Assembly (NCBI GenBank): GCA_013373175.1
Contig: JABXII010000006.1
Span: 1 to 64,000, forward strand
Direction of reading: 5' to 3'
Source: Campylobacteraceae bacterium
GTDB lineage: Bacteria; Campylobacterota; Campylobacteria; Campylobacterales; Arcobacteraceae
DNA length: 64,000 nucleotides
Shown here: in pieces, positions 1 through 64,000 of the stretch
Position numbering within the stretch: the first letter of the stretch is position 1
Layout: each line of letters opens with the position of its first letter
The notes under the pieces: model-generated
Told to the model about the DNA's origin: nothing
The model's database searches: none
Seen by the model: only the letters and a program-made list of their open reading frames with translations
Made by a program: the position numbers and the translations under genes

Positions 1-84
1 AAAGACATGCCTGTTACTGTGGCTGTTGATACTGAAGGTACTTCTATTCATACTACTGGTCCTGCTAAATACAGAAGTATTTAA
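1..84 (+). CDS. 3' end of an unidentified gene
   Basis: An open frame enters from the left edge and ends at a TAA at 82-84, giving 27 residues that finish in TGPAKYRSI. The fragment is too short to assign to a family. It is followed at once by a strong hairpin shared with the convergent response-regulator gene, which supports this being a real gene end. The start and most of the gene lie outside the window. Confidence 0.55.
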   Translation, partial: KDMPVTVAVDTEGTSIHTTGPAKYRSI

Positions 85-93
85 CAAAAAAAC

Positions 94-125
94 AAAATGT
101 GAAGGTTAAACAATCTTCACATTTT
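94..125. terminator. Bidirectional terminator between convergent genes
   Basis: A perfect 11-bp stem (94-104 with 115-125) surrounds a 10-nt loop, with A-rich sequence on the left and T-rich on the right, so it can stop transcription from both sides. The stop codon of the response regulator (106-108) lies inside the loop. Confidence 0.85.
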
Positions 126-762
126 TATTTAAAGAATATCCTAAACCTTTTACAATCACAATTCCATTTTCAGGAAGTTTTTTTCTTAATCTTTTTATCA
201 TAGCTCTTATATTTACTAAAGTTGTCTCTTCACCTTCCCATACATACTCTTCTATTTCATTATAAGTTGCAAGGTGATGTAAGTTTTTAACAAAAAGTTC
301 TAAAAATAAAATCTCTTTTTTTGTTAATTCTATTTCACTTTGATTTTTAAATAAAATATTATTCTGGAAATCATACTTATACTCTTCATCAAAAACTAAA
401 TATTTACCCTCAGTGCTACAAAACTTCTTTACTTTTTGCACTAATTCAAAGATATAAAAAGGTTTTTTAAGATAATCATCACACCCAGTTTCATAAGATT
501 GTTGTATTTTCTCTAAATCATGATTTGAGCTGATAATTATTGTTGGTACATCTTTGTGATTCATTCTTATTGCTTCTAAAATAGATATTCCATCTAAATT
601 AGGTACATTTATATCTAAAATAAAACAGGCATATCCATTTTCCAAAGCCTCTAAAGCTTCTTCTCCATCAAAAAAACAATCAACTATAAACCCCTCTTTA
701 GTTAATGTGTGTTTCATTACATTTGATAAACTTGTATTATCTTCAAGAATTAAAATTTTCAT
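106..762 (-). CDS. OmpR/PhoB-family response regulator
   Basis: This 218-residue protein has an N-terminal receiver domain (about 1-115) and a C-terminal winged-helix DNA-binding domain (about 125-215). The receiver carries the acidic pair E7/D8, the phospho-acceptor Asp50 in ILDINVP, Ser79, and the lysine of the KKPF motif near 100. The start overlaps the end of the upstream sensor kinase by 20 nt, so the two are a cotranscribed two-component pair. Targets cannot be read from the protein. The nearby anion transporter gene (2994-4400) is a reasonable guess, as inference only. Confidence 0.93.
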   Translation of the reverse strand: MKILILEDNTSLSNVMKHTLTKEGFIVDCFFDGEEALEALENGYACFILDINVPNLDGISILEAIRMNHKDVPTIIISSNHDLEKIQQSYETGCDDYLKKPFYIFELVQKVKKFCSTEGKYLVFDEEYKYDFQNNILFKNQSEIELTKKEILFLELFVKNLHHLATYNEIEEYVWEGEETTLVNIRAMIKRLRKKLPENGIVIVKGLGYSLNKNVKIV

Positions 763-2923
763 CTTGTCTTAACCTTATTGTAAATAATGCCCCATTATTT
801 TTATTTTCTACAGAAATTTTTCCATTCATTTTATCTTCAATAATCACTTTACTCATATACAGCCCTATTCCATGACCATCATCTTTTGTAGTGAAATATG
901 GTTCAAATATATTTTCTAAATTTTTCTCTGAAATTCCTCCAGCATTATCATGAATAGTGATTATTAACTCCTTTGCTTCATTATGCAATTTTATGTCTAT
1001 TTTTCTATTCTTATAATCTTGTCCCAAAAGAGCATCTTTTGCGTTATTGACTATATTTAGAAAAGACTGCATAAATTCATTTTTATATCCTAAAACTTCT
1101 AAATCTGTATTATTATCTATTTCTATTGAAATTTTTATACTATTATATTTCATATTATGATGCACTATAAGAAGCATTGATTTTATTGCATCTTCTATAT
1201 TAAAGATTACTTTTTTATTTGATGGCATAATAAAATTTTGAAAGTCATTTATTGTATCAGTCATATAAGTAACTTGATTCATAATATCTTTTACAAAACT
1301 ATCATCCTCTTTTACATCTTTGCAGCTTTTTGTATAAAATAGTTCTTGAGCAATAGCAGTAATCTCTACTAAAGGAGATTTCCATTGGTGAGCAATAGAT
1401 GAAAAAATCTCGCCTATTTCTGCTAATTTACTTTGTTGAATAACAAATTGTCTATTTTTTTGTTTCTCTAAAGCTATTTCTTTTTCTTTTGTAATATCTG
1501 TAAAGATGGTAACTGAACCTTCGGATTTACTTTTTTCATCATAGAAGTTTTCTCTTTTTACAAGATATATAATTTTTCTCATATTTTTATTTATATAAGA
1601 GAATTCATAATTCTCTTTTTCATTTTGTTTATATTTTTCTAAAACCTCTAAAACTTTTTTTACATTTGTATTATCCACAAAATCAGTAAGTTTTTTTCCA
1701 TAAAGTTCACTGCATTTTATATTTAAAAGTTTACAAAAAGTAGTGTTGGAATCAACAATAACTCCATTTGAATCTTGCCAGAAAATTGGACTTTCTATTG
1801 CATTTAATAAAGTTTCATCAAACTCTATTCTTCTTCTTAAATCTTTTTCTACTTGTTTTCTCATATAAATATTATGGAAAAGTCCAATTATCAAAAATAG
1901 TAAAAAAGGTGAAGTTGTAAATACAAAATTTATAAACCCAGTATGTCTATCATAAAAAGTTTTTCTTTTATTTACTAACTCAATAGGTACTTTTAAAGCA
2001 TCAACAGGGAGAGTAAATTCACCTAACTTAGTTGAATCAAAAATATAGTTTAAATCATCATATATTTCAACTCTAGGTTTAGCCCCATTTAATATTCCTA
2101 AAGCCATTAATCCAGAGCTTTTCCCAAACCTAAATAAATCTACAACTTTTCCACCTGTAGCACCTTTTTCTATAAATAAAGAATCTGTTACAAATATTGG
2201 TATTTTGGCATTCTTTATAAACTTTGCAATCTCTTGATTTTTGTTTAATTCACCATTCTTATTCTTATAAAATCTAATAAATAACGCTGCACTAAACTCC
2301 TCTTTTTTTGAGAATTTTTCTTTCAATTTTTCAAGATTATCTTCTTTTAAATAAACTAATTCAAAAATTCCATCAAACTTCTCTATTAAATCATAAATAA
2401 GAGGTTCAGTATGAGTTGCATTTAAACTAATATCATTGATGATATAAAGTTTTTTCATTATAGGAAAGATTGTCCTTATAATATCAACATTGCCTTTTAA
2501 ATCTCTTTTTTCAATTAAAGCAGAAACCCTGTCAGCAACACCATATCTTGCTGCTTTTTCAGGAGAAAAGTTTTCAATACCAACAGTTAAAATTGGTTCA
2601 TTTGTAAAAAAACTTGAATATATATCTAAAACAAAATCATAAGCAAATCTATCAACGGCAATGATAAGATCATATTTTCTATTTTTTAGTTGTACTTTAT
2701 ATAATTTTTCTAAATTATTATAATACTCTTTTGAAGAGACTCTTTTTGAGTCCATATATAAAACATTTACATCAATATTTGAATGGGGATAAAAAGTTTT
2801 TTCAATTCCATTAATTATGCTATCACTAAATTCATATCCCTTGTGATATGAGTTAATAATCAGAACTGAACTATTTGCAAAAAGAAAAGTTTGGAAAATA
2901 AAAAATAAAAAATACTTCTTCAT
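743..2923 (-). CDS. Sensor histidine kinase with ABC-type periplasmic binding domain
   Basis: This 726-residue kinase starts with a signal-like hydrophobic segment (1-16). A long periplasmic domain (about 18-330) follows, resembling the ABC transporter substrate-binding family (Pfam ABC_sub_bind). Next come one membrane span (about 335-358), a PAS domain (about 375-490), a dimerisation/phospho-acceptor region with AHQWKSPL, and a HATPase domain with the N box (NIVNNAKDAL), DNAGG and the GHGIGLYMSK lid. The binding-protein-like sensor suggests direct recognition of a small solute, probably an organic anion given the neighbouring DASS transporter (inference). It overlaps the response-regulator gene by 20 nt. 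Confidence 0.9.
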   Translation of the reverse strand: MKKYFLFFIFQTFLFANSSVLIINSYHKGYEFSDSIINGIEKTFYPHSNIDVNVLYMDSKRVSSKEYYNNLEKLYKVQLKNRKYDLIIAVDRFAYDFVLDIYSSFFTNEPILTVGIENFSPEKAARYGVADRVSALIEKRDLKGNVDIIRTIFPIMKKLYIINDISLNATHTEPLIYDLIEKFDGIFELVYLKEDNLEKLKEKFSKKEEFSAALFIRFYKNKNGELNKNQEIAKFIKNAKIPIFVTDSLFIEKGATGGKVVDLFRFGKSSGLMALGILNGAKPRVEIYDDLNYIFDSTKLGEFTLPVDALKVPIELVNKRKTFYDRHTGFINFVFTTSPFLLFLIIGLFHNIYMRKQVEKDLRRRIEFDETLLNAIESPIFWQDSNGVIVDSNTTFCKLLNIKCSELYGKKLTDFVDNTNVKKVLEVLEKYKQNEKENYEFSYINKNMRKIIYLVKRENFYDEKSKSEGSVTIFTDITKEKEIALEKQKNRQFVIQQSKLAEIGEIFSSIAHQWKSPLVEITAIAQELFYTKSCKDVKEDDSFVKDIMNQVTYMTDTINDFQNFIMPSNKKVIFNIEDAIKSMLLIVHHNMKYNSIKISIEIDNNTDLEVLGYKNEFMQSFLNIVNNAKDALLGQDYKNRKIDIKLHNEAKELIITIHDNAGGISEKNLENIFEPYFTTKDDGHGIGLYMSKVIIEDKMNGKISVENKNNGALFTIRLRQDENFNS

Positions 2924-2949
2924 AAATTTATTATATTAAAGTTTAAATA

Positions 2950-2977
2950 AAAATGGTGCAAGATTTTGCACCATTTT
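2950..2977. terminator. Terminator after the DASS transporter gene
   Basis: A perfect 12-bp inverted repeat (2950-2961 with 2966-2977) has a 4-nt loop. On the minus strand the stem is followed by a T-rich run. It separates the transporter gene from the sensor kinase gene read in the same direction, so the kinase probably has its own promoter or depends on read-through. Confidence 0.85.
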
Positions 2978-2993
2978 CTTATTCCTCTAAAAC

Positions 2994-4400
2994 TTAAAGG
3001 ATAACAAACCCTAATAATATTAACGCTCCTAAGAATAGTGTTCCAAAGATTGCACCTAATTTCCACCAAGTAGCTTGTGAAATATATCCTGCTCCATACC
3101 AAATAGGTGAAGGCCCAGTTGCGAATGGAGTAATAATACCCATTAGTCCTAAAGAACCTACTAGTAGCATAGCTAGTGGTTGCATCATTTCTGCTGGAAG
3201 TAAGTTCATACCAATTCCTAAGAATAGTGGTAATAAAGCTACAACGTGAGCAGTAACACTTGCAAATAAATAGTGGAAAAGGAAGAATAGTACCATTAAC
3301 ACTATTACTATCATTGTTGGGTCTAGTCCAACTAACCAACTTGAAATAAGTCCTGATGCCCATTTTAAGTATCCAACTTTTTTAAGTCCTGCTGCCATAG
3401 CAACTAAAGTTGAGAACCAAATTAATACGTTAAAGGCACCTTTATTTGTAATAACATCTTCCCAAGTAATTACATTTGATAATACTAGAAGACATAAAAC
3501 TGCAATAGCTGCTGTTGTACTGTTTACTCCAATTTCTTTACCAAAAATCCACATTACTAAAGCAAGTACCCCAAGTCCTAACATTAGAATCTCATTTTTA
3601 GTAATTGAACCCATTTTTCTTAATTCTTCTGCTGCCCATTTAGGAGCTTCAGGAGAATATTTTTGTTCTGGTGGGTAAACTAAATAAGCTAAATATGGTA
3701 CCGCTAAGAATAGTGGAATCATAATAATTGCTAAAGTTGAGAACCAAGTACCCCAATCAATAATAACACCTGCATTTTTTTCAACTAATGAAACCGCAAG
3801 TAAGTTTGGTGCAAGAGCTGTTAAGAACATTGAACTTGTCACGCATGTAGCTGCAATTGCAACCCAAGAGATATAAGAACCAATTTTTCTTGGTTCATTA
3901 TCAGGTAATGAGTTAAACATTTGAGGAATATTAATTGCAATTGGGAAAATAGTTCCTGCACTTCTTGCTGTATTTGAAGGCATGAATGGCGCTAAAACTC
4001 CATCTGCAATTGCTACTGCGTATCCTAAACCTAAAGATGTTTTACCAAGTTTTTTAACTAACAGCAAGGCAATTCTTTTACCAAGACCTGATTTTTTATA
4101 TCCTAAGGCAAACATAAATGCTGCAAAGATTAACCAAATAACACCATTTGAGAAACCACTTAATGCCCAGTTTCTAGCCTCTTTTGCACTTTCTCCAACT
4201 AATCCAAAAGTAGCACAAAATGATACCCCCACTAAACCAATTAGTGCAGGTGGAATAGGTTCTAAAATTAAACCAACAATTACTCCTAAAAATACAGCGA
4301 AGAAATAGTGTGCGTTTACAGCTAAGCCTTCAGGTGTAGGAAGAAGCGCTACAAATACCGCTACCAGAATTGGTATAGCAAGTTTTACATTATTGCTCAT
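2994..4400 (-). CDS. DASS (SLC13-type) sodium-coupled anion/dicarboxylate symporter
   Basis: This 468-residue protein has about 11-12 hydrophobic segments. Two copies of the family's substrate/sodium-binding signature are visible: PSNTARSAG near residue 145, and TPFATGPSPIWYGAGYI near 425. Related proteins move C4-dicarboxylates, citrate or sulfate with sodium; the substrate cannot be told from the sequence. AAAGGA lies just upstream of the ATG. The gene has its own terminator and is followed by a two-component system with a solute-binding sensor, suggesting substrate-responsive control (inference). Confidence 0.9.
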   Translation of the reverse strand: MSNNVKLAIPILVAVFVALLPTPEGLAVNAHYFFAVFLGVIVGLILEPIPPALIGLVGVSFCATFGLVGESAKEARNWALSGFSNGVIWLIFAAFMFALGYKKSGLGKRIALLLVKKLGKTSLGLGYAVAIADGVLAPFMPSNTARSAGTIFPIAINIPQMFNSLPDNEPRKIGSYISWVAIAATCVTSSMFLTALAPNLLAVSLVEKNAGVIIDWGTWFSTLAIIMIPLFLAVPYLAYLVYPPEQKYSPEAPKWAAEELRKMGSITKNEILMLGLGVLALVMWIFGKEIGVNSTTAAIAVLCLLVLSNVITWEDVITNKGAFNVLIWFSTLVAMAAGLKKVGYLKWASGLISSWLVGLDPTMIVIVLMVLFFLFHYLFASVTAHVVALLPLFLGIGMNLLPAEMMQPLAMLLVGSLGLMGIITPFATGPSPIWYGAGYISQATWWKLGAIFGTLFLGALILLGFVIL

Positions 4401-4500
4401 GTCATATCCTTTGTCTCATTCTTTATTTATACTGAAATTTTAAATTAAGTATGTGGCATTAATATGACATTCAGATAACTTGAAAAAATAAATATAAAAA

Positions 4501-4530
4501 AAGGGGAAAAGCCTTTCGCCCTTTCCCCTT
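4501..4530 (-). terminator. Terminator after trxA
   Basis: A 9-bp GC-containing stem (4501-4509 with 4522-4530) is followed on the minus strand by a run of eight T. It lies about 25 nt beyond the thioredoxin stop codon. Confidence 0.85.
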
Positions 4531-4553
4531 AATTTTTGACAATAGTAATTTGT

Positions 4554-4871
4554 TTATACTAAAGAATTAATTTTTTCTGATAATGCTTGTTTTGAAGTAG
4601 CACCAACCATTTGGTCAACAACTTCACCATCTTTGATAAAAATGATTGTTGGAATAGATCTAATTCCATATTTCACAGCTAAATCTTGTTGTTCGTCAGT
4701 ATTTACTTTACAAATATTTGCTTTACCTTCAAACTCTTCAGCTAATTCTTCAATAACTGGAGCAATCATTCTACAAGGTCCACACCATGGAGCCCAAAAA
4801 TCTACTAATGAAACACCTGAGTTAACAGTTGACTCAAAATTCTCTGGAGTTAAATCTATATACTTACCCAT
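4554..4871 (-). CDS. trxA: Thioredoxin
   Basis: This is a complete 105-residue thioredoxin with the WCGPC redox centre (Cys30 and Cys33), the buried DFWAPW strand before it, and the cis-proline motif SIPT near residue 74. It reduces cytoplasmic disulfides using electrons from thioredoxin reductase. No signal peptide is present. An AAGGAA ribosome-binding site precedes the ATG, and a strong terminator follows. It is divergent from alaS and monocistronic. Confidence 0.97.
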   Translation of the reverse strand: MGKYIDLTPENFESTVNSGVSLVDFWAPWCGPCRMIAPVIEELAEEFEGKANICKVNTDEQQDLAVKYGIRSIPTIIFIKDGEVVDQMVGATSKQALSEKINSLV

Positions 4872-4978
4872 TTTTAATTCCTTTTTAGTCTTAATATTAG
4901 TAAATTATACAGTCAAAAACTTTAAATAAACTTGGCTAAATAAACTTTACGTTAGAATAAAACCTAAATTTATTATGG

Positions 4979-7555
4979 ATGAATTATATGGATATTAGAA
5001 AAGAGTATTTAGAGTTTTTTAAAAGTAAAGGACATGAAGTTGTTTCTTCAATGCCTTTAGTACCAGATGACCCAACATTAATGTTTACAAATGCTGGAAT
5101 GGTACAATTTAAGGATATTTTTACAGGTGCAGTTCCAAAACCAAGTAACCCAACTGCAACTTCTTGTCAACTTTGTGTAAGAGCTGGTGGAAAACACAAC
5201 GACTTAGAAAACGTTGGTTACACTGCAAGACATCATACACTATTTGAGATGTTAGGTAATTTCTCATTTGGTGATTATTTCAAAGAAGATGCAATTGCTT
5301 ATGCATGGGAATTTGTTACAAAAAACCTTGCTTTACCTGTAGACAAATTATGGGTAACTATTCATGATAGTGATGATGAGGCTTTTGATATTTGGGCTAA
5401 GCACATTGATTCATCAAGAATCAAAAGATTTGGAGATAAAGACAATTTCTGGTCTATGGGAGATACAGGACCTTGTGGACCATGTTCAGAAATTTTTTAT
5501 GACCAAGGATCTGAGCACTTCAATACAGAAGAAGATTATTTAGGTGGAGAAGGTGATAGATTCTTAGAAATCTGGAATTTAGTATTTATGCAATATGAGC
5601 AAACTAAAAATGCAGATGGAACTATTACAAGAAGTGAACTTCCAAAACCATCTATTGATACAGGAATGGGACTTGAAAGAGTTATTGCAATTAAAGAAGG
5701 TGTTTATAATAACTTTGATTCTTCAAACTTCCAACCTATAATTAAAAAATTAGAAGAATTAGCAAATAAAAAAGTTGATGATTCAACAATTGGTTCATTT
5801 AGAGTTATTGCTGACCACTTAAGAGCAAACTCATTTATGCTTTCTCAAGGGATTCTTTTTGGAAATGAAGGAAGACCTTATGTAAATAGAAGAATTATGA
5901 GAAGAGCTGTAAGACATGGTTATTTACTAGGATTTAGAAAACCATTTATGGCAAAACTATATGATACTTTATGTGATATTATGGGTTCTCACTATTCAGA
6001 ACTTGTTGAACAAAAAGATTATGTAAAAGAACAATTAACTTTAGAAGAAGAAAGATTCTTTAAAACTATTGAATCAGGTATGACTTTATTTAATGAAGAA
6101 TTAGCAAATACTAAAGAGAAGTTTTCTGGAGAAATTGCATTTAAACTATATGATGAAAAAGGTTTCCCATTAGATTTAACGCAAGATATGCTAAGAGATA
6201 AAGACCTTGATGTTGATGTTGAAAAGTTCGATGAACTAATGGCAGAACAAAAGGCAAAAGCAAAAGCTTCATGGAAAGGAAGTGGAGATGCTGCAACTGA
6301 TGGAGACTTTAAAACACTTATTGAAAAATATGGTCAAAATGAGTTTGTAGGATATGACAATACAGCATATAAAAGTACAATTGTTGCTATTTTAGATGAA
6401 AACTTTAAAGAAGTTTCATCTTTACAAAAAGGAAGTACTGGTTGGGTTATGCTTGACAAAACTCCTTTTTATGCAACATCTGGTGGACAAAATGGTGATA
6501 TTGGAGCATTAGAAGATAATGAACATATTGCTATTGTAGAAGATACTTCTAAATTCCATGGTTTAAACCTTTCAAAAGTTAAAGTAGAAAACTCTGATTT
6601 AACAATTGGTGAAAAAGTGGATGCTGTAGTTGTAGATAGAGGAGAAGTTGCGAAACACCACTCTGCTACACACTTACTTCAAAGTGCTTTAAAAATGGTT
6701 CTTGGAGAAACTGTATCACAAGCTGGTTCTTTAAATGATGCTACAAGATTAAGATTTGACTTTACATACCCAAAAGCTATGACAGAAAATCAAATTGAAG
6801 AAGTTGAAGATTTAGTAAACTCAATGATTGCAAGAGGCCTTGCAGGAACAGTTGAAGAGCTTCCTATTGAGCAAGCTAAAGAAAAAGGTGCTATTGCTAT
6901 GTTTGGTGAAAAATATGGTGATATGGTAAGAGTTGTTAGCTTTGGAGATGTATCTGTAGAGTTCTGTGGTGGAACACATGTAAAAGATGCACATGACATT
7001 GGTTCTTTTTATATTACAAAAGAATCAGGAGTTAGTGCAGGTGTTAGAAGAATAGAAGCTGTTTGTGGACTTTCAGCTATTAAATATGCAAAAAATATTA
7101 TTGCAGAAATGAATAAAGTACAAGCAGAAGTTAAAAACAATGATGCAATAGCAGGTATTAAAAAACTTAAAGAGCAAGTTAAAGATCTTAAAAAAGAGCT
7201 TGAAGATGCACATAACTCTATTCAAACACCTATTTTAGAAGAAACAATTGGTGATACAAAAGTAGTAGTTGATATTGTTGAAAATGGTGATATCAAAAAA
7301 TTAGTTGATGATTATAAAAATGGAAATGAAAAAGTAGCAATCTTACTTATTCAACCTAAAGGTGAAAAAGTAATGTTAGTTGCAGGAAGCAAAAATACTA
7401 ATATAAAAGCAGGTGACTGGATTAAAGCAGTTGCACCTATTGTAGGTGGTGGTGGTGGTGGAAGACCAGACTTCGCACAAGCAGGTGGTAAAGATGTTTC
7501 TAAAGTAAATGAAGCAAAAGAAGCTGCACTAAACTTTGCAAAGGAAAACTTATAA
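4979..7555 (+). CDS. alaS: Alanine-tRNA ligase
   Basis: This full-length (858 residues) class II synthetase charges tRNA-Ala. It has the catalytic core (about 1-240, with [13 protein letters not shown] and GMGLERV), the tRNA-recognition region, the editing domain with HHSATHLLQ and the zinc-binding CGGTHV, and the C-terminal DHHA1 domain with a glycine run (about 820-850). The first ATG (4979) has no good ribosome-binding site. The family usually begins at [11 protein letters not shown], so the ATG at 4988 is an equally likely start. The run of GGT codons at 7446-7463 encodes the glycine motif and is not a phase-variable tract. Confidence 0.98.
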
Positions 7556-7558
7556 AAA

Positions 7559-8038
7559 ATGGAATCTTTGTTTAACAATTTTTCAACACTTATAGTTTTT
7601 TTACATGTTCTTTCTGCTGTAATATGGGTAGGAGGAATGATTGTAATTAGATTTGCCGTTCACTACTCTATGCAAAACGTAGAAGAACCAAAAATCAAAT
7701 TAGGAAGAACTTTAGAGAATTTAAAAAGATTTTTCTCTATGGTTATTCCTTCAATCATAATTTTATTAGCAACTGCAATTATTATGATTATTGCTTTAGG
7801 TTTCAAAGGAACAGAACTTTATTCAACAGTTATTGCCAAAGAAGCTGTTTGGGTTATTATGACTGTAGTTTTTACAATAGTTTATATAAAAAGAAATCAA
7901 GCACAAAAAGCTTTTGACAAAGCAGATTTTCCTCTTGCTAAACAAAAGCTTCAACCAATTGCTAGTTTCCTAATTCCTTTAAATATCGTTTTAGGACTGA
8001 TTGCTATTTATCTAGGTATTACACTTAGAGGTTTCTAA
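7559..8038 (+). CDS. Small CopD-like integral membrane protein
   Basis: This 159-residue protein has four hydrophobic segments (about 8-30, 58-80, 92-108 and 132-155). The first contains HVLSAVIWVGGM, a pattern common in CopD-like and related haem or metal-linked membrane proteins. It starts 4 nt after alaS, with GGAAA upstream, and is followed 2 nt later by the lipoprotein gene, so it is probably cotranscribed. The function is not established; a role in copper or haem handling is only a family-level possibility. Confidence 0.75.
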   Translation: MESLFNNFSTLIVFLHVLSAVIWVGGMIVIRFAVHYSMQNVEEPKIKLGRTLENLKRFFSMVIPSIIILLATAIIMIIALGFKGTELYSTVIAKEAVWVIMTVVFTIVYIKRNQAQKAFDKADFPLAKQKLQPIASFLIPLNIVLGLIAIYLGITLRGF

Positions 8039-8039
8039 A

Positions 8040-8558
8040 ATGTATAAATACAAAATAAAGAATATAAAACTATTACTAACTTCAATAGTTTTTATTCTTT
8101 TTTTTGCAGGTTGTTTCTCAGACAACTCTGTAGCACTAAATCCAAAACCAAATCCAAACTTAGAATTTAGAGATTATGAAGAGAACCAAAAACTTTATGA
8201 CCAACTGCTAGCCCACTATAAAAAATGGAAAGGTGTAAAATATAAGTATGGAGGAACAACAAAAAGAGGAGTAGATTGTTCTGCTTTTGTTCAAAATGCT
8301 TATAAAAATGCTTTTAAAATAAAGATTCCAAGAACAACAAAACTTCAATCACAAGTTGGACAACAAATAGGAATGGCTGACTTACAAATTGGAGATTTAA
8401 TCTTTTTTAAGACAGGTTACAAAACTAGACATGTTGGAATCTATCTTGGAGGTGGAGAGTTTATGCATGTTTCTACAAAAGTTGGAGTTACTATTTCAAG
8501 TTTAGATAATCCATATTATATAAAACAAATATGGAGAATCCAAAGAATTTTTAATTAA
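8040..8558 (+). CDS. NlpC/P60 family lipoprotein, putative peptidoglycan endopeptidase
   Basis: This 172-residue protein has a lipoprotein signal ending in FFAG/C (lipidated Cys25) and one NlpC/P60 domain (about 55-170). The catalytic cysteine is Cys80 in RGVDCSAF, His131 lies in RHVGIYLG, and the third polar residue is His143 in FMHVS. Proteins of this type (Spr/MepS-like) cut peptide cross-links in peptidoglycan from the periplasmic face. It begins 2 nt after the preceding membrane-protein gene. Confidence 0.93.
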   Translation: MYKYKIKNIKLLLTSIVFILFFAGCFSDNSVALNPKPNPNLEFRDYEENQKLYDQLLAHYKKWKGVKYKYGGTTKRGVDCSAFVQNAYKNAFKIKIPRTTKLQSQVGQQIGMADLQIGDLIFFKTGYKTRHVGIYLGGGEFMHVSTKVGVTISSLDNPYYIKQIWRIQRIFN

Positions 8559-8570
8559 ATTTAATTAAAA
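8549..8570. terminator. AT-only hairpin between convergent genes
   Basis: A perfect 9-bp inverted repeat (8549-8557 with 8562-8570) contains the stop codons of both flanking genes. It has no GC pairs and is therefore a weak terminator candidate. Confidence 0.45.
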
Positions 8571-9491
8571 TCCCCCATAAAGAGCTAATACTACAGGAAT
8601 ATAAATTACTGAAATTATAGTTGATAAAAGTACTGTAAAAGATGCTTTTTCTGGCTTTGCTTTAAGAAGAACTGCCAAAGTAACAGTATTTCCTGCAAGT
8701 GGTACAATTGAGAATAAAAACATTACTTTGTAAATCTCTTCATTTAAAAAGTTGATAAATGTTTTATCTACAAAAATTATTGCTAAAACAACTGCTGGCC
8801 AAAAGATAAATTTAAAAAAGTATGAGATTCTTATATATTTTTTATCAAAATCTTCATGTAAATTAAAACCTTTCATTCCCATTCCAAGCATCATCATTCC
8901 TAAAATTCCATATGCCCATTTTAAATTCTCAAAGTGAGGAACAATAATTTCTGGTGTTCTAAAACCAACAAGGTTAAAAGAGAGTCCTGCTATAAAAGCA
9001 TAAAGAAGTGGTAGTTTTAAAACCTTTATAATAGACTGACGTGCAGTGAAACTTCCCTTTGCAGTAACATAAAAACCTGTTGTGTTTTCATATAAAAGTG
9101 AAGCTAAAGTACCAAAAATAAAGATATTTGCAACACTTGGTTCTAATAAAATCATTGCTAAAGGAATACCAAAATAGCCTGTGTTTCCAGTACCACAAGT
9201 AAATGCTAAAGTATTTACACTAGCATCATTCCATTCATTTTTATACTTTCTTAAAATATAAAAAGCAATGGTACTACCAAAAATAAAAATAAATAGTGGT
9301 AAAAATACCAATTGTAAGTTTATCTCAATAGATAAAACTGCAAAAAATATAACAATTGGTCCTAAGATATAAACCAATAAAAATGCAATCTGTTCTCTTT
9401 TGATTTTAAAGTATTTTGCTAGGATATATCCGATTCCTATATTTAAATATAAGGGTGCGATTTTTCCTAGGATTATAAAAAAGATATTCAT
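8565..9491 (-). CDS. AEC-family (auxin efflux carrier type) transporter
   Basis: This 308-residue protein has about ten membrane segments in the two-repeat layout of the AEC family. It carries the family signature CGTGNTGYFGIPLA near residue 105 and the second-half motif PLAGNTVTLAVL near 265. Bacterial members export or take up small carboxylates such as malate. Its start overlaps the preceding membrane gene by 4 nt (ATGA). It is the last gene of an operon with a ketopantoate-reductase-like enzyme, so a hydroxy- or keto-acid substrate is plausible (inference). Confidence 0.88.
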   Translation of the reverse strand: MNIFFIILGKIAPLYLNIGIGYILAKYFKIKREQIAFLLVYILGPIVIFFAVLSIEINLQLVFLPLFIFIFGSTIAFYILRKYKNEWNDASVNTLAFTCGTGNTGYFGIPLAMILLEPSVANIFIFGTLASLLYENTTGFYVTAKGSFTARQSIIKVLKLPLLYAFIAGLSFNLVGFRTPEIIVPHFENLKWAYGILGMMMLGMGMKGFNLHEDFDKKYIRISYFFKFIFWPAVVLAIIFVDKTFINFLNEEIYKVMFLFSIVPLAGNTVTLAVLLKAKPEKASFTVLLSTIISVIYIPVVLALYGGF

Positions 9492-10765
9492 TCAAGTCCT
9501 AAGTAGTTTGATAAAGCGAAAAGCATTATAACACAAATGATGTACATCTTTATGGCATAAGGTAGATTTGTTCTAAAAATATCTTTTGCCAGTAACCCAT
9601 ACCTTGCTTGCAGTGTAAGATTTAATCCACTAAAAGGTGAAGTAGATACAGCAATAGCCCAAGACATTAAGAATGCTACAGCTAATAAAGTATGATTTAA
9701 TTGTTCACTCCAGTTCCCTAATACTGCAATTGAAATAATAGGATGAATTCCTGCAAATGATAAAAGAATAAATATTAATAAAATAAGTGAAGCATAAAGG
9801 CCATTTAACTGCTCAAAAGGCAAAGATAAATTCAATCCTAATAAAACAGAACTAATGCTAACCCCAAACATTCCAGCTATTAAAAACAGAGCTATTTCAT
9901 TTTTCATTTTGGGAAGTTCACAAGTTATATGTTCTGTTAGTTTTAAACTACTTTTTTTCAATCCAAATTTTAATGGCAAAATAAAAATAGTCAAAAGTAG
10001 TGAGAAAATAGATATAAGTAAAATAACTTTAAGTTCAGGAAAATAGTGATGTGTTCCAAGTACTAGAAAAGCTAATGAAAAAGGTAAATACAATGTTTCA
10101 AACTCCATTGGATATCCTCTAAACTCTTCAAATAAAGGTTCATTTTTTATCTCAAAAAATGTCACTACAAAAGATAAAAAAGCTAAGACTAAACCTAAAC
10201 ATAAAATAGTAGAGGAAGAAAGATTTGGTGCATATGTAATTGCTGCTGCAAAGGCAACAAAAAATGGAGACCAATAAGCATCAGAAGAGAATGCTCTTGT
10301 TAAAGTTATTACTTGAAGTTTTGTTAATTTTGCTTTTTTATATAGTTTATCTGCAACAATAATCAAAGAAGAAAGGTTTATAACAGAACCAAAAAGATGT
10401 ACCCCTAAATATGTTTTAAAAAAACTTTTTTTGCCCTTTGGTAAAGACTTTATTGCTTTTACTTTAGGTGTTGCTATAAGTCTTAAAAATCCAACTCCAA
10501 TTAGAAGTGTTAAAAGATATTGATTTACACTAATTGCTTTTATAAAATCAATATTAAAACTATTATAAAAAGAGTAAATAAAGGCAATAGTACTTAAAGC
10601 AAGTAATTTATAAAGAAGTGATTTCCCATTTACATCTTTAAAAAGTAAAATTAGTGCTATCCAAGCTATAACTCCACCAATAAATACTAGTTTTTCATCA
10701 AAAAAATATGTTGCTATTGTAAATACAAAAGATAAAAAGATAAAAAAACCAGTTAAGTATTTCAC
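9488..10765 (-). CDS. Multi-pass membrane protein, possible ion-transporter-superfamily member
   Basis: This 425-residue protein has about 11 hydrophobic segments. I do not recognise the family with confidence. A mid-protein motif TRAFSSDAYWSPFF, and a C-terminal half with AGIHPIISIAVLGNW then STSPFSGLNLTLQARYG, look like the paired re-entrant regions of the ion-transporter superfamily (CitM/ArsB/DASS-like folds). It lies 2 nt after the reductase gene and overlaps the AEC transporter gene by 4 nt, so the three are one operon. Substrate unknown. Confidence 0.7.
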   Translation of the reverse strand: MKYLTGFFIFLSFVFTIATYFFDEKLVFIGGVIAWIALILLFKDVNGKSLLYKLLALSTIAFIYSFYNSFNIDFIKAISVNQYLLTLLIGVGFLRLIATPKVKAIKSLPKGKKSFFKTYLGVHLFGSVINLSSLIIVADKLYKKAKLTKLQVITLTRAFSSDAYWSPFFVAFAAAITYAPNLSSSTILCLGLVLAFLSFVVTFFEIKNEPLFEEFRGYPMEFETLYLPFSLAFLVLGTHHYFPELKVILLISIFSLLLTIFILPLKFGLKKSSLKLTEHITCELPKMKNEIALFLIAGMFGVSISSVLLGLNLSLPFEQLNGLYASLILLIFILLSFAGIHPIISIAVLGNWSEQLNHTLLAVAFLMSWAIAVSTSPFSGLNLTLQARYGLLAKDIFRTNLPYAIKMYIICVIMLFALSNYLGLE

Positions 10766-10767
10766 TT

Positions 10768-11715
10768 TTATTTACTTCTTTGTTTCTCATATAAAATTTC
10801 AAGAATAGTTGAGACACTTCTAGTGTATGGAGCATCTAAACCTTGTTTTTCACAGTTTTTAATCACTACCCCACAAATTTCATCTAACTCCAAATCTCTA
10901 TTGTGTTCTGTATCAACCCACATTGAAGGTTTGATTGATTCAAAGTTTGTCATTAATTCAAACATTTTATCAGCATCCATTTGAGTTAAGTTAATTCCAA
11001 TTGCATTTGATGCAAGTGCTGCTTCACTCATAAGACCATGAATAATTTTTGATACCTTTTCATCTCTTATTAAAACACCTGAATATTCTTGAAGCAAGGC
11101 ACAAATTGCATTTACTCCATTATTTATTATAAGTTTATTCCAAAGTTCTAATCTAATATCTTCACATAGTATAGTTTTGGTCGGTGTTTTATCTAGTAAT
11201 CTTTTTAACTCTTGTAAAAACTTTTGATTATTTTCATTAGGATAAACTGCTCCAAGTAAAGTTTGAACTTCTCCTGTTGAATCAATTAGACCTAAAGATA
11301 TTGTATGAGCTGCAATAAGTCTTGTAAGACCACCTATCACATACTCTTTTGGATAATACTTTGCCATAATATCTTCATTTTCTACACCATTTTGTAAAGA
11401 GATGTAATAAGGTGTCTTTTTAGCATTTTTTACCCAAGAAGATAAAGACTTTGAAATAGTTTTTGTGCTCATTGATTTTGTAGCAATAAAAATAGCATCT
11501 GTACTCTCAGGCTTTTCTTTTAACAATTCTTCAATACTAAGAGTTTCTATTTTATCTTCAATCGCATAATCTGGATGGATTAATTTAATTTTATTATTTT
11601 TTAAATATTCTAAGTTTTTTCCTCTTGCTACAAATTTAACATTACAGCCAATATTATGTAGAATCATTCCATAAAAAGCCCCTATTCCACCTGCACCAAT
11701 CACAATTATATTCAT
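10768..11715 (-). CDS. panE: 2-dehydropantoate 2-reductase (ketopantoate reductase) family protein
   Basis: This 315-residue protein has an N-terminal Rossmann fold with GAGGIGAFYG (residues 7-16), the family lysine in ATKSMST, and a C-terminal helical domain with LWNKLIINNGVNAI and the late-domain motif KPSMWVD near 260. PanE reduces 2-dehydropantoate to pantoate with NADPH in pantothenate synthesis. Several paralogues act on other 2-keto acids, and cotranscription with two transporters leaves that possibility open. GGGAAG lies just upstream of the ATG. It is the first gene of a three-gene operon. Confidence 0.85.
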   Translation of the reverse strand: MNIIVIGAGGIGAFYGMILHNIGCNVKFVARGKNLEYLKNNKIKLIHPDYAIEDKIETLSIEELLKEKPESTDAIFIATKSMSTKTISKSLSSWVKNAKKTPYYISLQNGVENEDIMAKYYPKEYVIGGLTRLIAAHTISLGLIDSTGEVQTLLGAVYPNENNQKFLQELKRLLDKTPTKTILCEDIRLELWNKLIINNGVNAICALLQEYSGVLIRDEKVSKIIHGLMSEAALASNAIGINLTQMDADKMFELMTNFESIKPSMWVDTEHNRDLELDEICGVVIKNCEKQGLDAPYTRSVSTILEILYEKQRSK

Positions 11716-11757
11716 TATCTTCCCTAATATCAGATTTTTTAAATAAGTATTATATAT

Positions 11758-11789
11758 TAAACACCATCAAAAAATTTTGATAGTGTTTA
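11758..11789 (-). terminator. Terminator after the FecR/Slam pair
   Basis: A nearly perfect 15-bp inverted repeat (11758-11772 with 11775-11789, one G-U pair on the minus strand) lies about 20 nt beyond the FecR-protein stop codon. It also sits in the promoter region of the downstream panE-like gene. Confidence 0.65.
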
Positions 11790-11810
11790 TAAGTATATTT
11801 AAAAGAGTAA

Positions 11811-13286
11811 TTATCTAGTAGCTTTGAATACTCCAGTATATGTTGCATTATCAGTAAAATAAAAGGTTCCACCTACAGATTTAGCATTAGGTCCAAAGAA
11901 TTTACCTGAACCACTTCCTGTTCCTGTATCAGGAGTAAAAGAGAATCCAGAAGAAGATAATGTCCCTGAAATATTTGTTGAAAATGATCGTAGAGTGAAG
12001 CTACCAGTAAGTGATTTATCACCAAAATCAATAGTAAAATTAACATTACTATGGTTGGCATCGATAGTTTCATTAAGACTTGATTTACCTATAGCATAAC
12101 CAGAGTAAGAGTAATTAGCATTACTATTAATTAAAGATTCAACTTCTGAAGTTGGAGTTTGTATTCCTGTAAGCCAATAGCCTGTTATATTTTCAGTATT
12201 ACTCTCATAACTAACTTCTGCATTCCACTCTCCCCATTGTACATAATCATTTTTATCATATGTGAGAGTAGAAATTAGATGTCCTGGAATAGAGGAATCT
12301 TCTTTTGAAGTATATGTACCATTTTTAAAAGTATGAATTGTTCCATTATATAAGAATTCTCCTGTTGATGAGAGAGTCCCACTATATGAACCATCCTTAT
12401 TAAAATTTGTAGAAAGGTTATTAAGCGTCAAATTATAAGAACTATAATTACTACTGTTACTTAAAGTTGAAGTATTATCATCAATCTTTCCCTTCGTATA
12501 ATCACTAGTATTAAACTCTAACATATCTCCAATAAGTATGTTAGTACTAATATCGTTATCTACTTCAACTTTATGAGGTGGTAATGGTGGTTTAGGTTTA
12601 AAAGGATCTTCTAGAGGTGGAGTATTGTCTGGTTCTGGTACGGTTCTAAATCCAAAATCATTAAGTGCACTCTCTTTTTCTTCATCTTTTAAAAACTTCG
12701 TATCGCCATCAGTTTCTTGAATGGTTTTGCCCTCAAACTCTTGAGCAACCATTGGTTTTCCTTTTTTAACTACAACATATTGACCAGCATTTATAGTAAT
12801 AAATTCATTAGTTATATTAGAAACAATTGTGATAGTTCCTTCTGTACAAAAAATTGTATCCCCAGAAATTTCCATATTACTTAATATCTGCGTTCCTCGA
12901 ATACCTATTGTTGAAGACTTAGATTTAAGTTTAAATTTATTAGGAGCAATTTTACCAATCTTACCAGTGATAGTTCTAAATGCACCTTTTAAAAGACCAA
13001 ATTCAGCTTTATATTCTTTATTTTGTTCATCAAAAACATATTCATTCACTGAAAAAGTTGAATTTTTACCAATGGTAATGATTGTTTCATCTTTGAATAT
13101 AATTTGTAATTTCGTTCCTTCTTTGGTTTTAATAATGTCATTTTTCTCTAATTTTGAATTTAGCTCTAAAGTAATTTTAGAATCTCCACGTTCGATATGG
13201 GCTTCACCCTTTATTGCAACAACTTTAGCAACCTCAGCAAAAAGTAAAGATGTAAATATTAAAAAAAGTATAACTATTTTTTTCAT
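11811..13286 (-). CDS. Secreted FecR-domain protein with TbpB-like C-terminal barrel domain
   Basis: About 491 residues with the chosen start. A signal peptide (about 1-16, ending LLFA) lacks a lipobox cysteine. A FecR domain (about 20-135, with STIGIRGTQI) follows, then an acidic/proline-rich linker (about 185-245) and a glycine/serine/asparagine-rich beta domain (about 255-491). The end resembles TbpB-type barrels: NYSYSGYAIG, then GKFFGPNAKSVGGTF, then GVFKATR. The ATG at 13286 is preferred over 13301 because GGAGGTT sits 8 nt upstream; it overlaps the Slam-like gene as ATGA. I infer a substrate of that exporter, released or surface-held, possibly binding haem, metal or a host/environmental ligand. 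Confidence 0.8.
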   Translation of the reverse strand: MKKIVILFLIFTSLLFAEVAKVVAIKGEAHIERGDSKITLELNSKLEKNDIIKTKEGTKLQIIFKDETIITIGKNSTFSVNEYVFDEQNKEYKAEFGLLKGAFRTITGKIGKIAPNKFKLKSKSSTIGIRGTQILSNMEISGDTIFCTEGTITIVSNITNEFITINAGQYVVVKKGKPMVAQEFEGKTIQETDGDTKFLKDEEKESALNDFGFRTVPEPDNTPPLEDPFKPKPPLPPHKVEVDNDISTNILIGDMLEFNTSDYTKGKIDDNTSTLSNSSNYSSYNLTLNNLSTNFNKDGSYSGTLSSTGEFLYNGTIHTFKNGTYTSKEDSSIPGHLISTLTYDKNDYVQWGEWNAEVSYESNTENITGYWLTGIQTPTSEVESLINSNANYSYSGYAIGKSSLNETIDANHSNVNFTIDFGDKSLTGSFTLRSFSTNISGTLSSSGFSFTPDTGTGSGSGKFFGPNAKSVGGTFYFTDNATYTGVFKATR

Positions 13287-14608
13287 AATTTGAACCTCCA
13301 TGTATAGTTCATAAATACTGCATTTTTGTTATAATCATATGCTTCTTGATTTGTACTATTGTTCGTTTTAGTATAATTTAAAGTAATAAAATCTTTTTTA
13401 TTAATAATTTTACTTAAACCTACACTATACACATTGGTATTATCTTTTCTATTATTATCAAAGAAAAGATTTTTATCATTATAACGTGTCTGTTTGTGTT
13501 GGTATTTTAAGTCTAAGAAGACTGTTGGTTGTATCTTATGTTGATATAAAAAAGTATTACTAACAATATTTTTATTTAAATCTGTTCTATCTCCAAACTC
13601 TCTATCATCTTTTTCAAACTCCAAAATATATTTAAAGTTCTTGTATTTTATTGAGCCTCCAATTGCTTTTTTTGAATAATTCTTACTTCTGTCAATTTGC
13701 TGCTTGTAATGAATCTCATTATATTTTAAGAAACTAGATATAATAGTATCTTTATTAAAAAGTAAACTATATTGAGGTTCAATAGAATAAACTGTAAAAT
13801 CAACTCTATCTCCAGGATTAATTTTTTCAATACCTGCTTTAAGTGAATATTCACTTTTATTTTTTATATCATTATAAATAAGCGTAGGAGTATATGCATA
13901 ATAACTAAAGTTGTAATAATCATTTTCTGTTTGATTTTTATAAAGTACTGTTCCTGTATGTTTGATACTCCATGGTGAATTTTTACTAAATCTGTGATAA
14001 TGATCTACTTGAAAAAAACTCAAGAATGATGTACTTGATTGAGGCTCATCTCCATCTAGTTCCAAATTAAAAAAACCAGGTAAACTGTAGGTATTATATT
14101 CTATACCATTATTAATATTATCATCATACATATATGCAAAGCTTAAAGTTATTAAAGTTGAATTATTTTCCACATTATCAATTTTTGCTAAATACATCTC
14201 AATATTTTTTCTAACATTTGGAGGGATAGGATATTGTGCAACTCTTAAAAACTCTTTTTTAGCCTCTTCTTTAAAACCTAAGATGAATTGAACACGTGCA
14301 TACTCTAATCTAGCACGATGATACTCTGGTTCGCTGATTAATACTCTCTCAAATGCAGCAGTAGCTTCATCATAAAGTTCAAGTTTTGTGGCACTCATTG
14401 CTAAATAGTAATTAACTTGTACATTATCACTATACTTCAAAAAAAGCTTTTTAAAATCAAAATATGATTGTGAATAGTTTTCCATTTTATAATGTGCTTG
14501 AGCTGTAATAAACTCATTAGAAGTTTCAATAGTAGTTGCTTTTTTAATTTCTTCTTGTGCAATTAGTGTTCCAAGCAAGAACAATAACAAAAGAATGATA
14601 TGTTTCAT
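13283..14608 (-). CDS. Slam-like outer-membrane exporter (TPR plus DUF560-type barrel)
   Basis: This 441-residue protein has a signal peptide (about 1-17), a periplasmic TPR region (about 25-150, with repeats such as YLAMSATKLELYDEATAAFERVL) and a C-terminal region of alternating beta strands (about 155-441) ending in an aromatic-rich strand, YTWRFKL. This is the layout of surface lipoprotein assembly modulators (Slam), which move TbpB-like cargo across the outer membrane. The YDDNINNG stretch after the TPRs fits the family. The downstream gene starts inside its stop codon and encodes a TbpB-like protein, which matches known Slam-cargo pairing. Family call by pattern, cargo pairing by inference. 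Confidence 0.82.
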   Translation of the reverse strand: MKHIILLLLFLLGTLIAQEEIKKATTIETSNEFITAQAHYKMENYSQSYFDFKKLFLKYSDNVQVNYYLAMSATKLELYDEATAAFERVLISEPEYHRARLEYARVQFILGFKEEAKKEFLRVAQYPIPPNVRKNIEMYLAKIDNVENNSTLITLSFAYMYDDNINNGIEYNTYSLPGFFNLELDGDEPQSSTSFLSFFQVDHYHRFSKNSPWSIKHTGTVLYKNQTENDYYNFSYYAYTPTLIYNDIKNKSEYSLKAGIEKINPGDRVDFTVYSIEPQYSLLFNKDTIISSFLKYNEIHYKQQIDRSKNYSKKAIGGSIKYKNFKYILEFEKDDREFGDRTDLNKNIVSNTFLYQHKIQPTVFLDLKYQHKQTRYNDKNLFFDNNRKDNTNVYSVGLSKIINKKDFITLNYTKTNNSTNQEAYDYNKNAVFMNYTWRFKL

Positions 14609-14628
14609 TATTAAGTGTCCAAATTGTA

Positions 14629-14662
14629 ATTTTTACTATTATTACTAAATAATAGTAAAAAT
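14629..14662. promoter_or_regulatory. Perfect 15-bp inverted repeat in the divergent Slam/maf promoter region
   Basis: Arms 14629-14643 and 14648-14662 match exactly around the 4-nt loop ACTA. A second nested pair lies outside it (attgtaa at 23-29 and ttacaat at 72-78 of the 14600s). It lies 21-54 bp before the Slam-like start, where an operator would lie. It does not match a Fur box. It could also be an RNA hairpin. Confidence 0.6.
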
Positions 14663-14720
14663 AAGTTAAAGTTACAATAGTATATACTACTTCATATAAT
14701 ATAAATTAAAGGAAAGTAGC

Positions 14721-15269
14721 TTGCTAAGACTTGGTTCAAACTCTCCTACAAGAGCACTTATTTTAAAAAACTTCAAAATTGATTTTATCCAAAATGGTGG
14801 AGACTTTGATGAAGATACAATATTAACAACAAACCCTAAATCTTTTTGTTATGAAGCTACAAAGGGTAAATTCAACAAACTATATAAGAAGTATGGGGTA
14901 GAAGATATGCCTTTACTTGTATCTGATTCAGTTGTTACTTCAAAGGGTGAACTTCTTAGAAAAGCAAAGAATAAAGATGATGCAAGAAGAATGTTAGAAC
15001 TTCAAAGTGGAAGCGAAACATCAGTTATAACATGTATGATTTATAAATCAAAGCAAAAAGAAGTGATTGATATTTCTATTACAACATATGAGTTTGAAAA
15101 ATTTGATGAAAACCATATGGAAGAATATATTAACTCAGGGGAATGTTTTGGAAAAGCAGGAGCAATTATGGTAGAAGGCTTTTGTAAACCTTATATAAAA
15201 AATGTCAAAGGTTATGAAAGTACAGCTATGGGTTTATGTGCCCAAAAACTGTTACAATTTATGGATTAG
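14721..15269 (+). CDS. maf: Maf-family nucleotide pyrophosphatase
   Basis: This 182-residue protein has the Maf N-terminal motif LGSNSPTRALIL and a central SDSVV acidic loop near residue 70. Maf proteins hydrolyse non-canonical or excess nucleoside triphosphates to monophosphates in the cytoplasm and influence septation. The start is TTG, set by GGAAAG about 10 nt upstream and by homology at the first residues. It is followed 24 nt later by a tautomerase-family gene. Confidence 0.88.
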   Translation: MLRLGSNSPTRALILKNFKIDFIQNGGDFDEDTILTTNPKSFCYEATKGKFNKLYKKYGVEDMPLLVSDSVVTSKGELLRKAKNKDDARRMLELQSGSETSVITCMIYKSKQKEVIDISITTYEFEKFDENHMEEYINSGECFGKAGAIMVEGFCKPYIKNVKGYESTAMGLCAQKLLQFMD

Positions 15270-15293
15270 AATATTAATTAAAAAGGATTTAAC

Positions 15294-15686
15294 ATGCCAC
15301 ATTTACAATTTGAAATAAATCAAAAAATATCACAAGAGAATAAAAAAGATTTTATTGAAGAAATAAGAACTTGTTTTAGTGAAGTAATGAACACAGGAAC
15401 AGACCATATAGCTATATCTATAAGAGAGTATGAGAAGTATAACTTAACTATTGGGCGAGTAAATCCAGATGATAATATTTGTTTAATGAATCTTGATATT
15501 AGAGAAGGAAGAACAATAGAACAAAGAAGGGAGTTAGCCTTAAGATTTATGGATATTGTAAATAGAAAATTTGATGTGGAAAATGAAAATCAATATATAA
15601 CATTTACAGAACATAAAGGAGAAGATTTTCATCTTATTGAAAAGTATCTAGGTTCTTGGGAAAGAGGAGAAGATCCTCTTGTATAA
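15294..15686 (+). CDS. Tautomerase-superfamily protein
   Basis: This 130-residue protein begins MPHLQFEIN. After methionine removal it would expose the catalytic Pro1 typical of the 4-oxalocrotonate tautomerase/MIF superfamily. At 130 residues it is longer than a 4-OT monomer (about 62) and nearer the two-beta-alpha-beta forms such as MIF or MSAD. AAAGGA precedes the ATG. The natural substrate cannot be told. Confidence 0.8.
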   Translation: MPHLQFEINQKISQENKKDFIEEIRTCFSEVMNTGTDHIAISIREYEKYNLTIGRVNPDDNICLMNLDIREGRTIEQRRELALRFMDIVNRKFDVENENQYITFTEHKGEDFHLIEKYLGSWERGEDPLV

Positions 15687-15709
15687 AAGATTAAATTATT
15701 TAATCTTTT
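15685..15709. terminator. Bidirectional terminator between the tautomerase gene and dxs
   Basis: A 10-bp inverted repeat (15685-15694 with 15700-15709) with a 5-nt loop overlaps the ends of both convergent genes and has A-rich and T-rich outer arms. Confidence 0.75.
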
Positions 15710-17498
15710 CTACTAATTGAGAAGGATGTAGTCCTAATCCTTCTTCTACTACCTTAGTATCTCCATGTTGAATAAACTCATCTTCATACTCAAAAGAAGT
15801 GATATTCACACAAAGTTTTTCTTCGTTCACAAGCTCTAAAATTGCACTTGCAACTCCACCTTGTTTTTGAGAGTCTGAGAAAATATACCAAGTGTCATAT
15901 TTTGTTGATAATTCTTTTAATAAAGTTTTATCTAAAGGTTTTACAAATCTTAAATCTAAAATTGCAATATCTTCTTCGTGAAGTTTTTGGGTTTCACAGG
16001 CTCTTGAAACACCTGCTCCATAACCAATAAATAGTTTATTTGAAGTTCCTTCTTTAAGTAATTCAGCCTTTCCTAGTTCAAACTTACTTGATGGAAAACC
16101 TATTTCACCAAAAGCTCCCCTTGGATATCTAATAGCACAAGGAGATGTAGCTTCATATGCAAACTCTAAAGAGTAATTTAATGTCTCATTATCTCTTGGA
16201 GCACAAAGAATCATATTTGGAATAAATCTTAGATATGAAATATCAAAGGCTCCTTGATGAGTCTCCCCATCATTTCCAACAATCCCTGCTCTATCAATTG
16301 CAAAAACAACAGGAAGATTCATCAGGCATACATCATGAATAATCTGGTCAAAACCTCTTTGTAAAAATGTTGAATAAATAGTAATAAAAGGTTTAAATCC
16401 TTCTTTTGCCATTGCAGCCATTGAAGTAACTGCATGTTGTTCAGCAATTGCTACATCCCAAAATCTATCAGGGAAGTTATCAATAAGTTTATCAATTCCT
16501 GTTCCACTTGGCATTGCAGCTGTTATTCCAACAACATTTTCATGTTTAGTAGCTAAATCAATTAATGCATCTGCAAAAACAGCTGTTGCTGCTTTGCTAG
16601 AAGATTTCTTAGTAAACTCTCCATCTTCTACATTAAAAGGTCCTACTCCATGCCAATGTTCTAATTGACCTTCAGCTATTTTATAACCTTTACCTTTTAC
16701 TGTTCTTGCATGAACAATAACTGGCTTATTCATACTTTTTGCAATTTCTAAAGTCTCAATTACTTCTTGTAAATCATGGCCATCAATTGGACCTATATAA
16801 TCAATCCCCATCTCTTCAAATAGTATTCCAGGAGTGATTAACTTCATTGCTTCTTCCATTCTTTTTGCAATATAAGTTGTTCCCTCTGGCATATTTTTTT
16901 TAATAAAAGAGTCTACTTTTGTCTTAAAGTTTTGATAATATTTCCCAGCTAAAAGTTTTGAAAGATATTTTGAAATAGCTCCTATTGGTTTAGCAATTGA
17001 CATTTCATTATCATTTAGAATAATTACAACAGGAAGTTTTAAATCACCAAGTTCATTTAAAGCTTCATAAACCATTCCTGCTGTCATAGAACCATCACCA
17101 ATCATAACAACTGGGGTTCTATCTTCATTTTTTAGTTTTATTGATTTTGCTGCACCAACTGCAAGAGAAATAGAAGTAGAACTATGTCCTGCAACAAAAT
17201 AGTCTGCATTATTTTCTTTGGGTTTTGTAAAACCACTTAAACCCTTATATTGTCTAATAGTCTCAAACTCTTCCCATCTACCATTTAAAAGTTTATGAGC
17301 ATAACACTGATGTGATACATCGTAAATAAATGGATCTTTTTTTACATCAAAAACCTTATGCATAGCTACAGTTAATTCCACTGCCCCTAAAGTTGATGAA
17401 AAATGTCCACCTTTTCTTGATACAACATCAATTATTCGTTCTCTAATATCTGAACAGGTTTCTTCTAATTGCTCTAAACTCTTATCTTTTAATTCCAT
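15696..17498 (-). CDS. dxs: 1-deoxy-D-xylulose-5-phosphate synthase
   Basis: This 600-residue thiamine-diphosphate enzyme condenses pyruvate and glyceraldehyde 3-phosphate, the first step of the MEP isoprenoid pathway. Visible features are the TPP/magnesium motif GDGSMTAGMVYEALNE near residue 155, the HxxAYAHKLL-type segment (HQCYAHKLL) near 63, the catalytic glutamate in AIAEQHAV, and a C-terminal transketolase domain. It starts 6 nt after hisC and is the last gene of a lysA-pheA-hisC-dxs run. Confidence 0.97.
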   Translation of the reverse strand: MELKDKSLEQLEETCSDIRERIIDVVSRKGGHFSSTLGAVELTVAMHKVFDVKKDPFIYDVSHQCYAHKLLNGRWEEFETIRQYKGLSGFTKPKENNADYFVAGHSSTSISLAVGAAKSIKLKNEDRTPVVMIGDGSMTAGMVYEALNELGDLKLPVVIILNDNEMSIAKPIGAISKYLSKLLAGKYYQNFKTKVDSFIKKNMPEGTTYIAKRMEEAMKLITPGILFEEMGIDYIGPIDGHDLQEVIETLEIAKSMNKPVIVHARTVKGKGYKIAEGQLEHWHGVGPFNVEDGEFTKKSSSKAATAVFADALIDLATKHENVVGITAAMPSGTGIDKLIDNFPDRFWDVAIAEQHAVTSMAAMAKEGFKPFITIYSTFLQRGFDQIIHDVCLMNLPVVFAIDRAGIVGNDGETHQGAFDISYLRFIPNMILCAPRDNETLNYSLEFAYEATSPCAIRYPRGAFGEIGFPSSKFELGKAELLKEGTSNKLFIGYGAGVSRACETQKLHEEDIAILDLRFVKPLDKTLLKELSTKYDTWYIFSDSQKQGGVASAILELVNEEKLCVNITSFEYEDEFIQHGDTKVVEEGLGLHPSQLVEKIK

Positions 17499-17504
17499 AA
17501 TATT

Positions 17505-18626
17505 TTATAAGTTCTCTACTTTTTTTAAATCTTCTAATACTTCATCAAGTACTTTAAATACTTTTGTATTTTGTTCTTTACTACCTATTGTAATTCTTAT
17601 AGCATTTAATCCATAACCTGTCAAGTCTCTAATAATAATTCCTCTTTCCAGAAGCTTTTGTGCTACTTCAGAAGATAAGTAATTACTGTCAAATTTAATT
17701 GTTATAAAATTAGTGTAACTTTCTATATAATCAAAGCCTTTTTCTTTTGCATACTCTTCATATCTTTTCATTTCTTCAAAGTTTAACTTAATACACTCTT
17801 GTACAAAAGCTTCATCTTTTAAAGCTTCAATAGCTGCTGCAAGTGATAAAGTAGTGATATTAAATGGAGGTCTTAATTTATACATCGTTTTTATAATATT
17901 TTTTTGTCCAATTCCATATCCAACTCTCATTCCACCTAAAGCATAAGCTTTAGAAAAAGTTCCTGTATATACTACATTTGGGAACTTTTCAATTAAATCA
18001 GAAGCATCAATTGCTTTTTTACTATCTTTAAATGCTGCATACTCGATATAAGCTGCATCAACTATAACTAAAGTATCTTTATCTACTTTTGAAAGAAAAG
18101 AGTAAACATCTTCTTTATCTAAACATTCACCTAAAGGATTATTTGGTAAACATAAGAAAATAATATCTGCACCTTCACTTTTATATAACTCTTCAAACTG
18201 AGCTAAATTGTGTTCATCATCTTTAGTTCTAATAATCTGTGCACCAGCTTGTCTACCATAGATTTCATACATTGCAAAAGTAGTCTTAGCCATAAGCATT
18301 TTTGAATTTTCATTACATTTTGCTTTAATTAAAAAATCTATTACTTGATCACTACCAGCACCAATAATAATATTTTCACTTGTCACACTAAATTTCTTTG
18401 CTAATGCTTCTTTTAATTCATACATTGAATCATCAGGATACATAAACATATTTTTTGAAATTGAAGCTATTTTTTCTGCTACTTTAGGAGATGTACCATA
18501 TGGATTCTCATTTGAAGCAAGTTTTACAATATCTTTTGTATCAACACCATAATCTCTTACCACTAATTCAATTGGTTTTCCAGCTTCATAAATTTTACAA
18601 TTATCTAATGTTTTATTGAAATTCAT
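17505..18626 (-). CDS. hisC: Histidinol-phosphate aminotransferase
   Basis: This 373-residue fold-type I PLP enzyme has the PLP-lysine in TGTFSKAYALGGMRVGYG, the aspartate/tyrosine pair in VDAAYIEYA, and the C-terminal arginine region NAIRITIGS. It transfers an amino group from glutamate to imidazole acetol phosphate in histidine synthesis; homologues also act on aromatic keto acids, fitting its place next to pheA. It lies about 50 nt downstream of pheA in the same direction. Confidence 0.95.
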   Translation of the reverse strand: MNFNKTLDNCKIYEAGKPIELVVRDYGVDTKDIVKLASNENPYGTSPKVAEKIASISKNMFMYPDDSMYELKEALAKKFSVTSENIIIGAGSDQVIDFLIKAKCNENSKMLMAKTTFAMYEIYGRQAGAQIIRTKDDEHNLAQFEELYKSEGADIIFLCLPNNPLGECLDKEDVYSFLSKVDKDTLVIVDAAYIEYAAFKDSKKAIDASDLIEKFPNVVYTGTFSKAYALGGMRVGYGIGQKNIIKTMYKLRPPFNITTLSLAAAIEALKDEAFVQECIKLNFEEMKRYEEYAKEKGFDYIESYTNFITIKFDSNYLSSEVAQKLLERGIIIRDLTGYGLNAIRITIGSKEQNTKVFKVLDEVLEDLKKVENL

Positions 18627-18675
18627 TTCTATTCCTTAAAAGAATCCTCTTCAGATTCTATAATATTATTCTTTT

Positions 18676-19743
18676 TTAAATATCTTTTATCTCTTTTACA
18701 TAAGAGCCTAATATCTTCACTGTATCTTTATGCTTTTCTAATACATCTTTAACATTATCATCAAGTTGATGCCCGTCAAAATCTATGAAAAAGATTGAAT
18801 TACCCTCAACAATGTGAGACTTAATTTTAGTTAAATTGATTTCTGAATTATTAAAATCTGTTAAAAACTCTACAAGTGCACCTTGTCTATCTGGAACTTC
18901 AACTAAAATAGATGTTTTATCATTTCCACTTTGTGCATTTTCAAAATCACTTATAATAAAGAACCTAGTCTTATTGTTATCTTTATCTTCAATATTCTCA
19001 AACAAAATTGGTAAGTTATGTAATTTTGCACCAACATGTGGACAAATAGCTGCACTATTTGGTTCATTTGCTGCTAATTTTGCAGCTTTTGTTGTTGACT
19101 CAATTGGTATTAACTCTACTTCATCAAGACCAAAATTAGTTAAGAATTTTCTACATTGCTCAAAAGCAATATCTTTTGAATAAATTCTTTTAATATTTTC
19201 AATCTTATCACATGTTGAAGCTAGTGTATGATGAATATCAAGAACAACTTCTGCAACAATTTTTAAATCATACTTTTTAAAACAATTAATTGTATCTGTA
19301 ACTATTCCATTTGAAGAGTTTTCAATTGGAACTACCCCAAATTTTGCCTTTTTTGTATCTACTTCTCTAAAGATACCTTTAATAGAAGAGATTGATACAT
19401 ATGAACTCATAGCACCAAATCTTCCTTCAGCCGCTTGATGAGTAAAACTTCCCTCAGGTCCTAAATATGCTACATTTTCTGGTAATTCAATATTTCTTGA
19501 AATAGCAAAAATCTCTAAAAAAAGTGCTTCAATAGCTGCTCTATTTAATTTCCCTTTGTTTAAAGACTCTAATCTATCTATAATAGCCTTTTCTCTTTCA
19601 GGTCTATAAATTGCTCCACCACTTTGAGCTTTTAAAAGTCCTACTTGATGAACAATATCCATTCTCTCATTTACAAGTTCTAATAGTGTATTATCAATAG
19701 AATCTAACTTATCTCTAAGTTCTGTTAAACCAGTTTCACTCAT
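18676..19743 (-). CDS. pheA: Bifunctional chorismate mutase/prephenate dehydratase
   Basis: This 355-residue protein has a helical chorismate mutase domain (about 1-90, with LRDKLDSIDNTLLELVNERM), a prephenate dehydratase domain (about 95-270, starting AYLGPEGSFTHQAA, with ENSSNGIV) and an ACT domain (about 280-355, KTSILVEVPDRQGALVEFL) that normally gives phenylalanine feedback inhibition. It turns chorismate into phenylpyruvate. It starts 9 nt after lysA, a gene order also remembered from Campylobacter. Confidence 0.97.
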   Translation of the reverse strand: MSETGLTELRDKLDSIDNTLLELVNERMDIVHQVGLLKAQSGGAIYRPEREKAIIDRLESLNKGKLNRAAIEALFLEIFAISRNIELPENVAYLGPEGSFTHQAAEGRFGAMSSYVSISSIKGIFREVDTKKAKFGVVPIENSSNGIVTDTINCFKKYDLKIVAEVVLDIHHTLASTCDKIENIKRIYSKDIAFEQCRKFLTNFGLDEVELIPIESTTKAAKLAANEPNSAAICPHVGAKLHNLPILFENIEDKDNNKTRFFIISDFENAQSGNDKTSILVEVPDRQGALVEFLTDFNNSEINLTKIKSHIVEGNSIFFIDFDGHQLDDNVKDVLEKHKDTVKILGSYVKEIKDI

Positions 19744-19752
19744 TATATGCCT

Positions 19753-20961
19753 TTATTTTAGGTATTCCTCTTCTAAAGCAATTATATCTTCAAAAGTTTC
19801 TCTTTTTCTAATTAATCTATCTTGTCCATTTTCAATTGCAATTTCTGCAACTTTTCCTCTAGTATTATAGTTACTTGCCATAGTAAAGCAATAAGCCCCA
19901 GCAGAATAAATAGCTACTAAATCATTATGTTCTGTTTTTGGTAACTCAATATTTTTTGCAAAGAAATCACCACTTTCACAAACAGGACCAACTAAATTAC
20001 AATCACTAAACTCTTTATTATCATTTAATACTTCAATTTTGTGATATGCATTATATAAAGATGGTCTAATTAAATCATTCATTGCCCCATCAACAATTAC
20101 AAATCTTTTTTCACCATTTATTTTTTCATATAAAACTTTAGATACAAAAACTCCTGAGTTTCCAACTAAAAATCTTCCTGGTTCACAAACAACTGTAATA
20201 TCTAAACCAAATAAACACTCTAAAATTGATTGTGCATATTCATTCGTATCAATTAATTTTTCATCGTCGTAAACAATTCCAAGTCCACCACCAACATCAA
20301 AAAATGATAAATCAATTTTTAATGCTTCAAGGTTTCTTACTAAATCTGCAACTATTTTTACAGACTCTTTAATTGGCTCAAGTTGAGTTAATTGAGAACC
20401 AATATGTAAATGAATTCCTGTAGGGTCAAGATTTTCTGAATTTTTACATTGAATATACATTCTTTTTGCAGTATCAATATCTACTCCAAACTTGTTCTCA
20501 TGTAATCCAGTTGAAATATATGGATGAGTTTGAGGGTCAATATTTGGATTTACTCTAATAGAAATTCTTGCAACTTTTCCTAACTCTTTTGCAATAGTTT
20601 CAACTCTATCTAGCTCGGCTGAACTCTCTACATTTATCATTAAAATACCAAGTTCTAATGCTTCTTTTATTTCTGAATCAATTTTTCCAACACCAGAAAA
20701 AATGATTTTATATGGTTGAACTCCTACTTTTAAAGCTCTTTTAACTTCTCCAATAGAAACACAATCTGCACCAGCGCCAAGATCTGCTAAATGTTTAATA
20801 ACACTTAAGTTTGAGTTTGCTTTTACAGCATATGCAAGTAAAGATTTTCTTGCTTTAAATGCAGTTTTTAATTCGTTATACTGACTTGTAATATAATCAA
20901 AATCATATACATAATAAGGTGTTTGATATTTATTTGCTAATTGTTTATAATCTATATTCAT
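19753..20961 (-). CDS. lysA: Diaminopimelate decarboxylase
   Basis: This 402-residue fold-type III PLP decarboxylase has the PLP-lysine Lys47 in YAVKANSN, the glycine loop DVGGGLGI, EPGRFLVG for phosphate binding, GPVCESGD with the active-site cysteine, and AGAYCFTMASNYN near the end. It makes lysine from meso-diaminopimelate, the last step of lysine synthesis. It is the first gene of the lysA-pheA-hisC-dxs run; its promoter must lie in 20962-21030. Confidence 0.97.
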   Translation of the reverse strand: MNIDYKQLANKYQTPYYVYDFDYITSQYNELKTAFKARKSLLAYAVKANSNLSVIKHLADLGAGADCVSIGEVKRALKVGVQPYKIIFSGVGKIDSEIKEALELGILMINVESSAELDRVETIAKELGKVARISIRVNPNIDPQTHPYISTGLHENKFGVDIDTAKRMYIQCKNSENLDPTGIHLHIGSQLTQLEPIKESVKIVADLVRNLEALKIDLSFFDVGGGLGIVYDDEKLIDTNEYAQSILECLFGLDITVVCEPGRFLVGNSGVFVSKVLYEKINGEKRFVIVDGAMNDLIRPSLYNAYHKIEVLNDNKEFSDCNLVGPVCESGDFFAKNIELPKTEHNDLVAIYSAGAYCFTMASNYNTRGKVAEIAIENGQDRLIRKRETFEDIIALEEEYLK

Positions 20962-21030
20962 AATCTTCCTATACTCTTTAAAAATTTAATTTAAAACTCT
21001 TAAAATTCTAAATAAAATTTTTTTCACCAG

Positions 21031-21078
21031 TCTCGGACATGATGGCTTCACTACGTTCCGACCATCATCTCGTAGAGA
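21031..21078. repeat. GC-rich stem-loop of unknown role between fabI and lysA
   Basis: A 7-bp perfect stem (21039-21045 with 21062-21068) encloses a 16-nt loop, and a short outer pairing (21031-21034 with 21075-21078) brackets it. The roughly half-GC composition contrasts with the AT-rich surroundings. It is separate from the fabI terminator just to its right. It could be a repetitive palindromic element or a structured leader. No second copy is obvious in this window. Confidence 0.45.
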
Positions 21079-21082
21079 CAAA

Positions 21083-21106
21083 TAAAAGCCAAACTATTGG
21101 CTTTTA
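21083..21106 (-). terminator. Terminator after fabI
   Basis: A perfect 10-bp stem (21083-21092 with 21097-21106) and a 4-nt loop lie 1 nt beyond the fabI stop codon, so the terminator immediately follows the operon gap-pgk-tpiA-fabI. Confidence 0.8.
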
Positions 21107-21107
21107 C

Positions 21108-22645
<1,538 letters not shown>

Positions 22646-22648
22646 GTT

Positions 22649-23848
22649 TTATTCCTCGATTACAAGTGCTTTAACACCTGGTAAAATTTTTCCTTCAATT
22701 AACTCTAATGAAGCTCCACCACCAGTTGAAATAAATGTCATATCATCTTCATCACCAGTAACTCTTACTAAGTCTGCTGTATCTCCACCACCAACGACAG
22801 TAGTTGCAAATGACTGCGCTATAGTATGAGATAATCTATTACTTCCTTTTGCAAATTTTTCCATTTCATAAACACCCATTGGTCCATTCCAAAGAATAGT
22901 ATTTGCATCAGATAATGCTAATTTAAACATTTGAGCAGTTGCAGGTCCAATATCTAGTCCTATCCAGTTTTTAGGAATTTCTTGAATTGTTACATGTTTT
23001 GCAATAGCTTCTGAATCAAAAGCTTCTGCTGCAACGATATCAACAGGAAGATAAAGTTTAACTCCAAGCTTTCTAGCTTTTTCCATTATACTTATTGCTT
23101 CAGGGATTAAATCTTCTTCTACTAAAGAGTTACCAATTTCATGTCCTAAAGCTTTTAGGAATGTAAAGGCCATTCCTCCACCAATTAGAATTTTATCTAC
23201 TTTTGGAACTAGATTATTTAAAGCTTCAAGTTTTCCAGAAACTTTTGAACCACCAACTACAGACACAAATGGTCTTTTTGGATTATTTACAATATGGTGG
23301 AAAAATTTAATCTCTTTTGCTAATAAAAAGCCTGCTGCTTTTTGGTTCATGTCAAAATATTTTGTAATAGCTTCAACAGAAGCATGAGCTCTATGAGATA
23401 CACCAAAAGCGTCATTTACATAAACATCTGCCATAGAAGCTAGCTTTTTAGCAAACTCTTCATCGTTTTTCTTTTCACCTGGGTGATATCTTAAATTTTC
23501 TAATAATAAAATTTCACCAGCTTGTAAATTTTTTGCTAACTCAAGAGTATCATCTTCAACTACATTTTTAGCCATTTTTATCTCTTGTTTTAAAAGAGTA
23601 TGTAGTCTTTTTGCTACTGGCTTTAATGAATATTCTTCATCATTTTCATCTTTTGGTCTTCCAAAATGAGATGCTAATATAATTGAACAATCCCTATCAA
23701 TACAATATCTAATAGTATTTAATGCTGATCTAATTCTTCTATCATCTGTGATATTGTTATATTCATCCATTGGAACATTAAAATCACATCTAATAAATAC
23801 TTTTTTTCCATCTATATCAATATTTCTAATCTCTTGTAGTTTCATCAT
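22649..23848 (-). CDS. pgk: Phosphoglycerate kinase
   Basis: This 399-residue two-domain kinase transfers phosphate between 1,3-bisphosphoglycerate and ADP. Visible are RCDFNVPMD at the N-terminus, HFGRPKD, the KVSGKLEAL hinge segment, WNGPMGVYE, and the C-terminal nucleotide loop GGGDTADL. Two adjacent methionines make either of the first two ATGs possible. It lies 5 nt after gap. Confidence 0.97.
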
Positions 23849-23853
23849 TTCCC

Positions 23854-24852
23854 TTATTTATTTGCAACAAAAACTGCCATGTCAACAAGTCTTGACGAGT
23901 AACCCCACTCATTGTCATACCAAGTCATAACTTTAATCATATCATCACCAATAACTTGTGTTAAATCACTTGCAATAATTGTCGAGTTTGTATTCCCAAC
24001 TAAATCTGAAGATACTAACATCTCGTTATCAACGGCTACGATTCCTGCTAACTCTTTTGCTTTTTCTTCAAATAAAGCATTTACTTCTTCTTTTGTAGTT
24101 TTTGCATTAACAACAAAGTTAACATCTACCATAGAAACATTTGGAGTTGGTACTCTTACAGATTGTCCGTGTAATTTACCATCTAATTGAGGCATAATTA
24201 ACTTCATTGCTTTTGCAGCACCTGTAGTTGTAGGAATCATATTTTGAGCACCTGCTCTTGCTCTTCTTTTATCTTTTTTGTGTTTTACATCTAAGATATT
24301 TTGGTCATTTGTATATGAGTGAATTGTAGTCATTAAACCTTTTTCAATTCCAAAAGCATCATCAATGATTTTTGCAACAGGACCTAAACAGTTTGTTGTA
24401 CAAGAAGCATTAGAAATAATAGCTTGCCCTTCATAATCATTGTTATTTACACCCATTACAAAAGTAGGAGTATTATCTTTTGCAGGAGCAGACATTACAA
24501 CTCTTTTAGCTCCATTATCAATATGAACTTGACAAGATTCTTGAGTAAGGTATGCACCAGTACATTCTAAAACAACTTCTGCACCACACTCTTTTGTAAA
24601 AGTTAACTCTTTTGCATCTCTAGTTGAATAAACTTTTGCATTTACATTTCCCATTTTTAAGAAACCATCTTCAACTTTCACTTCACCGTCAAAAGTTCCA
24701 TGTACAGTATCATATTTAGTGATATACTCTAACATCTCTGGTGTAGCAGTATCATTGATTGCTACCAATTCAATATCATTTCTTTGAGCAATAATTCTTG
24801 CTACACATCTTCCGATTCTTCCGAAACCATTAATTGCAACTTTAACAGCCAT
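23854..24852 (-). CDS. gap: Glyceraldehyde-3-phosphate dehydrogenase
   Basis: This 332-residue type I enzyme has the NAD-binding NGFGRIGR motif (8-15), the catalytic Cys151 in [10 protein letters not shown], and the C-terminal WYDNEWGYS. It oxidises glyceraldehyde 3-phosphate to 1,3-bisphosphoglycerate with NAD. It is the first gene of gap-pgk-tpiA-fabI, with AAAGGG upstream of the ATG, and is divergent from nadD. Confidence 0.97.
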
Positions 24853-24903
24853 TTTAACCCTTTTGCTAATATTAATTTGGTAGATATTTTATCCAAAAGT
24901 TGC

Positions 24904-24909
24904 TATAAT
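24904..24909 (+). promoter_or_regulatory. Extended -10 promoter element for nadD-rsfS
   Basis: A perfect TATAAT preceded by TGC gives an extended -10 box (TGnTATAAT) 33 nt before the GTG start of nadD. The arrangement is typical of Campylobacterota housekeeping promoters. Confidence 0.6.
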
Positions 24910-24942
24910 AATATTTAATCATAAATCAAAGGAAAAAAATAG

Positions 24943-25494
24943 GTGCGAATTGCTATTTTTGGGGGTAGTTTTGACCCACCTCATATAGGCCACCAGAACA
25001 TTGTAAAAAAGGCAGTAAAAAAGCTTGATATTGACCTTTTAATTGTTGTGCCTGCTTTTTTAAATCCTCTTAAAGTAAAATCATTTTTAGATGCAAAAAC
25101 AAGATTTAAACTTTTGAAAAAATTGTTTTCAAAATTTGATAATGTAAAAGTTTCAAAATATGAAATCAAACAAGAAAGAGCGGTTTATTCAATTGAGACT
25201 ATTAAATTTATTAAAAAGAAGTATAACCCTTCAAAAATATATTTAATTATTGGTGCAGACAACTACAAAAGTTTTCATCTTTGGGATAGTTACAAAGAGA
25301 TAAAAGAACTTGTGACATTAGTTGTTGTAACAAGAGATGGCTATAAATATGAAATTAATGATGAAGTTAAAAGATTAAAAGTAAATATTAAAATAAGTTC
25401 TACTGAACTTAGAAATACTTTTAAAATCTCATATATTCCTAAAAGAATTAGAGATGACATAAAAAAAATTTGGAAAAAAAGAGGTAAAGTTTGA
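24943..25494 (+). CDS. nadD: Nicotinate-nucleotide adenylyltransferase
   Basis: This 183-residue nucleotidyltransferase makes deamido-NAD from nicotinate mononucleotide and ATP. It shows GGSFDPPHIGHQ (HxGH at the active site) near residue 10, IIGADNYKSFHLW, and the ISSTELR signature near 147. The start is GTG, set by the motif position and by AAAGGA upstream. The rsfS start overlaps its stop by 4 nt (TTGA), the common nadD-rsfS coupling. Confidence 0.96.
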   Translation: MRIAIFGGSFDPPHIGHQNIVKKAVKKLDIDLLIVVPAFLNPLKVKSFLDAKTRFKLLKKLFSKFDNVKVSKYEIKQERAVYSIETIKFIKKKYNPSKIYLIIGADNYKSFHLWDSYKEIKELVTLVVVTRDGYKYEINDEVKRLKVNIKISSTELRNTFKISYIPKRIRDDIKKIWKKRGKV

Positions 25495-25814
25495 ATAAAA
25501 GAATAGAGACAATTAAAAAAGTGCTAGTTGATAAAAAAGCAGAAAACGTAGAAGTTATAGATCTTAAAGGTAAAGACTATATTGTTGATTCTGTTGTAAT
25601 TGCAACAACACTAAACCCAAAGCATGCTTTTGCTTTATTAAACCACTTAAAAACAGAGTTAAAACCATTAGGTGAAGAGTTTATTAGAGTTGATGAAAAC
25701 GATGATTGGACAATCTGTGATTTAGGTGATATGTTTATCAATTTAATGAGTGAAGCAGCAAGAGAAAAATACTCACTAGAAGATTTCTTAGCAGAAATTA
25801 AAGCTAGTAAGTAG
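25491..25814 (+). CDS. rsfS: Ribosomal silencing factor
   Basis: This 107-residue protein of the RsfS/Iojap family binds ribosomal protein L14 and blocks subunit joining when nutrients run out. Visible motifs are VEVIDLKGKDYIVDSVVIAT and DENDDWTICDLGDMFINLM. The start is TTG and overlaps nadD by 4 nt. Confidence 0.94.
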   Translation: MNKRIETIKKVLVDKKAENVEVIDLKGKDYIVDSVVIATTLNPKHAFALLNHLKTELKPLGEEFIRVDENDDWTICDLGDMFINLMSEAAREKYSLEDFLAEIKASK

Positions 25815-25819
25815 AAAGA

Positions 25820-25837
25820 AGGAAGGTTTTCCTTCCT
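25820..25837. terminator. Bidirectional terminator between rsfS and the argS operon
   Basis: A perfect 7-bp GC-containing stem (25820-25826 with 25831-25837) with a TTTT loop follows the rsfS stop by 5 nt. It is 9 nt beyond the end of the small gene on the other strand, so it serves both directions. Confidence 0.75.
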
Positions 25838-25846
25838 ATCTTTAAA

Positions 25847-25966
25847 TTAACCCCTACCTGTTAAAAGTTTATTATAGTTAGAAGTAGCATCTCTTGCTCC
25901 TCCCATATTCTCTGTAAGTACTGCAATACCTATTGCTATAACAAATATAATAATAAACCATTTCAT
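25847..25966 (-). CDS. Small single-pass membrane protein encoded directly behind argS
   Basis: A 39-residue open frame not previously called. It starts with ATG at 25964-25966, one nucleotide after the argS stop codon, and ends with TAA at 25847-25849. A strong AAGGAG ribosome-binding site lies 8-9 nt upstream, inside the last codons of argS. Residues 2-17 (KWFIIIFVIAIGIAVL) form one hydrophobic span, followed by a polar tail ending in TGRG. A terminator follows 9 nt later. The position, binding site and membrane-like sequence support a real gene in the tatA-argS operon. Function unknown. Confidence 0.68.
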   Translation of the reverse strand: MKWFIIIFVIAIGIAVLTENMGGARDATSNYNKLLTGRG

Positions 25967-25967
25967 T

Positions 25968-27557
25968 TTACATTGTCTCCTTAGGCCTTATTCCTAATAA
26001 ATTCAGTGTTGTTTTAATTGTAAGAGAACATAAACTTAATGCTTTTAAAATTTCATCTTCTCTTTCATTACCTACGATTTTATGGTCATTATAAAATCTA
26101 TGAATTGATGAAGCCAAAGAATATAAGTAATCAGTTACTTTTTGCATATCTCTTTTTGTAAAAGCTTCACTTAAAACTGCCGGTAACAATAACGACTCAT
26201 AAACTAAGTTTAATGCATCATCATTTAAATTTTCATAAGAAACATTTTGAAAATCTTCAAAACTTTTATTAGCTTTTTTGAAAACTTGATTAATTCTTGC
26301 ATATGCATAATTAATATAAAATATAGGATTTGAACTATCTTGATTTTTTAATTTATCTATATCAAAATCTAAATGAGTATCACTTTTTTTAGTTAAAAAT
26401 ACGAATCTTAGAGCATCACTTCCTATTTCTTCAACAATATCAGACATAAGAATAACATTTCCCGCTCTTTTACTCATTTTATAAGGTTCTCCACCTTTTA
26501 ATAATTGAACCATTTGTGCAAGTAATACTTCTAATTTTTCAGGGTCATAACCTAAATATTTAATAGCAGCTTTAACCCTTGCAATATATCCATGGTGGTC
26601 AGCACCCCAAATATTAATATATCTATCATAGCTTCTATCATATTTATTTTTGTGATAAATAATATCACCAGCTAAATATGTAGGAATTCCATTATCTCTT
26701 ACAACAACTCTATCAACATCATCTCCTAATTCTGAAGACTTAATCCATAGTTTGTCATCTTTTTCATATAAAGAACCATTTTTTTCTAATACTTCTTTTG
26801 TACTTTCCCAAGATGAATAAAGAGATTTTTCACTAACATAGTTATCAAATACAATACCTAAATCAGCCATATCTTTTTTAATAAGTTCAAGAACTCTTTC
26901 TTTAGCAAAAAGTGCTAATTCCATTTGTCTTGATTCATCATTAAAAATTTCAGTTCCTAATTCTTGTTCTACTTCTTTTGCAATATCAAAAAGGTAATCA
27001 CCTCTATAATACTTTTCAGGATATTCAACTTCTTGTTTTAAAATAGTTTCTTGACCTGCTAATGCTAATGATAGTCCAAGTAAATCCATTTGAGCACCTG
27101 CATCATTTACATAGTACTCAGTTGTTATATCATATCCAAGATGTTTTCCAATTCTTGCTATTGCATCTCCAGCAATTGCACCCCTTGCATGTCCAATATG
27201 TAGTGGTCCAGTTGGGTTTGCACTTACAAACTCTAAAAGTATTTTCTCATTTTGAGACTCACCCTTTGCAAAATCATCTTTTGAAGCTAATGCTTTATTT
27301 GACTCTTCTTCTAAAAAACTTTTAGATAAAGTAAAGTTAATAAATCCTTTTACAGACTCTACTTTTTCAAATAAACTAGATTCAGAAAATTTAGCACTTA
27401 ATTCTTCTGCAATAATCATTGGAGATTTTCTATACTCTTTTGCTAAAGAAAAGGCTACAGGTGTTGCAAAGTGACCTAAAGATATATCCTTAGGCTTTTC
27501 TAATACAATCTCTTTTTCTAATATATTTTCAATATGATTCTTAACTATATTTTGCAA
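25968..27557 (-). CDS. argS: Arginine-tRNA ligase
   Basis: This 529-residue class I synthetase charges tRNA-Arg. It has the HIGH-type motif HIGHARGA near residue 118, the KMSKR motif (YKMSKRAGNV) near 350, and the C-terminal anticodon-binding DALR domain. The length matches Campylobacter ArgS. It starts 15 nt after tatA. Its last codons contain the ribosome-binding site of the small membrane protein that follows. Confidence 0.98.
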   Translation of the reverse strand: MQNIVKNHIENILEKEIVLEKPKDISLGHFATPVAFSLAKEYRKSPMIIAEELSAKFSESSLFEKVESVKGFINFTLSKSFLEEESNKALASKDDFAKGESQNEKILLEFVSANPTGPLHIGHARGAIAGDAIARIGKHLGYDITTEYYVNDAGAQMDLLGLSLALAGQETILKQEVEYPEKYYRGDYLFDIAKEVEQELGTEIFNDESRQMELALFAKERVLELIKKDMADLGIVFDNYVSEKSLYSSWESTKEVLEKNGSLYEKDDKLWIKSSELGDDVDRVVVRDNGIPTYLAGDIIYHKNKYDRSYDRYINIWGADHHGYIARVKAAIKYLGYDPEKLEVLLAQMVQLLKGGEPYKMSKRAGNVILMSDIVEEIGSDALRFVFLTKKSDTHLDFDIDKLKNQDSSNPIFYINYAYARINQVFKKANKSFEDFQNVSYENLNDDALNLVYESLLLPAVLSEAFTKRDMQKVTDYLYSLASSIHRFYNDHKIVGNEREDEILKALSLCSLTIKTTLNLLGIRPKETM

Positions 27558-27572
27558 TACACAACACTCACA

Positions 27573-27806
27573 TTAAACTGTTTTAGTTTCGTCTTTTGAC
27601 TCAACTTTAGCTTCTTGATCTTTTTTCTCAATCTCTTCATTTTTGTCAGTTGAAGCTACTTCTTCTTCATCGTCTTTAACAGCTTTTTTGAAATTCTTAA
27701 TACCGCTTCCTAAACCTTTAGCAAGCTCTGGAATTTTCTTTCCACCAAAAAGTAAAAGTACTACTAGAGCGATTAAAACCCACTCCATTCCACCTGGCAT
27801 ACCCAT
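27573..27806 (-). CDS. tatA: Sec-independent translocase component TatA
   Basis: This roughly 77-residue protein has one N-terminal membrane span ([20 protein letters not shown]), the FGxKKxPEL hinge, an amphipathic helix ([16 protein letters not shown]) and a charged, disordered tail. TatA forms the channel-like assembly that moves folded proteins across the inner membrane. The ATG at 27806 is preferred over the in-frame TTG at 27812, because AAGGA would then lie 6 nt upstream instead of touching the start codon. It leads the tatA-argS operon. Confidence 0.93.
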
Positions 27807-27925
27807 TATCAATCCTTAATGTATAATTTTCAGATATTATATCTTTTTGAACCTTACATCAAAACTAATAAATCAAAGGAAAGTGCAAAGTTATTTAAAC
27901 ATATAAACCCTTATGATAAATTTCA

Positions 27926-30001
27926 TTAAAAACTATAACTAATATTTGCCATTATTGTTCTAGGTGTTCCTACATAAACTCTTGTATCACTTGTTGAACC
28001 CGATGCTGAACCATTTACATACTCTTCATCAGTTAAATTTTGAATACTTAAATTCACTTTCCAATTAGACTTCTTATATCCTATTGTTGCATTATAAATT
28101 ATTGATGAATCAAGTTTAATAGTATTTGCATCATCTGCATACCTACTTCCTAAATAGCTTGCACCTCCTCCAACATAAAAGTTTGGTAAGCTAAAAGAGC
28201 TTAGATTATATGTTGTGAAAATATTTGCAGTGTGACTTGGAATATTTCTTAAATCCAAATTATTATTGTTTTTATTCTCTGTTTTAGTATAACCATATGA
28301 TGTTATAAGTGACCAATTATCTGTGATTTGTCCTACTAAATCTATTTCAAGTCCTTTACTTGTTTGTTTCCCACTTGAAATATAATCATTTGTATCTATA
28401 GTAGAATCGTCACTCAGTGCAATATTTACTTTTTCAATACTAAATAAAGCAGCAGTTAAATTAAAGTTATCATTAAATAGCTTTTGTTTTATGCCAAGCT
28501 CATAACCTCTTCCTTCTTCAGGGTCTAAAATATTATTGCTTTTATCTGATTTACTATTTGGAGTAAACGATTCTGAATAATTCGCATAAATTGAAGTTTG
28601 AGGAGTAAGTTTATAAACTAATCCAAAAGAAGGAGTTAAAGCATCACTTTTTTCCCCATCTTGTGGTTTTGATTCACTATATCTTAATCCTGTATTGAAA
28701 ATAAGGTTATCTGTTAAGTTTATATTATCTTGTAAGAACATTCCCCAAGATTTAACATATGTTTTATCACTTGACATATCTCTAACTGAGCTATATTCAT
28801 CAATTGATTTTATTCTATCTTCATAAGTAGGATTTGCTAAATTTATATTATACATAGAAGATAAAGCAATACGTGAAGTTCCTTTTGAATAAGCTTTATT
28901 ATAATCAGCACCAAAGCTAAGATTATTTTTTTTACCAAAAATAGTAAACTCTTTATTTAAACTATATTGTAAAGCATGTTCTTCAAATTCAGCTCTTTGA
29001 TCAGCTGAAAATCTTGTTACTTCATTTCTTGCTTCATTATAAAATAAAGGTAAATATACATCTCCATAATCCCTTACAAAATTAGTATATCTATATCTTA
29101 AATTTGAGTTCCATGAATTAAAAGTACTATCAAGGTCAAAACCTAAAATCTTTTGTGTTTTTTCATACTCTTCATCTGGATGAGAAGTAACATGTTCAAG
29201 TGAAGCTACAAACTCTCCTTTACTGTTTATATTGCTACCAAAGCCTGTTGGTGTTTTTTCTTTAGTATATTCAGATACAAAAGTAAAAGTATTATTGTCA
29301 TTTATATCGTAGCTGATAGAAGGTGCAATAAATATTTTATTTGTATCAGTATTACTATTTGTCCAACCTTTATCATGTTCTAAAACAGAAATTAACCTAA
29401 AATATAAAGACTTATCTTCATTTATACTTCCTCCAATATCTAATTTTGGGCTAAATGATGGATTGTCATTTACTTCAAACTCAATTTTTGCAAGACTCTC
29501 TTTTACTGGTTTTTTAGTAACTAAGTTTACTAATCCTCCTGGACTTGATTGTCCATACTGCAATGAATCTGGACCTTTTTGAATTTCAACTGATTGAAGA
29601 TTAAAAACCTCTGGATGTGCTATTTTATTTGTAAGTTTTAAACCATCAATTAATATAGGTACTCCTGAAAATCCTCTCATTGAGATATTTGTTGATTTTC
29701 CGTCGGTATCACCTGTATAAACTGTATTTGATGACATTTTGATAATATCTTCAATACCTTGGATTTGTGCATCTTGAATAAAATCTTCATTAAATACTTG
29801 AATTGATTTTGCAGTATCTTCAATATCAATATTTGTTCTATTTAATGAAAGTTTTTCTTTACTTAAATAGTTTGATGATTCATTTCCTATAATTGTGACT
29901 GAATCAATTTTTTCTACTTCCTCAGCAAGTAAGCCAGTGCTTGCAAATAATAAAGTTGAAAGTGCGATAGATAAATGTTTTTGAAAAAGACTTTTTTTCA
30001 T
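27926..30001 (-). CDS. TonB-dependent siderophore receptor
   Basis: This 691-residue outer-membrane receptor has a signal peptide (about 1-26), a plug domain (about 45-160, with QVEIQKGPDSLQYGQSSPGG in family-typical form) and a 22-strand barrel ending in the aromatic strand IMANISYSF. The end resembles the FhuA/FpvA-like ferric siderophore class (NLTDEEYV, YVGTPRTIMA). No obvious TonB box can be named. A Fur-box-like site lies 42 bp upstream, and an AraC-family regulator gene precedes it, the layout of PchR/FptA-type iron uptake systems. Confidence 0.93.
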   Translation of the reverse strand: MKKSLFQKHLSIALSTLLFASTGLLAEEVEKIDSVTIIGNESSNYLSKEKLSLNRTNIDIEDTAKSIQVFNEDFIQDAQIQGIEDIIKMSSNTVYTGDTDGKSTNISMRGFSGVPILIDGLKLTNKIAHPEVFNLQSVEIQKGPDSLQYGQSSPGGLVNLVTKKPVKESLAKIEFEVNDNPSFSPKLDIGGSINEDKSLYFRLISVLEHDKGWTNSNTDTNKIFIAPSISYDINDNNTFTFVSEYTKEKTPTGFGSNINSKGEFVASLEHVTSHPDEEYEKTQKILGFDLDSTFNSWNSNLRYRYTNFVRDYGDVYLPLFYNEARNEVTRFSADQRAEFEEHALQYSLNKEFTIFGKKNNLSFGADYNKAYSKGTSRIALSSMYNINLANPTYEDRIKSIDEYSSVRDMSSDKTYVKSWGMFLQDNINLTDNLIFNTGLRYSESKPQDGEKSDALTPSFGLVYKLTPQTSIYANYSESFTPNSKSDKSNNILDPEEGRGYELGIKQKLFNDNFNLTAALFSIEKVNIALSDDSTIDTNDYISSGKQTSKGLEIDLVGQITDNWSLITSYGYTKTENKNNNNLDLRNIPSHTANIFTTYNLSSFSLPNFYVGGGASYLGSRYADDANTIKLDSSIIYNATIGYKKSNWKVNLSIQNLTDEEYVNGSASGSTSDTRVYVGTPRTIMANISYSF

Positions 30002-30042
30002 TTTTACTCCTTATATTTTAACGAGTAAGATAATATCTTTTA

Positions 30043-30057
30043 TGATAATAACTATCA
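30043..30057. promoter_or_regulatory. Fur-box-like site upstream of the siderophore receptor
   Basis: The 15-bp sequence TGATAATAACTATCA matches the 7-1-7 Fur consensus TGATAATnATTATCA at all but one defined position. It lies 42 bp upstream of the receptor start codon, suitable for iron-dependent repression. Confidence 0.7.
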
Positions 30058-30108
30058 ATATACAAAGTGTCAAAAAAAGGAAACTAAATAGTTTAATAAG
30101 AAATTTAT

Positions 30109-31122
30109 TTAAAGAAATTGTTTTTTATATTTTGCAGGAGAGATATTAAAATGCTTTTTGAAAATCTTACTAAAATTACTTGTGTGTTTGTAACCAACTT
30201 TAAAAGCTACTTCTTTTACACAAAGTTCTTCTTGTAGCAATTGTTTTGAAATTTCTAAGCGCCTTTTTTGAAGCATTTCATAGATTGTCATTCCAAAATA
30301 TTCTTTAAAATCTTTTTTTAAATAACATTCATTTATTGCTGATTTATATGCAATCTCTTTTATAGAAAGTTTCTTATCATATTTTTGCATAATCATCTCT
30401 CTTGCTCTTTCTAAAGATAAGACTCTATTTTTATTATAGTTTACTAAAGGAGTATTGAGATTTTTACAAATTTTTTCAATACTATAATGAAGCAAATTTG
30501 TTGTTTTTGATTCTAGATATATACTTTTCAAAATATCTTCAAAGTAAGTTTTATCTTTAAACTCATTAAATAGTTCAAGTTGCAAAGTATCAATTTCTAA
30601 GCCTTCTAAAATATAATAACTTTTGATAAGTGCTCTATTCATATACTCTTGAATATTTTCAATTGAAGAAGCAAGTTTTAAAAAAAGTGTATCTTTAACG
30701 GCTAAAAAAATAGTTTGAAATTGTTGATTTTTCTTTATGAGAATTTCACAATAAAATTTATTTGAAGCAAGCTCTATGAAAAAGTGATTTCTTTTTAAAT
30801 TATATTCTTTTTTATCTATATAATTAAAAGATAAATCATTTTTTAAATTGAAAATAAAACATGCTCCTGGCACATTACTTTCCTCAGTTAATATGATATC
30901 TTGATTCAATGTAAAATCACGTGCAAAAATTGCTATACCATTTCCAATATCATATTTTATAACAATACCTTTTCCAAATTTCTTTTTAATCTTTGATACG
31001 GAAATTTTTCTTGAAAAAGGATGATTTATTTCTTCATCAAGTTCAATTAAATCTTTATAATTAACTTTATTCATTCTATAATGATGAACCCCACTATTTA
31101 AGATATTGATAATTATAATCAT
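30109..31122 (-). CDS. AraC-family regulator, probably of the adjacent siderophore receptor
   Basis: This protein of up to 337 residues has an N-terminal sensing region and a C-terminal double helix-turn-helix AraC domain (about 235-335: KLSIKEIAYKSAINECYLKKDFKEYFG, then CVKEVAFKVGYKHTSNFSKIFKKHF), ending ISPAKYKK. The layout resembles PchR, which activates a receptor gene when ferric siderophore is bound. The start is uncertain. The ATG at 31074 (MNKVNYKDL) gives a more family-like N-terminus than 31122, but neither has a clear ribosome-binding site. It lies directly upstream of the receptor. Confidence 0.9.
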   Translation of the reverse strand: MIIIINILNSGVHHYRMNKVNYKDLIELDEEINHPFSRKISVSKIKKKFGKGIVIKYDIGNGIAIFARDFTLNQDIILTEESNVPGACFIFNLKNDLSFNYIDKKEYNLKRNHFFIELASNKFYCEILIKKNQQFQTIFLAVKDTLFLKLASSIENIQEYMNRALIKSYYILEGLEIDTLQLELFNEFKDKTYFEDILKSIYLESKTTNLLHYSIEKICKNLNTPLVNYNKNRVLSLERAREMIMQKYDKKLSIKEIAYKSAINECYLKKDFKEYFGMTIYEMLQKRRLEISKQLLQEELCVKEVAFKVGYKHTSNFSKIFKKHFNISPAKYKKQFL

Positions 31123-31173
31123 TTAATACATAGAGAGCACTTAAATGAGTTTTGTATAGAGTTATTTAAAAAT

Positions 31174-31560
31174 TTATTTTATTAAAAAATGTAGTAGTTT
31201 GTAGCCACTTGCTGCTGCTAAAACTGTACCGAAAAGATTTAAAAACATATTTGTGATTCCAAGGAGAAAAGAGCTTTGAAGTAAGAAAAAACTTTCAATC
31301 GCAAATGTTGAGTAAGTTGTAAGTGCACCTAAAAAACCTGTTGCTATAAAAGACTTTGTAATATCAGAAATCATATTATGCGCAACAATTGCAAAAAGAC
31401 AACCTATAATGAAACTACCTACAACATTAACAAGTAATATTCCAACAGGCAAATCAACAGGAAAGTGTTTGTTAGTTATATGTACTACATAAGCCCGGGC
31501 AATTGCACCTAAAAAACCACCTAAGCCTACAGCAAGAAGAGTTTGCCAACTAAGAGTCAT
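31174..31560 (-). CDS. crcB: Fluoride ion exporter CrcB/Fluc
   Basis: This 128-residue protein has four membrane helices and family motifs GGFLGAIARAYV near the N-terminus, NVVGSFIIG, and GFLGALTTYSTFAIE near residue 80. Fluc proteins form dual-topology dimers that let fluoride out of the cell. It overlaps plsC by 11 nt. I see no fluoride riboswitch upstream. Confidence 0.95.
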   Translation of the reverse strand: MTLSWQTLLAVGLGGFLGAIARAYVVHITNKHFPVDLPVGILLVNVVGSFIIGCLFAIVAHNMISDITKSFIATGFLGALTTYSTFAIESFFLLQSSFLLGITNMFLNLFGTVLAAASGYKLLHFLIK

Positions 31561-32239
31561 TTCTCTTTGTCTCTTGTTCGAATACTTGGTTCATCTCTTT
31601 TTCTAAATCTTCAAACCAAGTAGTTCCTTTTTGGGCTTGTACAGGTTTTAGAAATTTAACTTTTACAACTCCTGGTTTTTGTTTAAGAGACTGAGAATCT
31701 AAGATATCTCTTGTATTTAGGATAATGGCAGGTTGTACTTTTAATTTTAATTTATTTGCTAGGATTTGAGCTCCTGCTTTAAACTTAAGCATCTGCTTCC
31801 CATCACTTCTAGTTCCTTCAGGGAACATAGCAATTGGTCTTCCTTTTGAAAGTCTATCTTTTGCTTCTTTTAAAAGATGGATTATTCCTGCTTTATTTTC
31901 TCTGTCAATAGAAATCATTCTAGGAGCTTTAATTATGTGTCCAAAGAAAAATAAATCTGTAATCTCTTTTTTAGCAACCCAAGCTAAGTTTCTGCTGTGA
32001 ATATGTTCCATTATAATAATATCTAATAGACTTTGATGATTCATAACAACCATGTCACATGATTCATCTAACTCACCTTCTATTTCAAGTTTAATTCCTA
32101 AAAGATAAGTTTGAACTTTCATCCAGATTTTAATTATTTCATGGGTTTTACTTCTAAAAAGGTACATAGATACAACAACAATAGCAACAGTTATAGAAAA
32201 TTGGATAAGTACAATTATTCCTCTAATCCTTGATAACAT
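31550..32239 (-). CDS. plsC: 1-acyl-sn-glycerol-3-phosphate acyltransferase
   Basis: This 229-residue protein has an N-terminal membrane segment and the acyltransferase motifs NHQSLLDI (the catalytic NHx4D form) near residue 67 and FPEGTRSDG near 140. It adds the second acyl chain to lysophosphatidic acid, making phosphatidic acid for phospholipids. Its start overlaps the preceding gene by 17 nt and its end overlaps crcB by 11 nt, so translation is coupled along this operon. Confidence 0.93.
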   Translation of the reverse strand: MLSRIRGIIVLIQFSITVAIVVVSMYLFRSKTHEIIKIWMKVQTYLLGIKLEIEGELDESCDMVVMNHQSLLDIIIMEHIHSRNLAWVAKKEITDLFFFGHIIKAPRMISIDRENKAGIIHLLKEAKDRLSKGRPIAMFPEGTRSDGKQMLKFKAGAQILANKLKLKVQPAIILNTRDILDSQSLKQKPGVVKVKFLKPVQAQKGTTWFEDLEKEMNQVFEQETKRNDS

Positions 32240-33422
32240 CGTCTTCCTTTACCCATCCAATAAATTTATCTTCACCTCTTTTAAACATAATCTTTACAAA
32301 ACCATTTTTTCTTTTCATCTCTTCTACTAAAGCATGATTTGTCATTTTTTGAAAAATTGTTGAATTTTTTGTAGGTAAAATATAAATTACACTATTCTCT
32401 TTTAATTTTATACTTTTATTTGGTATTGCAAAAAGCATACTTGCAATTGCGAATAACAAAAATAAAATCAAATAAATATAAGATCTTTTCCATATAAATA
32501 AAACTAGGAATATTACAGCAATTGCACCAATTGCAACTTTTTTATAAAATTCAAAACTAGAATTATTTGGATTTAAATCTGTTTGAGTACTAACTAATTC
32601 TTCTTCAAACTTGATAGGAATATTTATAATTTCTAATCTTTTTAAACTTGTATTATAATAGTTAAATACAATTGATTTTTGATGAATAGGAATAACCACA
32701 TAATAAATCATATGTTGATTAGGATAGTTATCTTCAATTAAAGTAACACCTTGTTCTTCAAAACCTTTTATATAAAAATCTTCAAAGTTTGAAAATTTTC
32801 CTTCTAAATCAATAATAGCTAAAGCTTGTTTATTTGTGTACTGTTTAGCTTTAGTATTTAAAACTTTTAACTCTTGGGCAATGATATTAGAAAACCTAAT
32901 ATCACCTTTTGCTATTTCTGAGAAAGTTATCTTAGGAGGAAGTAGTTTTCTACTCTCTACTAAAACATTATTATCATAAAGTTTAACTTCTATTGTAGGT
33001 AATAAAAAGTTAGAATCATAAGCTTTAAAATAGTATTTATTTACATACACATTTTTTGCATTTCCCTCAAATTCCCATTGGCTTTGGGCATTTAAAGGTA
33101 CCATATTTATACCATCTATAAAGTGTGTTTCTATTCTATCGTAGTTTGTTCTTGTTATTAATGCTTTTACATCAACTTCAAATCTTTGATTTTTATAGAT
33201 ATGTTTTGGATAGTTTTTGTATGATAGATATAAGTTTTTACTAACAACTGTAGGTGTAGATTGAACACCTTCAGTTGCAGATTTTTCTTCTTGAGTGAAC
33301 TCATTTATAGTATTTATGTTTTTATCGTTTGACCCATTAAATACAGAACTTTCTTCTTTAATAAAATCGTTTGAGAAAACTAAACTAAATAAAACAAAAA
33401 CTAATACTACTATTTTTTTCAC
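32223..33422 (-). CDS. Periplasmic/membrane-anchored protein with C-terminal SH3-like region
   Basis: This 399-residue protein has a signal peptide (about 1-17), a long periplasmic beta-rich part (about 60-275), two adjacent membrane spans (about 292-310 and 313-335) and a C-terminal stretch (about 338-399, ENSVIYILPTKNSTIFQ to FIGWVKEDDV) that looks like a bacterial SH3 domain. I do not recognise a named family. The Campylobacter gene at the same place, between purQ and plsC, is also an uncharacterised periplasmic protein (from memory). It starts at the stop of purQ, so it is cotranscribed. Envelope role likely, details unknown. Confidence 0.8.
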   Translation of the reverse strand: MKKIVVLVFVLFSLVFSNDFIKEESSVFNGSNDKNINTINEFTQEEKSATEGVQSTPTVVSKNLYLSYKNYPKHIYKNQRFEVDVKALITRTNYDRIETHFIDGINMVPLNAQSQWEFEGNAKNVYVNKYYFKAYDSNFLLPTIEVKLYDNNVLVESRKLLPPKITFSEIAKGDIRFSNIIAQELKVLNTKAKQYTNKQALAIIDLEGKFSNFEDFYIKGFEEQGVTLIEDNYPNQHMIYYVVIPIHQKSIVFNYYNTSLKRLEIINIPIKFEEELVSTQTDLNPNNSSFEFYKKVAIGAIAVIFLVLFIWKRSYIYLILFLLFAIASMLFAIPNKSIKLKENSVIYILPTKNSTIFQKMTNHALVEEMKRKNGFVKIMFKRGEDKFIGWVKEDDVIKD

Positions 33423-34093
33423 TATTTTAAGAACCCTTTTAACATTGAAACACCGTCATCACAACCTAATAACTCTTCCATTGCTCTTTCTGGGTGAGGC
33501 ATAAGACCAAATACATTTTTTTCTTTATTACAGATACCTGCAATATTTGCAACAGAACCATTTAAGTTTATAACTTCACCATTTTCATCACAATATTTTA
33601 AAAGAATTTGATTATTTGATTCAAGCTCTTTTAATCCAGCATCATCAATAAAATAGTTACCATCATGATGAGCAACAGGAATATTTACAACTTCATCTTT
33701 TTTTAATAATGAAAGAAAAGTATTATCATTGTTAATAACTTTTAAATTATTGTATTTTGAAATAAAATGTAAAGAATCATTTCTTTTCATAGCACCAGGT
33801 AATAATCCAGCTTCTAAAAGAATTTGAAAACCATTACAAATACCTAAAACTTTGCCACCATTTGCAGCATAAGCTTGAACAGAATCCATAATATTTGCAA
33901 ATCTAGCAATAGCTCCTGATCTTAAATAATCACCATATGAAAATCCACCAGGAATAACTAATAAATCAGTATTTTCTGGAATTTCTTTATCTTTATGCCA
34001 AATAATAGTAACTTCACAACCTAGTTTTTCAAAAGCATATTTTGTGTCATATTCACAATTAGTACCAGGAAATTGTAATACAGATACGTTCAT
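33422..34093 (-). CDS. purQ: Phosphoribosylformylglycinamidine synthase, glutaminase subunit
   Basis: This 223-residue class I glutamine amidotransferase has the nucleophile Cys86 in LGICNGFQ and the His/Glu of the triad in PHPERAME near the end. With PurL and PurS it supplies ammonia for the fourth step of purine synthesis. It lies 4 nt after purS. The separate small PurS/PurQ arrangement matches the three-subunit enzyme type; purL is not in the window. Confidence 0.97.
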   Translation of the reverse strand: MNVSVLQFPGTNCEYDTKYAFEKLGCEVTIIWHKDKEIPENTDLLVIPGGFSYGDYLRSGAIARFANIMDSVQAYAANGGKVLGICNGFQILLEAGLLPGAMKRNDSLHFISKYNNLKVINNDNTFLSLLKKDEVVNIPVAHHDGNYFIDDAGLKELESNNQILLKYCDENGEVINLNGSVANIAGICNKEKNVFGLMPHPERAMEELLGCDDGVSMLKGFLK

Positions 34094-34097
34094 AATA

Positions 34098-34343
34098 TTA
34101 ACCTATTATTTCGATTTGATAATCTTCAATTACAGTATTAGCAAGAAGCTTTTCACACATTTCAGTAACTTCTTTTCTAGCATCCTCTTCATTTGCAGAG
34201 TTTAATTCCATAATAATTTGTTTACCAATTCTTACGTCTTTTACAACTTCTTTAAATCCAAGAGTATCTAAAGCGTGATGAGTCGCTTTACCTTGATCAT
34301 CAAGTACACCTTGTTTTAATGCTACATTTACGATTGCTTTCAT
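34098..34343 (-). CDS. purS: Phosphoribosylformylglycinamidine synthase subunit PurS
   Basis: This 81-residue protein fits PurS in size and in motifs KQGVLDDQGKATHHALDTLGF and VRIGKQIIMEL. It bridges PurQ and PurL. It lies between purC and purQ, 16 nt after purC. Confidence 0.96.
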   Translation of the reverse strand: MKAIVNVALKQGVLDDQGKATHHALDTLGFKEVVKDVRIGKQIIMELNSANEEDARKEVTEMCEKLLANTVIEDYQIEIIG

Positions 34344-34359
34344 TTAATCTCTTTCCTTC

Positions 34360-35073
34360 TTATTTATTTAAAATTCTATTTAATACGTTTTCATAGGCAA
34401 CTTTTAGTCCACCTTTACCTTTTCTAAATCTATCTTTATCCATAGACTCACCTGATTCCACATCCCAAAATCTACAATTATCTGGAGATAACTCATCAAT
34501 TAAAATGATATTTCCATTAGCGTCATAACCAAACTCTAATTTGAAATCAACTAATTTTAACCCTTTTTCAAAGAAATAAGGTCTTAAAATATCATTTATT
34601 TCTCTTGCTACTCTTCTAAGTTTGTCTAACTCATCTTGATGATTAACTAATCCTAAAATCAATGCATGTTGGTCATTGATTTTTGGGTCACCTAATTCAT
34701 CATTTTTATAATCAAATTCAACTAAAGTAAATGGTAAAACTGTTCCATTTTCAATACCTAAGTTTTTAGATAATGAACCTGTTGCAATATTTCTAATAAT
34801 AACTTCTATTGGAATTACTTTGCACTTTTTATGAAGCATATTGTTATCATCAAGCATTTCAACAAAATGTGTTTGAATTCCCTTTTCATTTAATAGTTTA
34901 AATAATTCTGTAGAGATTTTATTATTTAAGGCACCTTTTCCATCTTCTTGAGATTTCATTTCACCATTAAACGCAGTTAAATCATCTTTAAACTCAGAAA
35001 TCAAAAGAGTTTCATCTTCTGTTTTCCAAATTCTTTTCGCTTTACCTTCATATAAAAGCTCAGTTTTATTCAT
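34360..35073 (-). CDS. purC: Phosphoribosylaminoimidazole-succinocarboxamide synthase
   Basis: This 237-residue SAICAR synthetase starts [11 protein letters not shown] and contains [34 protein letters not shown] and [13 protein letters not shown], all standard family motifs. It joins CAIR and aspartate using ATP. It lies 13 nt after ctpA, in a block (ctpA-purC-purS-purQ) remembered from Campylobacter jejuni. Confidence 0.97.
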
Positions 35074-35086
35074 TTGTGTTGTTCCT

Positions 35087-36376
35087 TTATTTCATTATAA
35101 TTAAACTTTTTAAAATACCAATTGCCGTATTAAGTTGATTATCTTTTGAGATATCTTCTTCTGTTAAAGTTTTCTTATTCTCTTTATCTTCTTTATCTTT
35201 TTTTACGCCATCTTCTTTATTAAGTTCGCCTTCTAAATGTTTCTTTAGATCTGCTTCTTTTAATTTAAACTCTGCATTTTTTTCAGCAACAACTTCACCT
35301 GCATGAGAAATTACATCAGGAGTAATTCCCGTTGCTTGAATAGTTCTACCACTTGGTAAATAATATTTTGCGATAGTGATTTTTATATTTTCACTTCTAT
35401 CTTGTGTTATTGGTAAAATTGCTTGAACAGAACCTTTTCCAAAAGTCTTTTCACCAATAATTACAGCTCTTTTATGGTCTTGTAGAGCCCCACTTACAAT
35501 CTCTGAAGCAGAAGCAGAACCACCATTAACTAAAACTACCACTGGAACATCTGTAATAGTTTCTGCAATAGTTGCATTGAACTTTTCTTCTTCAGCACTA
35601 TTTCTTCCCTTTTGAGAGACAATAACACCTTCATCAACAAATAAATCAACAACACCAATTGCTTGTGTTAATAAACCACCTGGGTTATTTCTTAAATCTA
35701 AGATAATTCCTTTTATTTTTGGATTATCTTTAATAGCTTTTCTTAAGTTTGAAGTTACCTTTCTATCGAAACTTGAAACTCTTGCATATAATAAATCTTC
35801 ATTGTCTATAGTTTTAGAAAACACTGATTGGATTTTAATAATATCTCTTATGATATTAATTTTAATCGGTTTGTTTTCACCTTCTCTAACAACAGTTAAA
35901 TCAATAGCCGTTTTAGGTTTCCCTCTCATAAGAGAAACAGCTTCATCTAATGTCATATTTAAAGTTGAATTATCATCAATCTTTAAAATAATATCCCCTG
36001 CTTTTACACCTGCTGTATATGCAGGAGTATCATCAATTGGAGAAATAACAGTTAAAGCTCCATCTCTCATACCAACAGTAATTCCAAGACCACCAAATTC
36101 ACCTTGAGTTTGAATACTCATCTCTTTTGATGATTTTTTATCTAAATATGTAGAATGAGCATCTAGTTCTTGCATAAGACCTTTTAATGCTTTATCAACA
36201 ATCTCTTGTAGTTTGATATCATCTACGTAATACTTTTCAACAGTGCCAATAACTTGTGTTAATTTTGATAGAGACTCAAATCTAGTTTGATTATCCTCTT
36301 CTTTCTTTTGTTCATTCGCAAAAATTGATTGAGATAGTAATAAAACAATCGATGAAATTAATATAAACCTATTCAT
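35087..36376 (-). CDS. ctpA: Carboxy-terminal processing protease (S41 family)
   Basis: This 429-residue periplasmic protease has a signal peptide (about 1-20), a PDZ domain (about 90-170, [18 protein letters not shown]) and the S41 catalytic core, with the nucleophilic serine in [15 protein letters not shown] and the lysine in [11 protein letters not shown]. It trims C-termini of periplasmic or membrane proteins. A lysine/glutamate-rich stretch (about 380-412) precedes the end. It is the first gene of the ctpA-pur-plsC-crcB run. Confidence 0.95.
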
Positions 36377-36488
36377 AAATCAACCTTAATTCTTTAATAA
36401 GAACACGATTATATAAAAATTTTTATAAAAGTAAGGTTTTATAATTTTTTTTGTATTATTTAAACCTAAATTTAAATGAAGGTTTTAA

Positions 36489-37070
36489 ATGAGTCTTAAA
36501 GAAAATGTTGACTATGTAAAAGAAGAATTAAACAGTGAAGAGAAATTCCTAGAAGGCTTCGTTAGAGTTGAAAGATTTTACAAAAAATACAAAATGATTA
36601 TAATCTTAGCATTAATCGTTATAATTGGTATAGTTATTGGTCTTTATGTAACAAAAACTATTCAAGCTTCAAATAAGCTAGAAGCAAATATTGCATTTAA
36701 CAAACTAATGGAAAACCCAGAAAATCAAGAAGCTAAGAATACATTAAAAGATAAAAGCCAACAACTATATGAAGTAGCACTTTATGCACAATCATTAAAA
36801 AAAGGTGAGTTCAAAGAAACTGAACTAAAATACTTTAAAGAACTTGTTGCTTATCAAAAAGCTTTAGAAAATCAAGACATTAATAAACTAAATGAAGTTT
36901 CAATGGAAAAAGACTTTTTATTAAAAGAGTTTGCAATTTTCAATAAAGCATTAATTCAAGCAAAAGAAGGAAAGTATGAAGATGCAAAAGCAACTTTAAA
37001 ACTTATCCCAGCTGATTCTCAAGTTAATAACTTAGTTACAGCATTAAAACACTATTTAGTTACAAAATAA
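36489..37070 (+). CDS. YfgM-like membrane-anchored periplasmic protein
   Basis: This 193-residue protein has a short cytoplasmic N-terminus, one membrane span (about 36-53) and a helical, TPR-like periplasmic part rich in alanine, lysine and glutamate. The size, topology and position just before a BamB-like lipoprotein gene are those of YfgM, which works with the Sec translocon and periplasmic chaperones in E. coli. Residue similarity to YfgM is low by eye, so the family call is an inference. GAAGG lies upstream of the ATG, and a TATTAT -10 candidate lies about 40 nt before it. Confidence 0.7.
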   Translation: MSLKENVDYVKEELNSEEKFLEGFVRVERFYKKYKMIIILALIVIIGIVIGLYVTKTIQASNKLEANIAFNKLMENPENQEAKNTLKDKSQQLYEVALYAQSLKKGEFKETELKYFKELVAYQKALENQDINKLNEVSMEKDFLLKEFAIFNKALIQAKEGKYEDAKATLKLIPADSQVNNLVTALKHYLVTK

Positions 37071-37079
37071 GGAATATAG

Positions 37080-38057
37080 ATGAAACACTTAATTTTATTT
37101 GCAAGTTTACTTTTTGTATTTGCAGGATGTTCTTCAAAAGAGTACTTTGAACCAGAAAATACTGCAGGAGATTATGAACTAACTAAGTCTAAAGCTTTAA
37201 GTGGAAGTATTTCATACTTTAATAAAGATGGAGCAACTTTAGATAGCCAAAATATTATTACAAAAAGAGGTGTTTCAAAGTTTAAAATACCTGAAGGATA
37301 CAAATTCTTAAATATTGTAGATGATACTGTTATTGCTTCAAACTACAAAGATACAGTATTAGTTGGAGATAAAGAAGTTAAAGTTGATGCAGTTGTAGTT
37401 GCAGCATCTTTAAGCAATAATAAACTAGCTTTATTATTCTCTGATAATTCAATTATGTTATATGATATGAATACTGAAAAAACTTTATTAAAAGAGTACT
37501 ATACTCACTCTTTTGTAAATGACACAAGAATTGCAAATCCATACTTTATGAGTAATATTATTCTTTTCCCAACGTTAGATGGAAAGATTATTGTTGTATC
37601 TGATTCTACAAATAAAATTGTAAGAAATATTGTTGTTGATGCTAATGGACAATTTAATAATATTGTGTTCTTAGATGTTGTTGATGACACACTAGTAGCA
37701 GCAACTGCAAACAAAGTAATCTCTGTTGGTCAAGGAGTTGTAAACTTAAAAGACTATAACGTTAGAGATATTATTACAAAAGATAAAAACATCTATATTG
37801 CAACAATTGACGGACAAATTATTAAAACAGATATCTCTTTAAATATTATTGATAGAAGAAAATATAAGTTTGCAAAAATTTACTCTTTAGCATATGGTGA
37901 ATCTTTATACGCATTAGAATCACAAGGTTATTTAATCAAAATTTCACCTGATTTTAAAACTGATGCAATTTATGAATTAGATTTTGATGAAGAGAAAAAA
38001 GTTATCGCATTAGAAGATACAATTTATTATGATGATGAGTTCATCAAACTAAAATAG
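37080..38057 (+). CDS. BamB-like beta-propeller lipoprotein
   Basis: This 325-residue protein has a lipoprotein signal ending VFAG/C (Cys17). The rest is repeated short beta segments (DNSIMLYDMNTEKTLLKEYY, GKIIVVSDSTNKIVRNI, GQIIKTDISLNIIDRR) of the kind seen in PQQ-type propellers such as BamB, the outer-membrane protein assembly lipoprotein. It starts 9 nt after the YfgM-like gene, matching the yfgM-bamB order of E. coli. Assignment is by layout and repeat pattern, not strong motif identity. Confidence 0.68.
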   Translation: MKHLILFASLLFVFAGCSSKEYFEPENTAGDYELTKSKALSGSISYFNKDGATLDSQNIITKRGVSKFKIPEGYKFLNIVDDTVIASNYKDTVLVGDKEVKVDAVVVAASLSNNKLALLFSDNSIMLYDMNTEKTLLKEYYTHSFVNDTRIANPYFMSNIILFPTLDGKIIVVSDSTNKIVRNIVVDANGQFNNIVFLDVVDDTLVAATANKVISVGQGVVNLKDYNVRDIITKDKNIYIATIDGQIIKTDISLNIIDRRKYKFAKIYSLAYGESLYALESQGYLIKISPDFKTDAIYELDFDEEKKVIALEDTIYYDDEFIKLK

Positions 38058-38080
38058 TTTTATTAACAAACGAGAGTTAG

Positions 38081-38566
38081 ATGTCAACGGTTATACTTTT
38101 TATTTCATATATTCTTATCTCAATGATTTTTACATGGAAATATGTGGATTTCATAAAAGAGAAACAATGGGATATTAAAAGTGCTAAAATCTTATTAGCA
38201 ATTTTTATTGCAATTATTGGATTACTATTACTTTCTGTTCGTGTTGCTTTTTTAGGTGGCATAGAAGATGGAGAAAAGAATGTAATCAATCTAACTCTTA
38301 TCTTAGGAGCAACAATAATCTTGATTATTGTTCTTCTATCTCTTATAGTTATGCATCTTGTTAGAAAAATGAAATATATGGAAGTTACTTTCAAAATCTC
38401 AGAAAAAGATTCTGAAAGAGGTTCTTTATCAGAAAAAGAGATGACTTGTTTAGTAGATAGAAATCAAGTACTTAATGTACAAAAAATAATCTCTCAACCA
38501 CAAAACACTGCAATTTCAAAAGAAGACTCTTTAGAAGAAGAGTTTGAAATAATCGAAAAAAAATAA
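38081..38566 (+). CDS. Small three-span membrane protein of unknown function
   Basis: This 161-residue protein has three hydrophobic segments (about 3-20, 30-52 and 65-92) and a charged cytoplasmic-type tail (about 95-161) with many glutamates and serines. I recognise no family. It follows the BamB-like gene by 24 nt with GAGAG upstream, so it is probably cotranscribed with the YfgM/BamB pair. Confidence 0.7.
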   Translation: MSTVILFISYILISMIFTWKYVDFIKEKQWDIKSAKILLAIFIAIIGLLLLSVRVAFLGGIEDGEKNVINLTLILGATIILIIVLLSLIVMHLVRKMKYMEVTFKISEKDSERGSLSEKEMTCLVDRNQVLNVQKIISQPQNTAISKEDSLEEEFEIIEKK

Positions 38567-38570
38567 CAAA

Positions 38571-38592
38571 GAAACCTAAGCTTTTAGATTTC
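38571..38592 (-). terminator. Terminator at the end of truD
   Basis: A 9-bp stem (38571-38579 with 38584-38592, one wobble pair) overlaps the truD stop codon and is followed on the minus strand by a T-rich run. It also lies just past the end of the convergent membrane-protein gene. Confidence 0.65.
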
Positions 38593-39577
38593 TATTTGCT
38601 ATATTTTCAATTAAAACTGTCGCATAAGAGCCTTTAGGTAAAGTGAACTTCAAAGTACATTTTGATGTTTGTTTATTATACTTTACATTAACATCTTTAG
38701 GATATACAATAGCATCTCTTCTATAGCCTTTTTCTTGAATATAAGTATCATCATAGTTCTCTTCTATTTTTCTTGCTTTGTTTGTACTTCTAAATGCATG
38801 TCTTCCTGGAAGTAAACCTGTAGGAACTATTTTTTTATTTAAAAAATCTTGTAAGATAACATCATTTAATTTTTTAGGTGTGAAAAACTTTTCATTTTTA
38901 TACTCTCTAAAAACATCTCCATCTAAAGGTTCAAACTCATTTTCACTTCTCTTAAGTCTTTGAACTAACCACTTATTAAAGAAGTCACTTTGATATGCAG
39001 AAACTAGCATTTTTGCTAATTTTCTATCTTTGATAAGTAAATCCCCATAGATATATTTTCTTGCTTTTTCAAGATTCTCTTTTGCTTCATGTCCAAATCT
39101 TTGAAAACCAAAGTAGTTTGGCATTCCAATTTTTGAAATCTCTTTTAATAACTTTTCTATTTTATAAACATCTTCTTCTTTTACATCATGAAGTCTTATC
39201 TCAAAACTATTGCCTTCTAAATCACCGATATTTAGTTTAGTACTATGTAAAAAGGTCTCTTTTATTTCAATTTTTGGATGTCTAAATTTTTTTAAATCTT
39301 TTGCATATTTTCTTGGAATAGATATGTATTGAGTTGTTGTGGCATTTTTATCTTTTAATCCTGCATAACCTAACTCATTTTCATATATATTTAATCCCTT
39401 TGATAAGCTTTCTAATAAATCCCAAGTTCCAAGGCTTTTCTTCTTTATCTTTGCAATAATAAAGTTTCCTTTATTTGTAAACTTTATTGGATTTTCAATT
39501 ACTATAAAATCATCAGGGTTTTGATAAAATTTAAAGTGCATTGGTTTATGGTTTTGTATAAATTCTCTATGTATCAT
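38576..39577 (-). CDS. truD: tRNA pseudouridine(13) synthase
   Basis: This 333-residue TruD-family enzyme converts U13 of tRNA-Glu to pseudouridine. The catalytic aspartate is Asp76 in AGLKDKNATT. NYFGFQRFG near residue 180 and FKFTLPKGSYAT near the end are further family marks. It is divergent from the MazG-like gene and has a terminator overlapping its stop. Confidence 0.96.
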   Translation of the reverse strand: MIHREFIQNHKPMHFKFYQNPDDFIVIENPIKFTNKGNFIIAKIKKKSLGTWDLLESLSKGLNIYENELGYAGLKDKNATTTQYISIPRKYAKDLKKFRHPKIEIKETFLHSTKLNIGDLEGNSFEIRLHDVKEEDVYKIEKLLKEISKIGMPNYFGFQRFGHEAKENLEKARKYIYGDLLIKDRKLAKMLVSAYQSDFFNKWLVQRLKRSENEFEPLDGDVFREYKNEKFFTPKKLNDVILQDFLNKKIVPTGLLPGRHAFRSTNKARKIEENYDDTYIQEKGYRRDAIVYPKDVNVKYNKQTSKCTLKFTLPKGSYATVLIENIANRNLKA

Positions 39578-39640
39578 TTACTTTTCTTTTTTAAATTTTT
39601 GGTATTATATAACAATCTTATTGTTTAAAAGGTTTAATAC

Positions 39641-39988
39641 ATGGATATGGAAAAAATTCAAACTATTATAAAAGAGTTTTCTACAAAAAGAGATTGGGAA
39701 AAGTTTCATAATCCTAAGAATTTATCCATGGCTTTAAGTGTAGAAGCTTCTGAGTTAGTTGAGATTTTTCAATGGTTAGATTTAGACCAAGCTCAAAACT
39801 TATCTGATGATAAAAAAACACATGCAAAAGAAGAGATAGCAGATATTGCAGTTTACCTAATAAGAATGTGTATGAAACTAGATATTGATTTAGAAGAAGC
39901 AATAATTGAGAAAATGAAAAAAAATGAAAAAAAATATCCTTTATTTGATAAACTTGGAAATAAAATAGAATATGGAAAGAAAAAATGA
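39641..39988 (+). CDS. MazG-like nucleotide pyrophosphohydrolase
   Basis: This 115-residue all-helical protein has the magnesium-binding EEx(n)EExxD pattern of the MazG-like/RS21-C6 (dCTPase) group: EASELVEIFQW near residue 32 and KEEIADIAVYLIRM near 66. Such enzymes hydrolyse (deoxy)nucleoside triphosphates to monophosphates. It overlaps the next gene, a nucleoside deoxyribosyltransferase, by 4 nt, so the two probably act in sequence. Two long A runs lie near its 3' end (about 39916-39933). Confidence 0.88.
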   Translation: MDMEKIQTIIKEFSTKRDWEKFHNPKNLSMALSVEASELVEIFQWLDLDQAQNLSDDKKTHAKEEIADIAVYLIRMCMKLDIDLEEAIIEKMKKNEKKYPLFDKLGNKIEYGKKK

Positions 39989-40482
39989 GAAAGATATATA
40001 TTGCAGGACCAGATGTTTTTGAGCAAGACTCGAGAGATATTGGGAAAAGATATGCCAATCTTTGTAGAGAGTATGGATATGAAGGTTTCTATCCTTTAGA
40101 TAATATTGTAGACTTCAACCAAGAAAAAAATAAAATTGCAATAGATATATATAAAGCAAATAAAAACCTTATTGATTCGTGTGATATAGTAATTGCAAAC
40201 TTAAACTCTTTTAGAGGAAAAGAGATTGATAGTGGTACTGCATGGGAATGTGGATATGCAACTGCAAAAGGTAAAAGAGTATATGGTTATTTAGATAGAA
40301 ATACAAGTTATCAAGAGCAATTTCCTAGCGAAGAAAAGATGTCTAGTAAAGATGGATATATTGATTTAAATGGAAGAATGATAGAAGACTTTGATTATCC
40401 AGTAAATCTTATGATTGCTTGTTCTGTTGAAAAGATAATTTCAGGTACATTTGAAGATGTTCTAAAAGTTTTAGAAGATTAA
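39985..40482 (+). CDS. Nucleoside 2-deoxyribosyltransferase family protein
   Basis: This 165-residue protein starts KIYIAGPDVFEQD and has the family's DSGTAWECGYATAKGKRV motif, with the nucleophilic glutamate, near residue 88. The family either swaps bases between deoxyribonucleosides or, as in DNPH1/RCL, hydrolyses 5'-deoxynucleotides to base and deoxyribose phosphate. It shares a 4-nt overlap with the upstream MazG-like gene. A nucleotide clean-up or salvage role is inferred. Confidence 0.9.
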   Translation: MRKIYIAGPDVFEQDSRDIGKRYANLCREYGYEGFYPLDNIVDFNQEKNKIAIDIYKANKNLIDSCDIVIANLNSFRGKEIDSGTAWECGYATAKGKRVYGYLDRNTSYQEQFPSEEKMSSKDGYIDLNGRMIEDFDYPVNLMIACSVEKIISGTFEDVLKVLED

Positions 40483-40500
40483 CTATTTAAATAGTATAAT
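40482..40500 (+). promoter_or_regulatory. Palindrome and -10 box before the 40.5-kb sensor kinase
   Basis: A perfect 14-bp palindrome ACTATTTAAATAGT (40482-40495) runs into a perfect TATAAT (40495-40500). The -10 box sits about 25 nt before the proposed ATT start at 40526, giving a normal leader length. The palindrome could be an operator, though it is AT-only and may be chance. Confidence 0.5.
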
Positions 40501-40525
40501 TATTAAAATTATAAAAGGAAATATA

Positions 40526-42304
40526 ATTCAAACTATTTCAAAGCAAAAGATTAAAAACCTAAGAATTCTTTTTACAATAATATTTATTTTGTTAACAGCA
40601 CTTAGCATAATAATATTTGACTACATCTCAACAAAAACAAAAGAGTATCATTTAAATCAAAAAACAATGACCTATGAAAGAGCGTATAATACAATCTACG
40701 ACCAATATAAAGATTTATCATATGTTATTTATACAGGTCTTTTAAAACTTACAAATATTCAAAATGAATTTAAGTATATGAAAAATAAAACTTATAAACA
40801 AAAAGTACAAATAAAAAAAGAATTATACCTTCAAGTAATAAATAGATTTAATACCCTAGAAAGTAAGAAATTAATAAATATAACTTTTATACTCCCTAAT
40901 AGTGAAATATTTTTAGATATGAAGCAACCTTTTAAAAGAACAATGAATGAAAATAAAAGAGCCTTTAACTTTGTAAAAAACAATAAAGAAAACATGGATA
41001 GTTTCGAAGTAAAAGATGAAGATACTGGATTTAACTTTTTATATTCAATTACTGTAGAAAACGAAGTAGTAGGCTTTTTAAATATAACATTTAGTGAGCA
41101 AGCTATAACTTCATCTTTAATGGAACAATATTATGTACTTACAAATTTCATTATAAAAAATGATAATTTTTCAAAAAAATATTTAGAAAATACAAAACAG
41201 TACAAAGATGCACATTTTAAAGGTTTTTCTCACAATACAAATATTTTAGCAGAATTAAAAGAAGTAGCTAGAAAAGATATTATAAGTTTAAGACCTGAAA
41301 AGAAAATTTCAAGGCAAATATATAATGATGCCATGAAAAACAAACCTACCTCAATTTTTATCAATAATGATAATGTTATTGTAACTACTATTCCTATTAT
41401 GAATAAACTTACAAATAGACAAGAGGCTTTTTTAGCGGTTTTAAGTAAAGAAAATGGTCTTAGCAATTTAGAAAAAACCTATAGACTTATTCTTTTATTA
41501 TTTGTATTTTTATACTTATCAGTTTTATTAGCTTTATACTTTTTGATTTCAAGAAGTATTGCAGAAAAAAATAGTTTAAATAAAATCATCAAAAAAGATA
41601 AACAATTATTAGAACAAATGAAACTTGCTCAAATGGGTGAAATGATAGGAAATATTGCTCACCAATGGAGACAACCATTATCTACTATTAGCACTGCTGC
41701 AAGTGGTTTAAAAATGAAACATGAGTTTGGTATGTTAGAAGAAAGTGATATTCCTGAATTTACTGATACAATAGTTACAAATACAAAATATCTTTCAGAA
41801 ACAATTGATACCTTTAGGGACTTTATTAAAGAAGAAAAAGAGACAAAAGAAGTTGTTATTCAAGAAAGAATAGATGAAACACTTAAAATTGTAAGAGCAA
41901 GTTTAGAAAATAGTTATATTAAACTTATTAACAATATAGATTATGAAAATCCTTTAAAAGTTAAGATTGTTGCTGAAGAGTTAGCTCAAGTTTTAATTAA
42001 TATTTTAAACAATGCTAAAGATGTAATAATACAAAGGAAAATAGAAGAAGGAACTATAACTATAGATTTAATACAGACTAATAAAAACTTTAAAATTACC
42101 ATTGAAGATAATGCAAAGGGAATTGAAGAAGATGTATTACCAAAAATCTTCGACCCATATTTTACTACAAAACACCAGTTTCATGGTACTGGTTTAGGTT
42201 TATATATGAGTAAACTTATTGTAGAAAAACATCTTTTTGGACGACTTGAAGCAGAAAATACTAACCAAGGGGCTAAGTTCATAATAACTATTCCCCTTAG
42301 CTAA
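40526..42304 (+). CDS. Membrane sensor histidine kinase, probable ATT start
   Basis: About 592 residues with the proposed start. The order is: first membrane span (ILFTIIFILLTALSIIIFDYI), a periplasmic sensing region of Cache-like size (about 45-310), a second span (about 317-338), a short coiled coil, the phospho-acceptor motif AHQWRQPLSTIS and a HATPase with NILNNAKDV, EDNAKG and GTGLGLYMSK. The first conventional start, TTG at 40589, would cut the first span in half. The frame is open upstream and AAAAGGAAAT lies 5 nt before an ATT at 40526, so that rare start is preferred. No partner regulator is adjacent. Confidence 0.82.
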   Translation: MQTISKQKIKNLRILFTIIFILLTALSIIIFDYISTKTKEYHLNQKTMTYERAYNTIYDQYKDLSYVIYTGLLKLTNIQNEFKYMKNKTYKQKVQIKKELYLQVINRFNTLESKKLINITFILPNSEIFLDMKQPFKRTMNENKRAFNFVKNNKENMDSFEVKDEDTGFNFLYSITVENEVVGFLNITFSEQAITSSLMEQYYVLTNFIIKNDNFSKKYLENTKQYKDAHFKGFSHNTNILAELKEVARKDIISLRPEKKISRQIYNDAMKNKPTSIFINNDNVIVTTIPIMNKLTNRQEAFLAVLSKENGLSNLEKTYRLILLLFVFLYLSVLLALYFLISRSIAEKNSLNKIIKKDKQLLEQMKLAQMGEMIGNIAHQWRQPLSTISTAASGLKMKHEFGMLEESDIPEFTDTIVTNTKYLSETIDTFRDFIKEEKETKEVVIQERIDETLKIVRASLENSYIKLINNIDYENPLKVKIVAEELAQVLINILNNAKDVIIQRKIEEGTITIDLIQTNKNFKITIEDNAKGIEEDVLPKIFDPYFTTKHQFHGTGLGLYMSKLIVEKHLFGRLEAENTNQGAKFIITIPLS

Positions 42305-42308
42305 ATAG

Positions 42309-45092
42309 TTATTCTACTACTTTTGTAAACTCTTCATACAAATTATTTGTAAGAGGAGTTTCAAGTTTTAATTCTAAGTCTATAGGTTTATTGTTTTTAT
42401 AAGAGTGGGTATTTGCTAATCCTAAATAAATAAAACCTTGAACTTTTCTATCCACATGGGAAAATTTTCTTACAAAGATATGAAGCTTAACTGCGTGTTT
42501 AATATTTTCAATAAGTCTTTTACCATCACCTTTATCAGTACTCATCGAAGGTTTACTTGAATATGTAAAAAGCTCTTTTGAAAGAAAAGCATTTTCATAT
42601 TTTGCACCCTTTGTAAACTTATCTTTTTCTATAGTTATAAAAAGGAAAAAATCATCTTTATATTTTAAAAAGCCACTTCCTCTAAAAGAACTGTGTATCT
42701 TATTAAAATTACAAAGTTGTGCAATATTTAACATATTATACTTTTCATAAAGTTTTAAAAATGGTAAACCATAATTTTTTATCCCAAACTCTTTTTCGTA
42801 CTTAATTAAAGCATAGTTTAAAGAGTCTAATAAAAGGGTTCTTTTAAACTTATTAGTAAGTAAAGAACTAAACTCTTTTGTTTTAAAAAGTTTATCTCTT
42901 TGTAAATTTACTAATTTTAAAAATCTTTGTTTTTGCGCAGAGTCAAAAAATTGTTCATCTAAAAATCTAAAACTATGAATTACTGTCTCTTCACGAACCT
43001 CTTGCAAATATTTCTTTAAATGTGCAACTGCTTTTTTTATAGAAACTTCTTCATTAAAAATTAAATACTTTAAAATAGCAAACTCATGAACTCTTTTAAT
43101 TGGCATCAAACCTTGAATAAATCTAAGGGCTTTTATAAAGTTTTCATCTTCACAAACTTTTTTATATGCAATATCTTTTTCGACTTTGCAAATAAACTCT
43201 TCATAGGATTTTGCATAGGAGATAAAGTCTAAAACATTTACATACTCATCATAATGTATATAATCACTAAGCTTTGGAATAGTCTTTAGATTCAAAGAAG
43301 ATTTAAACTCTAAGTACTGTTCTTTTAAATACTTCAAACTATTAAAGTTTTCACTATCAATTTGTTCTAAAACTCTTTTTTTAGAGATTTCATCCATGAT
43401 AATATGTGCATTAGGAAAGTTTGAAAAATTATTGTTTAGTGATAATTTTATACTATCTTTATCAAATCTTTTTTTACCAACTAAAGCTAAAGCTATAAGA
43501 TACGCTCTATTATGATTTCCAATAAAATCAAGTACTGTTAGAAACTCTTTATTAGAATTTTTTCTTAAACCTCTCCCTAGTTGTTGTACAAAAACAATGG
43601 AAGAGTTCGTAGGTCTTAGCATTAAAACTGTATTAACATTTGGGATATCAACACCTTCATTAAAAATATCTACAGTAAAAATAACTTCAAGTTCATTTGT
43701 ATTACTTTGTAGTTTTTTAATAGAGTTTTCTCTTCTTATAATAGAGTCTTCACTTGTAAGAGAAGTTGCTTTAATTCCTCTTTTATTAAACTCTTCACTC
43801 ATAAAGTTTGCATGTTCTTTAGAAGCACAAAAACCTAAGACTCTTCTTTTATTTCCACTAAAACCATAGAAGTTCATCTTTTCAACAATAAAATCTACTC
43901 TTTTATTTATCATCAAAAACTTTGAAAGCTTTTTGATATTTGTTAAATCAAGGTTTTCATAATCAAGCTCTTTAATATCTTCTATTCCAAAATAGTGAAA
44001 AGAGCTTACTAAACACTTTTCTAAAGCTTCATTTAGTGTTATTTCACAGGCTAAATTATCATCAAAAAAATCAAAGATAGAAACCTCGTCAGTTCTATTT
44101 GCAGTTGCTGTAAGTCCAAGTAAAAACTTTGGTTCAAAATAGTTTTTTACACACTCATAACTTTTACTTGCTATATGATGAGCTTCATCTACTACTATAT
44201 AATCAAACTCATTTTTCTCAAATTTTTCATAATAATTACTCAAAGTTTGTATTGTTGCAAATATAAAATCACAATGTGTATCTTTTTTATTTCCAGTGAA
44301 AAAGCCCATTGTCTTGTCTTTGATTACTGCTTCAAAACTTTTTCTAGCACTAATTAAAATATCTTCTCTATGGACAATAAATAAAACTCTTTTAGCAGCA
44401 AACTGTTTTATATCAAAGACACTTAAAAAAGTTTTTCCTATTCCTGTTGAAGCTATTGCAAGGGCTTTATTTTCACCATTGTTTCTTAGAAAATCTAATC
44501 TTTGTAAAGCTTGTTGTTGCATAAGGTTTAATCTAAACTCTTCTTTTTTAAAGCTTTGTATCTTTTCTTGTTTATTTTTAAAACTTTTGTACTCTTCTAA
44601 AAAGTTCTCATCAACAAAAATTGAATCATCCCAAAGTTTATTAAAATCAGAAAAAAGCTCTTTTATAAAAAGGTCATCTTTTTTTAAAACAGTTTTTATA
44701 TTCCACTCTATATTTGATTTAAAAGCACTTGCAGTAAGATTTGAAGAACCTATTAAAACTTTATATTCATTTTCAAACTCAAAGATATAAGCCTTGGGAT
44801 GAAAGCCTATTTGATTATTTGCACTATCAAATATTTTAAGTTCTATGTTTTCAAACTCTTTTATTTTTTCTAAGGCTTTTTCATCTGTAAAATTAAGGTA
44901 TGTAGAACTTAAGATTTTACCTTTTATTCCTCTTTGTTCACATTTTTTTAGGTTGTTAAGTATTAATTGAAGTCCTGAATAATTTATAAATGTCACATTA
45001 AAATAAAAAGATTTACAAGAATCTAATAAACATACAAATTGGTTATAAAAATTACTATCAGCAGAGTTTGTTATTAATTTAAGATTTTTCAA
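42309..45092 (-). CDS. PLD-nuclease/DEAD-helicase fusion with DUF3427-type C-terminus
   Basis: This 927-residue protein has an N-terminal phospholipase-D-type domain (about 1-150, with the single HxK motif GFHPKAYIF and SSNLTASAF), then a superfamily 2 helicase: STGIGKTFL (Walker A), VDEAHH, TATANRTD and QQLGRGLRK (motif VI). The C-terminal third is of DUF3427 type. Such proteins resemble restriction or DNA-repair helicase-nucleases. The start is TTG, with AAAAGGAAA about 10 nt upstream, just after the DUF2237 gene. Whether it is a defence gene or a repair gene cannot be told here. Confidence 0.88.
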   Translation of the reverse strand: MKNLKLITNSADSNFYNQFVCLLDSCKSFYFNVTFINYSGLQLILNNLKKCEQRGIKGKILSSTYLNFTDEKALEKIKEFENIELKIFDSANNQIGFHPKAYIFEFENEYKVLIGSSNLTASAFKSNIEWNIKTVLKKDDLFIKELFSDFNKLWDDSIFVDENFLEEYKSFKNKQEKIQSFKKEEFRLNLMQQQALQRLDFLRNNGENKALAIASTGIGKTFLSVFDIKQFAAKRVLFIVHREDILISARKSFEAVIKDKTMGFFTGNKKDTHCDFIFATIQTLSNYYEKFEKNEFDYIVVDEAHHIASKSYECVKNYFEPKFLLGLTATANRTDEVSIFDFFDDNLACEITLNEALEKCLVSSFHYFGIEDIKELDYENLDLTNIKKLSKFLMINKRVDFIVEKMNFYGFSGNKRRVLGFCASKEHANFMSEEFNKRGIKATSLTSEDSIIRRENSIKKLQSNTNELEVIFTVDIFNEGVDIPNVNTVLMLRPTNSSIVFVQQLGRGLRKNSNKEFLTVLDFIGNHNRAYLIALALVGKKRFDKDSIKLSLNNNFSNFPNAHIIMDEISKKRVLEQIDSENFNSLKYLKEQYLEFKSSLNLKTIPKLSDYIHYDEYVNVLDFISYAKSYEEFICKVEKDIAYKKVCEDENFIKALRFIQGLMPIKRVHEFAILKYLIFNEEVSIKKAVAHLKKYLQEVREETVIHSFRFLDEQFFDSAQKQRFLKLVNLQRDKLFKTKEFSSLLTNKFKRTLLLDSLNYALIKYEKEFGIKNYGLPFLKLYEKYNMLNIAQLCNFNKIHSSFRGSGFLKYKDDFFLFITIEKDKFTKGAKYENAFLSKELFTYSSKPSMSTDKGDGKRLIENIKHAVKLHIFVRKFSHVDRKVQGFIYLGLANTHSYKNNKPIDLELKLETPLTNNLYEEFTKVVE

Positions 45093-45107
45093 AAAAGAGA
45101 TTTCCTT

Positions 45108-45464
45108 TTAGATTTTATACTCTAAAAGTATCTCTTTTTTTATAAACTTAGTTGTAGCGTTTGAAGTAGCTTCTGCATCTATTTTAGGAGCACATCCAGC
45201 CTCATATGCTTCTTTCCATCTTAATGCACATAAACACCATTTATCACCCTCTTTTAAGCCAGGAAAGCCAAACTGTGGAACAGCTGTTGTTAAGTCATTG
45301 CCTTGTTTTTTAGAAAACTCTAAAAACTCGTTTGTCATAATTGCACACACAGTATGAGTTCCTTGATCTTCTAAAGATGTTCTACAAACTCCATCTCTAT
45401 AAAAACCTGTCATAGGAGAAGTACAACAAACGCTTAAGTTTGTTCCTAAAATATTTGTTTGCAT
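45108..45464 (-). CDS. DUF2237 family protein
   Basis: This 118-residue protein carries the conserved DUF2237 features: NILGTNLSVCCTSPMTGFYRDG, GTHTVCAIMTNEFLEFSK, and GDKWCLCALRWKEAYEAGCAP. It has several conserved cysteines and no signal peptide. The function of the family is unknown. Its stop codon is 15 nt before the helicase-nuclease start, with the helicase's ribosome-binding site between them, so the two are probably one transcript. A TATAAA element lies upstream. Confidence 0.92.
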   Translation of the reverse strand: MQTNILGTNLSVCCTSPMTGFYRDGVCRTSLEDQGTHTVCAIMTNEFLEFSKKQGNDLTTAVPQFGFPGLKEGDKWCLCALRWKEAYEAGCAPKIDAEATSNATTKFIKKEILLEYKI

Positions 45465-45517
45465 TTTTTTATCCTTTTAATTGTCAAGATTTTATACTTT
45501 TAAACTTTAGGATAAAA

Positions 45518-45533
45518 AAAGTTTCTAAACTTT
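45518..45533 (-). terminator. Probable terminator of the molybdate operon
   Basis: A short AT-rich stem (45518-45524 with 45527-45533) is followed on the minus strand by seven T, about 30 nt past the modC stop. The tight loop makes it a weak call. Confidence 0.5.
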
Positions 45534-45561
45534 ATTAATAAATTTATCTTTTTATAATTTT

Positions 45562-46413
45562 TTAGGCTTTTATAATAGGTGCAAAGGCTTTAGTACTTAC
45601 TCTTACATCTTGACCTACTACTAAATCTTTTGCTTCATTTGAGGTGATTGTTACTTCAACTAACTGTTGACCAATTGCAACTATTGCAATATTTATCACA
45701 TCTACTTTAATTATATCAAGAAGCTTTCCCTCAAAGGAAAACTTTGCACTACCACTTGTTTTTAATAATACACTTTTTGCATTGCCATCATCTATTATTT
45801 TTCCATCTTTTAAAACAATTACTCTATTACTTAGTTTATAAATTTCACTAGGGTCATGACTTACTAAAATAGTAGTAGTTTCAAACTCTTTATGTAGTTG
45901 TAATATTTCATCTTGAAGCTTTAATCTCATGTTAGGGTCTAAAGCTGATAAAGGTTCATCCATTAAAAGAAGTTTTGGTTTATTCATTAAAGCTCTACAA
46001 AGGCTTACTCGTTGTTTTTGTCCACCACTTAAACTATTTGGTAATCTATTTTTTAAAGCTACTAACTCTGTAATTTCTAAAAGGTGGTTTGCTAACTCTT
46101 TATCTTTATTTACATAAAATAGATTCTCTAAAACTGTCATATTAGGAAAAAGTGCATAGTCTTGAAAAACAAAACCTATTTTTCTTTTCTGTACTGGTAA
46201 AAACTCTTTTTCATCTTGCCAAATCTCATTACCTACTTTTATGATTCCATCTGCTTTTTCAAGTCCTGCTAAACTTCTAAGAAGAGTTGTTTTACCACTT
46301 CCACTAAGCCCAGTTAAAGCAATAAAATCCTTATCATTTATACTTAAATCTATATCAAAGTTCATAACTCCTTGTGAGCCATGAAGTTCTTTTTTTATAC
46401 CTATTTCTATCAT
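45562..46413 (-). CDS. modC: Molybdate ABC transporter ATP-binding protein
   Basis: This 283-residue ATPase has Walker A GLSGSGKTTLLRSLAGL, Q-loop, signature LSGGQKQRVSLCRAL, Walker B LLLMDEP and the H-loop VSHDPSEIY. A single C-terminal TOBE domain (about 215-280) follows. It is shorter than E. coli ModC (352), which has two TOBE lobes. It powers molybdate uptake through ModB. Its start overlaps modB by 4 nt. Confidence 0.94.
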   Translation of the reverse strand: MIEIGIKKELHGSQGVMNFDIDLSINDKDFIALTGLSGSGKTTLLRSLAGLEKADGIIKVGNEIWQDEKEFLPVQKRKIGFVFQDYALFPNMTVLENLFYVNKDKELANHLLEITELVALKNRLPNSLSGGQKQRVSLCRALMNKPKLLLMDEPLSALDPNMRLKLQDEILQLHKEFETTTILVSHDPSEIYKLSNRVIVLKDGKIIDDGNAKSVLLKTSGSAKFSFEGKLLDIIKVDVINIAIVAIGQQLVEVTITSNEAKDLVVGQDVRVSTKAFAPIIKA

Positions 46414-47111
46414 CTATGAAGTCCTGTGAACTTTTTATTATATTTTTGATTAAAGATATACACACAAAGTAAAACTATAAAACTAATTAACAACATAATC
46501 AAACTATATATGTGAGCTGAATTATAATCAATAATTTCCACAAACTCATATATAGCAACTGCTGCAACTTTTGTTTCACCAGGAATACTTCCACCAACCA
46601 TTAATACAACTCCAAATTCACCAACAGTATGAGCAAAGGTTACTATAATTGCTGTTAAAACTGCTGGTTTTATATTTGGTAAGGCAACTTTTAATAAAGT
46701 CTCAAATTTACTTTTTCCAGCTATTAGACTTGCTTCAAGCATGTTTTTATTGATACTTTCAAAACCACTTTGCAAAGGTTGAACCATAAAAGGTAAGGAA
46801 TAAAAACAACTAGCTATTACAACACCTGTAAAAGTGAAAACTAATTTTATTCCAAATACTTCATCAAAGAATGCTCCAATAGGAGAGTTTATAGATAAAG
46901 AAAAAAGAATATAAAAACCTATTACAGAAGGTGGCAATACAATTGGTAAAGCAGTTATGGCTTCTATAAAAGGTTTTATTTTAGAGTTTGTTTGAGATAA
47001 GTACCAAGCAAGAGGAAGTGCAATAATAAATAAAATCAAAGTTGTTACAAAAGCTAATTTAAAAGATAAAAAAAGCGGTGCAAAATCCAAACTACTAATA
47101 GTATCAATCAT
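46410..47111 (-). CDS. modB: Molybdate ABC transporter permease
   Basis: About 233 residues from the chosen start (MIDTISSLDFAPLFLSFK), with five to six membrane spans and the EAA-loop segment EASLIAGKSKFETLLKVALPNIKPA. The ATG at 47111 is preferred over 47168, because the longer form adds 19 residues unlike the family. The chosen start overlaps the preceding Mop-domain gene by 8 nt and overlaps modC by 4 nt, so translation is coupled. Confidence 0.94.
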   Translation of the reverse strand: MIDTISSLDFAPLFLSFKLAFVTTLILFIIALPLAWYLSQTNSKIKPFIEAITALPIVLPPSVIGFYILFSLSINSPIGAFFDEVFGIKLVFTFTGVVIASCFYSLPFMVQPLQSGFESINKNMLEASLIAGKSKFETLLKVALPNIKPAVLTAIIVTFAHTVGEFGVVLMVGGSIPGETKVAAVAIYEFVEIIDYNSAHIYSLIMLLISFIVLLCVYIFNQKYNKKFTGLHR

Positions 47112-47505
47112 TACACACATCCAATATAGATAAAGCACTTGATTTAAAAAATAGTGTAACTTTATCATCTTCTTGTAAATTCATTTTTTCTAAAGACTCA
47201 GTTGTAACTATTGTTTCTATAAAAGTTTCATCTACGATGCAAATTATATTACTCAATAGTTTTCCTTTTTCTATATTTTTTATATTTCCATGAAGTTTAT
47301 TTGAAGCACTTATTTGCCCTTGAAAATCTTTTGCGATATTGATATTTGTAGGTTTTACACTCAGTATCACTTTTTTATTTTCTTTTATATCCTCACTTAA
47401 ATCAAGACTTATCATTGTTAATTCATTTGATTTAAAAGTAAAAGTAACTAGGTTTAAACTGTCACTATTTTTTATTTTGCAAACTGTTGCTTCAAACTTA
47501 TTCAT
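47104..47505 (-). CDS. TOBE/Mop-domain molybdate-binding protein
   Basis: This 133-residue protein is made of two TOBE-like halves (about 5-65 and 70-130). The second is clear: SASNKLHGNIKNIEKGKLLSN and a VTTESLEKMNL segment. Mop-type domains bind molybdate or tungstate oxyanions. It sits between modA and modB with 4-nt and 8-nt overlaps, a place held by a similar gene in Campylobacter (from memory). A storage, buffering or sensing role is possible. It could also supply the second TOBE lobe lacking in the short ModC (inference). Confidence 0.82.
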   Translation of the reverse strand: MNKFEATVCKIKNSDSLNLVTFTFKSNELTMISLDLSEDIKENKKVILSVKPTNINIAKDFQGQISASNKLHGNIKNIEKGKLLSNIICIVDETFIETIVTTESLEKMNLQEDDKVTLFFKSSALSILDVCND

Positions 47506-48248
47506 GGTACTAAATATCCAAATCTTTTAAAAATCTTTTTTGCTTTAGGACTTAAAATAAAATCATAAAAAACTTTTACTTCTTTATTATCTTTTGCATT
47601 TTTTAAGATTATTATACCTTGATTAATTGGTGTGTATAGTTTTGGGTCAACATCAATCCAATTAACTCCTTCTTTGTACTTTTTCATTTTATCACTATAT
47701 AAAGATGACTTTGCGATAAATCCAAGTTGGGCAGCTGTAATTGAGAATGATACTGTTTGAGAAATTGACTCACCATATACAAACTTTTTTTCAATACTAT
47801 CATACAATTTTGCATTTTTTAAAGCTTCTACAGTAGCCTTTCCATATGGTGCAGTTTTAGGATTGGCAATAGCTATTTTTTCAATATTCTTATCTTTTAC
47901 TATCTCTATACCTTTTGAAAAATCTTGTTTTTTTGAACTTAGTATTGCAAGACTTCCTTGAGCATAAACTAAAGGTTTTGTTAAACTTAATCCATCACTT
48001 TCTAAAGTTTTAGGATACTTCATATTTGCAGACATAAATATTTGATATGGAGCTGCATTTTTAATTTGTGCAGTAAGTTTTCCACTACTTCCTAAAGTAA
48101 CTAATACTTTAGTATCTGGGTTTTCCTTGTTAAACTCTTTTATTAAATCATTAATTGCATAACTAACATTTGCAGCAACTGCAATATTTATTGTACTTGC
48201 AACTAAACTTGATGAAACTAAAAACACTAATACTAATAACTTTTTCAT
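47502..48248 (-). CDS. modA: Molybdate-binding periplasmic protein
   Basis: This 248-residue solute-binding protein has a signal peptide (about 1-17) and ModA motifs INIAVAANVSYAINDL, GSSGKLTAQIKNAAPYQIFMSAN, and ANPKTAPYGKATVEAL. It hands molybdate (or tungstate) to ModBC. It lies 2 nt after modE and overlaps the Mop-domain gene by 4 nt. Confidence 0.95.
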   Translation of the reverse strand: MKKLLVLVFLVSSSLVASTINIAVAANVSYAINDLIKEFNKENPDTKVLVTLGSSGKLTAQIKNAAPYQIFMSANMKYPKTLESDGLSLTKPLVYAQGSLAILSSKKQDFSKGIEIVKDKNIEKIAIANPKTAPYGKATVEALKNAKLYDSIEKKFVYGESISQTVSFSITAAQLGFIAKSSLYSDKMKKYKEGVNWIDVDPKLYTPINQGIIILKNAKDNKEVKVFYDFILSPKAKKIFKRFGYLVP

Positions 48249-48249
48249 T

Positions 48250-49032
48250 TTATTTTCCTATCATAATATCATTTGCTTTTATATAAGCATATACTTTTTT
48301 GCCCTCTTCTAGGCCTAACTGTTTTACAGCTCCTGTTGTAACAATGGATGAAATACTTTGTTCTTTTCCAATGTTTATATTAACCTCACTATTAGTTTTA
48401 TCTTTTATAATAGAACTAATTGTTCCTTCAATTTTGTTTCTAGCACTAATTGCTATATCCCCTGAAGTTGATAGTAAAACATTAATAGACTTGAAAATTG
48501 CAATTACTTCGCTATTCTTTTTTATCTGTAAACTTTGCATTGCATCATTAGAGATATTTGCAAAAAGTTCATGTCCACTTTTTGGAACAATAACTATATT
48601 TGCATTCACATCATTAGATACTATTTTGTCAACTCTGCCTACAATCTGATTTCTGGCACTAATTTGCATGGCTAATCTTCCTATCGTTTTTAATGTTCCT
48701 GTATCTATATCTGTTGCTTCTTTTAATCTATTTAAAAAACTTTTTTGTTCTTCTTTTAAGAAAAGATATGTTTTTAATAGGTTTTCTCCATAAGAAGTTA
48801 AAGAAGTTCCACCTCCACCTTTTCCACCTTTTTCAGTTATTACAACTGCTTGAGAAGAGAGGTTATTCATGGCATCAACAGCTTCCCATGCTTTTTTATA
48901 ACTCATTGGTACTTCTTTTGCAGCTTTACTTATTGAACCACATTTTTGGATTGCAAAAAGTAATTCAATTCTTTTTTCTAATAAAAAAGGTTGGTCTAAC
49001 AATTCTAAAGTTAAGTTTGATGATATTTCCAA
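48250..49032 (-). CDS. modE: Molybdate-responsive transcriptional regulator ModE
   Basis: About 260 residues from the chosen start. An N-terminal winged helix (about 10-110) includes GSISKAAKEVPMSYKKAWEAVDAMNNLS and GGKGGGGTSLTSYGE, as in E. coli ModE. Two TOBE/Mop domains follow (about 120-185 and 190-255, each with SARNQI/SARNKI). It represses mod genes when molybdate is bound. The TTG at 49032 (EISSNLTLELL) is preferred because AAAAGGAG lies 5 nt upstream. The ATG at 49047 has no binding site and overlaps the palindromic operator. Confidence 0.93.
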   Translation of the reverse strand: MEISSNLTLELLDQPFLLEKRIELLFAIQKCGSISKAAKEVPMSYKKAWEAVDAMNNLSSQAVVITEKGGKGGGGTSLTSYGENLLKTYLFLKEEQKSFLNRLKEATDIDTGTLKTIGRLAMQISARNQIVGRVDKIVSNDVNANIVIVPKSGHELFANISNDAMQSLQIKKNSEVIAIFKSINVLLSTSGDIAISARNKIEGTISSIIKDKTNSEVNINIGKEQSISSIVTTGAVKQLGLEEGKKVYAYIKANDIMIGK

Positions 49033-49046
49033 GATACTCCTTTTCA

Positions 49047-49066
49047 TTGTATACTTTAGTATACAA
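49047..49066. promoter_or_regulatory. Putative ModE operator
   Basis: A perfect 8-bp inverted repeat TTGTATAC/GTATACAA with a 4-nt centre (49047-49066) lies 15 bp before the proposed modE start. A third half-site TTGTATAC, extended to CGTTGTATAC, is at 49088-49097; it forms a 10-bp inverted repeat with 49059-49068. The position fits autoregulation by ModE. Confidence 0.68.
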
Positions 49067-49140
49067 CGTTTTATAAAAGAATATTAGCGTTGTATACCTT
49101 AATACATATTGAAGAAATAAATTTTATTTTTTTTGATTTT

Positions 49141-49163
49141 GTATAGCCTGAAAAAGGCTATAC
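49141..49163. repeat. Inverted repeat after fbp
   Basis: A perfect 8-bp repeat (49141-49148 with 49156-49163) lies 1 nt past the fbp stop codon. It is followed by A rather than T on the minus strand, so it is not a standard terminator, though it may stop transcripts or protect the 3' end. Confidence 0.5.
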
Positions 49164-49164
49164 T

Positions 49165-50007
49165 TTAGTTAGATAAAGCGTCTTCTACTTTTTGTACTTC
49201 AGAAGATGAACCAAAATAAATAGGTGTTTTATCATGTAAGTCAATATTTGTCATATCTAAAATACGACCTTTTGAGTTTATTGCTCTTCCCCCAGCTTGC
49301 TCAATAATATATGAGATAGGGAAAGCTTCAAATAGTACTTCTAGTTTTCCATCTGGGAAAGATTTTGTTGCAGGAGAAGAGTATAAGCCTCCTCTTTTAA
49401 ATAAAATCTGGTGTGTATCTAAAGCTAGAGAATCAGAATATCTTAATCTATAACCTTCATTAAAAAAGCTTTCAATTAACTCTTTATGTTCCTTTGTCCA
49501 CTCACTAGCAATTCCACCTGTAGAATTGATTTTTCCTTTTTTCTCTAATGTTAAAGGGTCTTGTTCTATAAACTCCCCATCTTCATAGGAGAAATAAATT
49601 ACACCTTCAGATTTTGAAGCAAATACTAATTGGAATGTTGGTCCATAAGTAATATACATAGCTGCTTTTAAGTGAAATGCATCCATTTGATGTTCATAGA
49701 TTCCAAAAATAGTTCCTAATGAAAAATCTACATCTAATAAATCTACATTATCAATCGCTACATAAGAGATCTTATATTTTCCATTTTCATTTATTGTTGT
49801 GTACTCTTTATTATCTTTTCCAATAAATCCATGAACTGATTTTACTCTTTTGAATTCTCTTTCAATAATCTTAGAACAGTAATCATGAACACTATCATGC
49901 ACTTGTTGGTCATTTAGTCCGCTTGATAAAAATTTATCACAATCAACAAATACGTTTTTTTCTATATCTTCTGCAATATTTGTAATGGCATTAAAAACTG
50001 CAATCAT
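49165..50007 (-). CDS. fbp: Class I fructose-1,6-bisphosphatase homologue lacking metal-site motifs
   Basis: This 280-residue protein keeps the C-terminal substrate half of class I FBPases: STGG, EGYRLRYSDSLALDTHQILFKRGG-type residues near 190-215, FPDGKLEVLFEAFP and AGGRA. The family's metal and phosphate loop DPLDGSS is replaced by DNVDLLD (residues 86-92), a three-residue deletion plus changes. The upstream SEE motif that also binds metal is absent, with FIGKDNKE in its place. Asp86, Asp89 and the glutamate in LLFEAFP remain. It is probably altered or inactive as a phosphatase and may act as a binding protein. It is the last gene of a DUF502/AI-2E/pfkA/fbp operon. Confidence 0.85.
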   Translation of the reverse strand: MIAVFNAITNIAEDIEKNVFVDCDKFLSSGLNDQQVHDSVHDYCSKIIEREFKRVKSVHGFIGKDNKEYTTINENGKYKISYVAIDNVDLLDVDFSLGTIFGIYEHQMDAFHLKAAMYITYGPTFQLVFASKSEGVIYFSYEDGEFIEQDPLTLEKKGKINSTGGIASEWTKEHKELIESFFNEGYRLRYSDSLALDTHQILFKRGGLYSSPATKSFPDGKLEVLFEAFPISYIIEQAGGRAINSKGRILDMTNIDLHDKTPIYFGSSSEVQKVEDALSN

Positions 50008-50078
50008 AAAATTTAGCCTCTTTTATTTTTATAAATTAGTATATATAATATCAAGTAATTGGTTAAAGCCCTATAAGT

Positions 50079-51056
50079 CTAGTTCACTAATCTCTTTGCT
50101 AGATTAAGTAGCTCTTCTTTTATTTCGTACTTTGAAGAGTTTACATAATCAATAGATACAAACTCAAACTCACCTTTATTATAAACAATTACACTACTTG
50201 TAAAATCTTCTTTAAAAATTTCATCAATTGCAAAACTGACAAATTCTGAGGCCATAAGCCTATCATATACTGTTGGGTTTCCACCCCTTTGAATGTGACC
50301 TAAAATAGTTGCTCTTGTTTCAATACCTACATCTTCTTCAAGCCATCTTACAAGCTCATTTGTTGTTGTACATTTGTTTTTAGAGCAACCCTCTGCAACA
50401 ACACAAACTATATATTTTCTTCCATTTTTAAGCTCTTCTTTTAATCTTTTACCTATTACATCTAAATCATAATCAAGCTCTGGAATCATACAAACCTCAG
50501 CTCCACAAGTGATAGCTGAAACAAGAGCTAAATATCCACAATCTCTTCCCATTGTTTCAATTACACAAGCTCTTTTAAATGAAGCAGAAGTATCTCTAAT
50601 TGCATCAGTTGCTTCTCTTATAATATTTAAAGCAGTATCCACACCTAAGCAATATTCTGTTCCAAAAATATCATTATCAATAGTTGCAGGTATTCCTACA
50701 AACTTTATTCCAAAGTCATCATAGAATTGATTTAAGGCTCTAAAAGAGCCATCTCCACCTAAAATAATAAGTTTATCAATTCCATGTTTTTGTAAGTTTT
50801 CAAAGGCTTGTTTTCTATACTCGTATTCAAAAAATCTTTTTGATCTTGACGACCTTATTTTTGTTCCACCTTCGTGCATAATTCCTGCAACGTCTTCAAA
50901 AGTAGCTTCTTTGATACTTCCATCAATTAAACCTTCTAAACCATCAAAAATCAAAAAAGGTTTTAGCTTTTTGCTAAGACAATAATCTACAAACTGCTTA
51001 ATAGCAGGGTTCATTCCTGCACAGTCTCCACCTGAAGTTAATATTGCAATTGCCAT
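50079..51056 (-). CDS. pfkA: 6-phosphofructokinase, ATP-type
   Basis: This 325-residue enzyme has TSGGDCAGMN, GGDGS (residues 100-104; the Gly that marks ATP-dependent rather than pyrophosphate-dependent forms), the catalytic PATIDND, MGRDCGYLAL, AEG and LGHIQRGG. It phosphorylates fructose 6-phosphate to the 1,6-bisphosphate. Most Campylobacter lack this gene (established knowledge). Its partner downstream is the divergent FBPase homologue. It lies 1 nt after the AI-2E-family gene, so it is cotranscribed. Confidence 0.95.
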   Translation of the reverse strand: MAIAILTSGGDCAGMNPAIKQFVDYCLSKKLKPFLIFDGLEGLIDGSIKEATFEDVAGIMHEGGTKIRSSRSKRFFEYEYRKQAFENLQKHGIDKLIILGGDGSFRALNQFYDDFGIKFVGIPATIDNDIFGTEYCLGVDTALNIIREATDAIRDTSASFKRACVIETMGRDCGYLALVSAITCGAEVCMIPELDYDLDVIGKRLKEELKNGRKYIVCVVAEGCSKNKCTTTNELVRWLEEDVGIETRATILGHIQRGGNPTVYDRLMASEFVSFAIDEIFKEDFTSSVIVYNKGEFEFVSIDYVNSSKYEIKEELLNLAKRLVN

Positions 51057-51057
51057 T

Positions 51058-52095
51058 TTAAACCTTTCTTTCTCTTTTGTGAGAAATATCAGACATTAAA
51101 ACTGCTATCCATTGAGTACTTGTATTTGTACTAAATGCTATTTTTAATGTCATTGTAATTGGAACAGCTAAGAACATTCCAACTATTCCTAAAACCCATC
51201 CCCAAAGAATAAGAGAGAAGAAGATAACTAAAGGAGATAAGCCTAACTCTTTTCCCATAAGTTTTGGTTCAATAATATTACTAATTGAAATATTGATAAC
51301 AACATAAAAAACAATTAATGCAATTGTTGTATTTAAATCTAAACTAACAAGGGATAAAAGCACTGCTGGAATTGCTGCTATAATAGAACCAACAACTGGA
51401 ACAAAATTAAATAACATAGCTATTACACCCCAAAGTACGGGATAATCTACTTGGAAAAATATAAGACAAATAGCAATAATAAAACCTGTTAGAAAACTTG
51501 TTGTAGTTTTTACTAAAAAATATTTTTGAATATTATGAGAAAACTCTTTAAAATGTTCTAACTCTTTTCTTTTTTGTTTAAAAATTACTTTTAACTTCTT
51601 TTCAAAGGATTTGGACTCTGCAAGAATAAAGGCAATTCCTATCACAATAAGTAAAAATTTAGAAAGGAAAGTTCCTATACTTCCAATAATATTTGTTGTA
51701 AAACCAAAAAATGAGCTAAAGTTTAATGCATCTAAAATCATATTTTTATCAACTACTACACCATAACTTTCCCCTAAAGCTATTATTTGAACAACTAAAC
51801 CTTGTAATTGCTTTTCATATTGAGGAAGATTTAAAATAAAATTCTTTAGTGAAATATTTACTATATATGCTAAAAGCAAAGATAGAAGTACAAATATTGA
51901 GATAACTAAAACATATGAGATAGCTCTTGGGATATGTTTTCTTTCTAAATATCTTAAAAGTGTAGAGAAAATCGAAGAAATAAATATTGCTAAAAAGAGT
52001 ATAACTACGATTTCACTAGCAACTTTTAAACCTGCAATTATTACTACTAATGTAGCTAAATAAAAAAAATAGTGTCTAATATTCACCGAATCCAA
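51058..52095 (-). CDS. AI-2E family transporter (PerM/YdiK type)
   Basis: This 345-residue membrane protein has about eight hydrophobic segments and the family's C-terminal motif region NFVPVVGSIIAAIPAVLLSL, then ISNIIEPKLMGKELGLSPLVIF. Members include the autoinducer-2 exporter TqsA and some sodium/proton antiporters; the substrate here cannot be told. It lies 1 nt after the DUF502 gene. Confidence 0.9.
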   Translation of the reverse strand: MDSVNIRHYFFYLATLVVIIAGLKVASEIVVILFLAIFISSIFSTLLRYLERKHIPRAISYVLVISIFVLLSLLLAYIVNISLKNFILNLPQYEKQLQGLVVQIIALGESYGVVVDKNMILDALNFSSFFGFTTNIIGSIGTFLSKFLLIVIGIAFILAESKSFEKKLKVIFKQKRKELEHFKEFSHNIQKYFLVKTTTSFLTGFIIAICLIFFQVDYPVLWGVIAMLFNFVPVVGSIIAAIPAVLLSLVSLDLNTTIALIVFYVVINISISNIIEPKLMGKELGLSPLVIFFSLILWGWVLGIVGMFLAVPITMTLKIAFSTNTSTQWIAVLMSDISHKRERKV

Positions 52096-52096
52096 A

Positions 52097-52777
52097 CTAT
52101 AGTTCCTTTTGTTTATTTTCTTCTAAAATTTCAGATAATGATTTAAACTCTTCTATATTTTTAGGTTCAATATTTACTATATCAGCTAAAGACTTAACAC
52201 CCATTGATAAAAGATATTGTAAATTTGAATCAAAAGTTGCCTCTTCTATTACTTTGATTTTATCTTTATGTACTTCAAACATAAAACCTCCATTTGGAAT
52301 AGGAGTCATAGATAAAACAACTGTATAATGATCTTTTACTACAGACTCTTTAGTTGAATACATCAATCCAATATTATAATCATCCTTTGAAAATCCAGAG
52401 ATTAAAACTACTAAAACTTTCTTCTCTCCAGATTTTGAAGTATTGAAAATATTTACTAACTCTTTTATTGTAGAAAAACCTGGTATCTTAGAATATACTC
52501 TTTGAATAATATCAACTAATTTTGTTTCTGCAAATACACCCATAATGTATGCAACTAAAACCATGATTACTACACCAAAGATTGTCCATAAAAAAGGGAA
52601 TTTTTCTGGCTCAAACCCTAATAATTCAAACATACTTCCAGTTAATTCATTTATTTTTTCATAAATCCAAATTAAGATTATTGTAATTGCTGCAATGGGA
52701 GCTAACCAAAAAAGTCCCTTTAATATAACTCTAACTATATGGTCTTTTCCATGGGCGAAATATTTCTTTAACATCAT
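52097..52777 (-). CDS. DUF502 family membrane protein
   Basis: This 226-residue protein has two N-terminal membrane spans (about 17-37 and 50-75) and a soluble C-terminal domain with IPGFSTIKELVNIF, VVLSMTPIPNGGFMFEV and DNLQYLLSMGVKS-like segments, typical of DUF502. The function is unknown. AAGGAA precedes the ATG pair. It is the first gene of the operon that includes pfkA and fbp. Confidence 0.88.
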   Translation of the reverse strand: MMLKKYFAHGKDHIVRVILKGLFWLAPIAAITIILIWIYEKINELTGSMFELLGFEPEKFPFLWTIFGVVIMVLVAYIMGVFAETKLVDIIQRVYSKIPGFSTIKELVNIFNTSKSGEKKVLVVLISGFSKDDYNIGLMYSTKESVVKDHYTVVLSMTPIPNGGFMFEVHKDKIKVIEEATFDSNLQYLLSMGVKSLADIVNIEPKNIEEFKSLSEILEENKQKEL

Positions 52778-52936
52778 TTTCCTTATTCTAATAAAAGCTT
52801 ATTATAGCCACTTAGAGTACTTTTTTTATTAAAAAATATATACAATTGTAATATTTTTATTAATAATAATGCAATTGAAATATTTAATATACACCTGTTA
52901 ATTAAAATTATCATCTTTTTAAGATAAAATTCAACC

Positions 52937-54544
52937 ATGGAAAATACACTATTTATTTTATTTGTATCCCTTGCCTTGGCAACGGTTTTAAACTTAGTAC
53001 TGAAAAAACTATCTGTTTCACACATAATTGGCTATATTTTAACAGGTACAATTGTTGCTACACTATTTAATTTAGATGAAAAAAGCACTTTACATACATT
53101 GGAGTTAGTTGCAGAGTTTGGTATTGTCTTTTTAATGTTTACAATTGGTCTTGAGATGCCTTTAGAAAAAATCAAAAGAATGAAAAAACTTCTTTTCGCA
53201 AATGGTTTCTTTCAAGTATCAATTAGTGCTCTTATAATATTTGCTATCACTAAATTTGCCTTTGGTCTTGATACTACCTCATCTTTGGTTATTGCCTTAG
53301 CTTTTTCTTTATCTTCTACTGCTATTGTCTTAAGTTATTTAAAACAATCAAAAGATATTTATACTCCCTATGGAGAAAAATCAACTGCGATTTTGGTTTT
53401 TCAAGATTTAGCTGTTATTCCTATTTTACTTCTAATTACCTTTTTATCAACAAATGGAAGTTCAATTGAAATTATTTTATTAAAAACCTTTATTTCTGCC
53501 TTACTAATTATTCTTTTTATGTTTACAATTGGTAAAAAACTTATGGGTTACTTATTGCAACTATCAACAAACACTAAAATTGAAGAACTTTTTTTAGCTT
53601 CTGTTTTATCAATAGTTTTAGGAGCTTCATTATTAGCCCATGAATTAGGTTTTACTTACTCATTAGGTGCATTTATTGCGGGGATGATTATTGCTGAAAC
53701 AAAATATCACATAAAAGTAGAATCAGATATTGCTAGTTATAAAGACTTACTTTTAGGAACTTTTTTCTTCTCAATTGGTACTAAAATTAATATTTCATAT
53801 TTTATAGAAAACATTCTATACATACTTGCTGTTTTAATTTTAGTAATGGCTATTAAAGGCATAGTTATTTACTACATTATTAAAATGGATTCAAACAAAA
53901 GTGATTCAATTAAATCTGGTTTAGCTTTATGTCAAATTGGTGAATTCTCTTTTGCAGTATTTGCCCTTGCAGCATCAAATGGTTTACTAGAAGAAGACTT
54001 AAGTAATTTCCTTATTTTAGTTACTGTCTTATCTATGATAATAACTCCATTTATTGTAAATAATATTTATAAGCTCTCTTCTTTTGTAATTACTGAGTTC
54101 TATGAATCAGATAAAATTGCACCAATTAATAAAAATAACCATATCGTAATTTGTGGATATGAAACTTTAGGTAGAATCATTGCAAGAGATTTAGAAAAAG
54201 AGTACAGAGAGTTTGTAATTATCTCTGATAACTTAAAACATGTATTACTTGCAAGAAAAAAAGGATATATGGCATATTTTGGACACCTTGAAAAAGTTCC
54301 TGTAATTGAATCTTTACAAATAGAAAATGCTTCAAGTGTTATAATTACATTATCAAATCTCACTAAAAAAGCCTTAATTTGTGAGGCCCTTTTAAAATAT
54401 GATGAAGATGTAAATTTAATAGTAAAAATTGATTCAATAAGAGAAAAGAAATATTTAAAAAATCTAAGTATTAGAAACTTTATTCATGCTCAACAAGAAA
54501 CTGCAAATTTAATTGTCAAAAAAAGTTTGGAAATTACGATTTAA
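52937..54544 (+). CDS. KefB/CPA2-type potassium or sodium/proton antiporter with RCK domain
   Basis: This 535-residue protein has about 12 membrane spans (1-385) with CPA2 features FMLIFTIGLEMPL-like (FLMFTIGLEMPLEKIK), SLSSTAIVLSYLK, FQDLAVIPILLL and LGAFIAGMIIAE. A C-terminal nucleotide-binding TrkA-N domain (about 400-520, HIVICGYETLGRIIARDLE) follows. KefB-type proteins exchange potassium for protons under nucleotide control. It is divergent from the DUF502 operon. Confidence 0.92.
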   Translation: MENTLFILFVSLALATVLNLVLKKLSVSHIIGYILTGTIVATLFNLDEKSTLHTLELVAEFGIVFLMFTIGLEMPLEKIKRMKKLLFANGFFQVSISALIIFAITKFAFGLDTTSSLVIALAFSLSSTAIVLSYLKQSKDIYTPYGEKSTAILVFQDLAVIPILLLITFLSTNGSSIEIILLKTFISALLIILFMFTIGKKLMGYLLQLSTNTKIEELFLASVLSIVLGASLLAHELGFTYSLGAFIAGMIIAETKYHIKVESDIASYKDLLLGTFFFSIGTKINISYFIENILYILAVLILVMAIKGIVIYYIIKMDSNKSDSIKSGLALCQIGEFSFAVFALAASNGLLEEDLSNFLILVTVLSMIITPFIVNNIYKLSSFVITEFYESDKIAPINKNNHIVICGYETLGRIIARDLEKEYREFVIISDNLKHVLLARKKGYMAYFGHLEKVPVIESLQIENASSVIITLSNLTKKALICEALLKYDEDVNLIVKIDSIREKKYLKNLSIRNFIHAQQETANLIVKKSLEITI

Positions 54545-54562
54545 TTTTATAGTAAATAAAAA

Positions 54563-54589
54563 AAGAGTGAGAGACAAATCTCCACTCTT
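54563..54589. terminator. Hairpin after the antiporter gene
   Basis: An 11-bp stem with one bulged A (54563-54574 with 54579-54589, CAAA loop) lies about 18 nt past the antiporter stop. The T-run is better on the minus strand than on the plus strand. Confidence 0.6.
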
Positions 54590-54700
54590 CTTATCTACTA
54601 TGAAGGACGTTTAATTAGTAGGTGAAGAAATTATAACTACTCACTGTAGCAAAACAATAGCATTATGAAAAAATTTAACAATTTTTAAAAAATTTTTGTA
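54590..54700 (+). other. Non-coding stretch, no gene seen
   Basis: This is part of the longest gap between genes (54545-54729, about 185 nt). It has a short stem (54595-54600 with TAGTAG about 15 nt later) and somewhat mixed composition, but no open frame with a ribosome-binding site. It may be just the 5' region of the bioF-like gene. A small RNA is possible but unsupported. Confidence 0.3.
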
Positions 54701-54706
54701 TATAAT
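54701..54706 (+). promoter_or_regulatory. -10 box of the bioF-like gene
   Basis: A perfect TATAAT with TG two bases upstream lies 24 nt before the TTG start, and AGGAG follows at 54719-54723. This gives a short leader and supports the TTG start at 54730. Confidence 0.6.
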
Positions 54707-54729
54707 TGTGAAATTATTAGGAGTAATTA

Positions 54730-55824
54730 TTGTACGAAAAAGAGTTGAACTCAATAAAAAAAGCCAATAGATATCGTACTAGAAAGATTTTCAATACAAA
54801 TCTAATCGATTTAGCTTCAAATGATTACTTAGGTCTTGCCTCACAAAAAGAAATTTTTGAAAATACATACAAAAAACTTCATAAAGAAAAATTCACTTCT
54901 CCAAAAGCTTCAATTGTTGTAACTGGATATTCTCAACTTCATAAAGATTTTGAAGACGATTTAAAAAAGTATAATAACTTTGAAGATGCTGTTGTTGTAG
55001 GAAGTGGTTTTTTAGCCAATATTTCTATGATTGAAGCACTTGTTAGAAAAGGTGATGTTTTATTTATTGATGAAAACTATCATGCAAGTGGTATGTTAGC
55101 AACAAGACTTTTAAATAAAAACCAAGTTATTATTTTCAAACACAATGATTGTCAAGACCTAAAAGAAAAGTTTGAAAATAAAGATGTAAAAGGGCGTAAA
55201 ATTATTGCTATAGAGGGTGTTTATTCTATGGAAGGTGATTTAGCTCCTAAAGAAATTTTTGATTTTGCAAATGAAAAAAATGCTTTATTAATAGTTGATG
55301 AAGCACACTCTTCTGGTGTATTAGGGAATAATCTTTTAGGGATATTCGATTTATATGGTATTTCACCTAGAGAAAATCATATAAAAATGGGTACACTAGG
55401 GAAGGCATATGGAAGTTATGGAGCTTATATTTTAGCTTCTAATACAATAATTGATTTTCTTGTTAATAGAGCTAAAGCTATAATTTACACAACTGCTCCA
55501 TCATTATTTGATATAGTTTCAGGTCATGAATCCTTAAAATACATACAAAAAAACAAGGTTAACATAAAAAAGAAGATTTCTTTAAACCTTAATACTGTAA
55601 ATAGTATTTTGAATTTAAACTCTCAAAGTTTAATTATTCCAGTGGAAATTGCAGATAACAAAAAAGTTTTAGACCTGCAAAAACAGCTAGAACAAAAAGG
55701 TTATCTTGTTGGAGCTATTAGACAGCCAACGGTAAAAAGTGCAATAATCAGACTTATTGCAAAGACTGATATTGAAAAAAACGATTTAGAATATGTTTGT
55801 AATTTTTTAAAGGAAGCAAAATGA
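54730..55824 (+). CDS. bioF: 8-amino-7-oxononanoate synthase-like aminotransferase-fold enzyme
   Basis: This 364-residue PLP enzyme of the alpha-oxoamine synthase family has DLASNDYLGLA, GSGFLANISMIEAL, VDEAHSSGVLG and the PLP-lysine in MGTLGKAYGSYGAY. BioF joins pimeloyl-ACP and alanine in biotin synthesis; close relatives (Kbl, HemA, Spt) use other acyl donors, so specificity is inferred. The start is TTG with AGGAG 6 nt upstream. The end overlaps the next small gene by 4 nt. No other biotin gene is beside it. Confidence 0.85.
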   Translation: MYEKELNSIKKANRYRTRKIFNTNLIDLASNDYLGLASQKEIFENTYKKLHKEKFTSPKASIVVTGYSQLHKDFEDDLKKYNNFEDAVVVGSGFLANISMIEALVRKGDVLFIDENYHASGMLATRLLNKNQVIIFKHNDCQDLKEKFENKDVKGRKIIAIEGVYSMEGDLAPKEIFDFANEKNALLIVDEAHSSGVLGNNLLGIFDLYGISPRENHIKMGTLGKAYGSYGAYILASNTIIDFLVNRAKAIIYTTAPSLFDIVSGHESLKYIQKNKVNIKKKISLNLNTVNSILNLNSQSLIIPVEIADNKKVLDLQKQLEQKGYLVGAIRQPTVKSAIIRLIAKTDIEKNDLEYVCNFLKEAK

Positions 55825-56063
55825 AAAAACTACTTTTAACTTTTGCATTATGTGTTGTAACTTTTGCAAATGATAATAATTTTGTAAATATGAAAAACTG
55901 TGAAAGTATAAAGCTTTCAAAACTAACGTCTATTGTATCTTGTCATCAAGTAGATTATCTTGTTGAATATAGAGTTGTAGATGATGAAGAAAAAGACCCT
56001 GTAAAAAGAGTTACTGTTGTAACTAAAGAAAATCAAGTTGTTATTAAAAACTTAGGAAGGTAG
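55821..56063 (+). CDS. Small secreted protein of unknown function
   Basis: This 80-residue protein has a signal peptide (about 1-16, ending VTFA) and a short mature region with two cysteines (MKNCESIK and VSCHQVDY), which could form a disulfide, then a charged C-terminus. It overlaps the bioF-like gene by 4 nt (ATGA) and ends 1 nt before the carbonic anhydrase gene, so it is cotranscribed. I recognise no family. Confidence 0.75.
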   Translation: MKKLLLTFALCVVTFANDNNFVNMKNCESIKLSKLTSIVSCHQVDYLVEYRVVDDEEKDPVKRVTVVTKENQVVIKNLGR

Positions 56064-56064
56064 A

Positions 56065-56715
56065 ATGATTTTAAACGAATTAATTAAAGGGAATGAAAAG
56101 TTCAGAAATTCTCAATATTTGGAGTTAGAGGACGGGATAAAAGATTTAGTCGTAAATGGACAAAAGCCAGAAGTTTTATTTATTGGTTGTTCTGATAGTA
56201 GAGTTACTCCGGATTTAATGTTAAATTCAAAACCTGGGGATATGTTTATTTTAAGAAATGTAGGAAACTTTGTACCTCCATATAAACATGACGAAGACTA
56301 TCACGGAAGTGCTGCTGCTATTGAGTATGCAGTTGCTGTTTTAAAAGTAAAACATATTATAGTGTGCGGACACTCACACTGTGGAGCATGCAAATCTTTA
56401 TATGAAGATATTCCAATTACTGATTCACTAATTCATGTTAGAACATGGTTAAAACTTGGTTCTAAAGCAAAAGAAAGAACATTAAAAAATAAAAAATTTG
56501 ATACAGAAGAAGAGATGTATAGAGCAACGGAAAGAAACTCTATTAGATATCAACTAGAAAATCTTTTAACTTATCCAGATGTAAAAAGATTATTAAATGA
56601 AGGTGGAATTAAAGTTCATGGATGGTATTATGATATCCAAACTGCAAAAATCGATTACTATGATAGTGAAGATGATGAGTTTAAACCTTTAAGTGAGTTT
56701 ACATATGAGCCATAA
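56065..56715 (+). CDS. Beta-carbonic anhydrase
   Basis: This 216-residue protein has the beta-class zinc ligands Cys42 (GCSDSRV, with Asp44/Arg46 pair), His103 and Cys106 (CGHSHCGAC). It interconverts carbon dioxide and bicarbonate in the cytoplasm, supplying bicarbonate for carboxylases. The AGGAAGG ribosome-binding site lies in the end of the preceding small gene. Confidence 0.96.
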   Translation: MILNELIKGNEKFRNSQYLELEDGIKDLVVNGQKPEVLFIGCSDSRVTPDLMLNSKPGDMFILRNVGNFVPPYKHDEDYHGSAAAIEYAVAVLKVKHIIVCGHSHCGACKSLYEDIPITDSLIHVRTWLKLGSKAKERTLKNKKFDTEEEMYRATERNSIRYQLENLLTYPDVKRLLNEGGIKVHGWYYDIQTAKIDYYDSEDDEFKPLSEFTYEP

Positions 56716-57028
56716 TGTAGAAGTTAGAAGACTTCCTAAAAAAACTATTGTTATAATTGCAATCATGTCTATTGTTACTATTATAGGTTTTGCATTTATA
56801 ACATTTACAAAAAACCTAAAAATGGAAGAAGTATTAAGTACTCTTGGTCACAAAAATATTTCAGATATACAAGTAGTAAACAGAATGAGTGTTGAAGATA
56901 AAGAAACTAAAATTAAAAGTACTGTTTACAAAGTTACTTTTTTTGATAAGACTTTAAATAAAGAGTGTATTGGTTTTGTACATAGAAGCAACCATGGAAA
57001 ATATAGTAAAGATATAGACTGCAAATAA
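56705..57028 (+). CDS. Small single-span membrane protein of unknown function
   Basis: This protein of about 107 residues (from ATG at 56705; a GTG at 56693 is the alternative) has one membrane span (about 15-37) and a periplasmic-type domain of about 70 residues with two cysteines (NKECIGF and DIDCK) near the end. It overlaps the carbonic anhydrase gene and is followed 19 nt later by mqnE. No family recognised. Confidence 0.7.
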   Translation: MSHNVEVRRLPKKTIVIIAIMSIVTIIGFAFITFTKNLKMEEVLSTLGHKNISDIQVVNRMSVEDKETKIKSTVYKVTFFDKTLNKECIGFVHRSNHGKYSKDIDCK

Positions 57029-57047
57029 ATTAAACTAAGAAGAGATT

Positions 57048-58109
57048 ATGAGTGTTTTAGAGAAGATTAAAAATAAACAAAGACTTGAATATGAAGATGC
57101 GATAAAACTATATGATTTAGACCTTTTTGAATTAGCATCAATAGCAAACGATATAAGAAGAGAAAAACATGGAGATAAAACCTACTTTAATATAAATAGG
57201 CATATAAATCCAACAAATATTTGTAAAGATGTATGTCAATTCTGTGCATATAGTGCTAGTAGAAAAAATCCTAATCCATACACAATGCAACATGAAGAAA
57301 TTTTACAGACAGTTAAAAACTCATCTAAAAATGGTATTAAAGAAGTACATATTGTATCTGCACATAACCCTGATACAGGATTAGAGTGGTATTTAGATAT
57401 CTTTAAAAAGATAAAAAAAGATTTTCCAGATATTCATGTAAAAGCATTAACAGCAGCAGAAATACACTTTCTAGCACAAGAGTATGACTTAAGTTATGAG
57501 CAAATTATTGAAAAAATGATTGAAAGTGGTGTTGATTCAATGCCAGGTGGTGGAGCTGAAATCTTTGATGAAAAGGTTAGAAAAAGAATCTGTGGTGGAA
57601 AGGTTACTTCACAACAATGGCTTGATATTCACAGACTTTGGCATAAAGCAGGACATGAAAGTAATGCAACAATGTTATTTGGACATGTTGAATCAAGGGA
57701 ACATAGAATTGATCATATGTTAAGACTTAGAGACTTACAAGATGAAACAAATGGTTTTAATGCTTTTATTCCCCTTGTTTATCAAAAAGAGAATAACTAT
57801 CTAAAAGTAAAAGAGTTTTTAACAGGTCAAGAGATTTTAAAGACAATGGCTATTGCTAGAATCTTACTTGATAATATTCCTCATATTAAAGCTTATTGGG
57901 TAACATCAACTGTAAAACTAGCTCTTTTAGCTCAAGAGTTTGGAGCAAATGATTTAGATGGAACTATTGAAAAAGAATCAATTCAAAGTGCTGCAGGTGC
58001 AAAAAGTGCAAATGGTATGCCAATTGAAGAGTTTGTAGATTTAATCAAAAACTCTGGCTTTACACCAGTTGAAAGGGATTCTCTTTATAATGAGATAAAA
58101 GTTTGGTAA
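57048..58109 (+). CDS. mqnE: Aminodeoxyfutalosine synthase (radical SAM)
   Basis: This 353-residue radical SAM enzyme has the iron-sulfur cluster motif CxxxCxxC at Cys59, Cys63 and Cys66 (NICKDVCQFCAY), followed by GIKEVHIVSAHNP and GGGAEIFDEKVRKRICGGK. It makes 6-amino-6-deoxyfutalosine in the futalosine route to menaquinone, which Campylobacterota use in place of the classic Men pathway. The MqnC paralogue is possible, but the motifs fit MqnE better. It is the last gene of the bioF-carbonic anhydrase run. Confidence 0.93.
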   Translation: MSVLEKIKNKQRLEYEDAIKLYDLDLFELASIANDIRREKHGDKTYFNINRHINPTNICKDVCQFCAYSASRKNPNPYTMQHEEILQTVKNSSKNGIKEVHIVSAHNPDTGLEWYLDIFKKIKKDFPDIHVKALTAAEIHFLAQEYDLSYEQIIEKMIESGVDSMPGGGAEIFDEKVRKRICGGKVTSQQWLDIHRLWHKAGHESNATMLFGHVESREHRIDHMLRLRDLQDETNGFNAFIPLVYQKENNYLKVKEFLTGQEILKTMAIARILLDNIPHIKAYWVTSTVKLALLAQEFGANDLDGTIEKESIQSAAGAKSANGMPIEEFVDLIKNSGFTPVERDSLYNEIKVW

Positions 58110-58120
58110 CTTTTATTTCA

Positions 58121-59401
58121 TTAAAATATAGTTTTTTTATGATTAGTTTTTAACGCTTCATTCTCTTCTTGTAAATTTGTTACTAAATCTCTTAAATCAT
58201 TTATTCTTTTTTTATTATCTAAATCTTTTTTTATGAAATCATCTAACTCATCTTTTTTAGATTGTAACATCTCTTCCATAGCTTTCATAGCTTTTTCTTG
58301 TTTTTTGTTTACACTTTTTATAGTATTTAAAGCTTTATACATTTGATCAAACTGTTTACTCTTATCTTGTCTTGTCATAAGATTTACTTTGTCATACTCT
58401 AAATTATTTTTTTCATAAGCTTCTAATTGACTTAATAACTGTTTTCTTTTTGCCTCTATTTGCTGTGCTTTTGATTCTAAAGTAGAGTTAGCAGTAGTAA
58501 GGTCAATAACTCTTCTTGCAAGCTCTTCTTTTTCTTTATTTAAGCCAGCAATTGCTCTTTTGTATTGAGTTACTTGTTCTAAATATTTTTTAAAACTCTC
58601 TCTTTTTTTAAGCTCATCTTCTGTAACTAAAAAACTAACGCCTATATACTCTAAAATCTCCTTACTTGAAGAATCAAAAATAGGAATTATTTTTGTATTT
58701 ACAAAAAAAGTACTACCATCTTTTGCTTGGTTTTTTAAAGTTCCACTCCAGATTTTACCTGCTTGTATAGTTTCCCATAGATTTGCATAAAACTCTTTTG
58801 GAACTTGAGGATGTCTTATTAGTTTATAAGAGTTTTCAAGTAGTTCACTCTCTTCATATCCTGTAACAACACAAAAACCATCATTTACATATTTTATGTT
58901 CCCTTCTAAATCTGTTTTAGAAACAATTGCTTCTTGATTTAAAATATCTAAATAAGTTTGTAGCTCTTTCTTTTGATTTTCATAATTCTTTTTATAAAAA
59001 ACATCACTACATAATCTATTTAGTTTCTCATCAATTACAGTTAAATCTATTGGTTTTAGAATATAACTATCAATATGCAAAGAGATGGCTTTTAATAATT
59101 GTTCCGTTTCAGTTCTTGCAGTAATTAGCATTGAAGGAATATTGTTATCTATTTCTTTTATTTTTTCAAACATTTCAAGACCATCCATCTTTGGCATGTT
59201 TATATCACTAATCACTAAATCAAACTTTTGTTCATTGTTATATGCACTTTGGAAAGCTAAAAAACCATCTAGTCCATTTGCACATAATTCTACATTATCA
59301 AATTTTCTTTGTAAAAATTTTCCTAGCTTTTCCCTTGCTAAATCTTCATCTTCAACATATAGAATTTTTAAACTTCTCATTTCTTCTCTATTTTCAATCA
59401 T
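58121..59401 (-). CDS. Response regulator with Aer-type PAS domain and coiled coil
   Basis: This 426-residue protein has a receiver domain (about 8-130, YVEDEDLA and the phospho-acceptor Asp in VISDINMPKMDG), a PAS domain (about 150-262) and a long coiled coil (about 270-415). The PAS part has IRHPQVPKEFYANLWETI and GKIWSGTLKNQAKDG, close to the FAD-binding Aer-type PAS of aerotaxis receptors. No DNA-binding or enzyme domain is present. It is 25 nt downstream of the sensor kinase and may relay its signal. Confidence 0.88.
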   Translation of the reverse strand: MIENREEMRSLKILYVEDEDLAREKLGKFLQRKFDNVELCANGLDGFLAFQSAYNNEQKFDLVISDINMPKMDGLEMFEKIKEIDNNIPSMLITARTETEQLLKAISLHIDSYILKPIDLTVIDEKLNRLCSDVFYKKNYENQKKELQTYLDILNQEAIVSKTDLEGNIKYVNDGFCVVTGYEESELLENSYKLIRHPQVPKEFYANLWETIQAGKIWSGTLKNQAKDGSTFFVNTKIIPIFDSSSKEILEYIGVSFLVTEDELKKRESFKKYLEQVTQYKRAIAGLNKEKEELARRVIDLTTANSTLESKAQQIEAKRKQLLSQLEAYEKNNLEYDKVNLMTRQDKSKQFDQMYKALNTIKSVNKKQEKAMKAMEEMLQSKKDELDDFIKKDLDNKKRINDLRDLVTNLQEENEALKTNHKKTIF

Positions 59402-59426
59402 AATAAATCCTTTTTAAAAGATTTTG

Positions 59427-61292
59427 TTATATCTTTGCAATTAACTCTTCAGTTAATGGCTTCTTAACAAAATCAAATACTTCTGTTTTATACTTTTCTT
59501 CTAACTCATTTTCAGAAATAAATATCAATTTACCTTCAAAGTTTGCTACTAAGAACTCAATTTCATCTTTTGGTAAACTATCTATATCAACAATCATTTT
59601 CTCTTTTCTTTCTATAAAAGTTTTTAATTCATCAAAAGAGAAAGCCTGTAAAACTTTATAATTTTTATTTAACTCAATTACTAAATTAAAGAAAACTATA
59701 GGGTCATTATTTAAGACAATAATATCTTCTTTCGCTTGATTTGCATCATGTGACTTTTCATTATTTGCAGTAATTTCTAAAAGATTCATTCCCTCTAAAA
59801 GGTGTTTATTTTTTGGTAATACTAAAGTAAATCTTGAACCTTTATCAACTTCACTTTCAACAAATACATCACCTTCTAATAGTTTACTTAATTCTTTACA
59901 AATAGCTAATCCTAATCCAGTACCACCATATTTTCTAGTTGTACTTCCATCTACTTGTTTAAATCTATCAAAAATATGTTCTAATTTATCTTTTGATATT
60001 CCTATACCATCATCTTCAATAACAACTTTTATATTTGGGTCTTCATCTAAAACTAAAAATTTCACCTGCCCTTTTTCTGTAAATTTAACGGCATTACTTA
60101 GAAGATTTTTTACAATTTGACTGATTCTATCTTTATCACTAAAGATGTAATCTAATGAGTCATCTATATGGTATGTAAATTCAATGTTTCTTTCTTTCAC
60201 TTGTAGATTAAACATATCATATATGCTATCAGATAATTCTCTTATATCAAGTTTGTCATTATTTAAAATAATTTCACCAGCTTCAAGTTTAGAAAGGTCT
60301 AAAACGTCATTTATTAAAAATAGTAAGTCTTTACCACACTTATTTATAATCTCTAAGTTTTTAATATCTTTTTCGTTTAGAACACCTCTTTTATTTTTCA
60401 TCATTACATTACTAATTACATTAATAGAGTTTAGAGGTGTTTTTAATTCATGACTCATATTTGCCATAAAATCATCTTTTGATTTATTTGCATCTACTAG
60501 TTCTTTTTTCTGTTCTTCTAGTTTATTTTTTTGAATCTCTCTAATCATTGTTAGCTGTTGCATATTAATATATGCTTCATTGATTCTTTTTGACATTTTG
60601 TTAAATGTTCTAGCTAATGTATGTAACTCATTTTTTTCTGTACTTTCTAGCTTTATTTCAATTACTTCATGCTCAACAACATCAAATTTTTTAGTTGCAT
60701 CAATAATTTTATTAAGAGGTTTAATTAAATGTTTTGTTGAAAAGATTAAAAATAAAATTCCAAGTACAATCATACTTGCTAAAATATTTAAAAGAATTAA
60801 GAATATAGACTCTTCCATATTTTTATAAATCTCATTCTCTTCTATAAATAAAAAGATAAAATATTCTCTATTATTTATATTAAATCCAATACCATGTGTT
60901 AATAAATCATCAGAGAAAGTGTATTCTAAATTAGGTATTCTAATTATAGATTTTATATTTTCTATATCAGAAGAAACTATCCCATGAAGATAGATAAATC
61001 TTTGTTTGCTTTCGATAATTGAGATACCTGCAACATCTGTTGTTTCTTCTATGGCATTAGAAATATTATTTAATTCTTTAATATTTTTTTCTTTAATATT
61101 TTTTATCAAAATACTTTTATATACAGTTTCAATTTTTGTAAATACTTTTTCAATTTTCTTTTTCTCATTTTTATACTCAGTAAAAATTTGAAAAAGTACA
61201 AATATAAATACAAAAACAAAGTATGTAAGATATACTCTATTAAATAAATTTGAACCAATACTATTTCTAAATTTGTCAATAATGTTTAGCAT
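59427..61292 (-). CDS. Hybrid-type sensor histidine kinase with degenerate receiver-like end
   Basis: This 621-residue kinase has two membrane spans (about 18-36 and 163-187) around a periplasmic region, a HAMP segment (about 188-242), a coiled coil, HisKA with MSHELKTPLNSI near residue 280, a HATPase (NLLSNAVKFTEKG, DDGIGI, GGTGLGLAICKEL), and a C-terminal receiver-like tail (about 525-621). The tail keeps VDIDSLP and VKKPL but lacks a normal acidic pair (LNND only), so it may not be phosphorylated. It is divergent from the 61.4-kb kinase and sits upstream of the PAS response regulator. Confidence 0.88.
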   Translation of the reverse strand: MLNIIDKFRNSIGSNLFNRVYLTYFVFVFIFVLFQIFTEYKNEKKKIEKVFTKIETVYKSILIKNIKEKNIKELNNISNAIEETTDVAGISIIESKQRFIYLHGIVSSDIENIKSIIRIPNLEYTFSDDLLTHGIGFNINNREYFIFLFIEENEIYKNMEESIFLILLNILASMIVLGILFLIFSTKHLIKPLNKIIDATKKFDVVEHEVIEIKLESTEKNELHTLARTFNKMSKRINEAYINMQQLTMIREIQKNKLEEQKKELVDANKSKDDFMANMSHELKTPLNSINVISNVMMKNKRGVLNEKDIKNLEIINKCGKDLLFLINDVLDLSKLEAGEIILNNDKLDIRELSDSIYDMFNLQVKERNIEFTYHIDDSLDYIFSDKDRISQIVKNLLSNAVKFTEKGQVKFLVLDEDPNIKVVIEDDGIGISKDKLEHIFDRFKQVDGSTTRKYGGTGLGLAICKELSKLLEGDVFVESEVDKGSRFTLVLPKNKHLLEGMNLLEITANNEKSHDANQAKEDIIVLNNDPIVFFNLVIELNKNYKVLQAFSFDELKTFIERKEKMIVDIDSLPKDEIEFLVANFEGKLIFISENELEEKYKTEVFDFVKKPLTEELIAKI

Positions 61293-61380
61293 CTTCTTAA
61301 GAACATAAAGTTCAACTCCTTTGAAATATTAATAAAGTTATTATATATTTAAAAAATACTATTATAGTATCATTTTAGAA

Positions 61381-61386
61381 TATAAT
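61381..61386 (+). promoter_or_regulatory. -10 box of the 61.4-kb signalling gene
   Basis: A perfect TATAAT lies 30 nt before the ATG at 61416, with AAAGGA at 61404-61409 as the ribosome-binding site. The 61293-61415 region is a divergent promoter region for two signalling genes. Confidence 0.55.
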
Positions 61387-61415
61387 TTTAGATAATATGA
61401 AAAAAAGGATATATT

Positions 61416-62519
61416 ATGGAAAATAAATTTTCTGTTTTAATTTTAGATGATGTTCAAGATAATATATACTCATTAGAACTATTAATTGAAGATTTAGATA
61501 TAAATATTCACTCTGCATTAAATGCAAATGCTGCTATTAATATTCTTATGCAAGAGAGTATTGATTTAATACTTTGTGATATTCAAATGCCAGATATTGA
61601 TGGTTTTCAGTTTGTAGAATATATTAAAAGAATAGATAAATTAAAAGATATCCCAGTTATTTTTATTACAGGTATTTATGATAAAGATTTATATCAAAAG
61701 AAAGGTTATGATTTAGGAGCTATTGAATATATCTCAAAACCAATTGATGATGTTCTTTTAACTTCAAAATTAAAATCTTATATTGACCTTTTTAATAAAA
61801 ATAAACAAATAAGAACATCACTAGAAAAAGCAAATAAACTTGCTGTTCACAATACAAAAATGGCTAGTATTGGAGAAATGATAGGAGTGATTTCACACCA
61901 ACTAAAACAACCTTTAAATGTCTTATCAATTTATTGTGATGACATAAAGTTTGCTTACCAATACAATGAGTTAAACGATGAAATGGTTGATGAATTTTCT
62001 CAAAATACTAAAAAACAAATTCACTACATGAGAGATACAATTGATGGTTTTCTTAGTTTTTTTAATCCAGATAAAAATAAAAATAAATTTGAAATTAAAA
62101 AAGTTATTGAAAGTACACAAGAGTTACTTGGTTCTCAAATAAAAAAAGCAAATGTAGCCTTAGAAACTCAAATGCTCTCTAATTACACTTTAAGTGGTAT
62201 TGATATGGAGTTATCTCAGGTTTTAATTAATCTAATTACAAACTCAATACAAGCCTTTGAAGAAAAGAAAATTGAAAATAGAAAAATTGAAATTATTACT
62301 TTTTCAAAAGATGAAAAACATTATCTTATTATAAGTGATAATGCAGGTGGAATAGAAGAAGAAAATCTAGAAAAGATATTTGACCCATACTATACAACAA
62401 AAGAAGAAGGTACAGGTGTTGGGTTATATATGGTTAAATTAGTAATTAAAAATAGTTACAATGGTAACCTAAAAATAGAAAACTTTGAAAATGGAGTTAG
62501 GTTTATTATTCAGTTTTAA
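61416..62519 (+). CDS. Soluble receiver-histidine kinase hybrid
   Basis: This 367-residue protein has no membrane span. An N-terminal receiver (about 5-125, LDDVQDN, phospho-acceptor Asp in LCDIQMPDIDG, KPID) is followed by a phospho-acceptor histidine in ISHQLKQPLNVLS near residue 162 and a HATPase (NLITNSIQAFE, SDNAGG, GTGVGLYMVK). The receiver in front of the kinase suggests it is an intermediate in a relay, receiving phosphate from another kinase, perhaps the divergent one at 59427-61292 (inference). Confidence 0.9.
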   Translation: MENKFSVLILDDVQDNIYSLELLIEDLDINIHSALNANAAINILMQESIDLILCDIQMPDIDGFQFVEYIKRIDKLKDIPVIFITGIYDKDLYQKKGYDLGAIEYISKPIDDVLLTSKLKSYIDLFNKNKQIRTSLEKANKLAVHNTKMASIGEMIGVISHQLKQPLNVLSIYCDDIKFAYQYNELNDEMVDEFSQNTKKQIHYMRDTIDGFLSFFNPDKNKNKFEIKKVIESTQELLGSQIKKANVALETQMLSNYTLSGIDMELSQVLINLITNSIQAFEEKKIENRKIEIITFSKDEKHYLIISDNAGGIEEENLEKIFDPYYTTKEEGTGVGLYMVKLVIKNSYNGNLKIENFENGVRFIIQF

Positions 62520-62540
62520 TCAACTATTTTGGTTGATTAA
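62516..62540. terminator. Bidirectional terminator containing two stop codons
   Basis: A 9-bp stem (62516-62524 with 62532-62540) extends with one bulge to about 13 bp (62511-62544). The plus-strand stop (62517-62519) and the minus-strand stop (62524-62526) are both inside it. Confidence 0.75.
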
Positions 62541-64000
62541 ACTGTAGTATAAACTCTACTTCAATACCTGCTTCAGTTTTAACAAAATTAACAGGATAAT
62601 TAATATTTATAGAGTACATTTCATTATTTAGAACTTCTATTATTTTAAAGAATTCTAATGGAGATTGAATTAATATATTTACAAGATAATCAAAGCTTAC
62701 ATTTGTTTCTTTAGAACTAGATTTAAAGTTTACTCTAGCTTCTTTAGGAAATAGCATTTTTATTTGCTCTGTTACTGTTATAATAGACATAAACTCATTC
62801 TTTAAGTAAACATCTTTATACTCTTTAGTTCCTATTTGATTTTTATCTTTGAAGCCTTGTACATCAATAGTTGCTTTTAAAACAGGTTTTTTACTCTCTT
62901 TAAAAGTTATATTAACTTCTTCATACTCTTTTTGTAATTCTGGTTTAATTACTTTTATGAAGGTATCTTTATTTAACATATTAACATCAAGTAGTAATCT
63001 ATCATTGTCAACTGTTAATTCAGTTAAAACCATATCATAAGGAATTACTTCTAAAGCTTTTAGTACTTTAAATTCAAGCTTTGAATTTATCTCTATATGA
63101 TTTGGAAGAATAACCTTTCTTTTAATAGGTTTATTCACTACTTCAACAGGTTTTGATACTGTTTTTGAAACTGTTTTTTTATTTTCAAATCCTAGCCATT
63201 TTTTATATGGCAATACAAAAGCACTTGCAGAGAAAACTACAGCAAATATAGCTAAGGCTATAATAAAGTTTCTAAGATTATTTGTAGGTTTAGGTCTTGG
63301 TTTTATAAAACTCTTATAGGCATGTTTATCTTTTGATAATTCAAATAACTCTTCATCAACTGAAATAGGATGATAAGTTGTATCAATCATAAACTCATCA
63401 CTCATTTGTTGTATTTGTTCATTTGTAAGGATTTTAATATTATAAAGTAGAGAAATTCTTTCTATAAATATATTTTTGCTTTTTGAATAAAACTCTTCGA
63501 TTGTATTTTGAATAGCTTCATTTAATTCTAAAACATACACTTCATCAAAAAGTTTTTGTCCTAATACTTCATTTTCATAAAATTTACTCTTTTTAATATC
63601 ATCAAAAGCCGTTAAGTTAATCTTTTTATTAAATATAATCTCATTTTTTTCGTTTAAAACTACAAAAAATGCTTGGTCATTAAAAAGCAATGCAACTAAA
63701 TTATTATTGCAAGGGTTTTGTTCTATATGAAGATTTAAAACATGATAAGCAGAGAAAATATAATCTACTCCACATTTTTCAAAATAGTTTCTAGTTTCAA
63801 AAAGATTGTTTTTAGAAACAGCAATATTATAATCATCATTTAATACTGTGATTTCATAGTCCTTAGGTCTTGGACTTTTCTTTTTTAAAAGTATTGTATC
63901 ATCTGCAATTAACAAACTTGAAATATATGTATTATTTATCTCTGAAGCATGATGATTAAGTTTAGTAGCAATATCTCTTCCTAAGATATCATCTTTTGCA
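62524..64000 (-). CDS. Membrane protein of possible pilus/secretion assembly type, 5' end outside window
   Basis: The frame stays open to the right edge: 28 more residues precede the TTG at 63915, beginning AKDDILGRDIATKLNHH, so the true start lies outside. The visible part has a cytoplasmic N-terminal region (about 1-240), one membrane span (RNFIIALAIFAVVFSASAFVL) and a periplasmic C-terminal region of about 230 residues. That order resembles PilM/PilN or GspL fusion proteins of type IV pilus, type II secretion or competence systems. I am not sure of the family. It converges on the receiver-kinase gene. Confidence 0.65.
   Translation of the reverse strand, partial: AKDDILGRDIATKLNHHASEINNTYISSLLIADDTILLKKKSPRPKDYEITVLNDDYNIAVSKNNLFETRNYFEKCGVDYIFSAYHVLNLHIEQNPCNNNLVALLFNDQAFFVVLNEKNEIIFNKKINLTAFDDIKKSKFYENEVLGQKLFDEVYVLELNEAIQNTIEEFYSKSKNIFIERISLLYNIKILTNEQIQQMSDEFMIDTTYHPISVDEELFELSKDKHAYKSFIKPRPKPTNNLRNFIIALAIFAVVFSASAFVLPYKKWLGFENKKTVSKTVSKPVEVVNKPIKRKVILPNHIEINSKLEFKVLKALEVIPYDMVLTELTVDNDRLLLDVNMLNKDTFIKVIKPELQKEYEEVNITFKESKKPVLKATIDVQGFKDKNQIGTKEYKDVYLKNEFMSIITVTEQIKMLFPKEARVNFKSSSKETNVSFDYLVNILIQSPLEFFKIIEVLNNEMYSININYPVNFVKTEAGIEVEFILQFNQPK

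Follow-up and report, generated by a model that had tools for sequence, protein, structure and literature searches.

A conserved fructose-bisphosphatase pseudoenzyme that accompanies phosphofructokinase in Arcobacteraceae and its candidate role in regulating the opposing step

Results

The pFBP locus

The stretch of Campylobacteraceae bacterium DNA analyzed here (64,000 nucleotides; the window) encodes a homologue of class I fructose-bisphosphatase (FBPase), hereafter pFBP, 71 bp downstream of the gene for a 6-phosphofructokinase (PFK), the arrangement that the initial annotation had described (Table 1). The protein matches both Pfam domains of the family above their curated cut-offs, FBPase_C (PF18913) with 115.2 bits (cut-off 27) and the N-terminal domain FBPase (PF00316) with 39.2 bits (cut-off 34.8). 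Its score of 269.5 bits against the NCBIfam equivalog NF006784 falls below the cut-off of 395, compared with 459.1 for the canonical copy described below.

PFK itself lies 1 bp from the AI-2E family transporter gene, with the DUF502 gene alongside, and these genes possibly share a transcript. A promoter/terminator scan placed no terminator-like site in the PFK-pFBP gap on the strand of the two genes; it returned 33 promoter-like sites in this AT-rich DNA against 23.9 in shuffles (sd 5.1), and one terminator-like site against 1.1 expected. The stem-loop past pFBP, the molybdate-type transport cluster with its inverted repeat, which is possibly an operator, and the restriction-type gene beyond it are listed in Table 1.

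Table 1. Coordinates of features in the window and at related loci. Residues before an arrow follow mammalian FBPase numbering and those after it pFBP numbering.
Feature	Sequence	Position	Strand	Description
PLD/ResIII helicase/DUF3427 gene	window	42309-45092	-	927-aa protein; strong PADLOC match to type IV restriction enzyme models
Molybdate-type transport cluster	window	45562-49047	-	ABC ATPase, permease, TOBE protein, binding protein, HTH/TOBE (ModE-like) regulator
Inverted repeat	window	49043-49113		26 nt, GTATACTTTAGTATAC / GTATACCTTAATAC, upstream of the ModE-like gene
Stem-loop	window	49141-49163		9-bp perfect stem, 5-nt loop, directly past the pFBP stop codon; T-rich tail on + strand only
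pFBP	window	49165-50007	-	280 aa; class I FBPase fold, catalytic ligands lost
6-phosphate/R276/E280 region	window	49327-49377	-	Y264→S211; K274→K221 (variable across family); R276→E223; E280→E227 (kept)
R243 equivalent	window	49441-49443	-	R189
DPLDGSS motif	window	49741-49761	-	V83-A-I-D86-N-V-D89, in register; D86 (D121 equivalent) retained, no D118 or GSS
SEE motif	window	49813-49821	-	S-E97-E98→G63-K64-D65
Catalytic loop	window	49885-49911	-	TGDxQxKLD (D68, D74)→DQQVHDSVH; most relaxed stretch of pFBP
N-terminal helix	window	49948-50004	-	residues 2-20; far better conserved than in the same genomes' canonical FBPases
PFK	window	50079-51056	-	ATP-dependent 6-phosphofructokinase; intact catalytic residues
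AI-2E family transporter and DUF502 genes	window	51058-52777	-	tightly packed upstream of PFK
Canonical FBPase	G000:C3	4295-5140
ARMT1-like (DUF89) damage-control phosphatase	L073 (g2)	5438-7141		directly after pFBP
ARMT1-like (DUF89) damage-control phosphatase	L074 (g2)	1917-3616		directly after pFBP
ARMT1-like (DUF89) damage-control phosphatase	L075 (g2)	3640-5346		directly after pFBP
Degenerate ~250-aa FBPase-like gene	L108 (G076)	421-1170
Degenerate ~250-aa FBPase-like gene	L110 (G095)	424-1179

The FBPase active site is dismantled throughout the family

We compared residues in a MAFFT alignment of 27 pFBP orthologues, 35 canonical Campylobacterota FBPases and E. coli Fbp, using mammalian numbering and the residue roles established for FBPases. 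The metal-ligand set of the enzyme (EC 3.1.3.11), E97/E98/D118/D121/E280, is reduced in pFBPs to D121 (27/27) and E280 (26/27, Asp in one): E97 is Lys in 24 of the 27 and Gln or Arg in the other three, E98 is Asp in 17 and Glu in one, and D118 is Val, Ile, Leu or Asn in all. In the catalytic loop, D74 is replaced in every orthologue and the D68 position holds Asp or Glu in just 8 of 27. The 1-phosphate ligands are missing as well, with G122-S123-S124 replaced in 27/27 by Asn/Ser, Val/Ile/Leu/Pro/Met and Asp/Glu, and R276 by Glu, Asp, Asn or Phe (27/27). From the 6-phosphate set, Y264 has become Ser, Asn or Thr (kept 0/27) and K274 is kept in 15 and lost in 12, leaving as invariant (27/27) R243, an Arg with which each FBPase subunit reaches into its neighbor's active site; the ligands of the protein's own subunit are lost. 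Canonical FBPases of the lineage, in contrast, keep all these ligands in 35/35, except D68 (33/35, Glu in two) and R243 (32/35).

The absence of the SEE and DPLDGSS motifs reported in the initial annotation is therefore real, being fixed in 27 orthologues and so neither an error nor chance. The three-residue deletion reported with it disappears in ungapped matches by MAFFT, by phmmer against rabbit FBPase and by a 17-sequence profile against E. coli FBPase, and the DNVDLLD taken as the counterpart of DPLDGSS is in fact residues 86-92, beginning at the kept D121 equivalent. The substrate half said to be kept survives as a C-terminal fold but not in its ligands. The 1-phosphate loop, R276 and Y264 are gone, as is K274 in 12 of the 27, so that the pocket no longer resembles a fructose-bisphosphate site, and substrate sensing as it had been put forward is not supported. 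pFBP pockets have also gained conserved acids at D/E89, D/N192 and, mostly as Glu or Asp, position 223; an acidic pocket with Lys at E97 would argue against fructose-bisphosphate binding there. These losses bear equally on the idea of a sensor for fructose-bisphosphate or some other metabolite that acts on its own, without contact to FBPase or PFK: R243 is kept, K274 persists in part of the family and the FBPase fold could in principle hold a ligand between its domains, but with both phosphate sites dismantled, K274 variable and an output domain absent from pFBP, we consider such a sensor very unlikely.

A single metal could be bound by the D121 and E280 equivalents together with the acid that has replaced S124, and pFBP might accordingly be a phosphatase or other enzyme that uses a new one-metal site (D86, D/E89 and E227) on another sugar phosphate. 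The invariance of the D121 equivalent, the near-invariance of E280 and the replacement of S124 by Asp or Glu in 27/27 would fit such a site, as would the position of the gene among glycogen and glycolysis enzymes and, in one genus, beside an ARMT1-like phosphatase. We nevertheless regard altered catalysis as quite unlikely, given that the general-base network and remaining metal ligands are gone, that the change of R276 to an acid in most members and the loss of Y264 make the pocket acidic and poor for phosphates, and that no cluster of His or Cys has become conserved in the 27 orthologues. As an FBPase, pFBP is very probably dead.

A canonical FBPase is encoded elsewhere in the genome

The genome, which is 99.98% complete, holds one further FBPase-family gene above the Pfam cut-off (Table 1), and its SEE, TGDTQLKLD and DPLDGSS motifs are all intact. 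A third, weak match is a 244-aa protein whose IDPLDGS motif suggests that it is probably of the inositol-monophosphatase type. Searches for GlpX (PF03320) and FBPase_3 (PF01950), in which positive controls worked, found neither in any of nine genomes (0/9), so that in place of the GlpX or class V enzyme envisaged as a replacement the cell has the canonical class I gene as its one true FBPase. The presence of this copy rules out pFBP as the cell's sole FBPase with shifted ligands. It also undercuts, as an argument standing alone, the proposal that loss of catalysis avoids wasting ATP opposite PFK.

Fold and selection are retained, and constraint has shifted

An AlphaFold2 model built from the window protein and 16 orthologues (pLDDT 90.7, pTM 0.90) has the class I FBPase fold: its top Foldseek match is porcine FBPase (E 5.9e-25, TM 0.87), and VIA-align superposes it on human muscle FBPase with Z 33.6 over 273 residues at 2.0 Å, spanning residues 1-280. 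Among close relatives, dN/dS is 0.06-0.17 for pFBP, much as for canonical FBPase (0.05-0.09) and PFK (0.05-0.13), and pFBP is under purifying selection. With catalytic residues lost and fold and selection kept, pFBP has the marks of a pseudoenzyme; the earlier proposal to this effect finds good support in the replacement of metal and phosphate ligands, the intact fold, purifying selection and the separate canonical FBPase. The lost active site might also be expected of a decaying duplicate carried along in an operon, an explanation that is hardly credible and already contradicted by these dN/dS values, by the absence of internal stop codons, by columns invariant over three families and by the retention of pFBP after the surrounding operon was lost.

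Per-residue entropies in the 17 aligned genomes that carry both paralogues indicate where selection now acts. The catalytic loop (residues 31-46) shows the largest relaxation, +1.5 bit, whereas the N-terminal helix has gained constraint, with a mean entropy difference (pFBP minus canonical) of -0.65 bit, a value this low arising once in 280 circular shifts and once in 20,000 permutations; residues 121-130 have gained constraint too. In pFBP, constraint has thus left the catalytic loop for the N-terminal helix. The N-terminal helices of FBPases sit at the allosteric and inter-dimer region.

pFBP forms its own clade and follows PFK

The 27 pFBP sequences form a single clade (support 100/100) apart from all canonical FBPases, and across 399 genomes of the order profile scores separate the two cleanly, at least 473 bits versus at most 281. 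Among 121 genomes, pFBP is present in 24, comprising 14 of the 16 members of the genus, nine others in the family and one in another family; named relatives that bear it include a Halarcobacter, other Arcobacteraceae, Arcobacter and Sulfurovum-like metagenome-assembled genomes. PFK is found in 24/24 of these pFBP genomes versus 39/97 of the others (Fisher 1.2e-8, not corrected for relatedness), and co-occurrence is 26/26 over all pFBP genomes checked, G346 having been left out of the PFK search. Two genomes, G049 and G066, have PFK and no detected pFBP; both assemblies are fragmented.

Gene order varies around this association. In most members of the genus pFBP closes a glycogen/glycolysis operon, which in G009 and relatives runs GAPDH, PFK, a nucleotidyltransferase/phosphomutase fusion, GH57, GalT-like, GlgA, alpha-glucan phosphorylase, phosphoglucomutase, DUF4912, GH57 branching enzyme and, last, pFBP. 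The order is PFK, pFBP and ARMT1-like phosphatase in g2 genomes and phosphoglucomutase, pFBP in g12; an ARMT1-like gene adjoins pFBP in G016 also. Sulfurovum-like contigs carry pFBP near PFK and a glycogen-phosphorylase gene, with glgA in one of the two, and PFK adjoins pFBP on L125 and on L126, the contig of G411. Seven pFBP genomes from two lineages (G000, G004, G012 and G015; G035, G047 and G057) lack both GlgA and GlgP, and all seven retain PFK and pFBP as neighbors; G005 and G007 have lost the glycogen genes, PFK and pFBP together. Because of these seven genomes and the two complete losses, pFBP can be said to track PFK and not glycogen, and a function tied to glycogen as its core link is ruled out. 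The connection to PFK drawn in the initial annotation thus gains support from strict co-occurrence and from adjacency that recurs even where the intervening glycogen genes are lost.

Such evidence could also mean that pFBP binds PFK directly and regulates it in place of a classical small-molecule effector site. Besides co-occurrence, repeated adjacency and the joint losses in G005 and G007, this main alternative, in essence the PFK regulator of the initial annotation, draws on the lack of the E. coli effector arginines in these PFKs (R21K, R25D/E, R54 aromatic or His) and on a mirror-tree partial correlation between pFBP and PFK, given FBP, of 0.37-0.46. The effector arginines are just as absent from PFKs of genomes without pFBP, however; in G035, G047 and G057 pFBP adjoins a divergent PFK outside the main pFBP-associated clade, which would require a swapped partner; and a regulatory pair of FBPase and PFK is not known, nor was one found. 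We therefore judge direct binding to PFK unlikely. Mirror-tree correlations gave no stable preference for FBPase over PFK as partner, and since canonical FBPase is nearly universal across the order, its presence cannot discriminate between them.

An alignment of 50 Campylobacterota PFKs (L163/L034-L063, L165-L184) places the effector site in a wider context. The tested catalytic residues are kept, D103 in all but two, and the E. coli effector-site arginines are gone in the 50 (R54 being mostly aromatic or His), so allosteric control of Campylobacterota PFKs, judged from these residues, is probably different. Loss of the effector site as a trait specific to pFBP genomes is ruled out by its equal loss elsewhere.

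Discussion

FBPase and PFK are textbook opposing enzymes under small-effector control. In this marine Arcobacter-type bacterium and many of its relatives, pFBP is probably a control protein and not an enzyme, and we think it rather likely that what it regulates is the PFK/FBPase step; such a regulator would be useful because a normal FBPase in the same genome opposes PFK. We envisage that a class I FBPase was duplicated and that one copy lost catalysis and was retained as a regulatory subunit of this step, working through protein contact. Whether this lineage-wide pseudo-FBPase sets the direction of carbon flow by contact, be it in mixed FBPase oligomers or by binding PFK, in a group whose PFK is missing the effector arginines of E. 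coli PfkA, we put at about an even chance.

Mixed oligomers are the simplest route because FBPases are oligomeric and the cell also has the canonical sister. Duplicated homomers commonly end up as heteromers, although about half of E. coli paralogous pairs stay homomeric (PMC7480870). pFBP would join canonical FBPase in mixed dimers or tetramers, in which it would still donate R243 but bring a dead active site, and would thereby damp or retune FBPase while PFK runs forward, limiting the futile cycle. The invariant R243 may instead be structural. Regulation through mixed oligomers with canonical FBPase is, taken by itself, a tentative proposal that we place rather below even; the overall account, in which a pseudo-FBPase controls the PFK/FBPase step through protein contact, likeliest in such oligomers, falls only slightly short of it. 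If correct, this would amount to protein-based control of the step in bacteria, exerted by a conserved dead FBPase whose presence and absence follow those of PFK, and the PFK/pFBP gene pair offers a directly testable system of two or three soluble proteins amenable to standard coupled assays.

Compared with canonical class I FBPases (Pfam FBPase/FBPase_C; NF006784), pFBP shares the fold over residues 1-280, the length of the Campylobacterota enzymes and the R243, D121 and E280 equivalents; it differs in its replaced metal, base and phosphate ligands, its tie to PFK and its separate clade, and on the residues aligned here would not be classed as an FBPase enzyme. Also comparable are the degenerate FBPase paralogues of G076 and G095 (Table 1), a second FBPase-like family, which likewise lack the FBPase ligands and group with pFBP in the tree, a placement that is unsure given their long branches. 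Unlike pFBP, they are more degenerate, have part of the C-terminal domain deleted and lie among non-glycolytic neighbors; the PFK of these genomes is placed next to the pFBP-associated PFK clade. A search of open-licence papers found no FBPase pseudoenzyme. A parallel from another enzyme is plant PDX1.2, a noncatalytic paralogue that acts on its sister enzymes (PMC6829848). As with PDX1.2, a dead paralogue is held by selection beside a live oligomeric sister, whereas the gene for pFBP is linked to that of the opposing PFK, and the partner and effect of pFBP are putative. Noncatalytic paralogues that act on sister enzymes are a known kind, of which pFBP would be an FBPase instance.
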